NCBI RefSeq assembly: GCF_900107435.1
Contig: NZ_FNPZ01000001.1
Location: 1 to 34,394 of the forward strand
DNA: 34,394 nucleotides
Origin: Herbiconiux ginsengi
GTDB taxonomy: Bacteria > Actinomycetota > Actinomycetes > Actinomycetales > Microbacteriaceae
Direction of reading: 5' to 3'
The notes under the pieces were generated by a model. That model was not told the origin of the DNA. It searched no databases and saw only the letters and a program-made list of their open reading frames with translations. Shown here one piece after another: positions 1 through 34,394 of the stretch. The position numbers and the translations under genes were made by a program. Within the stretch, counting starts at the first letter, position 1, and each line of letters starts with the position of its first letter.

Positions 1-372
1 GACGAGGTTCTCGCTGTCATCGATCAGCAGGGTGACCGCGCGCTCGGAGCGGTGGGTGGCGCAGGCGATCTCGGTGGCGAGCTTCCGCCGCGCCCATTCC
101 CGACCCGTCGCTGTGCCCGCAGACCCGTCCAGGCGCGCCATCCGGTCGGACAGGGCGGCTGCTTCGGCGAGCAGGCGGGCGCGGCGCGCGTCGGACGCGG
201 CGACCACCGTGTCTTCCGCCGTGATCCCGCGCACCACGGCATCGAACCGGGCACCCAGTTCGCCCAGACTGCACGCATCGCGGGCGGCGGCGGAGCGACT
301 GGACCCGGCGCGGTCGCGCGCATCCGACACCGGGGCGGGTGCCGGGGTGAAGACGACGATCGACTGGTTCAT
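1..372 (-). CDS. DUF222/HNH-endonuclease-type protein, N-terminal part (runs off left edge)
   Basis: The first 124 codons of a leftward gene whose remainder lies outside the window. The ATG at 372-370 begins MNQSIVVF. A helical, Ala/Arg/Glu-rich segment follows, and the last visible part (ARRKLATEIACATHRSERAV) matches the usual start of the DUF222 domain, which precedes a C-terminal HNH nuclease in the multicopy actinobacterial '13E12-repeat' family. The HNH part is not visible, so nuclease activity is only family inference. No clear Shine-Dalgarno sequence or well-placed -10 precedes the ATG, so the start is tentative. The gene is co-directional with the nitrate operon to its right, separated by a G-rich spacer, and has no evident functional link to it. 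Confidence 0.6.
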   Translation of the reverse strand, partial: MNQSIVVFTPAPAPVSDARDRAGSSRSAAARDACSLGELGARFDAVVRGITAEDTVVAASDARRARLLAEAAALSDRMARLDGSAGTATGREWARRKLATEIACATHRSERAVTLLIDDSENLV

Positions 373-428
373 GAGAATAAGTCAACCAGCAACCACCGAC
401 ATTGATGAGCCTCAGGCCGACATCGAAA

Positions 429-472
429 CCCGAGACCCGCCCGAGACCCACCCGAACCCCGAGACCCACCCC
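429..472 (-). repeat. G-run-rich spacer (imperfect GGGTCTCG repeats)
   Basis: Read leftward, this spacer holds eight runs of three or four G separated by one to four bases, mostly as copies of GGGTCTCGG. It lies between the stop of the flavoprotein gene and the DUF222 gene. It could form a G-quadruplex in the non-template strand or RNA, or it may be simple-sequence drift. No hairpin with a U-tract is seen here. Confidence 0.4.
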
Positions 473-478
473 GGGGCC

Positions 479-2209
479 TCACCCCGCGAACGGCGCGGCG
501 AGCGGCCTGGCGGCGACCAGCGCAGCCGACGCCAGGATCTCCGCGATACGCCCCTTGCACCCACCGCATCCCGTGCCCGCTCGCGTCGCCGCCGACACAC
601 AGGCGACGCTGCCGTCGCCGGCCGCACCCGCATCGACCACACTCTGCACGGAGACTCCGTTGCACCAGCACACCGTCGCATCCGGCGCGAGCGGATCGCT
701 CGCCGTCACCGGCTCCCCCGCGGCATCCAGCCGCAGCAGCACCGAACGGTCGCTCGGCACCTCGCTCCCCCGTTCGAACAGCAGCGTCAGCTCAGCCCCG
801 GCGCGGGCGAGACCCACGCTCACGAACCCCTCGACGACTCCCCCGCGGGTGATCAGCTTGAGATACGAGCCTCGGGCCGGATCCGCCCACTGGGTGATCT
901 CCCGCCGGCACGAGTCGGCATGGCCGGCCGGCTCTTCGTCCCACAGCTCGGCCGAGATGTCTCCCCCCGACACCACGTCGACGCCTTCCGCCTTCAGCAT
1001 CACCACCGCGGGCCGTTCGGGCGGGAGGAGCGGAGGCCGTTCGAGGGCTGTCGCCTCCGATGCGAATGTGCGCGCGAGCCAGTCGGCCTGCCGCCAGCCG
1101 GGACCGATCAATCCCGACGGCGCCCCCGGCATCCGGATGACGCCCGACCGCACACCGTCTGCGCCGGCCGCCGGGTCGGCCACCTGGGCGCAGTCGCCGA
1201 TCGCGAACACATCGGGGTCGGTCCAGCTGCGCAGTTCCTCATCGACCAGGATGCCGGCCGCGACGGCGAGCCCGGCTCCCTCGGCGAGCTCGGTGCGCGC
1301 GCCGACACCGCAGGAGAGCACGAGCAGGTCGCCCGGAATGACCTTGCCATCGGCACATCCGAGGGCGTCGAAGCGCCGCTCGCCCTTGCGGCCGTCGCGC
1401 AGCAGCAGCGTCTCGGCGCGAGCGTGAGCCACCACGGCGACGCCGGCCGAGCGCGCCGCCCGGGAGAGCAGCCGCCCTCCTCCCCGGTCGAGATTGCGGG
1501 CCATCGGGATGTCGCCGTGGTGCACGACCACCACCTCGGCCCCCTGCTCGGCCACCGCGAGCGCCAGCTCCATGCCGAGAACGCCCGCCCCGAGCACCAC
1601 CACGCGCCGGGAGTCATGGATGGCGCTCCGCACGACTTCGGCGTCGGCCAGGTCGCGCAGCACCACGACCCCGGGCGGCAACGGAGATCGGCCGGAGTCG
1701 AGCACGGCCGCCGCCGCCGCGCCGCGCGAGATGTCGGGGCCCCCGCCGGTATCCGCCGAGCCCGCTCCCGTGACCCGTCCCCGATCCGGCGCCGCGCCCC
1801 GCTCCCGCCGCGCCCCCTCGAGCCCCACGAGCGTCGGCACGTTCGCCCGCGCCCCGGTGGCCAGCACCAGCCGGTCGTAGCGCACCGAACCACCCGAGGC
1901 CAGCCGCACCTCCTGACGCTCCCGATCGATCGCCGCAGCGATCTCGCCGAGCCGCACGTCGACCCCCGCGCGCACGGCCGCGGCGGTGTCGAGGAGGTCG
2001 AGACGTTCGCGTTCGGCGCGCCCGACCGCATACTCGGCCAGCAGCACCCGGTTGTACGGATCGTGCGCCTCGGCTCCCAGCACCGTGAGCCGAACCACGC
2101 CCGACCTCACCGCATCCAGCAGCTCCTCCACGAAACGCGCCCCCACCGGTCCGAAACCCACCAGCACCACATGCATCGGCGGAGCCCCCGCGCCCTCGTG
2201 CTCACGCAT
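479..2209 (-). CDS. NasB-like FAD/NAD(P)H oxidoreductase with BFD [2Fe-2S] domain (nitrate reductase electron-transfer subunit)
   Basis: A 576-residue flavoprotein. The N-terminus holds an FAD Rossmann motif (GFGPVG, 18-23), and a second dinucleotide motif (GAGVLG, 207-212) should bind NAD(P)H. AIGDC near 336-340 is the C-terminal FAD contact. The last 65 residues are a BFD-like [2Fe-2S] domain with C514-x-C516 and C548-x2-C551. This layout matches the electron-transfer subunit NasB of assimilatory nitrate reductase and the N-terminal half of NirB, without the siroheme domain. It probably passes electrons from NAD(P)H to the NasA-type subunit encoded just upstream. The ATG at 2209 overlaps the nasA stop by eight bases (ATGCGTGA), indicating translational coupling; a later ATG at 2176 is possible. 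Residues 131-180 form a low-complexity Gly/Ala/Arg insertion between the FAD and NAD regions that looks like a lineage-specific loop. Confidence 0.82.
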   Translation of the reverse strand: MREHEGAGAPPMHVVLVGFGPVGARFVEELLDAVRSGVVRLTVLGAEAHDPYNRVLLAEYAVGRAERERLDLLDTAAAVRAGVDVRLGEIAAAIDRERQEVRLASGGSVRYDRLVLATGARANVPTLVGLEGARRERGAAPDRGRVTGAGSADTGGGPDISRGAAAAAVLDSGRSPLPPGVVVLRDLADAEVVRSAIHDSRRVVVLGAGVLGMELALAVAEQGAEVVVVHHGDIPMARNLDRGGGRLLSRAARSAGVAVVAHARAETLLLRDGRKGERRFDALGCADGKVIPGDLLVLSCGVGARTELAEGAGLAVAAGILVDEELRSWTDPDVFAIGDCAQVADPAAGADGVRSGVIRMPGAPSGLIGPGWRQADWLARTFASEATALERPPLLPPERPAVVMLKAEGVDVVSGGDISAELWDEEPAGHADSCRREITQWADPARGSYLKLITRGGVVEGFVSVGLARAGAELTLLFERGSEVPSDRSVLLRLDAAGEPVTASDPLAPDATVCWCNGVSVQSVVDAGAAGDGSVACVSAATRAGTGCGGCKGRIAEILASAALVAARPLAAPFAG

Positions 2210-4301
2210 CCGCCACCACCCGCTCGGAGGCGACCAGCCGCACCCTCGTGCGCTTGAACTCCGGCATGCCCGACACCGGGTCGGTCGCCCGCTCGGTGAG
2301 GATGTTCGCACACTCGACACCCGCGAAATGGAACGGCAGAAAGACGGTGTCGTGCCGGATGTCGGCCGTCAACTCCGCCCGGCAACGCACGGTACCGCGC
2401 ACGTTCGACAGCTCGACGACCTCGCCGTCGACGATGCCGAGACCCGCCGCCGTGGCCGGATGGATCTGCACCCGCGCCTCGGGCTGAGCACGGGCGAGCT
2501 CGGGCACACGCCGGGTCTGCGCGCCCGACTGGTAGTGCTCGAGCAGGCGACCGGTGATCAGGGTCAGCACACCGCCCTGCTGGGGCGCCTCCTCGCTCGG
2601 CGCGGGCGCGACGTCCACGATCCGCGCCAGCCCGTCCGGATGCGCGAAGCGGTCGAGGAAGAGACGCGGAGTGCCCTCCGATCCCGGCGCGAACGGCCAG
2701 TAGGCGGCGATCCCGGTGTCGAGCAGCTCGTGGCTGAGCCCGGAGTAGTCGGCGAGACCGCCGGCCGAGGCCCGGGCAAGCTCGTCGAACACCACCGCCG
2801 GATCGGACGAGTACTCGCCGGGCGCACCCAGACGCCGGGCGAGCTCCTGCAGGATCCACAGCTCGCTCCGCACCTCCGCGGGCGCTTCGAGGGCCCGGCG
2901 GCGGCGCAGCACACGCCCCTCGAGGGAGGTCATGGTGCCCTCCTCCTCGGCCCATTGCGTCACCGGCAGCACCACGTCGGCGAGCGCCGCCGTCTCGGAG
3001 AAGAAGAAGTCGCACACCACGAGCAGGTCGAGCGTGGCGAGTCCGCGGCGCACGTGCTCGACGTCCGGCGCCGAGACCACCACGTTCGAGCCGTGCACGA
3101 GCAGGCACCGCACGCCGCCGAGCTCACCCAGTTCGTTCAACAGCTCCACGGCCGGCAGGCCCGGGCCCGGGATGACGGAAGGATCCACGCCCCACACCCG
3201 GGCGACGTGCTCCCGCGCATCCGGATCGCTGATCTTGCGATACCCGGGCAGCTGATCGCACTTCTGACCGTGTTCCCGACCGCCCTGGCCGTTGCCCTGC
3301 CCGGTCATCGTGCCGTAGCCCGAGCCCCGCCGGCCGACGAGGCCCAGCACGAGGGCGAGGTTGATGGCGGCCGTGGCGGTGTCGGTGCCGTCGACGTGCT
3401 GCTCCACGCCGCGGCCGGTGAGGATGTAGCTGCCCCGGCCCCGCGCGAGCCGTCGCGCCACCGCCCGCAGCTGCCCGGCCGGAACGCCCGTGCGAGCCTG
3501 CACCCGTTCGGGCCACCACGCGTTCGTGCTCCGTCGGAGGGCGTCCGCACCCGTCGTGCGCGAGGCGAGGTAGTCGAGATCGGCGAGCCCCTTGGCGAAC
3601 ACGATGTGGGTGAGGCCGAGCAGCAGCACGAGGTCGCTGCCCGGTGCCGCCTGCAGGTGGATGCCCGCCCCGTCATCCGTGAGCTTCGCGGTGGCCGAGC
3701 GGCGCGGATCGACGACCACGAGTCCGCCCCGTTCCCGGGCACCCGCGAGGTGGCCGATGAAGGGCGGCATGGTCGCCGCGACGTTCGACCCGAGCAGCAG
3801 GATCGTGTCGGCCTGGTCGAGGTCCTCCACCGGGAACGGGAGTCCGCGATCGATGCCGAACGCCCGGTTGCCGGCCGCAGCCGCCGACGACATGCAGAAT
3901 CGGCCGTTGTAGTCGATGCGCGAGGTGCCGAGGGCGAGCCGGGCGAACTTGCCGAGCTGGTAGGCCTTCTCGTTGGTGAGCCCGCCTCCGCCGAACACCG
4001 CCACCGAGTCGGCGCCGAACCGGGCTCGTGAGGAGGCGACGGTCGTGGCCACCAGGTCGAGCGCATCCGGCCACGACACCTCGGCGAAGGTGCCGTCGCC
4101 CTGGCGCACCAGGGGCCGGGTGATGCGCTCCGGCGAGTCGAGCAGCTCGACCGACGTCCAGCCCTTCTTGCACAGCCCGCCCCGATTGGTGGGGAAGTCG
4201 CGGCCGGCGACGGATGCGCTCCCCGGCCGCGTGATCGGCTCCGGCGTCAGGGTCATCGCGCACTGCAACGCGCAGTACGGGCAGTGGGTGTCGGCGGGCA
4301 T
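2202..4301 (-). CDS. nasA: Assimilatory nitrate reductase catalytic subunit (molybdopterin oxidoreductase)
   Basis: A 699-residue molybdenum bis-MGD oxidoreductase that reduces nitrate to nitrite in the cytoplasm. The N-terminal [4Fe-4S] motif is C7-x2-C10-x3-C14 with the fourth ligand at C44 (LCKKG). C136 in NGRFCMSS is in the usual place for the cysteine Mo ligand of Nas/Nap-type reductases. The stretch TGQGNGQGGREHGQKCDQLP and the C-terminal molydopterin-dinucleotide domain (from LTLITGRLLEHYQSGAQTR) are typical of NasA/NarB. No twin-arginine signal is present, as expected for an assimilatory enzyme. The fused C-terminal BFD domain of some NasA proteins is absent; the next gene carries a BFD domain instead. 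It starts 16 bases after the narK stop with a GGAG about nine bases upstream. The position between transporter and electron-transfer gene supports nitrate over formate as substrate. Confidence 0.9.
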   Translation of the reverse strand: MPADTHCPYCALQCAMTLTPEPITRPGSASVAGRDFPTNRGGLCKKGWTSVELLDSPERITRPLVRQGDGTFAEVSWPDALDLVATTVASSRARFGADSVAVFGGGGLTNEKAYQLGKFARLALGTSRIDYNGRFCMSSAAAAGNRAFGIDRGLPFPVEDLDQADTILLLGSNVAATMPPFIGHLAGARERGGLVVVDPRRSATAKLTDDGAGIHLQAAPGSDLVLLLGLTHIVFAKGLADLDYLASRTTGADALRRSTNAWWPERVQARTGVPAGQLRAVARRLARGRGSYILTGRGVEQHVDGTDTATAAINLALVLGLVGRRGSGYGTMTGQGNGQGGREHGQKCDQLPGYRKISDPDAREHVARVWGVDPSVIPGPGLPAVELLNELGELGGVRCLLVHGSNVVVSAPDVEHVRRGLATLDLLVVCDFFFSETAALADVVLPVTQWAEEEGTMTSLEGRVLRRRRALEAPAEVRSELWILQELARRLGAPGEYSSDPAVVFDELARASAGGLADYSGLSHELLDTGIAAYWPFAPGSEGTPRLFLDRFAHPDGLARIVDVAPAPSEEAPQQGGVLTLITGRLLEHYQSGAQTRRVPELARAQPEARVQIHPATAAGLGIVDGEVVELSNVRGTVRCRAELTADIRHDTVFLPFHFAGVECANILTERATDPVSGMPEFKRTRVRLVASERVVADA

Positions 4302-4317
4302 CGGCGTGACTCCGGGA

Positions 4318-5745
4318 TCAGACGCGCTGGCCGGAGCGGCCGCGGCGCAGGTAGAAGATACCCGTGACGGTGAGCATCGCCGCGTACGCCATCACGAACC
4401 AGCCGAGGGCCGTCGTGTAGTCGCCGAACGAGGTCTTCGACAGGCCCAGCAGCTGCGGGATGATGAAGCCGCCGTAGGCGCCGATCCCCGAGACCACGCC
4501 GAGCGCGGCGGCGGTCTTGCGCTGGGTGTTCACGTCGCCCGAGTTGCGGTGCGCATCCGCGACGCCGCTGCGGAGCGCGAAGACGGTGGGGATCATCCGG
4601 TAGGTCGATCCGTTGCCCGCCCCGCTGGCGGCGAAGAGCACCAGGAAGCAGCCCAGGAACACCCAGAAGTTGCCCAGAGGCAGCGTCCAGATGACGCACA
4701 GCGCGCCGACCCCCATCACGAAGAAGGCGCCCATTGTCACGATCGCGCCGCCGAACCGGTCGGCCAGTCGCCCGCCGAAGGGGCGCGAGAGCGAGCCGAC
4801 CAGCGAGCCGAGGAAGGCGAGCGAGAGGGTGGCGGCTCCGACCGCGAAGGTGGAGAAGTCGGGGAACTGGTCGGCGATGAGCTTGGGGAAGACGGCGGAG
4901 AACCCGATGAACGAGCCGAAGGTGCCGATGTAGAGGAAGGCGAGGATCCAGAGGTGGGGCTCCCGCACCACCGCGAGGGATGCGGCGAAATCGGCCTTGG
5001 CGTTCGAGAGGTTGTTCATGCGCCGGCTCGCACCGATCGCGGCCACCAGGATGAACGGGATCCAGATCCATCCGGCCAGCGGCAGGTTCACGGTCGCGGC
5101 GGCGCCGAGGGTGATGACGATGGGCACCACCAGCTGGGCGACGGATGCGCCCAGATTTCCCCCGGCCGCGTTCAGGCCCAGCGCCCAGCCCTTCTTGGAC
5201 TGCGGGTAGAAGTAGGTGATGTTCGCCATGGAACTGGCGAAGTTGCCACCGCCGAGTCCGGCGAGCGCGGCGATCAGCAGCATGACGCCGAAGGGCGTGC
5301 CGGGGTTGCTCACGGCGAGCGCGAGCCCGACGGCCGGGATGAGCAGCAGGCTCGCCGAGATGATGGTCCAGTTGCGGCCACCGAACTTCGGCACCATGAA
5401 GGTGTACGGAAAGCGGAGTGTGGCGCCGACGAGGCTCGGGATCGAGATGAGCCAGAAGATCTGGCCGGTGTCGAAGGTGAAGCCGGCTGCTGGGAGCGAG
5501 ACGACGACGATGCTCCACAGCTGCCAGATCACGAACCCGAGGAACTCGGCGAAGATCGACCAGCGCAGGTTGCGGGTGGCGATGGCCTTGCCCTCGCGCT
5601 GCCACTGCTGCGGATTCTCGGGGTTCCAGCCGTCGATCCAGCGACCCGGCCGGTGATGCAGGGTTCCGGATGCGTCGACGACGTCGGTCGCGGTGGCCGG
5701 CGGTTCGGCGGTCGGTTCGGTGGTGCGGGGGGCGGTGGTGGTCAT
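4318..5745 (-). CDS. narK: NarK/NNP-family nitrate/nitrite transporter
   Basis: A 475-residue major facilitator with about twelve hydrophobic segments starting near residue 62. The nitrate signature is present at about 164-200: glycine-rich LGGGNFASSMANITYFYP followed by KKGWALGLNAAGGNLG. R111 in LRFPYTF corresponds to the substrate-binding arginine of helix 2 in NarK. The N-terminal 60 residues form a polar tail with a WxxGWNPENP motif seen in actinobacterial members. It imports nitrate for the reductase encoded downstream and may export nitrite. The ATG overlaps the stop of the upstream NirD-CbiX gene (ATGA), so the two are translationally coupled. The narK2/nasA symbols used elsewhere for such transporters would be equally acceptable. 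Confidence 0.92.
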   Translation of the reverse strand: MTTTAPRTTEPTAEPPATATDVVDASGTLHHRPGRWIDGWNPENPQQWQREGKAIATRNLRWSIFAEFLGFVIWQLWSIVVVSLPAAGFTFDTGQIFWLISIPSLVGATLRFPYTFMVPKFGGRNWTIISASLLLIPAVGLALAVSNPGTPFGVMLLIAALAGLGGGNFASSMANITYFYPQSKKGWALGLNAAGGNLGASVAQLVVPIVITLGAAATVNLPLAGWIWIPFILVAAIGASRRMNNLSNAKADFAASLAVVREPHLWILAFLYIGTFGSFIGFSAVFPKLIADQFPDFSTFAVGAATLSLAFLGSLVGSLSRPFGGRLADRFGGAIVTMGAFFVMGVGALCVIWTLPLGNFWVFLGCFLVLFAASGAGNGSTYRMIPTVFALRSGVADAHRNSGDVNTQRKTAAALGVVSGIGAYGGFIIPQLLGLSKTSFGDYTTALGWFVMAYAAMLTVTGIFYLRRGRSGQRV

Positions 5746-6827
5746 CGGGCTGTCCTCTCGAGAGCGGCGTGCTGCGGGAAGGCGGAACGGTAGCGATCGA
5801 TCACGAGATCGACCAGTTCGGGCGGCGGCGCACCGTCGCCGAGGAGCGGTTCGCTCGTGACGTCGGCTCCGGCCGCGCGGGCGAGCGAGGCGAAGTGCCC
5901 CGGGGCGAGGAGGTAGGTGGCGATGAGCACGCGCCCACCGGGTCTCCCGAGGCGCGTGGCTTCCACGGCCGTGGAGAGCATCGGCGAGGCCGCGGAGATG
6001 AACCCGACCCCCACCTCCCGTTCGAGTTCGATGCCGAGCAGACCCGCCATCGAGTAGCAGTCGGCCACCGCTGCGGCATCGGTCGACCCGGCGGCGCCCA
6101 GCACGACACGGTCGTCGTCGCGCAGCCCGGCCTCGCGCAAGCGACGGGCCAGCACGGTCGCGAGTCGCGCATCCGGTCCCAGAGCCGGTGCCAGCGCGAC
6201 GCCGTGCTCGGCATCGGCGGCCGCGTCGGCCAGATCGACGTGCACGTGGTAGCCGGCCGAGAGCAGCAACGGCACGATCGCGACCGGTGCCGCCACCGGG
6301 ATGGCGGCGAGCGACGCGGCAACGTCGGGTTGCTGCACGTCGACGAAGCCGGCCGAGATCGGGAGCTCCGGATGCGCCTCACGCGCCGCCTGCACGAGCC
6401 CCGCGACCGCGGCTTGCCCGGCAGGATCGGAGGTGCCGTGCGACACGGCGAGCAGGGTGGTTGTGCGGGCCACCTCGATCCGTCCGTCGTGATCACGCAC
6501 GCGCCGAGTGGGCAGACGCAACGTCGCATCGGTGAAGCACTCACCGGTCTCGAGGTCGAAGACCTCCTTGTGCAACGGCGACGCGATGGTCGGCCGATCG
6601 CCGCGCGAGCCCACGATCCCGCGACTCATCACGAAGGCGCCGGTGGCGGGGTCGGCGTTGGAGACGGCGAACACGCGGCCGTCGGGCAGCAGGAAGAGCG
6701 CCACCTGCTCGCCGTCGACGAGGGCGGCCTCGCCCCACAGGGGCTCGAGCTGGTCGCGACGGCAGACGGCGGTCCAGAAGCCGCTCCGGTCGGAGGGTGA
6801 GATGGTGCCGGTGTCGAGCAGTGTCAT
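5742..6827 (-). CDS. NirD-CbiX fusion: nitrite reductase small subunit joined to sirohydrochlorin ferrochelatase domain
   Basis: A 361-residue two-part protein. Residues 15-120 are a NirD domain (Rieske-like fold without Fe-S ligands), with GEQVALF, SNADPATGAFVMSRG and ASPLHKEVFDLETG matching NirD. Residues 122-355 are a CbiX/SirB-type chelatase with the catalytic histidine in AVSHGT (H130), a second histidine pair in SAGYHVHVD (H194, H196) and a duplicated second half ending in YLLAPGHFAS. NirD is the small partner of NirB, and SirB inserts iron into sirohydrochlorin to make siroheme, the NirB cofactor. The fusion therefore puts cofactor completion and an enzyme subunit in one chain. It is the first gene of the leftward operon. 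GGAAGGGG precedes the ATG by about eight bases. The open frame is uninterrupted, so a sequencing artefact at the junction is unlikely. Confidence 0.85.
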   Translation of the reverse strand: MTLLDTGTISPSDRSGFWTAVCRRDQLEPLWGEAALVDGEQVALFLLPDGRVFAVSNADPATGAFVMSRGIVGSRGDRPTIASPLHKEVFDLETGECFTDATLRLPTRRVRDHDGRIEVARTTTLLAVSHGTSDPAGQAAVAGLVQAAREAHPELPISAGFVDVQQPDVAASLAAIPVAAPVAIVPLLLSAGYHVHVDLADAAADAEHGVALAPALGPDARLATVLARRLREAGLRDDDRVVLGAAGSTDAAAVADCYSMAGLLGIELEREVGVGFISAASPMLSTAVEATRLGRPGGRVLIATYLLAPGHFASLARAAGADVTSEPLLGDGAPPPELVDLVIDRYRSAFPQHAALERTAR

Positions 6828-6916
6828 GTGCGGTGCCCCTTCCGAGGTGTCGTCGGGTTCTCGGCCTGTCGAGGCAACACGCTAAGGCGGCCACGTTTCG
6901 GGCACCCGCGCCCCCC

Positions 6917-6932
6917 GTGTCGGCCCGGTAAC
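6917..6932 (-). promoter_or_regulatory. Candidate GlnR box for the leftward nitrate operon
   Basis: Read leftward, GTTAC-n6-GACAC fits the GlnR a-b site gTnAC-n6-GaAAC with one mismatch, and also the mycobacterial AC-n9-AC spacing. It lies about 90 bases upstream of the NirD-CbiX start. GlnR is the global nitrogen regulator of actinobacteria and commonly controls nas/nir genes. Confidence 0.4.
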
Positions 6933-6981
6933 AAAGACCTCTCGTGGCTCCCCGACGACCGTGAGGCCCCGGTCACACGGC

Positions 6982-7008
6982 GTTACGCAGCGGCAACGAC
7001 CGGGAAAC
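6982..7008 (+). promoter_or_regulatory. Candidate GlnR box for nirB (three half-sites)
   Basis: Three five-base half-sites occur in phase: GTTAC (6982-6986), GCAAC (6993-6997) and GAAAC (7004-7008), each separated by exactly six bases. This matches gTnAC-n6-GaAAC-n6 and gives AC-n9-AC twice. The box lies immediately upstream of the putative nirB -10, where an activator would be expected. Confidence 0.5.
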
Positions 7009-7018
7009 GTGCCTCTCC

Positions 7019-7024
7019 TACGCT
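7019..7024 (+). promoter_or_regulatory. Putative -10 element of nirB
   Basis: TACGCT fits the actinobacterial TAnnnT -10 consensus and lies 26 bases before the nirB ATG, giving a short leader that contains the ribosome-binding site GGGAGG. No good -35 is seen, consistent with an activator-dependent promoter under the adjacent GlnR-like box. Confidence 0.35.
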
Positions 7025-7050
7025 GGGCGCAACAGCCCCGGGAGGTCGGC

Positions 7051-9708
7051 ATGGTGAGATCGAACGAACACGCTCCGGATGAGCCGGGTCGCACGCGGCG
7101 GATCGTCGTGGTCGGCGCCGGGCCGGCAGCGCACCGCGTGGTCGACGCCCTCGTGGCGCGACAGTCCGCCGGAACGAGCACGCTCGACATCACGGTGATC
7201 GGCGAGGAGACGCACGCCCCCTACGACCGGGTCGCGCTCTCGAAGCGCCTGGACGGCCCGATCGACCTCTCGCTCGGTCAGCCGGAGTCCTGGACCGGCG
7301 TCGTGCGCTTCCGGTCCGGCACGCGAGCGGTGGGCATCGATCCTGCACGCCGAACCGTCGCCGTGACGTCGGCCGCGGCTGGGCGGGCGACGCAGCTCCT
7401 CCCCTACGACGAACTCGTGCTCGCCACCGGGTCGAGCGCGACTGTTCCGCCCATTCCGAACGCCGCCCTCGGCCGGGTCTACCGCACCATCGACGACGTC
7501 GACGAGATCGTGGCGGCCACAGCCGACATCGGCGAGCGAATGGGCCGGCCGGCGAACGTGGTCGTGGTGGGCGGCGGTCTCCTCGGCCTCGAGGCGGCCG
7601 GCGGCCTGCATCGTCTCGGTGCGCGCACCGCCGTCGTGCACTCGGGTCGTTGGCTGATGTCGTCCCAGCTCGACGAGGGGGCGGGACAAGCGCTCGGCCG
7701 CATCATCTCCGGCGAAGGGATCGAGCTGCACCTCGGCCGCAGACCCACGGAGATCGCCTCCGATGCTTCAGGAGCCGTCACGGCCGTCGTGCTCGCCGAC
7801 GACACCCGGGTGCCCGCCGACCTCGTGATCTTCTCGATCGGCATCACCCCCCGGGACGAGCTCGCGCGAACCGCCGGTCTCGCGGTCGCCGACCGCGGCG
7901 GCGTGGTCGTCGACGACCGCTGCGGCACCTCCGCACCGAACGTCTGGGCCATCGGCGAGGTGGCGAGCATCGACGGCGCCTGCATCGGACTGGTCGCTCC
8001 CGCGAACGCCATGGCCGAGGTGGTGGCCGACCGCATCGCGGGTGGCGACGCCGTGTTCCCGGGCATCGACGACGCCACGAAGCTGAAACTGGCAGGGGTC
8101 GAGGTGGCGAGCTTCGGCGACGCGATGGCCCGCACCGACCGGGCGCTCGAGGTGGTCTACGCCGACCCGGCCCGCGGTCTCTACCAGAAGGTCGTGGTGG
8201 CCGACGACGCCAAGACGCTGCTCGGCGGGATCTTCGTGGGCGATGCGTCGCCCTACGCCTCGTTGCGCCCGCTGCTCGGCCGCGAACTCCCCGCCGAAGC
8301 CGGCGCCTACCTGTCCACCGGCTCCGGTGAACGGCCCGCCGGCGGCGACCTCCCCAACGACGCGCAGCTCTGCTCGTGCAACAACGTGTCGGTCGGCGCG
8401 GTGCGTGCGGCCGTGGTCGGTCCCCACGGCGACCATGCCGACGCATGCGTCGAACTCGGCGCCCTGAAGACCTGCACCCGGGCGGGCACCCAGTGCGGCT
8501 CCTGCGTCCCGCTCGTGAAGAAGCTGCTCGAGACCGAGCTGGTGAAGGCCGGCAAGACCGTCTCGAAGGCGCTCTGCGAGCACGTCGCGCTCAGCCGGAG
8601 CGAGCTGTTCGAGTCGGTGCGGGTGCTGGGTCTGCGTTCGGCCGACGAGGTCATGCGGCGGTTCGGCACAGGGCTCGGCTGCGACGTCTGCAAGCCCGTG
8701 ATCGCATCCGTTCTGGCCAGCCAGACCTCCGGTTACATCCTCGACGACGGCGCCGGCCCGCTCCAGGACACCAATGACCGCGCGCTCGCCAACATGCAGA
8801 AAGACGGCACCTACTCGGTCGTCCCGCGCATCCCGGGCGGCGAGATCACCCCGCAGAAGCTCAAGGTGATCGCCGACGTGGCGGCCGACTACGATCTCTA
8901 CACGAAGATCACGGGAGGTCAGCGGATCGACCTGTTCGGTGCGCGGCTCGAGCAGCTGCCCGAGATCTGGAAGATCCTGGTCGACGCCGGCTTCGAATCG
9001 GGTCAGGCCTACGGCAAGTCGCTGCGCACCGTGAAGTCGTGCGTCGGATCGACGTGGTGCCGTTACGGCGTGCAAGACGCGGTGAGCATGGCGATCGGAC
9101 TGGAACTGCGCTACCGCGGCCTCCGGTCGCCGCACAAGTTCAAGCTCGGCGTCTCCGGCTGCGCGCGCGAGTGCGCCGAGGCCCGGTCGAAGGACATCGG
9201 GGTGATCGCCACCGAACTCGGCTGGAACCTCTACGTCGGCGGAAACGGCGGATTCCAGCCCGCCCACGCCCAGTTGCTCGCCCAGGATCTCGACGACGAG
9301 ACCCTGATCCGCTACATCGACCGCTTCGTGATGTACTACGTGCGCACCGCCGACCGCCTGCAGCGCACCGCGCGCTGGATCGAGGCGCTCGAGGGCGGAC
9401 TCGACCACGTGCGGGAGGTCGTGTGCGACGACTCGCTCGGCATCGCCGACGACCTCGAGGCCGCGATGGCCCTGCACGTCGACTCCTACGAAGACGAATG
9501 GGCGGCCACCCTCCGCGACCCGGAGCGGCTGCGCCGGTTCCGTTCCTTCGTCAACGCACCGCAGACCGCCGATCCCGCCCTCGCGCGGGTGCGCGAACGC
9601 GGACAGCTGCGACCTGCTACTGTCGCGGAACAGTCCGCCGGTGCCGCGGTGCTCGTCTCCGGCCCCTCGATCCCGGTGCGGCCGGGCGGCTCAGGAAGCG
9701 AGGTGTGA
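7051..9708 (+). CDS. nirB: Assimilatory nitrite reductase large subunit (NAD(P)H, siroheme)
   Basis: An 885-residue enzyme reducing nitrite to ammonium with NAD(P)H. In order: FAD/NAD(P) pyridine nucleotide-disulfide domain (VVGAGPAAHRV near 20-30 and VVVGGGLLGLEAAGG near 170-185), a BFD [2Fe-2S] region starting with C441-x-C443, a second BFD-like segment, and a nitrite/sulfite reductase domain with the siroheme/[4Fe-4S] ligands C664-x5-C670 and C704-x3-C708. The length agrees with other NirB proteins. The ATG at 7051 was chosen because GGGAGG ends six bases upstream and the protein begins shortly before the FAD motif; the open frame extends 90 bases further upstream without a ribosome-binding site. 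The small subunit NirD is fused to CbiX on the divergent operon. It probably pairs with that protein and receives siroheme made with the neighbouring CobA. Confidence 0.93.
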   Translation: MVRSNEHAPDEPGRTRRIVVVGAGPAAHRVVDALVARQSAGTSTLDITVIGEETHAPYDRVALSKRLDGPIDLSLGQPESWTGVVRFRSGTRAVGIDPARRTVAVTSAAAGRATQLLPYDELVLATGSSATVPPIPNAALGRVYRTIDDVDEIVAATADIGERMGRPANVVVVGGGLLGLEAAGGLHRLGARTAVVHSGRWLMSSQLDEGAGQALGRIISGEGIELHLGRRPTEIASDASGAVTAVVLADDTRVPADLVIFSIGITPRDELARTAGLAVADRGGVVVDDRCGTSAPNVWAIGEVASIDGACIGLVAPANAMAEVVADRIAGGDAVFPGIDDATKLKLAGVEVASFGDAMARTDRALEVVYADPARGLYQKVVVADDAKTLLGGIFVGDASPYASLRPLLGRELPAEAGAYLSTGSGERPAGGDLPNDAQLCSCNNVSVGAVRAAVVGPHGDHADACVELGALKTCTRAGTQCGSCVPLVKKLLETELVKAGKTVSKALCEHVALSRSELFESVRVLGLRSADEVMRRFGTGLGCDVCKPVIASVLASQTSGYILDDGAGPLQDTNDRALANMQKDGTYSVVPRIPGGEITPQKLKVIADVAADYDLYTKITGGQRIDLFGARLEQLPEIWKILVDAGFESGQAYGKSLRTVKSCVGSTWCRYGVQDAVSMAIGLELRYRGLRSPHKFKLGVSGCARECAEARSKDIGVIATELGWNLYVGGNGGFQPAHAQLLAQDLDDETLIRYIDRFVMYYVRTADRLQRTARWIEALEGGLDHVREVVCDDSLGIADDLEAAMALHVDSYEDEWAATLRDPERLRRFRSFVNAPQTADPALARVRERGQLRPATVAEQSAGAAVLVSGPSIPVRPGGSGSEV

Positions 9709-9709
9709 G

Positions 9710-10714
9710 ATGCACGTTCCCCTCGAGCTGGCCGGGCGCCGTGTGGTCGTCTTCGGCTCGGCCGGAGGGGCACGACGCATCCTCGCCCGCTATGGCGCCG
9801 ACGGTGCGGTGACCCGGCTGGCCGAGCCCGTCACGGCCCTTGACGCGGCCTCGCAGATCGGCGACGCGGAGTTCGTGGTGTGGGCGCATCCGTCGGACAC
9901 GTCAGTGTCGACACGGGACTCGGTGCGCGAGGCCGCGGCGGAGCGGCGGCTCTGGTTCGTGACCGAGACGCCACTCGACCCCACACCGCTCGGACACGTC
10001 GCGCTGGTGGGCGGCGGCCCGGGCGATCCCGGGTTGATCACGGTCGCGGGGCGACGGATGCTCGCCGAAGCCGACGTCGTGCTCTACGATCGCCTCGCCC
10101 CGCGTGACCTCCTCGAGGAGTGGGCCCCAGGCGCCGAACTGATCGACGTGGGCAAGACCCCCGGGCACCATGCCGTTCCGCAGCGCGAGATCGAGCGTCT
10201 CCTCGTCGAGTGGGCGCAGCAAGGCCTGCGGGTGGTGCGGTTGAAGGGCGGGGACTCCTTCGTGTTCGGCCGCGGTGGCGAGGAGGTGCACGCCTGCCGT
10301 CGAGCGGGTGTTCCGGTCACCGTCGTACCGGGCGTGACGAGCGCCATCGCGGTGCCGGCCGCCGCTGGCATCCCCGTCACCCACCGGGAGATCAGCCGCG
10401 CCTTCACCGTCGCGTCAGGCCATGTGCCGTTCTCCGAAGACGAGCTCGCGAACCTGGCCGGGTCATCGGGAACGCTGGTGGTGCTGATGGGTGTCACCAC
10501 CCTGCCCCACCTCGTCGCGGGCCTGCAGCGACACGGGATGCGCGCCGAGACGCCGCTCGCCCTGGTCGAACGCGGCTTCAGCCCCGAGCAGCGCACCGTC
10601 GTCACGACGGTGGGCGGGGCCGTTCTCGCGGCCCACACGGCCCAGGTGCGCTCGCCCGCGGTGATCGTGATCGGCGACGTGGTGGGCGTGCCGTCCGCTC
10701 TTCCAGGAGACTGA
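9710..10714 (+). CDS. cobA: Uroporphyrinogen-III C-methyltransferase with degenerate N-terminal Rossmann-like extension
   Basis: A 334-residue protein. Residues 95-334 are a standard SUMT/CobA domain: VGGGPGDPGL (100-109), YDRLAP near 126, the RLKGGDSFVFGRGGEE motif and THREISRAFTVASGH. It methylates uroporphyrinogen III twice to precorrin-2, the first step to siroheme. Residues 1-95 resemble the Rossmann start of CysG/Met8 precorrin-2 dehydrogenase (LAGRRVVVFGSAGGARRI), but the usual GGG nucleotide motif is weak (FGSAGG), so dehydrogenase activity is doubtful. The ATG lies one base after the nirB stop, with AGGAAGCGAGG just upstream, so nirB and cobA are one transcript. With the CbiX domain of the divergent operon it covers most of siroheme synthesis. 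Confidence 0.88.
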   Translation: MHVPLELAGRRVVVFGSAGGARRILARYGADGAVTRLAEPVTALDAASQIGDAEFVVWAHPSDTSVSTRDSVREAAAERRLWFVTETPLDPTPLGHVALVGGGPGDPGLITVAGRRMLAEADVVLYDRLAPRDLLEEWAPGAELIDVGKTPGHHAVPQREIERLLVEWAQQGLRVVRLKGGDSFVFGRGGEEVHACRRAGVPVTVVPGVTSAIAVPAAAGIPVTHREISRAFTVASGHVPFSEDELANLAGSSGTLVVLMGVTTLPHLVAGLQRHGMRAETPLALVERGFSPEQRTVVTTVGGAVLAAHTAQVRSPAVIVIGDVVGVPSALPGD

Positions 10715-10718
10715 AGGC

Positions 10719-11858
10719 ATGATCGACTTCGAGAGCGAAGGAACGGCCCCCGAACCGGGCTTCCGCGCCGACCAGCTGGAGGGGTTCCGGATCGGGGTCA
10801 CCTCCGACCGGCGTTCCGAAGACCTCATCGCCGCCTTCGAACGACGGGGCGCCGACGTGCTGCACGCTCCGACCATCCGGATGGAGGCGGCCGTCGACGA
10901 CGGAAAGCTGGAGAGCGAGACCCGCGCCGTGATCGCCGCGCGCCCCGACATCCTCCTGGCCACCACCTCCTACGGCATCCGCCGCTGGTTCGAGGCGGCC
11001 GACGCGGCCGGTCTCGGAACGGAGCTCACCGAGGTGCTCGAGCAGTCCCGCATCCTGGTGCGCGGTCCGAAAGCGCGCGGCGCGGTGCGCGCCGCGGGCC
11101 TCGACGACGATGGGATGAGCGCGCGCGAGACCACGATCTCGCTCGTCGACTACGTGCTCCGCGACGGCGTGAACGGCATGACGATCGCCGTGCAGCTGCA
11201 CGGGTTCACCGATCCGGAGCAGCTGGACCGCCTGACGTCGGCGGGAGCCGCCGTTCTCACAGTCGCCCCCTACCGCTGGACCAGACACGAGGACAGCGCG
11301 CGCGTCACCCGCCTGATCGACGCGATCTGCGCCGGCAACGTCGACGCGGTGACCTTCACCAGCGCGCCGGCCGTCGAGGCCCTCTTCCAGGCGGCGGATG
11401 CCATCGGTCGTCTCGACGACGTGCGCTTCGCCTTCGAGACGTCGGTGGTGCCCGCGGCTGTGGGCCCGGTCACCGCACAGCCGCTGGTGGATGCCGGAGT
11501 GCTGCCCATCACGCCCGACCGGTTCCGCATGGGCGCCCTGATCCGTCTCGTCGCCGAACATCTCGAGCAGACTCGCGTGCTGCGGCTGGCGACCGAGCGC
11601 GGCTCGATCGAGCTCCGGGGCCGGATCGCCTCGGTGAACGGTGAGAAGACCGTGCTGACCCCCACCGCGCTGAGCCTGTTCCGCGTTCTCGTCAGCGCCG
11701 GCGGCGCCACCGTCTCCCGGGCCGAACTCGCGGCATCCGCCCCCGAACCGCTCGATGATCACGCGGTCGACGTGGCGATCAGCAGGCTTCGCGGAGCCCT
11801 TCCCGACCCCACGATCGTGGCGACGGTCATCAAACGCGGGTACCGCATCGCCACGTGA
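10719..11858 (+). CDS. nnaR: NnaR-type regulator: uroporphyrinogen-III synthase-like domain plus winged-helix DNA-binding domain
   Basis: A 379-residue two-domain protein. Residues 20-270 have the HemD fold: FRIGVTSDRRSEDLIAAFERRG at the start, ATTSYGIRRWFEAAD, VDAVTFTSAPAVEALF and the final PDRFRMGALI. Residues of about 290-379 form an OmpR/PhoB-type winged helix (LTPTALSLFRVLVSAGG, then VDVAISRLRGAL and the closing TVIKRGYRIAT). This architecture is that of NnaR, which works with GlnR to activate nitrate and nitrite assimilation genes in Streptomyces and Mycobacterium. It is the last gene of the nirB-cobA transcript, four bases after cobA with AGGAGACTGAAGG upstream, suggesting autoregulation. 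Whether it keeps uroporphyrinogen-III synthase activity cannot be judged from sequence alone. Confidence 0.87.
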   Translation: MIDFESEGTAPEPGFRADQLEGFRIGVTSDRRSEDLIAAFERRGADVLHAPTIRMEAAVDDGKLESETRAVIAARPDILLATTSYGIRRWFEAADAAGLGTELTEVLEQSRILVRGPKARGAVRAAGLDDDGMSARETTISLVDYVLRDGVNGMTIAVQLHGFTDPEQLDRLTSAGAAVLTVAPYRWTRHEDSARVTRLIDAICAGNVDAVTFTSAPAVEALFQAADAIGRLDDVRFAFETSVVPAAVGPVTAQPLVDAGVLPITPDRFRMGALIRLVAEHLEQTRVLRLATERGSIELRGRIASVNGEKTVLTPTALSLFRVLVSAGGATVSRAELAASAPEPLDDHAVDVAISRLRGALPDPTIVATVIKRGYRIAT

Positions 11859-11892
11859 CGCCGGCACCGTGCGGCCGTCGCGAACCGGCGGG

Positions 11893-13101
11893 TCAGCCCG
11901 CCAGCGAGTGCTCCGGCGACAGGATGCCCGTGAACGCCCGCGTGATGTCGGTCGCGCTGGGTGCGGCCGGGTCGGTGGCCTGCGAGGGGGTGGTGTAGAC
12001 CACGATCGTCCACCCCTCGTCGGGCAGCGTGGCCCCCGCGCCGCTGTAGCCGGGGATGGTGGGGTTCAGGAACATCCAGTCCTTCACCACCAGGAATCCC
12101 ATGGCCCAGTACTGGTCGGGCGTGTTCGCGCCGATGCCCACGGTCGTCGGCGCCCACTGGATGTCGTGGTACTTGCTCGAGAGCAGCTCGCCCGAGGCGA
12201 GAGCGTCGAGGAAGGTGCCGACGTCTTGGGCATTGCTGCCGACTCCCCCGGCGAAGTGCGCCCAGGAGGGACTCCAGCCGGTGACGTTCTCCCACACTCC
12301 GCGCTCGCCGTCGTAGCCCTGCAGGATGGGCTGCTTCCAGTTGCCGTCGCGGGTCACCGTGGTGTCGCGCATGCCGAGCGGATCGAGCACCCCGGTCTGG
12401 ATCAGGTCTTCGACCCGCCGATCGGTGGCTTTCGCGAGGATGCCGACGAGCACGGCGGAGTTGGTGTCGGAGAACATCCAGTCGCTGCCCGGCGGGAACA
12501 CGGGGCCGCCCTCGGTGCCGATGTCGATGATCTCGTCGACGGTCCACACCCGGAACGGATCGGCGTAGAGGTCGGCGAGGAAGTCGGCCTGGCCGGTGAA
12601 CTGCGAGTAGCCCGCGGTGTTGTGCAGCAGCATGTCCACGGTGACGGTGTCGGCATCCGGAAGGTCCGGATACCAGGTGGAGATCGGCTCGTCGAGCGAG
12701 ATCACACCGGCCTCGACCTGCTGCAGGAAGGCGGTCGTGAGCATCGGCGTCGTCAGGTTGCCGAGCATGTGGTGCATGTCGGGGGTGGCCGGCACGCCGG
12801 GCAACGAGTCGCCGAGGGCGCCGAACAGCACCGGCTCGCCGTCGTGCCACACCCCGGCGATCGTGGCGGTGAGGTGATCGGCTTCGAATTGCCGGTGCAG
12901 CACCTCGGCCAGGGCGACGGATGTCGCGTCGCCCGACAGGCACAGCCCGTCGTGCTCGCTCGTGCCGGCCGGACAGCCGTCGGTGGCGGTCGAGTCGTCA
13001 GGCGACGAGGATGCCGGCGACGATGCCTGCGACGGGGCAGTCGTGCAGGCGGTCAGCAGCAGCAGGCTCGCCAGCGCGGCCGCGATCCCCATCGATCTCA
13101 T
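11893..13101 (-). CDS. Lipoprotein of the serine beta-lactamase/PBP-like family with altered catalytic motifs
   Basis: A 402-residue exported protein. It has a short signal peptide with lipobox LLTAC (Cys19 would be lipidated), a Ser/Pro/Thr-rich linker to about residue 45, then a Beta-lactamase (class C/PBP4*/EstB) domain. The fold is clear from LTTPMLTTAFLQQVEAGVISLDEPISTWYP, the HNTAGY segment and LDPLGMRDT. The active-site motifs do not match: SxxK is replaced by N115-L-T-T118, YxN by F210-S-D212, and the HTG-like third motif by GYSGAGAT. The catalytic serine and lysine are therefore both missing, so it is probably a binding or structural pseudoenzyme. It converges with nnaR across a 34-base gap and diverges from the GH13 gene. 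A TAGAGT hexamer six bases before the ATG suggests a leaderless message. Confidence 0.82.
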   Translation of the reverse strand: MRSMGIAAALASLLLLTACTTAPSQASSPASSSPDDSTATDGCPAGTSEHDGLCLSGDATSVALAEVLHRQFEADHLTATIAGVWHDGEPVLFGALGDSLPGVPATPDMHHMLGNLTTPMLTTAFLQQVEAGVISLDEPISTWYPDLPDADTVTVDMLLHNTAGYSQFTGQADFLADLYADPFRVWTVDEIIDIGTEGGPVFPPGSDWMFSDTNSAVLVGILAKATDRRVEDLIQTGVLDPLGMRDTTVTRDGNWKQPILQGYDGERGVWENVTGWSPSWAHFAGGVGSNAQDVGTFLDALASGELLSSKYHDIQWAPTTVGIGANTPDQYWAMGFLVVKDWMFLNPTIPGYSGAGATLPDEGWTIVVYTTPSQATDPAAPSATDITRAFTGILSPEHSLAG

Positions 13102-13107
13102 GCGCTC

Positions 13108-13113
13108 ACTCTA
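13108..13113 (-). promoter_or_regulatory. Putative -10 (TAGAGT), leaderless start of lipoprotein gene
   Basis: TAGAGT is followed by six bases and then the ATG at 13101, placing the transcription start at or next to the start codon. No Shine-Dalgarno sequence is present. Confidence 0.45.
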
Positions 13114-13202
13114 GTGAACGGGGAAGCCGTGGCGCGCGTGCAACGTGGCCGCCGGTGCTCGCCCGCCGTCGGCCCTCGGTTGCGCGGGGCGGCGTGGCCC
13201 CG

Positions 13203-13208
13203 CACACT
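13203..13208 (+). promoter_or_regulatory. Putative -10 (CACACT), leaderless start of GH13 gene
   Basis: CACACT ends six bases before the ATG at 13215. It is a weaker match to TAnnnT, but the spacing equals that of other genes in the window and no ribosome-binding site is visible. Confidence 0.3.
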
Positions 13209-13214
13209 GATCGG

Positions 13215-14498
13215 ATGACCGACCTCGCACCGTCGCCCCACTCGATTCCCTGGGCGGATCACGCGATCTGGTGGCAGGTGTATCCGCTGGGCTTCGTGGG
13301 CGCCGACCTCTCCGGCGAACGGCGCCCCGGCACCCTGCACCGGCTCTCCCGCCTCCTGCCGTGGCTCGACGACCTGGTCGCGCTCGGCGCGAACGGTCTG
13401 CTCCTCGGCCCGGTCTTCGACTCCGCCACGCACGGATACGACACCGTCGACCACCTCCGCATCGACCCCCGCCTGGGCGGCGACGCCGATATCGACGCTC
13501 TGCTCGCCGCCTGCCGTGAGCGCGGCATCCGCGTGCTGTTCGACGGCGCGTTCAATCACGTCGGCCGGGCCCACCCGTGGTGGCAGGAGGCCGTCGCCGC
13601 CGGGCCCGGTTCGGTGGCGGCGGGCCGCTTCTCCACGAGCCCCGACGCGGTCGAGGTCGACGGGCTCCGCGTCGACGTCTTCGAGGGGCACGACGCCCTC
13701 GTGGTGCTCGACCACGAGCATCCCGACGTCGTCGCACTGGCCGGCGCCGTGATGGCGCACTGGCTCGAGCGCGGCATCGACGGGTGGCGACTGGATGCCG
13801 CGTACGCCGTGCCCCCGGCGTTCTGGCGTGCGTGCATCGATCCGCTGCGGGCGCGGTTTGCGGATGCCTGGTTCGTGGGCGAGGTCATCCACGGCGACTA
13901 CGTCGCCTACGTCGAGGAGTCGGGACTCGACTCGGTGACCCAGTACGAGCTGTGGAGCGCCATCCGCGGCGCCATCAGCAGCCGCAACTGGTTCGAGCTG
14001 GCCTGGTCGCTGAAGCGCCACGACGAATTCTCGGCGGCCTTCCTGCCACTGACCTTCATCGGCAACCACGACGTGACCCGCATCGCCTCCGCGATCGACG
14101 ACGAGCGGCACCTCGGCCATGCGATCGCCGTGCTGATGTTCGTGGCCGGCACCCCCAGCATCTATTCCGGCGACGAGCGCGGCCTCCACGCGGTGAAGGA
14201 AGAGCGGGCCGGCGGAGACGACGCCATCCGTCCGGAGTTCCCGCTCTCCCCCACCGACTGGCCCGGCGGACCGGTGTTCGAGCTCTACCGCCAGGCCATC
14301 GCGTTCCGCCGACGCCACGCCTGGCTCGCCCACGCCCGGGTCACCGCCGAAGAGCTCAGCAACGAGGCCGTGCTGCTGGTCGCGACGGGCCGGAACGGCG
14401 AGCGCGCCGCCCTCGCCCTCAACCTCGCCGACGAGCCGCGCGCCCTCGGCGGTGCGGCGATTGCCCCAAACGCCTGGGAGTTCCGCGAGACGCCTTGA
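13215..14498 (+). CDS. GH13 alpha-amylase-family glycosidase
   Basis: A 427-residue cytoplasmic enzyme (no signal peptide) with the four GH13 regions: I, D110-G-A-F-N114-H115; II, GWRLDAA with Arg192 and nucleophile Asp194; III, VGEV with acid/base Glu223; IV, GNHD with His285-Asp286. All catalytic residues are present, so an active alpha-glucan or alpha-glucoside hydrolase/transferase is likely. The chain is short for an amylase and lacks carbohydrate-binding modules, closer to small oligosaccharide-acting members. Substrate cannot be assigned. The ATG at 13215 is chosen because the protein begins just before the first barrel strand (AIWWQVYPLGF); upstream in-frame sequence is the antisense of the lipoprotein gene. 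It ends at the terminator shared with tRNA-Ala. Confidence 0.88.
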   Translation: MTDLAPSPHSIPWADHAIWWQVYPLGFVGADLSGERRPGTLHRLSRLLPWLDDLVALGANGLLLGPVFDSATHGYDTVDHLRIDPRLGGDADIDALLAACRERGIRVLFDGAFNHVGRAHPWWQEAVAAGPGSVAAGRFSTSPDAVEVDGLRVDVFEGHDALVVLDHEHPDVVALAGAVMAHWLERGIDGWRLDAAYAVPPAFWRACIDPLRARFADAWFVGEVIHGDYVAYVEESGLDSVTQYELWSAIRGAISSRNWFELAWSLKRHDEFSAAFLPLTFIGNHDVTRIASAIDDERHLGHAIAVLMFVAGTPSIYSGDERGLHAVKEERAGGDDAIRPEFPLSPTDWPGGPVFELYRQAIAFRRRHAWLAHARVTAEELSNEAVLLVATGRNGERAALALNLADEPRALGGAAIAPNAWEFRETP

Positions 14499-14506
14499 CG
14501 ACAAAA

Positions 14507-14533
14507 CCCCCGAGATCGCCGTGATCTCGGGGG
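14507..14533. terminator. Bidirectional intrinsic terminator between GH13 gene and tRNA-Ala
   Basis: A perfect 11-bp stem (CCCCCGAGATC) with a five-base loop. Leftward transcripts from the tRNA run into TTTTGTCG after the stem, a good U-tract. Rightward transcripts from the GH13 gene run into TTCTTCGG, a weaker tract. It lies 8 bases after the GH13 stop and 10 bases after the tRNA 3' end. Confidence 0.85.
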
Positions 14534-14543
14534 TTCTTCGGTG

Positions 14544-14619
14544 TGGTGGAGCTACGGGGATTCGAACCCCGGACCTTCTCATTGCGAACGAGACGCGCTA
14601 CCAACTGCGCCATAGCCCC
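14544..14619 (-). tRNA. tRNA-Ala (anticodon CGC)
   Basis: A 76-base tRNA with encoded CCA. The acceptor stem is GGGGCTA/TAGCTCC and includes the G3.U70 wobble pair, the identity element of tRNA-Ala. The anticodon loop TTCGCAA gives anticodon CGC, reading GCG. The T-loop GTTCGAAT is standard. TAAACT at 14651-14646, overlapping the stop codon of the acyltransferase gene, is a plausible -10. The downstream hairpin with U-tract terminates it. Confidence 0.97.
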
Positions 14620-14648
14620 GCTGACGCTTTCGCGACAACCCAGACAGT

Positions 14649-15992
14649 TTACGACGAAAAAGCCGTCGAACGCGAACTGGGCGACGGGCGCCCCGCGGGC
14701 CATCGCCCGAGCAGCAGGATCGCGGCCGAGAGCAGCACGCTGCCGATGATCGCGATGGGCAGATCCATGAAGAACTCCATCACCAGGAACGGCGGCACGA
14801 AGGCCAGAACCGTCGCGAGCGCCACCACTCCGGTCGGCGGCGTCACGCCCACTTCGCGGGGCGCCTCGAAACGCCCGACGAGGAACGACAGGCCGAACAC
14901 CGCCGCCATCACGAGCACGAACATGATGGGCCTGGTCCACCACCAGGCCAGGCTCGCCGGCGCCGGGCTCGCCCCCGGAATGAGGAGCGCCACCCCTGAG
15001 AGCACGAGGATCACCGGCAGGTGCCAGAGGTAGATCGTCATCAACCGCGTGCCGATCACGAAGACGAAGGCGCGCGCCGCGTGGGTGTTCATCAGCTTCG
15101 CGAGCGCCGGCCGCAACAGCCTCAGGATGCACGCCTGCGCCACCGCGAGCGCGATCAGCGGCACGGTGGGCGGGTTGAGGTTCGTGAGCATGTCGTCGGA
15201 ATAGGGGCCCCACACGGTCATCGGCACGAGGGCCGCGTAGGCCACCACGGCGATGATCGCGAGAGTCCACCAGCGCTGGGCGACGAACCATCCGTCGGCA
15301 TACCAGAAGCCGAGCTGCTGCACGAGCAGCCAAACGAAGAAGAGGTTGGCGAGGCCGATCTCGTCGATGCCCGTGCCGAACCGCAGCGCATCCACCGCCA
15401 CCGCCCCGCCCAGCAGCACCAGGAGCGTCGCGCGCGGCGCCCGCAGGTGCCACGACACCATGAGCGGCACGAGCGCCTGGCAGAGCGTGTAGGCGGCGAG
15501 GAACCACAGCGGCGAGGCGGCTCCCACCACGGCGAGGTCGACGAGCTGCGGATCGATGCCGATGATGCGCGCACCACCGATCACCACCACGTAGAACAGG
15601 AACAGCGGCAGCGCCGGCTGCGCGAGCCGCAGCACGCGGTTGCGCACGTAGTCGCCCGCGGTTCCTCCGCGCCGGGTGAGGCTCCGCCACGCGGTGATGG
15701 CGGCGAACCCTCCCACCACGAAGAAGAGCGGCATGATCTGCCCGGCCCAGGTGACGGGTGCGAACCACCACTGCGCCTCGAGCGGCCGCGACACCTCGAC
15801 CGCGCCGTCCGGCGCGAAGCCCACGCCCACCATCAGCAGGTGGATGACCACCACGAGCAGCACGCAGAACACGCGGGCCAGGTCGAGGGTGAGGTCTCGC
15901 TTCGAGAGATCGATCGAGGAGGTCGCGCTCGCGGCGCGCGACGACTCCTGAGTGGGTGTGACAGGCATCCGGATCGCGGCGTCGTCGCTCAT
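14649..15992 (-). CDS. Acyltransferase family 3 integral membrane protein
   Basis: A 447-residue membrane protein of the Acyl_transf_3 family (PF01757). A polar N-terminus of about 32 residues is followed by about ten hydrophobic helices. The family signature histidine is H51 in LVVVIHLLMVG, preceded by LTLDLARVFCV, and the later arginine motif RNRVLRLAQPALP is present. Such enzymes transfer acyl groups from the cytoplasmic side to cell-envelope sugars, lipids or small molecules. The acceptor is not indicated by neighbours. There is no C-terminal SGNH domain. The ATG at 15992 is supported by a consensus TATGAT six bases upstream, suggesting a leaderless message. tRNA-Ala follows 29 bases beyond its stop. 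Confidence 0.85.
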   Translation of the reverse strand: MSDDAAIRMPVTPTQESSRAASATSSIDLSKRDLTLDLARVFCVLLVVVIHLLMVGVGFAPDGAVEVSRPLEAQWWFAPVTWAGQIMPLFFVVGGFAAITAWRSLTRRGGTAGDYVRNRVLRLAQPALPLFLFYVVVIGGARIIGIDPQLVDLAVVGAASPLWFLAAYTLCQALVPLMVSWHLRAPRATLLVLLGGAVAVDALRFGTGIDEIGLANLFFVWLLVQQLGFWYADGWFVAQRWWTLAIIAVVAYAALVPMTVWGPYSDDMLTNLNPPTVPLIALAVAQACILRLLRPALAKLMNTHAARAFVFVIGTRLMTIYLWHLPVILVLSGVALLIPGASPAPASLAWWWTRPIMFVLVMAAVFGLSFLVGRFEAPREVGVTPPTGVVALATVLAFVPPFLVMEFFMDLPIAIIGSVLLSAAILLLGRWPAGRPSPSSRSTAFSS

Positions 15993-15998
15993 GCAGTC

Positions 15999-16004
15999 AT
16001 CATA
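15999..16004 (-). promoter_or_regulatory. Putative -10 (TATGAT), leaderless start of acyltransferase gene
   Basis: TATGAT is followed by six bases (GACTGC) and the ATG at 15992. The hexamer overlaps the palindrome TCATATGA (16000-16007), and a second palindrome GGCATATGCC lies at 16028-16037, so a repressor site here is possible. Confidence 0.55.
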
Positions 16005-16046
16005 TGAGGCCGACTCATGTCCCCAGCGGCATATGCCACGGCGGGC

Positions 16047-16163
16047 CTACGAATCGCGCAGGGCCTTCAGCAGCTGCGGCTTCGTCTTCTTCGAGTGCCC
16101 GGCGAGGCCGACCTCCTTCGCGCGCTTCTTGAGTTCGGGCACCGTCCAGTCGTCGTACGAGCC
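16047..16163 (-). pseudogene. 3' fragment of an actinobacterial SAP/Rho-N-like small protein (DUF7218-type C-terminus)
   Basis: The frame ending at 16047 encodes GSYDDWTVPELKKRAKE then VGLAGHSKKTKPQLLKALRDS. This is the C-terminal helix-extended-helix domain (Rho-N/SAP-like) of small actinobacterial proteins in which it normally follows a Lys-rich N-terminal half. Here no ATG, GTG or TTG lies in frame between the upstream SDR stop (16211) and this domain, except a GTG inside it that would give only 31 residues. The usual N-terminal half is absent and the SDR gene occupies its place. It is best read as a headless remnant. A non-standard start or readthrough from the SDR frame (a different frame) is less likely. 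Confidence 0.55.
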
Positions 16164-16210
16164 GACTCGCCCGTCCCCCGGCCGACTTCCTACTGTGGCT
16201 GCGGCGGCAC

Positions 16211-17092
16211 TCAGAGCGGCTTTCCGCCCGTCACGGGAACGATGGCACCCGAGACGTAGGAGGCTTCGGGCGAGGCGAGGAAGACGTAGGCCGGAGCCAG
16301 TTCTGCGGGCTGCCCGGCCCGGCCGAGCGGGGTGTCCTGCCCGAAGGTGGGCAGCTTGTCGGGCCAGGAGGTGGCCGGGATGAGCGGGGTCCAGATGGGC
16401 CCGGGCGCCACTCCGTTCACGCGGATGCCCCGGGTGCCGAGCTGCTGCGCCAGCGCCTTCACGAAGGCCACCTGCGCAGCCTTCGTCATGGCATAGTCGA
16501 TGAGGGCCGGCGACGGCGAGAAGGCCTGGATCGACGAGGTGACGATGATCGAGGCACCGGGCTTCAGGTGCGGGATGGCCGTGCGGGCGATCCACATGAT
16601 CGAGTAGAGGTTGGTCTTGAACACCCGATCGAATTCCTCGGTGGGCACGTTCTCGAGTCCGTCGCGGTTCTCCTGGTAGGCGGCGTTCAGCACCAGGATG
16701 TCGAGGCCACCGAACTCGGCGACCGTGCGTTCGACGAGCCCGGTCGAATACTCCTCGTCGCGGGCGTCGCCGGGAAGCAGCAGCGCGCGGCGCTCGGTGG
16801 CGCGGATCCAACGGGCCGTGTCGTCGGCATCCTCCTGCTCCTCGGGCAGGTAGGAGATGGCGACGTCGGCGCCCTCGCGGGCGTAGGCGATGGCGACAGC
16901 GCGTCCGATCCCGGAGTCGCCGCCGGTGATGAGCGCGTGCCGCCCGTGCAGCCGGCCGGTGCCGACGTAGCTCTCCTCGCCGTGGTCGGGGCGCGGATCG
17001 GTCTTGCCGATCAACCCCGGCTGGTCTTGCTGCTGTTTCGGGAACCCCTCCGCGGGGTACTTCGTCACCGGGTTGTCGTCGACCTCGCCCAT
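16211..17092 (-). CDS. SDR-family oxidoreductase (YghA / general stress protein 39-like)
   Basis: A 293-residue NAD(P)-dependent short-chain dehydrogenase. It has the long N-terminal extension typical of the YghA/YhdF/GSP39 group (NPVTKYPAEGFPKQQQ), nucleotide motif TGGDSGIG (56-63), NAA at 136-138 and the catalytic set N161, S186/S187, Y200 and K204 (YAMTK). The C-terminus VTGGKPL is characteristic. The reaction is probably reduction of a small aldehyde or ketone; the exact substrate is unknown. The ATG at 17092 is chosen because GAGAGGG lies six bases upstream; an ATG two codons earlier at 17098 directly abuts that sequence. A remnant gene lies downstream, and a large inverted repeat lies upstream. 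Confidence 0.88.
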   Translation of the reverse strand: MGEVDDNPVTKYPAEGFPKQQQDQPGLIGKTDPRPDHGEESYVGTGRLHGRHALITGGDSGIGRAVAIAYAREGADVAISYLPEEQEDADDTARWIRATERRALLLPGDARDEEYSTGLVERTVAEFGGLDILVLNAAYQENRDGLENVPTEEFDRVFKTNLYSIMWIARTAIPHLKPGASIIVTSSIQAFSPSPALIDYAMTKAAQVAFVKALAQQLGTRGIRVNGVAPGPIWTPLIPATSWPDKLPTFGQDTPLGRAGQPAELAPAYVFLASPEASYVSGAIVPVTGGKPL

Positions 17093-17162
17093 GGCCATCC
17101 CTCTCGCTCGGATGCCCCCTCCACGCTACGCCGCGCCTCCCCGGTCGGCAACGGTGCCGCGT

Positions 17163-17233
17163 TCCTCGTCGACCCGTCAGTTGATGCCGTTATGACGCGC
17201 GGTTAGCGACACAAACTGACGGGTCGACGAGGA
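17163..17233. repeat. Large inverted repeat IR1 downstream of the GlpR-like gene
   Basis: Two perfect 20-base arms (TCCTCGTCGACCCGTCAGTT, 17163-17182, and its complement, 17214-17233) flank a 31-base centre. It starts 21 bases beyond the stop of the membrane-protein gene on the leftward strand. There is no U-tract, so it is not a classical intrinsic terminator, though it could stop or stabilise the transcript. Confidence 0.75.
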
Positions 17234-17254
17234 GGAGACGAGGAGGAGAACGGG

Positions 17255-18241
17255 TCAGCCGGCGCGGCGGCGAGCGAGCACGGCGTCGAGGTCGAGATGC
17301 GAAGCGGTGTCGTCGTCGACGATGCCCATGCGGGCGAAGCGGGAGGGAGCGGCCGGAGCCACCGGAGCGGCTTCACGGGCCACGGGCAGCGCGGCCACGG
17401 CCTCGTGCTCGGCCGCCAGACGGGCGCGCAACGACTCCTCGGCCTCGGCCGCCGCCCGCCGGAGCGACTCGCGGTTCACGTCATCGGCAGCGCTCGCGAC
17501 CGGCGCCGGCGCCTCGACCATCGTGATCGCGGCGACACCGGTCTCGAACTCGTCGGGCTCGAACGACGAGTCCGACAGCCCCAGCGGCGCAGCGGATGCG
17601 CGACCCAGGTAGAGCGGGCGCGGCACGGCGACCGGCACCCAGCCGCTGTCGGACGACTCGGGCTCGTTCTCCGCGACATCCGCGTCGCCCTCGTCGTCGA
17701 CGGCAGAGTCGTCGCCCTCGGCGTGGTCGACGAACGACTGCGCCACCGGCACCTCGACGGGGCGCGGCAGCCGCAGCCCACGGCCGGCCCGCGCGAGCTT
17801 CACGAGCACGGTCACGCTGACGACCGAGGCGATGACCCCGGCGACCAGGATGATCCAGGCCCCCGTGTACACGGCCTGCATACCGCCGAGCACGGCTACG
17901 GCGACGGACAGCGCGAGCACGGCCGCGGTGATGGCGCGGGAGCGGCGCAGGCGGTCGGCGGTGCGCACGGCGGCGGGGATCGCCTCGGCCTCCCGGCGAG
18001 CCGCCCGGTGCTTCAGGATGCGCTCCTGCTCGGCGATGCTGCGCGCGCTCGCCTCGATGCGCACCTCCTCCGGCACCTCCGAGGTCTCGGCGAGGATGCG
18101 CAACGTCTGCTGCAGCCGAACGGCATTGCGCTCGGTGGCGAGGTACTGCCGCGAGCGGAACCACGACGGAATGAGGTAGACGAGCCACAGGATCGCCGCG
18201 AGGGCGATCATGAAGCCTCCGCCGAGCCATTCTGTGGTCAT
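17255..18241 (-). CDS. Actinobacterial membrane protein resembling GlpR (partner of gephyrin-like Glp)
   Basis: A 328-residue protein. One hydrophobic segment lies at the N-terminus (about 8-26), then a charged helical region (RSRQYLATERNAVRLQQTLRILAE to about 100), two more transmembrane segments (about 104-124 and 129-150), and a long acidic, Pro/Ala-rich, probably disordered tail. The order of parts and the opening GGGFMIALAAILWLVYLIPSW resemble the membrane protein found next to galU-moeA-rimJ in actinobacteria, whose corynebacterial member GlpR binds gephyrin-like Glp at the division site. That assignment rests on architecture and on galU and rimJ lying 7 kb away on the same strand, so it is inference. 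TACCGT six bases before the ATG indicates a leaderless message. Confidence 0.6.
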   Translation of the reverse strand: MTTEWLGGGFMIALAAILWLVYLIPSWFRSRQYLATERNAVRLQQTLRILAETSEVPEEVRIEASARSIAEQERILKHRAARREAEAIPAAVRTADRLRRSRAITAAVLALSVAVAVLGGMQAVYTGAWIILVAGVIASVVSVTVLVKLARAGRGLRLPRPVEVPVAQSFVDHAEGDDSAVDDEGDADVAENEPESSDSGWVPVAVPRPLYLGRASAAPLGLSDSSFEPDEFETGVAAITMVEAPAPVASAADDVNRESLRRAAAEAEESLRARLAAEHEAVAALPVAREAAPVAPAAPSRFARMGIVDDDTASHLDLDAVLARRRAG

Positions 18242-18242
18242 G

Positions 18243-18257
18243 CCCCTACGGTAGGGG
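18243..18257. repeat. Short palindrome over the promoter/start of the GlpR-like gene
   Basis: CCCCTA-CGG-TAGGGG, a perfect 6-bp inverted repeat, covers the -10 hexamer and leader of the GlpR-like gene, 72 bases beyond the regulator stop. It could be an operator; with no U-tract it is a poor terminator. Confidence 0.4.
18248..18253 (-). promoter_or_regulatory. Putative -10 (TACCGT), leaderless start of GlpR-like gene
   Basis: TACCGT, six bases (AGGGGC), then the ATG at 18241. The spacing equals that of nine other genes in this window. Confidence 0.45.
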
Positions 18258-18328
18258 CGAGCTGCCCCGGAGCCCGCGCACGGGGGGCGCGTGTCTGTTC
18301 ATTCCCACCGCAAACACGGCGGAACGCC

Positions 18329-19831
18329 CTACCTCGCTCGACCGGAGTGCGCCGGGTCGTGGGGGCGGGCCTTGGGGAGGCGGATCCCGTACTGGGCGAG
18401 CTTGCGATAGATGGTGGCCCGGCTCATTCCGAGCTCGGCAGCTGCATCCTCGATGCTCACGCCTTGGCGGGAGAGCACCCGGATCATCTCGTCGCGCTCG
18501 AAGGCCTTGATCCGTGGCAGATGCTCGGCCCGGGCGAGCAGCTCGGGCGGAAGGTGCCGGGTGTCGATCACGTCGGAGCGCAGCGCGGCCTCCTTCACCA
18601 CCTCCGCCAATTCGGCCACGTTGCCCGGCCAGGCGTAGTCGGTGAGCGCCCGCGCCGCCGCCGGAGTGAAGTCCACCCCGCGCCCGCGCGCCCGGCGGGC
18701 GAGGTGGTCGGCCAGAGGCAGGATGTCGACGGCGCGCTCGCGCAGGGGCGGCACCTGGACGACCGTGTCGACCAGGGCCGCGAGAGGGCTCGGGATCGCG
18801 TCGAGGCGCTCCGCGGACAGGGCGATCGCGCCCGCGGCAGGATCGCGGGGCCCGACCAGCAGGCCGTGCAGCCGCTCGGCCGCCGTGGCCGGCAACTCGT
18901 CGGTGTCGCAGATGACGAAGCCGGTGTGCGGGCGGGCGAGCTCGGGGGTCCAGAACGCGAGCCAGGAGTCGACGTCGTGCGGGTCGGGGGCGCGCACCAC
19001 GAGCAGCCGGTCCCCCGGGCTCACCCGTCGCTCGGCCTGAGCGAGCAGCGTGGACCGACCCGATCCGCGCTCGCCCACCGCCGCCACCAGGCGCCCGCCG
19101 CGCAGCGCCTCCGCCGCGTGCGCGACACCGCCGTTCCACGACTCGGAGAGCTCGTCGAGCGATCCCGACCCGGCCTCCTGCCGCAGCGGCTGGATGCGGA
19201 AGACCTGTCCCCGGGCCACGCGGCGGGGCCGGTGCCCGTGCGAGCGGGCCAGCATCAGGTTCGCGGTCGACGTCGCCGCCGTCTGCGCGAGGGCGAGGAG
19301 CAACTCGGAACGCGCATCCGACCAGGTCGTGAAGTTCACGGCCCCTTCGAGCCGGCCGGTGACCGGGTCGAAGATCGGGGCGGCCGCGCAGGTGTAGCCG
19401 CACAGGCTGAGCGAATAGTGGTCGTTCGCCCGCACCAGCGAAGGCACCCGGTCGGCCAAGGCGAGCCCGAGCCCGTTCGTGCCGGCCTCGCGCTCGGAGT
19501 ACGAGAAGCCGGGCGCCAGGTGCACCCGGTCGAGGGCGTGCAGCAACTCGTGGTCGCCACTCAGCCGGTTGAGCACGAGACCGTCGGCGTCGGTCAGCAT
19601 CAGGCCGACCGGCTCGGACGCCAGGGTGCTGTGCAATTCGGCGAGCACCTCACGGCCACATTCGTAGAACAGCGACTGGTCGTCGTAGGTGCCGGAGAAG
19701 ACGGGCTGAGGGGCGTCGAGCGACACACCGTAGTCTTCACTGCGCTGCCACGAAGCGAGCACGCGGGCCGGGATGGCAGCCACCGGCGCGCCGCGCACCT
19801 GGGCGCGAGAGGGTAAGTCGTGAGCGTCCAT
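18329..19831 (-). CDS. AcoR/MimR-type transcriptional activator (GAF - degenerate AAA+ - Fis HTH)
   Basis: A 500-residue regulator. An N-terminal sensor part (60-195) is GAF-like and carries the family stretch FSYSEREAGTNGLGLA (109-124). The centre is a worn AAA+ domain: Walker A reads GERGSGRS (253-260, Lys to Arg) and the sigma54-contacting GAFTGA loop is missing. A Fis-type helix-turn-helix closes it (SIEDAAAELGMSRATIYRKL). Actinobacteria lack sigma54, and this sigma54-independent variant is the MimR type that activates propane/phenol monooxygenase operons in mycobacteria. It diverges from the amidohydrolase operon, its likely target. GAAGG six bases before the ATG at 19831 favours that start over the GTG at 19837. 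The effector is unknown; an alcohol or diol is plausible. Confidence 0.82.
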   Translation of the reverse strand: MDAHDLPSRAQVRGAPVAAIPARVLASWQRSEDYGVSLDAPQPVFSGTYDDQSLFYECGREVLAELHSTLASEPVGLMLTDADGLVLNRLSGDHELLHALDRVHLAPGFSYSEREAGTNGLGLALADRVPSLVRANDHYSLSLCGYTCAAAPIFDPVTGRLEGAVNFTTWSDARSELLLALAQTAATSTANLMLARSHGHRPRRVARGQVFRIQPLRQEAGSGSLDELSESWNGGVAHAAEALRGGRLVAAVGERGSGRSTLLAQAERRVSPGDRLLVVRAPDPHDVDSWLAFWTPELARPHTGFVICDTDELPATAAERLHGLLVGPRDPAAGAIALSAERLDAIPSPLAALVDTVVQVPPLRERAVDILPLADHLARRARGRGVDFTPAAARALTDYAWPGNVAELAEVVKEAALRSDVIDTRHLPPELLARAEHLPRIKAFERDEMIRVLSRQGVSIEDAAAELGMSRATIYRKLAQYGIRLPKARPHDPAHSGRAR

Positions 19832-19897
19832 CAGCACCTTCGCAGTCGTCCGTCGCTGCCAGCATAAACCCGGCGCGGCGCGGTGTCGCCCGGCCCG

Positions 19898-19912
19898 GTC
19901 TCACATTGAGAC
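19898..19912. promoter_or_regulatory. Candidate operator of the MimR-type regulator
   Basis: GTCTCA-CAT-TGAGAC, a perfect 6-bp inverted repeat with a 3-base centre, in the 163-bp gap between the divergent regulator and the amidohydrolase operon. Its centre lies about 52 bases upstream of the transcription start inferred from the -10 at 19945, where an activator would be expected. The link to this regulator is inferred from position. Confidence 0.45.
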
Positions 19913-19944
19913 GGCCCACCCTCCGCCGAGCAGCGTGCGCCGCT

Positions 19945-19950
19945 TAGCGT
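19945..19950 (+). promoter_or_regulatory. Putative -10 (TAGCGT) of the amidohydrolase operon
   Basis: TAGCGT predicts transcription starting near 19957, immediately before a second palindrome, GGAATC-GA-GATTCC (19958-19971), which would form a hairpin at the very 5' end of the message. No -35 is apparent, as for an activated promoter. Confidence 0.35.
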
Positions 19951-19957
19951 GGCGTCA

Positions 19958-19971
19958 GGAATCGAGATTCC
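19958..19971. repeat. Palindrome GGAATC-GA-GATTCC in the operon leader
   Basis: A perfect 6-bp inverted repeat with a two-base centre, 23 bases before the amidohydrolase ATG. It may be a protein-binding site or an mRNA 5' hairpin. Confidence 0.4.
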
Positions 19972-19994
19972 CGACATGCGGCAAAGGAGCAGAC

Positions 19995-21041
19995 ATGTAC
20001 ACGAAAGACGGCGAGAGCTTCTTCATCGTCGACGCCCACGTGGCGTTATGGGATGCGCGGCCCGAGAACCAGCGCAACATCCACGGCAAGCAGTTCATCG
20101 ACTGCTTCTACGACTACCACGCCAACCTCTCCCCCGAGTCGGAGAAGTGGAGCTACGAGGAGTACCTCTACCAGGGCGGCGAGAGGCTGATGAAAGACCT
20201 CTTCACCGACGGTTACGTCGACCACGCCATCTTCCAGCCCGCGAAGCTCGGCGAGTTCTACCACAACGGCTTCGGGCAGACCGAGGAGGCGTGGGCGCTC
20301 ACCCAGGCCAACCCGGGGAAGCTCACCTACAACCACAACTTCGACCCCCGCTTCGGCGAGGCGGGCCTGGATCAGTTGCGCGCCGACGCCGAGCGCTTCG
20401 ACCTCAAGGGCGTGAAGCTCTACACGGCGGAGTGGAACGGCGATTCACGCGGTTGGAAGCTCGACGACCCCTGGGCCTACCGCTATTTCGAGCTCTGCCA
20501 GGAACTCGGCATCCGGAACATCCACGTGCACAAGGGGCCGACCATCCGGCCGCTGGATCGCGACGCCTTCGACGTCGCCGACGTCGACCACGTGGCCACC
20601 GACTTCACCGACCTCAACTTCGTGGTCGAGCACGCCGGCCTCCCGCGCCTCGAAGACTTCTGCTGGATCGCAACCCAGGAGCCGAACGTGCACGGCGGTC
20701 TCGCGGTGGCGATGCCCTTCATCCACACCCGTCCGCGCTACTTCGCGCAGATCATCGGCGAGCTCATCTACTGGATCGGCGAAGACCGCATCCAGTTCTC
20801 CAGCGACTACGCGCTCTGGACTCCGCGCTGGCTGATCGAGGCCTTCGTCGACTTCCAGATCCCGGAGGACATGACCGAGTACGCCCCGATCACGATGGAC
20901 CAGAAGCGCAAGATCCTCGGCCTCAATGCGGCGAAGATGTACGACATCCCGGTGCCCGCCGAACTGCAGCTGCCGAACGCCGACGAGACCGAGACCGGTC
21001 CCCGCGAGCCGGAGCGAGCCGATCTGGCGGCTGCGCGATGA
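19995..21041 (+). CDS. Amidohydrolase (PF04909) of propane-monooxygenase-cluster type, with altered HxH motif
   Basis: A 348-residue TIM-barrel metal hydrolase. Segments such as NIHGKQFIDCFYDYH, DLFTDGYVDHAIFQPA and LGIRNIHVHKGPTIRPLDRD resemble the amidohydrolase encoded beside prm/mim monooxygenase genes. Likely metal residues include H177/H179, H213 (VEHAGLP) and D271 (SSDYALW). The N-terminal metal motif, normally HxH, reads H15-V-A17, so one expected ligand is missing. The codon after this alanine is the very rare TTA. In mim clusters the role of this protein is unclear, and assistance in monooxygenase maturation has been proposed. The ATG at 19995 is preceded by AAAGGAG. It starts the operon and overlaps the next gene by four bases (ATGA). 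Confidence 0.82.
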   Translation: MYTKDGESFFIVDAHVALWDARPENQRNIHGKQFIDCFYDYHANLSPESEKWSYEEYLYQGGERLMKDLFTDGYVDHAIFQPAKLGEFYHNGFGQTEEAWALTQANPGKLTYNHNFDPRFGEAGLDQLRADAERFDLKGVKLYTAEWNGDSRGWKLDDPWAYRYFELCQELGIRNIHVHKGPTIRPLDRDAFDVADVDHVATDFTDLNFVVEHAGLPRLEDFCWIATQEPNVHGGLAVAMPFIHTRPRYFAQIIGELIYWIGEDRIQFSSDYALWTPRWLIEAFVDFQIPEDMTEYAPITMDQKRKILGLNAAKMYDIPVPAELQLPNADETETGPREPERADLAAAR

Positions 21042-21835
21042 CCGCTCTCGCCCCCACGGAGCACGGGGCACTGCTCGCCCTCACCGAGAACGACGTGTTG
21101 CGCGCCCTCGACGCGGTGATCGACCCCGAGCTCGACGAGCCCATCACCGATCTCGGCTTCGTGCGCTCGGTGCGGTTCACGGATGACGGCATCGAGGTGC
21201 ACCTGCGCCTGCCCACCTCGTTCTGCGCACCGAACTTCGCCTACTTGATGGCCTCCGACGCCAAAGACGTGCTCACGGCGCTCCCCGAGGCCGGCACGGT
21301 GGTGGTCGAGCTCGACGACCACCACGACTCCGACATCATCAACCGCGGGCTCGCGGCCGATGCCGGCTACCGGGGCACGTTCCGTCACGAGGCCGAGAGC
21401 GACCTCGACGAATTGCGCGCCGTCTTCCAGCGCAAAGCACACACCGCGGCGATGGAGCGCGCGCTCACCGCATTGCTGCGCGCCCGAGACGACCTCGGCG
21501 AGCAGGATGTCGCGCAGGTGGTGCTCGGCGACCTGCCTGACGACGAGGCGAAGACGGCCCTCCTGCGCCGACGCGAGACGCTCGGGTTGAGCCTCTCCGG
21601 CTCGGCCCCGGTACTGGTCGACGATCGGGGCGACCCCTACCCCGCGGCATCCGCTGCCCTGGCGCTTCGCCGCGCGCGCTCGACCCGCATCTCGATCGAC
21701 GGCAACGCGCACTTCTGCCGCGGTCTGCTCGCCACCCGCTACCCCGGGGCGGAGGCGGATCAGGCGCCCCGGGCCGACGAGAACTTCTTCCCCACATCCT
21801 CCCTCCTCCGAAATACACGAAAGAGTGTCGCATGA
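21038..21835 (+). CDS. MIP18/DUF59-family protein (iron-sulfur assembly type) with C-terminal extension
   Basis: A 265-residue protein. Residues 15-105 form a MIP18/DUF59 domain: VLRALDAVIDPELDEPITDLGF, then RLPTSFCAPNFAYLM carrying the conserved cysteine. Single-domain relatives act in Fe-S cluster delivery. About 150 further residues (helical, Arg/Ala/Leu-rich, ending in FFPTSSLLRNTRKSVA) match no domain I recognise. A DUF59 protein of this kind follows the amidohydrolase gene in propane-monooxygenase clusters, where it may help load the di-iron centre. Here no di-iron oxygenase is in sight. The start overlaps the amidohydrolase stop and its own stop overlaps the ADH start (both ATGA), so the three genes are tightly coupled. 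Confidence 0.8.
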   Translation: MTALAPTEHGALLALTENDVLRALDAVIDPELDEPITDLGFVRSVRFTDDGIEVHLRLPTSFCAPNFAYLMASDAKDVLTALPEAGTVVVELDDHHDSDIINRGLAADAGYRGTFRHEAESDLDELRAVFQRKAHTAAMERALTALLRARDDLGEQDVAQVVLGDLPDDEAKTALLRRRETLGLSLSGSAPVLVDDRGDPYPAASAALALRRARSTRISIDGNAHFCRGLLATRYPGAEADQAPRADENFFPTSSLLRNTRKSVA

Positions 21836-22872
21836 GCACCATGAGAGCCGTTCAGGTCGTCGGATACCACCGGCCGCTGCAGTTGACCGAGATCCCCCGG
21901 CCCGAGATCACCGGCCCCTTCGACGTCATCGTGCGGATCGGCGGAGCCGGAGTCTGCCGCACCGACCTCCACATCCTCGAAGGGCAGTGGGAGCAGAAGT
22001 CGGGCGTCGCGCTGCCCTACACGATCGGGCATGAGAACGCCGGCTGGGTGGATGCCATCGGCAGCGCCGTCACGAACGTGGCGGTGGGCGACAAGGTGAT
22101 CGTGCATCCGCTCATCACCTGCGGACTGTGCCGCGCCTGCCGTTCGGGCGACGACGTGCACTGCACCCAGAGCGCGTTCCCCGGCATCAACACCCATGGC
22201 GGGTACGCGGAGTTTCTGAAGACCAGTGCCCGCAGCGTGGTTCGCATCGCCGACAGCCTCGAACCGGCGGATGTCGCAGCCCTCGCCGATGCCGGCCTCA
22301 CCGCCTACCACGCCGCAGCGAAAGCCGCGCGAAAGCTCCGTCCGGCCGACCGCTGCGTCGTCATCGGAGCCGGCGGTCTCGGACACATCGGCATCCAGGT
22401 GCTGAAGGCGCTCACCGCCTCCGAGCTGATCGTGGTCGACCGCAACCCGGCCGCACTGGAGCTCGCCGCCTCCCTCGGCGCCGATCACACCGTGCCGGCC
22501 TCCACCGACGGCTCGCACGTGACCCGGGTGCTGGAGCTCACCGACGGCTTCGGCGCCGAGGCGGTGATCGACTTCGTCGGCGAAGGGGGCTCGACCTCCG
22601 AGGGGGTGCAGATGCTCCGGCAGGCCGGCGACTTCTTCGTGGTGGGCTACGGCGAGAACATCGACATCCCGACGATCGACATCATCTCGAACGAGATCAA
22701 CATCATCGGCAACCTCGTGGGCAGCTACGACGACCTCACCGAACTGATGGTGCTCGCCGCGCGGGGACTCGTGAAACTGCACACCGCGACCTACGCGCTC
22801 GACGACTTCCAGCACGCCATCGACGACCTCGACGCCGGGCGTGTGCGCGGCCGCGCCATCCTCGTTCCGTGA
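21832..22872 (+). CDS. Zinc-dependent NAD-type alcohol dehydrogenase
   Basis: A 346-residue medium-chain dehydrogenase. Catalytic zinc ligands are C42 (GVCRTDLH), H67-E68 (GHENAG) and probably D153 (ADAGLTAYH). The structural zinc site C97-x2-C100-x2-C103-x7-C111 is complete. The nucleotide motif is GAGGLG (179-184), and an acidic residue after the second strand (IVVDRN) points to NAD. Relatives in propane-monooxygenase clusters oxidise short alcohols such as 1- or 2-propanol. In this operon a diol or glycerol is also possible, since glycerol dehydrogenase and a glycerol facilitator follow. The start overlaps the DUF59 stop. A strong intercistronic hairpin separates it from the next gene. Confidence 0.88.
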   Translation: MSTMRAVQVVGYHRPLQLTEIPRPEITGPFDVIVRIGGAGVCRTDLHILEGQWEQKSGVALPYTIGHENAGWVDAIGSAVTNVAVGDKVIVHPLITCGLCRACRSGDDVHCTQSAFPGINTHGGYAEFLKTSARSVVRIADSLEPADVAALADAGLTAYHAAAKAARKLRPADRCVVIGAGGLGHIGIQVLKALTASELIVVDRNPAALELAASLGADHTVPASTDGSHVTRVLELTDGFGAEAVIDFVGEGGSTSEGVQMLRQAGDFFVVGYGENIDIPTIDIISNEINIIGNLVGSYDDLTELMVLAARGLVKLHTATYALDDFQHAIDDLDAGRVRGRAILVP

Positions 22873-22882
22873 CATCCGCCCC

Positions 22883-22905
22883 GGTCTCCGCCGTCGGCGG
22901 AGACC
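22883..22905. repeat. Intercistronic hairpin between ADH and glycerol dehydrogenase genes
   Basis: A perfect 10-bp stem, GGTCTCCGCC / GGCGGAGACC, with a GTC loop, ten bases after the ADH stop. There is no U-tract, so it may be a processing or stability element or partial attenuator. Its outer arms GGTCTC/GAGACC echo the GTCTCA/TGAGAC operator upstream of the operon, so a second binding site is also possible. Confidence 0.55.
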
Positions 22906-22971
22906 AGGGCGCCACCTCCGTTCCACCAACGGCCACCCGGCCACCTTCGACAACGACGTCAGGAGTACACC

Positions 22972-24120
22972 ATGCCCACTTCCCTTCCCATCCGCACCGT
23001 CATCAGCCCCGGCCGCTACGTGCAGGGTCCGGGTGCCATCACTCGTCTCGGCGAGTTCCTCGCACCGATCGGATCCAAGCCCCTCATCGTCGCCGACGAC
23101 GTCGTCTGGGGCTTCGTCGGCCACGACGTCGAGGCCTCGCTGACGGCAGCCGGCCTGCCCGTGCGCCGCGAGAAGTTCAACGGCATCCCCAGCGCCGGTG
23201 AGATCGATCGGCTCGTCGCCGTCATCGCCGACGCGAACGCCGACGTCGTCGTGGCCGTCGGCGGAGGCAGCACGATCGATGCCGTCAAATCGTCGGGCTT
23301 CCTCGCCGGAATCCGATGGGTCACGGTGCCATCCGTGGCGTCGACCGATGCCCCCACCTCTGCACTCGCGGTGATCTACACGGAGGACGGCGCCTTCGAG
23401 GAATACCGTTTCTTCCCGCGCAATCCCGACCTCGTGCTCGTCGACTCGCAGCTCGTCGCCAACGCACCGGCGGCGTTCCTCGCAGCGGGAGTCGGCGACG
23501 CCCTGGCCACCTGGCTCGAGGCGCGCGCCACGTCACGTTCGAACTCGAACACCATGGCCGGTGGCCTGCCCACCGAAACCGGCACCGCGCTCGCGCGCCT
23601 GAGCTGGGACGTGCTCTGGGAGAACGCGCTTCCCGCGCTCGACGCGGTGCGGGATCATGTCGTGACACCCGCTGTCGAGAAGGTGATCGAGGCCAACACC
23701 CTGCTGTCCGGCCTCGGCTTCGAATCGGGCGGACTCGCAGCCGCCCATGCCATCCACAACGGGCTCACCGCGGCGCCCCAGACCCACGGACTCGCCCACG
23801 GGCAGAAGGTGAACATCGGATCGATCACGCAGCTCGTGCTCGAAGGAGCTCCGACCGCCGACATCCGCGACTTCATCGAGTTCACCACCCGCGTCGGCCT
23901 GCCCACCACCCTCACCGAGATCGGACTCGACGCCGACTCGGCCGAGCTCGACCAGGTCGCCGAACTCGCCACCGTGCCCGGAGAGACCATCCACGCCATG
24001 CCGTTCGAGGTGCGCCCGGTCGAGGTCGTCGCAGCGCTCAAGTCGATCGAGCGTCTCGCCCGGCGGGTTCGCACCGAAGCGAAGCTGCCCGAGCCCGTCG
24101 CCTACGTGGCCCACCACTGA
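22972..24120 (+). CDS. gldA: Glycerol dehydrogenase (iron-type ADH superfamily)
   Basis: A 382-residue enzyme of the GldA group, converting glycerol (or 1,2-propanediol) to dihydroxyacetone (or acetol) with NAD. The nucleotide motif GGGS is at 97-100, SVASTDAPTSALAVIY at 121-136 is a GldA hallmark, and the metal ligands are D176, H259 and H276. CAGGAG precedes the ATG by eight bases. It lies 99 bases after the ADH gene and 23 before the glycerol facilitator gene, on the same strand. This suggests that the operon handles a small polyol. No dihydroxyacetone kinase is in the window. Confidence 0.88.
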   Translation: MPTSLPIRTVISPGRYVQGPGAITRLGEFLAPIGSKPLIVADDVVWGFVGHDVEASLTAAGLPVRREKFNGIPSAGEIDRLVAVIADANADVVVAVGGGSTIDAVKSSGFLAGIRWVTVPSVASTDAPTSALAVIYTEDGAFEEYRFFPRNPDLVLVDSQLVANAPAAFLAAGVGDALATWLEARATSRSNSNTMAGGLPTETGTALARLSWDVLWENALPALDAVRDHVVTPAVEKVIEANTLLSGLGFESGGLAAAHAIHNGLTAAPQTHGLAHGQKVNIGSITQLVLEGAPTADIRDFIEFTTRVGLPTTLTEIGLDADSAELDQVAELATVPGETIHAMPFEVRPVEVVAALKSIERLARRVRTEAKLPEPVAYVAHH

Positions 24121-24143
24121 CGCCGGCCACGGGAATCCGATCC

Positions 24144-24902
24144 ATGGACACATTGGCAGGCGTCTTCGTCTCGGAGGTCGTCGGCACGGCGATCCTCATC
24201 CTTCTCGGCTGCGGCGTGGTCGCCAACGTCGCACTCGCCAAGACCAAAGGCAACGGCGGCGGCTTCCTGCTCGTCAACTTCGGCTGGGGCCTGGCCGTCT
24301 TCGCGGGCGTGATCGTGGCCTACCGCTCGGGGGCCCAGCTGAATCCGGCCGTCACCCTCGGCATCGTCTCGAGCGGCGCGACCGAGTTCGTTCCGGGCGT
24401 GCCGGTGAGCCCGCTCTCGATCTCCGTCTACATCACCGCCCAGATGATCGGTGCGATGATCGGCGCGTTCCTGGCCTGGCTCGCCTACCGACAGCACTTC
24501 GACGCCGAGCCGGAACCGGCGAACAAGCTCGGGGTCTTCTCCACCGGTCCGGCGATCCGCAGCTACGGCTGGAACCTCGTCACCGAGATCATCGCCACCT
24601 TCGTGCTGGTGTTCGTGGTGATCGGCTTCGGGCGCAACGGCGACGCGTCGGGGCTGGCGGCACTCGGCGCGCTCCCCGTGGCGCTGCTCGTGATCGGGAT
24701 CGGCGCCTCCCTCGGTGGACCGACCGGGTACGCCATCAACCCCGCTCGAGACCTCGGTCCCCGCATCATCCACGCTCTCGTGCCGATCAAGGGCAAGGGT
24801 ACGTCGGATTGGTCCTACTCCTGGGTACCGATCGTCGGCCCGCTGATCGGCGGCATCATCGCCGGCTGGTCGTCGACGATTCTGCTCCCGATCCTCTCCT
24901 GA
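24144..24902 (+). CDS. glpF: Glycerol facilitator (aquaporin family, GlpF type)
   Basis: A 252-residue channel with six transmembrane segments and the two half-helix NPA motifs: QLNPAVTLG (NPA 67-69) and INPARDLGPR (199-208). Aspartate directly after NPAR is the feature distinguishing glyceroporins from strict water channels, so glycerol, diols or similar neutral solutes are likely cargo. It is the last gene of the operon after gldA, and fits uptake of the polyol that the two dehydrogenases oxidise. The ribosome-binding site is poor (GGGAA ten bases upstream). Its stop lies only 14 bases from the convergent rimJ-like gene, with no visible terminator between. Confidence 0.85.
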   Translation: MDTLAGVFVSEVVGTAILILLGCGVVANVALAKTKGNGGGFLLVNFGWGLAVFAGVIVAYRSGAQLNPAVTLGIVSSGATEFVPGVPVSPLSISVYITAQMIGAMIGAFLAWLAYRQHFDAEPEPANKLGVFSTGPAIRSYGWNLVTEIIATFVLVFVVIGFGRNGDASGLAALGALPVALLVIGIGASLGGPTGYAINPARDLGPRIIHALVPIKGKGTSDWSYSWVPIVGPLIGGIIAGWSSTILLPILS

Positions 24903-24916
24903 GAGCAGAACATCCT

Positions 24917-25570
24917 CTAGCGGGGCTGCACGGGCAGGGGGCGGAGCGCAGCGATGCGTTCCGCCTCCGGCACCGAGCCGTCGCCCACCGGCACCCGGCC
25001 CTCGCGCCAGCGGCGCAGCACACCGACGGGCAGCTCCTCGCGCACCAGGGCGAAACAGAAGTGGTCGCGCCAGTCGCCGTTGATGTGGATGTAACGCCGC
25101 CGCAGCCCCTCGTAGCGGAACCCCAGCTTCTCCACCACGCGCAGGCTCGGCCCGTTCTCGGGTCGGATGCAGATCTCGATGCGATGCAGCCCCACCGAGT
25201 AGAAGCAGTAGTCGGCGGCGAGCGCCACTCCGACGGGCGTGATGTTCTTGCCGGCGAACCGCTCCGAGACCCAGTAGCCGATCGACGCCGACGCCACCGA
25301 CCCGTAGCTGATCGACGAGACGTTCAGCTGCCCGGCCAGCTCCCCCTCGTGTTCGAGGATGAACGGCAGCCCGAGCCCGGCCCGCGCGTTCGCCTGCAAC
25401 GACCGGATGCTCGCCCGCGTGTCGAACGACATCGGCCCGTTCGGGTTGGTCGCCTCCCACTTGCGGAGCCACGACCGGTTCTCGATCAATTCGCGTTCGA
25501 GCGGTTTGGCGTCGCGGACGCGGATCGGCCGGATCGCGATCGGACCCTCGGAGAGTGTGGGCACAAACAT
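24917..25570 (-). CDS. RimJ-like GNAT N-acetyltransferase
   Basis: A 217-residue GNAT protein of the RimJ/RimL group. It shows IAIRPIRVRDAKPLERELIENRSWLRKWEAT at the start, the acetyl-CoA region LNVSSISYGSVASASIGYWVSERFAGKNITP, and the typical HRIEICIRPENGPSLRVVEKLGFRYEG. It probably acetylates protein N-termini, but substrates of actinobacterial members are uncertain. The ATG at 25570 is preferred to the TTG four codons upstream because TATTGT lies eight bases before it and no ribosome-binding site exists. galU is 55 bases upstream on the same strand, the usual actinobacterial neighbour, but the moeA/glp gene that commonly lies between the two is missing here. Confidence 0.85.
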   Translation of the reverse strand: MFVPTLSEGPIAIRPIRVRDAKPLERELIENRSWLRKWEATNPNGPMSFDTRASIRSLQANARAGLGLPFILEHEGELAGQLNVSSISYGSVASASIGYWVSERFAGKNITPVGVALAADYCFYSVGLHRIEICIRPENGPSLRVVEKLGFRYEGLRRRYIHINGDWRDHFCFALVREELPVGVLRRWREGRVPVGDGSVPEAERIAALRPLPVQPR

Positions 25571-25578
25571 TTGCTCGA

Positions 25579-25584
25579 ACAATA
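25579..25584 (-). promoter_or_regulatory. Putative -10 (TATTGT) before the rimJ-like gene
   Basis: TATTGT ends eight bases before the ATG at 25570, allowing a leaderless or nearly leaderless transcript in addition to readthrough from galU. Confidence 0.35.
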
Positions 25585-25625
25585 CCGCGTCGGGGCGCCC
25601 GGAGAGTGCCGTGACGGCTTGTGCG

Positions 25626-26516
25626 CTACAGGCCGGCGACGAATCCCTTCAACCACGGCCGCAGCTCGGGGCCGAGGTCGTCGCGTTCGGCGGCGAGCTG
25701 CACGATCGCCTTGATGTAGTCGAGCTTGTCGCCGGTGTCGTAACGGCGCCCGCTGAACACGACGCCGTAGACGCCGCCCGCGATGGACACGTCGTCGGCG
25801 AGCGTGAGCAGCGCATCCGTCAGCTGGATCTCGCCGCCCTTGCCGGGCGGGGTGTTCTCGAGGATCTCGAACACCTCGGGCTGCAGCACGTAGCGGCCGA
25901 TGACCGCGAGGTTCGACGGCGAGGTACCCTGCTCCGGTTTCTCGACGAGGCCGGTCACGCGCACCAGGTCGTCTTCGTCGGTGGCTTCGACCGAGGCGAC
26001 GCCGTAGAGGTGCGTCATCGAGGGGTCGACCTCCATGAGGGCGATGACGGTGGCCGACCGCGCCACCTGCACCTCGAGCATCCGGCTGAGCAGCGGATCG
26101 CGCGCATCGATGATGTCGTCGCCGAGCAGCACGGCGAACGGCTCGTGCCCGACGTGCATCTTGGCCCGCAGCACTGCGTGACCGAGACCGAGCGGATCAC
26201 CCTGACGCACGTAGTGCATCTCGGCGAGCGCCGTCGACTCGTTGACGACGCGGAGCATGTCGCCCTTGCCCTTCTGCTCGAGCGTCGACTCGAGCTCCGT
26301 GACCCGGTCGAAGTGGTTCTCGATGGCCGCTTTGTTGCGCCCGGTGACGACGAGCACGTCGTTGAGGCCGGCATCCACCGCCTCTTCGACGACGTATTGG
26401 ATGGCCGGTTTGTCGACGACCGGGAGCATCTCCTTCGGCATCGCCTTGGTGGCCGGAAGGAAGCGCGTGCCGAGGCCCGCTGCCGGAATGACTGCTTTCG
26501 TCAGATGTGTCCCCAT
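25626..26516 (-). CDS. galU: UTP-glucose-1-phosphate uridylyltransferase
   Basis: A 296-residue nucleotidyltransferase making UDP-glucose from UTP and glucose 1-phosphate for cell-envelope and exopolysaccharide synthesis. The nucleotide-binding motif AAGLGTRFLP occurs near residue 11, followed by ATKAMPKEMLP, VEEAVDAG, GLGHAVL, VLLGDDII and VEKP, all diagnostic of GalU. Length matches the family. The ATG at 26516 begins four residues before the first strand. The reading frame extends further upstream but into the divergent cyclo-ligase gene. Divergent from the cyclo-ligase gene with an 85-base gap and co-directional with rimJ, as in many actinobacteria. Confidence 0.94.
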   Translation of the reverse strand: MGTHLTKAVIPAAGLGTRFLPATKAMPKEMLPVVDKPAIQYVVEEAVDAGLNDVLVVTGRNKAAIENHFDRVTELESTLEQKGKGDMLRVVNESTALAEMHYVRQGDPLGLGHAVLRAKMHVGHEPFAVLLGDDIIDARDPLLSRMLEVQVARSATVIALMEVDPSMTHLYGVASVEATDEDDLVRVTGLVEKPEQGTSPSNLAVIGRYVLQPEVFEILENTPPGKGGEIQLTDALLTLADDVSIAGGVYGVVFSGRRYDTGDKLDYIKAIVQLAAERDDLGPELRPWLKGFVAGL

Positions 26517-26588
26517 GAGGGTCAAGAGTATCCAGGTTTCATGACCGCGAGATGTCGGCGCCGAAACACAGTCGTCTCCTACGCCACT

Positions 26589-26594
26589 TACAAT
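26589..26594 (+). promoter_or_regulatory. Putative -10 (TACAAT), leaderless start of cyclo-ligase gene
   Basis: TACAAT is close to the TATAAT consensus and ends seven bases before the ATG at 26602. No ribosome-binding site is seen. Confidence 0.55.
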
Positions 26595-26601
26595 TGCTGC
26601 C

Positions 26602-27186
26602 ATGACCTCCGAGGTTGCCCACGCCAAGCGGGCTCTGCGCGCCGAGCTGCGTGAACGCCGGCGCACCCGCCCCGCCCATGTCGTCGACGCCGCGAACCTC
26701 GGATTCACCGAGAACCTGATCGCTCTGGCCAAAGAGACGGATGCGCACACCATCTCGGCCTATCTCTCCACCTCCTTCGAACCCGACACCCGCCCCTTCC
26801 TCAACTGGGCACTCGCCGACGGCCGGCGGGTGCTGCTGCCGATCGCTCGGCAGGACGGCCTGCTCGACTGGGCCGAGGGCGACGGCGAGACCGAGACCGA
26901 AGGGCTGTACGGCCTGCCCGAGCCCGTGGGCGGCATCCTCGGCCCGATCGCCATCAACGACGCCGACCTCATCCTCATCCCCGCATCGGCCGTCGACGAG
27001 CACGGCACCCGGATGGGCTGGGGCCGGGGCTACTTCGACCGCACTCTCGGCTCGATGGAGAACTGCCCGCCCGTTTTTGCCGTCGTCTTCGACGATGAGA
27101 TCCTTGACGAGGTGCCGCGCGAGCTGCACGACGCGCCGGTCGACGGCGCCGTCACCCCCACGCGGATCATCCGATTCGCCAACTGA
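26602..27186 (+). CDS. 5-formyltetrahydrofolate cyclo-ligase
   Basis: A 194-residue enzyme converting 5-formyl-THF to 5,10-methenyl-THF with ATP. It has the N-terminal KRALRAELRERRRTR helix, the ISAYLSTSFEPDTRP segment and the signature MGWGRGYFDRTL near 137-148. The adjoining ILIPASAVDEHGTR is also typical. Length is normal for the family. It is divergent from galU and followed after 42 bases by the fmdB-like gene on the same strand, a conserved actinobacterial order. The TACAAT hexamer upstream fixes the ATG at 26602 as the start. Confidence 0.92.
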   Translation: MTSEVAHAKRALRAELRERRRTRPAHVVDAANLGFTENLIALAKETDAHTISAYLSTSFEPDTRPFLNWALADGRRVLLPIARQDGLLDWAEGDGETETEGLYGLPEPVGGILGPIAINDADLILIPASAVDEHGTRMGWGRGYFDRTLGSMENCPPVFAVVFDDEILDEVPRELHDAPVDGAVTPTRIIRFAN

Positions 27187-27228
27187 GCATCGCGCCCACC
27201 GCGACACTCGATCCACACGGAGGCTTCA

Positions 27229-27540
27229 TTGCCCACTTACTCCTACCGCTGCACGGAATGCGAGAACGCGTTCGACATCCAGCAGTCGTTCACCGATGAC
27301 ACCCTCACCGACTGCCCGGTCTGCGGCGGCAAGCTGCGCAAGGTGTTCAGCCCGGTGGGCGTGACGTTCAACGGCTCCGGGTTCTACCGCACCGATTCAC
27401 GGGCGAAGCCGTCGTCGGGAGGCAGCAGCGGCGGGTCGTCTTCGTCGTCGGATTCGTCGTCGTCCAGCTCTTCCAGCAGCACGTCGAGCACGCCTTCGAC
27501 GCCTGCCCCGAGTTCGCCGGCGAAGACACCCGCGACCTAG
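27229..27540 (+). CDS. FmdB-type zinc ribbon protein with Ser-rich tail (TTG start)
   Basis: A 103-residue protein. The N-terminal 50 residues are a FmdB/CxxC_CxxC zinc ribbon (PTYSYRCTECENAFDIQQSF, then DCPVCGGKLRKVFSPVGVTF). The rest is a low-complexity tail of Ser, Gly, Thr and Pro with an unbroken run of serines, probably disordered. It begins with TTG at 27229, fixed by GGAGG five bases upstream, and the second codon onward matches the conserved PTYSYRC. FmdB was named as a regulator of formamidase, but most members have no known role. It commonly lies between the cyclo-ligase gene and mscL in actinobacteria, as here. Its TAG stop forms part of the mscL -10 hexamer. Confidence 0.88.
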   Translation: MPTYSYRCTECENAFDIQQSFTDDTLTDCPVCGGKLRKVFSPVGVTFNGSGFYRTDSRAKPSSGGSSGGSSSSSDSSSSSSSSSTSSTPSTPAPSSPAKTPAT

Positions 27541-27543
27541 GCT
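27538..27543 (+). promoter_or_regulatory. Putative -10 (TAGGCT), leaderless start of mscL
   Basis: TAGGCT, six bases (GGAACC), then the ATG at 27550. The first three bases are the stop codon of the fmdB-like gene. Confidence 0.4.
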
Positions 27544-27549
27544 GGAACC

Positions 27550-27972
27550 ATGCTCAAGGGTTTCAGAGAATTCATCCTGCGCGGAAACGTGATCGACCTG
27601 GCGGTCGCCGTCGTGATCGGCGCCGCGTTCACCGGCGTCGTCAACGCGATCGTCACCAACATCTTCAACCCTCTCATCGCAGCGATCTTCGACGCGAGCG
27701 ACCTCGACAACGTCGCCGTCTGGACTCTCAACGGCTCCGACATCAAGTTCGGCTCGGTGCTGGGTGCGCTCATCCAGTTCCTGCTCGTGGCGGTGGTGGT
27801 CTACTTCGTGTTCGTGCTGCCGATCAACCACTTGAAGAAGGCGGCGTTCGCCATCAAGAAGACCCCCGCCGAGTCTCTGGAGGAGACGAAAGAGGAGCTG
27901 CCGCCCACCGAGACGGAGCTGCTCATCGAGATCCGTGACCTCCTGGCCCGCGAGAACGCCCCCAAGGCGTAG
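27550..27972 (+). CDS. mscL: Large-conductance mechanosensitive channel
   Basis: A 140-residue channel protein that opens under membrane tension to release solutes during hypo-osmotic shock. It has the N-terminal amphipathic helix ([27 protein letters not shown]), the pore-lining first transmembrane helix, a short periplasmic loop and a second helix ([19 protein letters not shown]). A charged C-terminal coil ([24 protein letters not shown]) completes it. Length and order are normal. It is the last rightward gene of its group and is followed three bases later by inverted repeat IR2. Confidence 0.94.
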
Positions 27973-27975
27973 TTC

Positions 27976-28046
27976 CTCCTCGCGAGTCGCCAAAATTCGC
28001 CCTCCGCGCAGCGATTGGAGGGCGGATTTTGGCGACTCGCGAGGAG
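27976..28046. repeat. Large inverted repeat IR2 between mscL and the PPHW small-protein gene
   Basis: Two 30-base arms (27976-28005 and 28017-28046) pair at 29 positions plus one G.U in rightward RNA (T27997 with G28025), around an 11-base loop. It starts three bases after the mscL stop and ends next to the stop of the convergent small gene, so it may serve both transcripts. It shares the core GAGTCGCCAAAA and the following CGCC with IR3 (GAATCGCCAAAA). No U-tract follows. Confidence 0.8.
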
Positions 28047-28247
28047 TTACCAGTGCGGGGGGACGTCGCGGCGGAGCTGCGCGTCGTTGGGACCCTCGGC
28101 CGCGCCCGGCGCGCGGTCGCCCCAGGCCTCGTCGGTGTCTTCGGATGCGCGCACGGGCGTGCCCTCGGGCGTCGCCTGAGGCGTCGGGTCGCTCCCCGGC
28201 ACCGGATCGGTGGAGGCCCGGCGCCTGCCGGTCTTGCGTACGGTCAC
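28047..28247 (-). CDS. Small conserved actinobacterial protein ending in PPHW
   Basis: A 66-residue basic-to-acidic protein starting MTVRKTGRRR and ending in DVPPHW, with an acidic centre (ASEDTDEAWGD). The DEAWG ... LRRDVPPHW pattern recurs in small actinobacterial proteins of unknown function, which supports it as a real gene. No membrane segment or fold is evident; it is probably disordered. It starts with GTG at 28247; TAGGGT lies exactly six bases upstream, so the message is probably leaderless. It lies 35 bases beyond the helicase-like gene on the same strand and converges with mscL. Confidence 0.68.
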   Translation of the reverse strand: MTVRKTGRRRASTDPVPGSDPTPQATPEGTPVRASEDTDEAWGDRAPGAAEGPNDAQLRRDVPPHW

Positions 28248-28253
28248 GCAGAA

Positions 28254-28259
28254 ACCCTA
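28254..28259 (-). promoter_or_regulatory. Putative -10 (TAGGGT), leaderless GTG start of PPHW gene
   Basis: TAGGGT, six bases (TTCTGC), then GTG at 28247. The spacing agrees with the other leaderless candidates and supports this start. Confidence 0.45.
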
Positions 28260-28282
28260 CGCGATGCGGGTGAGCCGGTCGC

Positions 28283-31200
28283 TCAGATGTGCACGTGGAT
28301 GGGCGAGGTCTCCACCAGTGAGAGCTCGCGCACGCCGATGACGTTCGCGATGCGGGCGGCGACGGCCTCCGGGTTGGCGAACAGCTCGAAGGAGTGCACC
28401 CTCAGGTAGTGCCAGCCGAGACGGCGGAGCATGTCAGGACGCAACCGCAGCGACTCGCGCAACGACGTGGAGTGCACCACCGCATCCGTCTCGATCGCGA
28501 TGGCACGGCCGTCGTGCGAGGCCACCAGGGTGAGCTTGCCACGGTGCTCGAACGCGACATCCAGGCCTCGCGCACCGAGCCGGCGGGCGAGATCGATGAG
28601 CAGCGCGTCGCCGGGGCTCGAGAAGGTGTCGGGCGTCGGCCCGTTCTCCGCCTCCTGCAGGATCTGCCGCAGGGCGACGACCCCGTAGTTCATGCGCTCT
28701 TCGTCGATGTCGGAGGGATTGAAGCACGACACGATGTCCATGGATCGGCGGGCTCTCGTCATACCGACCGCGAGCAGTCGCTCGCCACCGGGACGAGCGA
28801 GCCCGCCGAAGTTGGTGAGCACACGTCCGTGCGCGGTCTTGCCGTAGCCGACCGAGAAGATCACGCGGTCGCGGCTCTGCGCGACGGACTGCTCGAGCGT
28901 GGCCACCATGAACGGTTCGGCACGCTCCTTGAGGATGAAGTCGGCCAGGTCGCTGCGCTTCGCGAACGCGGCGAGCACGGCCTGCTGCACGCGCACCGCG
29001 TGCTTCGGCGAGGCGGTGATGACCATCAGCGACTCGCGCGGGTAGTTGATCGCGTGATCGAGCACGAGCGAGACGACCTGGTCGACCTCGGCGTCGACGC
29101 TCTCGACGGCGCCCGTCTCGGAGTCGGGCATGCCGCCACGGCCCTCGACGTAATGCAGAGCGAGGCTGCCGTGGCCGAGGAAGGTGCCGGCCCAGGGCAG
29201 GGAGTCGATCTTGCCGCCGTAGAAGCGGTGGTTCACGAGTTCGGCGAGGTCTTCGCCGCCGGCGCGGTAGCTCCGGGTGAGCGAGAGGGTGGGCACCAGG
29301 TCGGCGAGCCGGGCCAGCGCCGACTCGGAGTGCAGTTCTTCGACCGCTGCCGCATCCACGACCGAGCGCACGCGCTGCTCCTCGAACGGACGGATCGCGA
29401 TCTCGAAGTGCGAGGGCGTCTGCGTCACGGGGTCGCCGAACGCCACCACCTGACGGCCGCGACGGATGGCGCCCACGTTCTCGGCCAGGGTCGTGGCTCC
29501 CGCATCCACCAGGATCACGGTGTCGAAGGTGATCGCATCCGTGATCTGCGACACCTCGTAGGGCGAGGCCAGCCAGACCGGTGCGAGCACCTTGCCGAGG
29601 TGCGGAGCGGCTTCGTGCAGACGGAACGAGTCGACGCGATCGGACCGCAGAAGCGTCTTCAGCGCGGCGGCCTCGTCGGGATGGTCGACCAGGCCCACGC
29701 TCCAGGTCTCGGCGAGCTGCCAGGAGAGCAATTGGCCGTTCATGGAGGCGTGCGCTTCATCGACGAGACGGAAGTCGCCCTCGAGCCGGTCGAGCACGCC
29801 GGTGTTGGCACCGAGCAGGGCGCGGTCGTCGGCCAGCATCATCTCGAGCACCGACTGCCACCAGGCGAGTTCGAGTTCGTCGGCCACGGCCGCTTCGGGC
29901 ACGTGCCGGTTCGACAGGTCGACCATCAGCGGGTCGAGCGAGTGCTCCCGCAGCGAATCGAGGAGCGAGGTGCGCTCCTGCAGGTTGGCGAGCACCTCGG
30001 AGTCGGCGGCGAGGCCCTCGACCATGCCGATGAGCTGGTCGATCGGCAGGGCCGCGAGCTGGCGGGCGGTGCCGACGCTGCCGAGGGGCAGGTCGAGCTG
30101 CGCGAGGTCTTCGGTGACGCGCTGGAACGCGATCTGCACGTCGTTGATGCCCACCGGGATCTCCGGCGGGATGCCGGCGGCTGCGAAGCGGTACCAGAGC
30201 GTGCGCTGCTGCTGGATGCGCCGCAGGGCGTCGTTGATGTCGCCCACGTGCACGCCGGGCCGCACGTATTCCTTCGCCAGAGCCTTGAGGCGGCGGCGGC
30301 TCGTGGAGGAGAGCTGCGGGGCGTCGCGCCGCGGGCTCGTGGCCGCGATGAGATCGGTGAGCGAGCGGTCGAAGACCACGGGCAGGAACTTGTCGAGCGT
30401 CTCGCGCAGATCGGCGAGCAGACGCAGGTAGGTGCCGAGCTCGTTCAGAGAGGTGAACGGGCGCATCCGGGTCTGGCCGATCAACTCGTAGGCGCCGGTG
30501 AGCAGGCGCGGCAGATCGGTGGTGTTCAGGCGCTTGGCGAGTTGATGGGCGCGATGCGCGTCGTCGCTCGAGGAGAACTGGGCGCCGTACCACGGCGAGT
30601 CGTCGGGACCGTAGCGGAACTGGCCCAGCTCGGCGGCCCGGCTGAGCGTCTTGGCGGCCTTTCCGCGGCCGGTGGCGAGCGACTCGAGGGCGGCGCGGTC
30701 GAGTCGGGCCGTGGTGGCGGGCGGGTTCGGCAGCAGGGCGAGGCGGGCGAGCTCGCGCAGGGCGTCGAGCACCGAGACCTTGAGCAGAGGATCGACCCGC
30801 GACATCGAGGAACGGTAGTCGAGCAGCACGCTGCGCAGGCGCACCAGTGCTTCGTCGACATCGGCGACGCGCGGCTGCTGCGCCTTCTCGTTGCGGCCGA
30901 TCGACTGGATCAGGTCGCGGTGCAGCGTGCGCAGGGAGACCGCGACGCCGGGGAGCCCGACATCGGAGAGCCGGCGGTTGATGCCGCCGAGGCTGAGACG
31001 GCGCGGGCTCACCACGAGCACCCGCTTGTTCTGCGCCACGAGGGCACCGATGGCGTTCACGATGGTCTGGGTGCCGCCGGTGCCGGGCAGGGTCTTCACC
31101 ACGATGGAGTTGCCGCCCGAGATCTGGGCGATCACGTGCTCCTGCTCGCTGTCGGCGTCGAGCAGCAACGTGTCGGTGGAGGGGGCGCGGTGGTCTTGCG

Positions 31201-32098
31201 GCGAGGGCTCCACGGGGTGGTAGCCGTCTTGCACGGCGCGACGAGAGGTGAGGTTTCCGGCGAGCGCGTCGAGAACCGGATGCGAGATGTCGCCGCTGTC
31301 GGCGAGCATCCCGCCCGCCACGTCGGCGAAGGTGGAGACGACCAGGCGCGGTTGCACCTGGAACCAAGGCAGGTGCGAGGTGAGGCTGCGCAGGCGGTCG
31401 ATGACCGGCTGCGGCTTGAAGACGCCGTTCGAGGCGGCGAGGGCGACGAGGGCTTCGCGGTCGACCGTGATCTGGAACTGGTCTTGCAGCACGCGCACGA
31501 GCTCGGGGTTCACGAACGGCACGCCGCGGAGCTTCAGCTCGAAGTCACGGCCGTAGCGACGCACCGAGATGGGGCGCAGGAGCACGGGGGCACGGAACTG
31601 CTTCTCGGTTCCGGTCTTGTCGATTCCGGTCTTGTCGGGGGCGTCGTCGGCGGCGCTGGTCGTGCCGCGCCACTCGGCCAGGCCGATCGCGAGGTGCACG
31701 GAGTCGATGCCGCGCACGCTGCGGAGCTCGACGCCCTTGTCGGTGATGGCGCCGGCGGCGATGCGGGCGTTGCGGAGGGCGAGCTCGTCGCGGATGAGGC
31801 TCGACAGCAACGTGGCGCTGCCCGTGATGAACTGCGCGAGACCGCCCGGATGCGTGGTGCTGAGTTCGATGCGGCTCCGGGCGGAGTCGTCGAACGCGAT
31901 GAGCGGGGACTCGCCGCCGAGCGCTGCGATCTCTTCTCGCCAGCGGTCGCGGGTCGGTTCGACGAGGCTCTCCGTCGAGAACACCTGGCCTATCGGGCTG
32001 TTGGACGAGGACCGGCCATTGCGACCCCAGGCCGACTCGACGGAGTCGGCTGCAGACGACACATCGTCTGAGTCTCGTTTCTTATCGGCACGCCACAC
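28283..32098 (-). CDS. SF1 helicase-like protein with MTES_1575-like nuclease-fold C-terminus; Walker A Lys and Walker B Glu absent
   Basis: A 1271-residue protein. Residues of about 310-400 hold the P-loop region and about 860-1180 the remaining SF1 motifs (VVAFGDP, LSLTRSYR, VIFSVGYGKTAHGRVL, VGMTRARR), interrupted by a long helical insertion. The C-terminal 100 residues (from DLARRLGARGLDVAFEHRG, with AIETDAVVHS and RLGWHYLRVHS) resemble the MTES_1575/Vsr-like restriction-endonuclease fold. The P-loop reads PGTGGTQT where PGTGKSQT is expected, so the ATP-binding lysine is Gly342. Walker B reads ILVDAG, with Ala866 for the catalytic Glu. Unless compensated, it should not hydrolyse ATP. The GTG at 32098 is chosen because TACTGT lies six bases upstream; an in-frame TTG at 32137 is the alternative. 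Role unknown; nucleic-acid binding in defence or repair is a guess. Confidence 0.82.
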   Translation of the reverse strand: MWRADKKRDSDDVSSAADSVESAWGRNGRSSSNSPIGQVFSTESLVEPTRDRWREEIAALGGESPLIAFDDSARSRIELSTTHPGGLAQFITGSATLLSSLIRDELALRNARIAAGAITDKGVELRSVRGIDSVHLAIGLAEWRGTTSAADDAPDKTGIDKTGTEKQFRAPVLLRPISVRRYGRDFELKLRGVPFVNPELVRVLQDQFQITVDREALVALAASNGVFKPQPVIDRLRSLTSHLPWFQVQPRLVVSTFADVAGGMLADSGDISHPVLDALAGNLTSRRAVQDGYHPVEPSPQDHRAPSTDTLLLDADSEQEHVIAQISGGNSIVVKTLPGTGGTQTIVNAIGALVAQNKRVLVVSPRRLSLGGINRRLSDVGLPGVAVSLRTLHRDLIQSIGRNEKAQQPRVADVDEALVRLRSVLLDYRSSMSRVDPLLKVSVLDALRELARLALLPNPPATTARLDRAALESLATGRGKAAKTLSRAAELGQFRYGPDDSPWYGAQFSSSDDAHRAHQLAKRLNTTDLPRLLTGAYELIGQTRMRPFTSLNELGTYLRLLADLRETLDKFLPVVFDRSLTDLIAATSPRRDAPQLSSTSRRRLKALAKEYVRPGVHVGDINDALRRIQQQRTLWYRFAAAGIPPEIPVGINDVQIAFQRVTEDLAQLDLPLGSVGTARQLAALPIDQLIGMVEGLAADSEVLANLQERTSLLDSLREHSLDPLMVDLSNRHVPEAAVADELELAWWQSVLEMMLADDRALLGANTGVLDRLEGDFRLVDEAHASMNGQLLSWQLAETWSVGLVDHPDEAAALKTLLRSDRVDSFRLHEAAPHLGKVLAPVWLASPYEVSQITDAITFDTVILVDAGATTLAENVGAIRRGRQVVAFGDPVTQTPSHFEIAIRPFEEQRVRSVVDAAAVEELHSESALARLADLVPTLSLTRSYRAGGEDLAELVNHRFYGGKIDSLPWAGTFLGHGSLALHYVEGRGGMPDSETGAVESVDAEVDQVVSLVLDHAINYPRESLMVITASPKHAVRVQQAVLAAFAKRSDLADFILKERAEPFMVATLEQSVAQSRDRVIFSVGYGKTAHGRVLTNFGGLARPGGERLLAVGMTRARRSMDIVSCFNPSDIDEERMNYGVVALRQILQEAENGPTPDTFSSPGDALLIDLARRLGARGLDVAFEHRGKLTLVASHDGRAIAIETDAVVHSTSLRESLRLRPDMLRRLGWHYLRVHSFELFANPEAVAARIANVIGVRELSLVETSPIHVHI

Positions 32099-32104
32099 AA
32101 CGCC

Positions 32105-32110
32105 ACAGTA
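32105..32110 (-). promoter_or_regulatory. Putative -10 (TACTGT), leaderless GTG start of helicase-like gene
   Basis: TACTGT, six bases (GGCGTT), then GTG at 32098. A TTGACG lies 21 bases further upstream, too far for a standard -35. The element decides the GTG over the TTG start. Confidence 0.45.
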
Positions 32111-32174
32111 CGTGCGCGGGCCGGGAATGGCCGTCAATCGGCGCGAGTTTCGGAAACTTGGGCGGATTTCCGCC

Positions 32175-32660
32175 TCAATCGATGCTGGAAACCACAGCGC
32201 TCGGGGTTCCGCCGGTCACCCGGACCAGTTCGTCGAAGGTCGTGGGATACACGGTGTGCGCGACGCCGGCGGCGGCCCAGACCTGGGGATGCGCGTCGAG
32301 CGCCACATCGACGACGGTGCGGATGGGTGCGGGGTGACCCACCGGTGCCACACCGCCGATCGCCTGACCCGTCGCCTCTTTCACCTGGGCGGCACTCGCC
32401 CGGGTGATGGTGCCGCCGAGCTGTTCGCCGAGCCACTCCGTGTCCACCCGGTGGGCCCCGCTCGTGAGCACGAGCAGCGGTTCCCCGTCGAGCAGGAACA
32501 CGAGCGAGTTGGCGATGGCCCCCGCCTCCACGCCCAGCGCGGCGGCCGCAAGGACGGCGGTGCTCGCCGCGTCATCCAGCCACACGATCTCGCCGCGCAC
32601 CCCGCCCGCGTCCAGCGCGGCGCGCACCCGCGCGACTGCAGGGTGATCACGAGCGGGCAT
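32175..32660 (-). CDS. YbaK/EbsC-family aminoacyl-tRNA deacylase-like protein
   Basis: A 161-residue single-domain protein of the YbaK/ProX editing family, which removes mischarged amino acids from tRNA (for example Cys or Ala from tRNA-Pro). Conserved parts are GAIANSLVFLLDGEPLLVLTSGAHRVD, KEATGQAIGGVAPVGH and VWAAAGVAHTVY. The position normally held by the catalytic lysine (KSLVF-type) is Asn (ANSLVF), so either this subgroup uses another residue or activity differs. The ATG at 32660 is supported by TAGCGT six bases upstream. It is co-directional with the helicase-like gene downstream but has its own promoter. Confidence 0.85.
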   Translation of the reverse strand: MPARDHPAVARVRAALDAGGVRGEIVWLDDAASTAVLAAAALGVEAGAIANSLVFLLDGEPLLVLTSGAHRVDTEWLGEQLGGTITRASAAQVKEATGQAIGGVAPVGHPAPIRTVVDVALDAHPQVWAAAGVAHTVYPTTFDELVRVTGGTPSAVVSSID

Positions 32661-32666
32661 GTCTCC

Positions 32667-32672
32667 ACGCTA
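32667..32672 (-). promoter_or_regulatory. Putative -10 (TAGCGT), leaderless start of YbaK-like gene
   Basis: TAGCGT, six bases (GGAGAC), then the ATG at 32660. The GGAGA is too close to the ATG to act as a normal ribosome-binding site. Confidence 0.45.
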
Positions 32673-32688
32673 TCGCGCTCCTCCGCCC

Positions 32689-32748
32689 CCGAATCGCCAA
32701 AACACGCCGCAACCCCTTGGCGGGTAACGGCGTGTCTTGGCGACTCGG
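32689..32748. repeat. Large inverted repeat IR3 downstream of the beta-propeller gene
   Basis: Two 21-base arms (32689-32709 and 32728-32748) with 19 Watson-Crick pairs; the two others are G.U in the leftward RNA. The centre is 18 bases. It begins nine bases after the stop of the propeller gene on that strand. The arm core GAATCGCCAAAACACGCC matches IR2 as GARTCGCCAAAA-NN-CGCC. Confidence 0.75.
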
Positions 32749-32757
32749 TGTGACGGG

Positions 32758-34394
32758 TTACTGCGCGCGCTGCAGGGCGATCAGGCCTGCCGGGAAGCGG
32801 TCGCGGGCCGAGACGTACACGACGCCCTTCGCCGAGTCGACCGACACCCCGTAGACCTTGTTGCCGAAGGCGGTGCCCGGATAGTTCGCGATCTCGGTCA
32901 GGTCGGCGGCGTTCAGCACGCGCACCCCGCTGGCCTCGAAGTCAGAACTGGCGTGCCCAATGTAGAGCCGACCCACCTCGGGATCGACGGCCACCGAGCG
33001 ATAGTCGGGCGCCGCGACGGCCAGCGACTGCAGCAGCTCGAAGGTCGTGGCGTCGTAGACCCGCACACCGTCGTCGCCCGCACCGTTGTTCGTGGTGTAC
33101 AGCCTGTTCGCCTTCGGATCGAACGCGATGCCGTGCGTCTGCCACGTGCTCGCGGAAGCCGTTTCGACCACCTGGATGTTCGCGCCGGTCTGCGCATCCA
33201 TCACCTGGAATCCGGTCTGCCGGGTGGCCCCGAAGACGCGACCGGTGCCGAGGTCGACGTCGATGCCGCGCACGTTCGCCGTGAAGGCGAACGGGCCGCG
33301 CACCAGCGTGTCGCCCGTCAGATCCAGCACGGCCCAGGAGGCGCCGTAGGCGACGTACAACTCCTTCTTCGCCGCGTCGATCGCGACGTCGCGCACGCCC
33401 TCGCCCTCACCACCCGGGATCATGTGGGTGGCGACGACCGCATCCGTCACCGGGTCGATCTCGAGCACCCGCGCCGGGCGCTGCTCGTCACCGACGAAGA
33501 GGTGTCCGGTCGAGGGGTCGACCACCGAACCGACCGGCTTGGTGGCCAGCTCGGCGTCCTGCTCGAGGCCCGGGATCGCGGTGAGCGGGGTGGGCGTGTA
33601 CTCGAGACCGGCGGGAGGCTCGGGGTCGGTGGGATCGGTCGGGTCCGTCGGGTCCGTCGGGTCCGTCGGGTCGGTCGGATCGACCGGCCCTGAGACGCCC
33701 GCACGCTGGCTCACCGTCACAGCCACGGCCTCGAGCTCCGACCCGGGCGGGTTCAGGCGGAAGTCGCGGTTCGACACGAACACCCGCTGCCGCTCCTCAT
33801 CGACCGAGATGCCGTAGCCGTCTTTGCCGTACTTCGGATCGGCGAGATCCGCGAGCAGAGCACCGGTCTTCAGGTCGTGCACCGAGAATCCGCCCGAGCC
33901 CGCCGAGGTGCCGGTGTAGCCCACGTAGACGAGGCCATGGGTGGAGTCCACGTCGAGCTGACGCGCATTCACCCGCGACGCGGTCTCCCAGACCTGGCCG
34001 AAGTTCGCGTTCGCGTCGAAGGCAGCGACCTGGATGGCATCCGGAACCTCCTCGAAGTAGGCCGCCGTGACGAGTCCACCGACCGGGTCGGCCGCCACGT
34101 AGTAGGCGCCCGCCGTTCCGCCGATGACGCCGAGCGACGCGCCCGTCGAGGCATCGAGCACCTCCACACCCCGCGACGGCACCGCACCGTAGACGAGGCC
34201 CTTCACGGGGTCGACGTCGATCGAGCGGTTCGACTCGATGAACGGGAACGGGCCGCGCACGACCTGACCGAAGTCGGCGTCCGCGATCGACACCACGACC
34301 CAGTTGCGGTTCTGCTGACCCACGTAGAGCAACTGCTTCTCGTCGTCGATCCCGAGGTCGCGGATGTTCTCCGGCAACGTGATCGTGCGGGTGA
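32758..34394 (-). CDS. Duplicated beta-propeller (YVTN/YncE-like) protein, C-terminal part (runs off right edge)
   Basis: At least 545 codons are visible and the frame is open to the window edge, so the N-terminus and any signal peptide lie outside. It consists of short beta-propeller blade repeats of the type IDVDP..G.VYG...VEVLDA.TGA. Two homologous halves are joined by a DPT repeat linker: VRGPFPF/VRGPFAF, LDASTGAS/MDAQTGAN and YGISVDEERQRVFVSNRD / YGVSVDSAKGVVYVSARD match between halves. Such proteins are usually secreted or surface-exposed, but the visible C-terminus (GLIALQRAQ) has no LPxTG motif or anchor. Function is not assignable; a binding scaffold is likely. IR3 follows the stop. 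Confidence 0.8.
   Translation of the reverse strand, partial: TRTITLPENIRDLGIDDEKQLLYVGQQNRNWVVVSIADADFGQVVRGPFPFIESNRSIDVDPVKGLVYGAVPSRGVEVLDASTGASLGVIGGTAGAYYVAADPVGGLVTAAYFEEVPDAIQVAAFDANANFGQVWETASRVNARQLDVDSTHGLVYVGYTGTSAGSGGFSVHDLKTGALLADLADPKYGKDGYGISVDEERQRVFVSNRDFRLNPPGSELEAVAVTVSQRAGVSGPVDPTDPTDPTDPTDPTDPTDPEPPAGLEYTPTPLTAIPGLEQDAELATKPVGSVVDPSTGHLFVGDEQRPARVLEIDPVTDAVVATHMIPGGEGEGVRDVAIDAAKKELYVAYGASWAVLDLTGDTLVRGPFAFTANVRGIDVDLGTGRVFGATRQTGFQVMDAQTGANIQVVETASASTWQTHGIAFDPKANRLYTTNNGAGDDGVRVYDATTFELLQSLAVAAPDYRSVAVDPEVGRLYIGHASSDFEASGVRVLNAADLTEIANYPGTAFGNKVYGVSVDSAKGVVYVSARDRFPAGLIALQRAQ
33622..33687 (-). repeat. Nine-base tandem repeat coding for (Asp-Pro-Thr)n linker
   Basis: About six copies of a GGGTCCGTC-type unit (on the plus strand) encode six consecutive DPT triplets in the linker between the two propeller halves. 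Copies differ only at third positions. Such arrays expand and contract by slippage, so the number may vary between strains. Confidence 0.85.

Follow-up and report, generated by a model that had tools for sequence, protein, structure and literature searches.

We have found that genes for a divergent activator, an amidohydrolase, a DUF59 protein and an alcohol dehydrogenase form a unit that, as judged from sequence comparisons, is conserved over many actinobacterial genera, has a divergent promoter with a conserved operator, and usually stands without a monooxygenase. In the same comparisons the amidohydrolase of this lineage is distinct from that of nearly all mim/prm monooxygenase clusters. 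In Herbiconiux ginsengi the unit is accompanied by gldA and a channel gene in a block that is absent from the same site in congeners. We consider it about evenly balanced whether this discrete block is a self-contained catabolic operon that works without a monooxygenase on a small vicinal diol or hydroxyketone.

The cassette and its divergent promoter

The window analysed, the whole stretch of 34,394 nucleotides, contains on the minus strand a gene for a GAF, degenerate AAA and Fis-type HTH activator (REG; 18329..19837). Divergent from it, on the plus strand, are genes for an amidohydrolase-2 protein (AMI; 19995..21041; PF04909, 165.8 bits), a DUF59/MIP18-domain protein (21038..21835; PF01883 at residues 18-88), an Adh1-like medium-chain zinc alcohol dehydrogenase (ADH; 21832..22872; PF08240 and PF00107), an iron-type glycerol dehydrogenase (gldA; 22972..24120; NF006941) and an aquaglyceroporin-type MIP channel (24144..24902; PF00230). 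These coordinates and the Pfam and NCBIfam matches agree with the gene set and order given in a first-pass annotation, and the ATGA overlaps that it described are present at both junctions, AMI/DUF59 (21038-21041) and DUF59/ADH (21832-21835). Between ADH and gldA lie 99 nt that include a strong hairpin (perfect, 10 bp; 22883..22905, plus strand), and the channel gene starts 23 nt past the gldA stop. Four Microbacteriaceae relatives have a shorter gap in which no such hairpin is seen; the one here may uncouple gldA and the channel gene from the regulated operon. Three congeners keep both flanking genes without the block at 18295..24915; by this comparison the block was gained in H. ginsengi, or lost in the congeners, as a unit, and it has no monooxygenase trace.

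Our comparison set was the best 80 of 438 DUF59-matched loci, drawn from 78 genomes. AMI-DUF59-ADH is carried by all 80, a REG homologue above 150 bits by 72, and REG is divergent and adjacent in 70. A Mim/Prm-type alpha subunit was not detected in 64 of the 78 genomes behind these best 80 of 438 loci (none in 60, weaker homologues only in 4), the other 14 having a full one. A class-wide sample of 394 genomes gave 30 with AMI, of which 6 have a full alpha subunit and a seventh has alpha pieces.

A Pfam profile search of REG returned PF01590 (GAF), AAA_lid_14 and HTH_8 with no match to PF00158 (Sigma54_activat). The string GAFTGA, a motif of the AAA domain of sigma-54 activators, is not found in REG, which on that count does not class with them. 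The conserved promoter element, GTCTCA-CAT-TGAGAC at 19898..19912, came out of this analysis and not from the literature: in 71 regulator-linked promoters, GTCTCA-N3-TGAGAC is exact in 57, present with at most one mismatch in 68 and with at most two in all 71, and seven other half-site spacings gave no match within one mismatch in the same promoters. The one exact match in the H. ginsengi genome is that in the cassette promoter; five one-mismatch places elsewhere were inspected roughly and are not counted as targets. In 13 of 16 monooxygenase regions the operator precedes the alpha gene as well, and it is therefore indicative of the regulator family and not of a substrate. In the literature, a paper on SCO7424 concerns a MarR regulator and has no bearing here, and one on isobutylene held nothing relevant.

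An amidohydrolase with an altered metal motif

Amidohydrolases carry an HxH metal motif on strand 1. AMI matches the PF04909 profile and has the fold of the amidohydrolase superfamily, and its predicted structure matches amidohydrolase-2 decarboxylases, but its strand 1 reads DAHVA in place of HxH, residues 15 and 17 being H and A. HxA is found in 81 of 81 AMIs of the cassette lineage, which retain H15, H177, H179, H213 and D271, whereas 21 of 23 monooxygenase-linked AMIs read HxH. Lineage AMIs combine A17, A83 and S269, where most monooxygenase-linked AMIs have H, T and G. HxA nevertheless does not mark monooxygenase-free cassettes cleanly, because two monooxygenase-linked AMIs (L124, L146) also read HxA and have A14, A17, L18, P82, A83 and S269, the whole set in common with the lineage; a Peribacillus AMI (L144) has A17 alone. 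A third monooxygenase-free lineage (L170-L175) reads HxH and has the gene order ADH-AMI-DUF59, and no alpha subunit was found in its six genomes. In L170, near a contig end, DUF59 was not seen.

A tree of 99 AMIs separates 18 monooxygenase-linked rows from the 81 others by a 97/99 branch, which suggested that the lineage had escaped once from a monooxygenase cluster. This was not upheld after outgroups were added: in a tree with outgroups and fewer rows the lineage is not recovered as one clade, two members (L036, L075) splitting off at an unresolved fork, so that the lineage may not be a unit and may either have escaped from monooxygenase clusters or have been recruited by them. Nor is a monooxygenase-free role for AMI-DUF59 obviously new, since within the stretches fetched such pairs also stand away from monooxygenase genes in two haloarchaea, Thermomicrobium, Peribacillus and a Rhizobium.

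Beyond its PF01883 domain the DUF59 protein continues for about 165 aa as a helical C-terminal extension. It matches the NCBIfam PaaD and SUF models only far below cut-off, and in a structure search its relevant matches cover the DUF59 part only, with none at E <= 0.001. The closest solved structure to ADH is 1h2b, and ADH is 74-77% identical to ADHs of closer monooxygenase clusters and 63-65% to those of the remaining ones.

Candidate substrates and competing functions

The oxidation of small vicinal diols or hydroxyketones is our best guess for the role of the cassette, because GldA or an acetoin reductase recurs near it in the genomes compared. Among the best 80 of 438 loci, 9 have GldA in their flanks, spread over several genera and in varying orientation (one match, L089, being partial), and 9 have an acetoin-reductase-type SDR there, both counts being uncorrected for background; the two of these nine SDRs that were scanned both score above the TIGR02415 cut-off. 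Against this reading, most of these loci are flanked by neither GldA nor acetoin reductase. GldA is in 0 of 16 monooxygenase regions, a sample too small for a contrast. In H. ginsengi itself, gldA belongs to the NF006941 subfamily (496 bits against a cut-off of 336), falls short of the equivalogs NF047954 (412.6 against 700) and NF053832 (440.3 against 550), and matches solved GldA homologues down to E 3.3e-105. The channel is closer to aquaglyceroporins, its best solved matches, than to water channels, and is slightly under the TIGR00861 cut-off (158.1 against 171.25); of the Microbacteriaceae cassettes compared, this is the only one in which a channel gene was seen next to gldA.

In the mechanism we propose, REG would sense a small intermediate, either a carbonyl or an alcohol, and activate the promoter through GTCTCA-N3-TGAGAC. 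The substrate oxidised by ADH, and in H. ginsengi also by GldA fed through the channel, would be a small vicinal diol or hydroxyketone, of the glycerol/dihydroxyacetone, 1,2-propanediol/acetol or 2,3-butanediol/acetoin class. AMI, with its altered metal site, may then act on the resulting carbonyl compound, and the DUF59 protein probably assists AMI maturation. In favour of this reading, PMC7176365 places the mim cluster in acetone-to-acetol conversion and reports Adh1 and the amidohydrolase as abundant; a second Adh1-like protein (WP_018331648.1) is induced in that study. Operons for glycerol or acetoin/2,3-butanediol have AcoR/DhaR-type regulators, and the operon here resembles them in its GldA, channel and AcoR/DhaR-like regulator and, in some relatives, its acetoin reductase. 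Unlike them it has no dihydroxyacetone kinase gene; there are three Dak1 matches in the genome, and these proteins could take up dihydroxyacetone. To our knowledge AMI and DUF59 have no place in either pathway. Of the two alternatives in the first-pass annotation, a putative small-polyol operon without a monooxygenase is the one that fits best.

We raise more tentatively the possibility that, in this widespread actinobacterial operon, AMI with its rebuilt metal site and its dedicated DUF59 protein carry out a new reaction whose substrates are C3-C4 hydroxyketones or dicarbonyls, and that this is the orphan amidohydrolase step behind propane/acetone monooxygenases. The portions of the literature consulted assign no function to the amidohydrolase and DUF59 genes found in propane/acetone monooxygenase clusters, and no description of the free-standing operon was found in the papers searched. 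A lineage that has AMI-DUF59 and ADH without a monooxygenase makes the AMI/DUF59 role separable from oxygenase maturation, and a small operon with a single operator is a tractable system for the substrate and reaction of these proteins.

It is possible, if on balance unlikely, that the operon acts, independently of a monooxygenase, on 2-propanol, acetone or a similar simple secondary alcohol or ketone, gldA and the channel gene being mere passengers in the block. The ADH is Adh1-like, and sections of PMC6849523 report that the cluster ADH is required for propane metabolism; the flanks of most relatives have neither gldA nor a channel, and the hairpin lies between ADH and gldA. Against this, GldA or acetoin reductase occurs close to the cassette at various positions and in several genera, and the H. 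ginsengi genome has no mim-type enzyme to attack acetone. Improbable in our view is an operon that detoxifies alpha-dicarbonyls (methylglyoxal, diacetyl) and is not a growth pathway: non-actinobacterial AMI-DUF59 pairs adjoin genes annotated DJ-1/PfpI (Peribacillus) and gloA (Rhizobium), but these neighbours rest on annotation in one record each, and the arrangement of activator and alcohol dehydrogenase looks catabolic.

Relation to monooxygenase clusters

The cassette shares with mim/prm (group 5 soluble di-iron monooxygenase) clusters the AMI-DUF59-ADH order, a GAF/Fis-type regulator and the operator sequence. It differs from them in having neither the four monooxygenase subunits nor a dedicated GroEL, in the HxA of AMI and in its other neighbours. 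What we say of MimG, mim and prm draws on parts of PMC6849523, PMC7176365, PMC8394569, PMC8784404 and PMC9213486. The first-pass annotation saw no monooxygenase subunit or GroEL with the cassette, and tblastn likewise found no subunit and no monooxygenase-type GroEL in the window. Of the mim/prm and MimG homologues that it suggested seeking elsewhere in the genome, an alpha subunit and a monooxygenase-type GroEL did not emerge: four genome-wide searches for a Mim/Prm-type alpha subunit (the other three subunits being sought in the window) found none in an assembly of 12 contigs that is 99.85% complete, two of the four having matches in other genomes and two being without a positive control. 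The sole GroEL (C2:67923-69518), 49% identical to a monooxygenase-linked GroEL, is not of that type.

We therefore reject for this genome the other alternative of the first-pass annotation, in which the partner of the cassette is a di-iron monooxygenase with genes at another locus: neither an alpha subunit nor a GroEL of the monooxygenase type was found, and there is one exact operator. Such an arrangement has parallels: two relatives have clusters without their own trio and the cassette lineage alongside (L126/L054, L139/L041), and Mycobacterium sp. AT1, in the parts of PMC6849523 drawn on, has its amidohydrolase, a gene of unknown function and ADH apart from its monooxygenase, but AT1 does have the enzyme, and none was found in H. 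ginsengi. That an ordinary prm/mim cluster recently lost its monooxygenase genes at this locus is rejected with equal firmness, for although a decayed cluster (L001) retains only part of alpha ahead of the trio and GroEL, and only the last 52 alpha residues were found in L189, AMI and REG belong to a lineage that in many families has no accompanying monooxygenase, the window holds no monooxygenase remnant, and three congeners have an empty site.

The premise that a monooxygenase is missing falls away: most genomes of the lineage are without one, 12 of 16 fetched monooxygenase clusters have their own separate paralogous trio, and the empty site in three relatives is free of remnants. AMI-DUF59-ADH genes in metagenomes are accordingly not evidence for alkane oxidation. 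Other genes that recur near the cassette among the best 80 of 438 loci encode an ABM-domain protein (33 of 80), whose proposed link to LsrG was dropped because the match, at 26.4 bits, is far short of the cut-off (135), and DUF1097 (20 of 80).

Layout of the cassette and search for a monooxygenase

Gene calls and profile matches place the six genes where the first-pass annotation had put them: a GAF/Fis-type regulator gene (18329-19837, reverse strand) is divergent from genes for an amidohydrolase (AMI, 19995-21041), a DUF59 protein (21038-21835) and a zinc alcohol dehydrogenase (ADH, 21832-22872), which are followed by gldA (22972-24120) and a MIP channel gene (24144-24902). The ATGA overlaps claimed for the AMI/DUF59 and DUF59/ADH junctions are present; gldA stands off ADH by a 99-nt gap. 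This gap holds a 10-bp perfect hairpin (22883-22905), which is not visible in the corresponding 33-66 nt gaps of four Microbacteriaceae relatives. A tRNA-Ala gene (CGC anticodon) lies at 14544-14619.

As first reported, the window has no tblastn match to a monooxygenase subunit or a monooxygenase-type GroEL. That annotation had proposed searching the rest of the genome for monooxygenase and mimG homologues. Genome-wide, the monooxygenase search covered the alpha subunit of the Mim/Prm-type (propane/acetone) di-iron enzyme. Neither PF02332 nor a four-row alpha alignment, both used without a positive control, matched in the H. ginsengi genome, and nor did a six-row alignment, which elsewhere recovered full-score alphas as well as weak relatives scoring as low as about 69-77 bits. 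The six-row model includes two sequences labelled W01 and W02 and one from genome G235; none of the remaining hits belongs to it. One GroEL was detected, 49% identical to a monooxygenase-linked GroEL.

We find that the cassette is usually free of monooxygenase genes. A DUF59 protein scan of genome contigs gave 438 relatives, and because only the best 80 were kept the set is biased to close relatives. AMI lies upstream and ADH downstream of DUF59 in all of these best 80 loci; a regulator homologue exceeds 150 bits in 72, being divergent and adjacent in 70, and monooxygenase genes flank two (L041 and L054). When the 78 distinct genomes behind these loci were searched whole (that of L040 left out; L047 and L077 sharing one), 14 had a full alpha, fragmented in one of them (G252), four had weak homologues only and 60 had none. 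AMI was present (E <= 1e-60) in 30 genomes of a class-wide draw of 394 that included our own; six of the 30 have a full alpha, one (G462) a weak one and 21 none, while G373 has the alpha in pieces, one of which adjoins its AMI where a contig ends, and G649 has just the final 52 residues. Published accounts place the trio of AMI, DUF59 and ADH, whole or in part, inside monooxygenase clusters and once apart from one; the literature searched, which mostly excluded subscription papers, yielded no description of a free-standing operon.

Some loci are incomplete. L188 (6083-7009, genome G376), where an AMI of the window's lineage has three internal stop codons and sits beside a regulator match, with DUF59 and ADH not found at the locus, is a decayed cassette. 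In L189 (3279-3431, G649) the alpha of a monooxygenase cluster adjoining a cassette of the window's lineage was found as its last 52 residues only. Very small actinobacterial genomes (1.3 Mb) belonging to one genus (L178-L180) retain an AMI homologue that is about 40% identical and has the motif HTG; the remaining cassette genes gave no match near it.

Relationship to monooxygenase-linked trios

Thirteen of the 14 full-alpha genomes, all but G252, supplied 16 monooxygenase regions for comparison. Twelve contain their own AMI, DUF59 and ADH together with GroEL, and L124 lacks ADH; a trio of their own is missing from L126, L138 and L139, and cassettes of the window's lineage adjoin L126 and L139. 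Judged by sequence, the monooxygenase-linked trios and those of the window's lineage appear to be two paralogous sets. A first tree was built from 99 of the 104 AMIs gathered, the five others being duplicates or a fragment; in it the 18 monooxygenase-linked AMIs form one side of a 97/99 branch. A second tree, with ten records and two distant outgroups added and 36 of the 81 lineage rows retained, recovers neither the lineage as one clade nor a direction between it and the monooxygenase clusters: L036 and L075 separate from the rest at an unresolved fork, next to the closest monooxygenase clade. AMI-DUF59 pairs also occur in Thermomicrobium, two haloarchaea, Peribacillus and Rhizobium N324, with no monooxygenase subunit found by tblastn in the fetched stretches around these five; the haloarchaeal loci (L142, L143) are on plasmids. 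A Natronorubrum AMI that is 29% identical adjoins a gene annotated as an iron-sulfur cluster assembly protein, which does not match the DUF59 query. On a plasmid of Rhodococcus aetherivorans BW2 (L001, 7592-9061), an incomplete alpha absent from the gene table runs into a zinc dehydrogenase frame; the three other subunits gave no match, and the trio and GroEL remain.

The first metal motif is HxA in all 81 lineage AMI rows and HxH in 21 of 23 monooxygenase-linked rows, H15, H177, H179, H213 and D271 being invariant across both. A17, A83 and S269 co-occur, also in the two HxA exceptions, L124 (G248) and L146 (Rhodococcus sp. JS3073). The predicted AMI structure (pLDDT 84.6) matches amidohydrolase-2 folds (3irs, carboxyvanillate and dihydroxybenzoate decarboxylases, LigJ; TM-scores about 0.5-0.6 on the query). 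An Ala probably occupies the same position of the motif in 2,3-dihydroxybenzoate decarboxylase as well; a literature check found nothing on this. The DUF59 model has no structural match at E 0.001; its top, weaker matches are CIAO2B and DUF59 domains, over the N-terminal part only.

A putative operator and the neighbouring genes

Among 71 divergent promoters (the 70 loci and the window), 57 hold an exact GTCTCA-N3-TGAGAC, 68 hold it with at most one mismatch and all 71 with at most two; spacings of 0-2 or 4-7 gave none at up to one mismatch. That one-mismatch level is reached by 0.01% of mononucleotide shuffles and by 0.5% of pieces drawn at random from these loci; some of the pieces may overlap genuine sites. 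The putative operator lies about 86-139 nt upstream of AMI, and 19898-19912 is its sole exact occurrence in the H. ginsengi genome. In 13 of the 16 monooxygenase regions the same motif precedes the alpha gene by no more than about 500 nt; in L125 and L127 it lies upstream beyond the neighbouring regulator, and in L126 it was not found.

By raw counts in the fetched stretches, the flanks of the best 80 of 438 loci hold an ABM-domain protein in 33, DUF1097 in 20, and GldA and an acetoin-reductase-type SDR in nine each. In six of its nine loci GldA immediately follows ADH, one of these matches being partial, and in the other three it sits at another position. The SDR varies in place: it may follow ADH, separate the regulator from AMI or lie on the far side of the regulator; both of the two SDRs that were profile-scanned exceed the TIGR02415 cut-off. 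In monooxygenase clusters on Aminobacter and Bradyrhizobium plasmids (L003, L149), an aquaporin/MIP-family channel gene immediately follows GroEL. Published proteomics assigned the mim cluster to the conversion of acetone to acetol and showed Adh1 and the amidohydrolase to be abundant (PMC7176365). Together, the neighbouring genes, these channels and the mim proteomics favour small vicinal diols and hydroxyketones as the operon's substrates.

The block and its empty site

Within the genus, a DUF59 search located the cassette in five out of 16 genomes, this one included. In the window it is part of a discrete block: in three congeners lacking it (G199, G201, G207) the two flanking genes adjoin each other, and homology between G199 and the window ends at 18294 and restarts at 24916, with 244 G199 bases between that are unlike the block. 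No target duplication or insertion element was identified at the block. The flanking genes were not found around the cassette in G208, G210, L017 or L020, and because cassette sites are scattered we favour, without certainty, gain of the block in this genome over loss in its congeners. The closest AMI, at 97%, belongs to another genus (G192).
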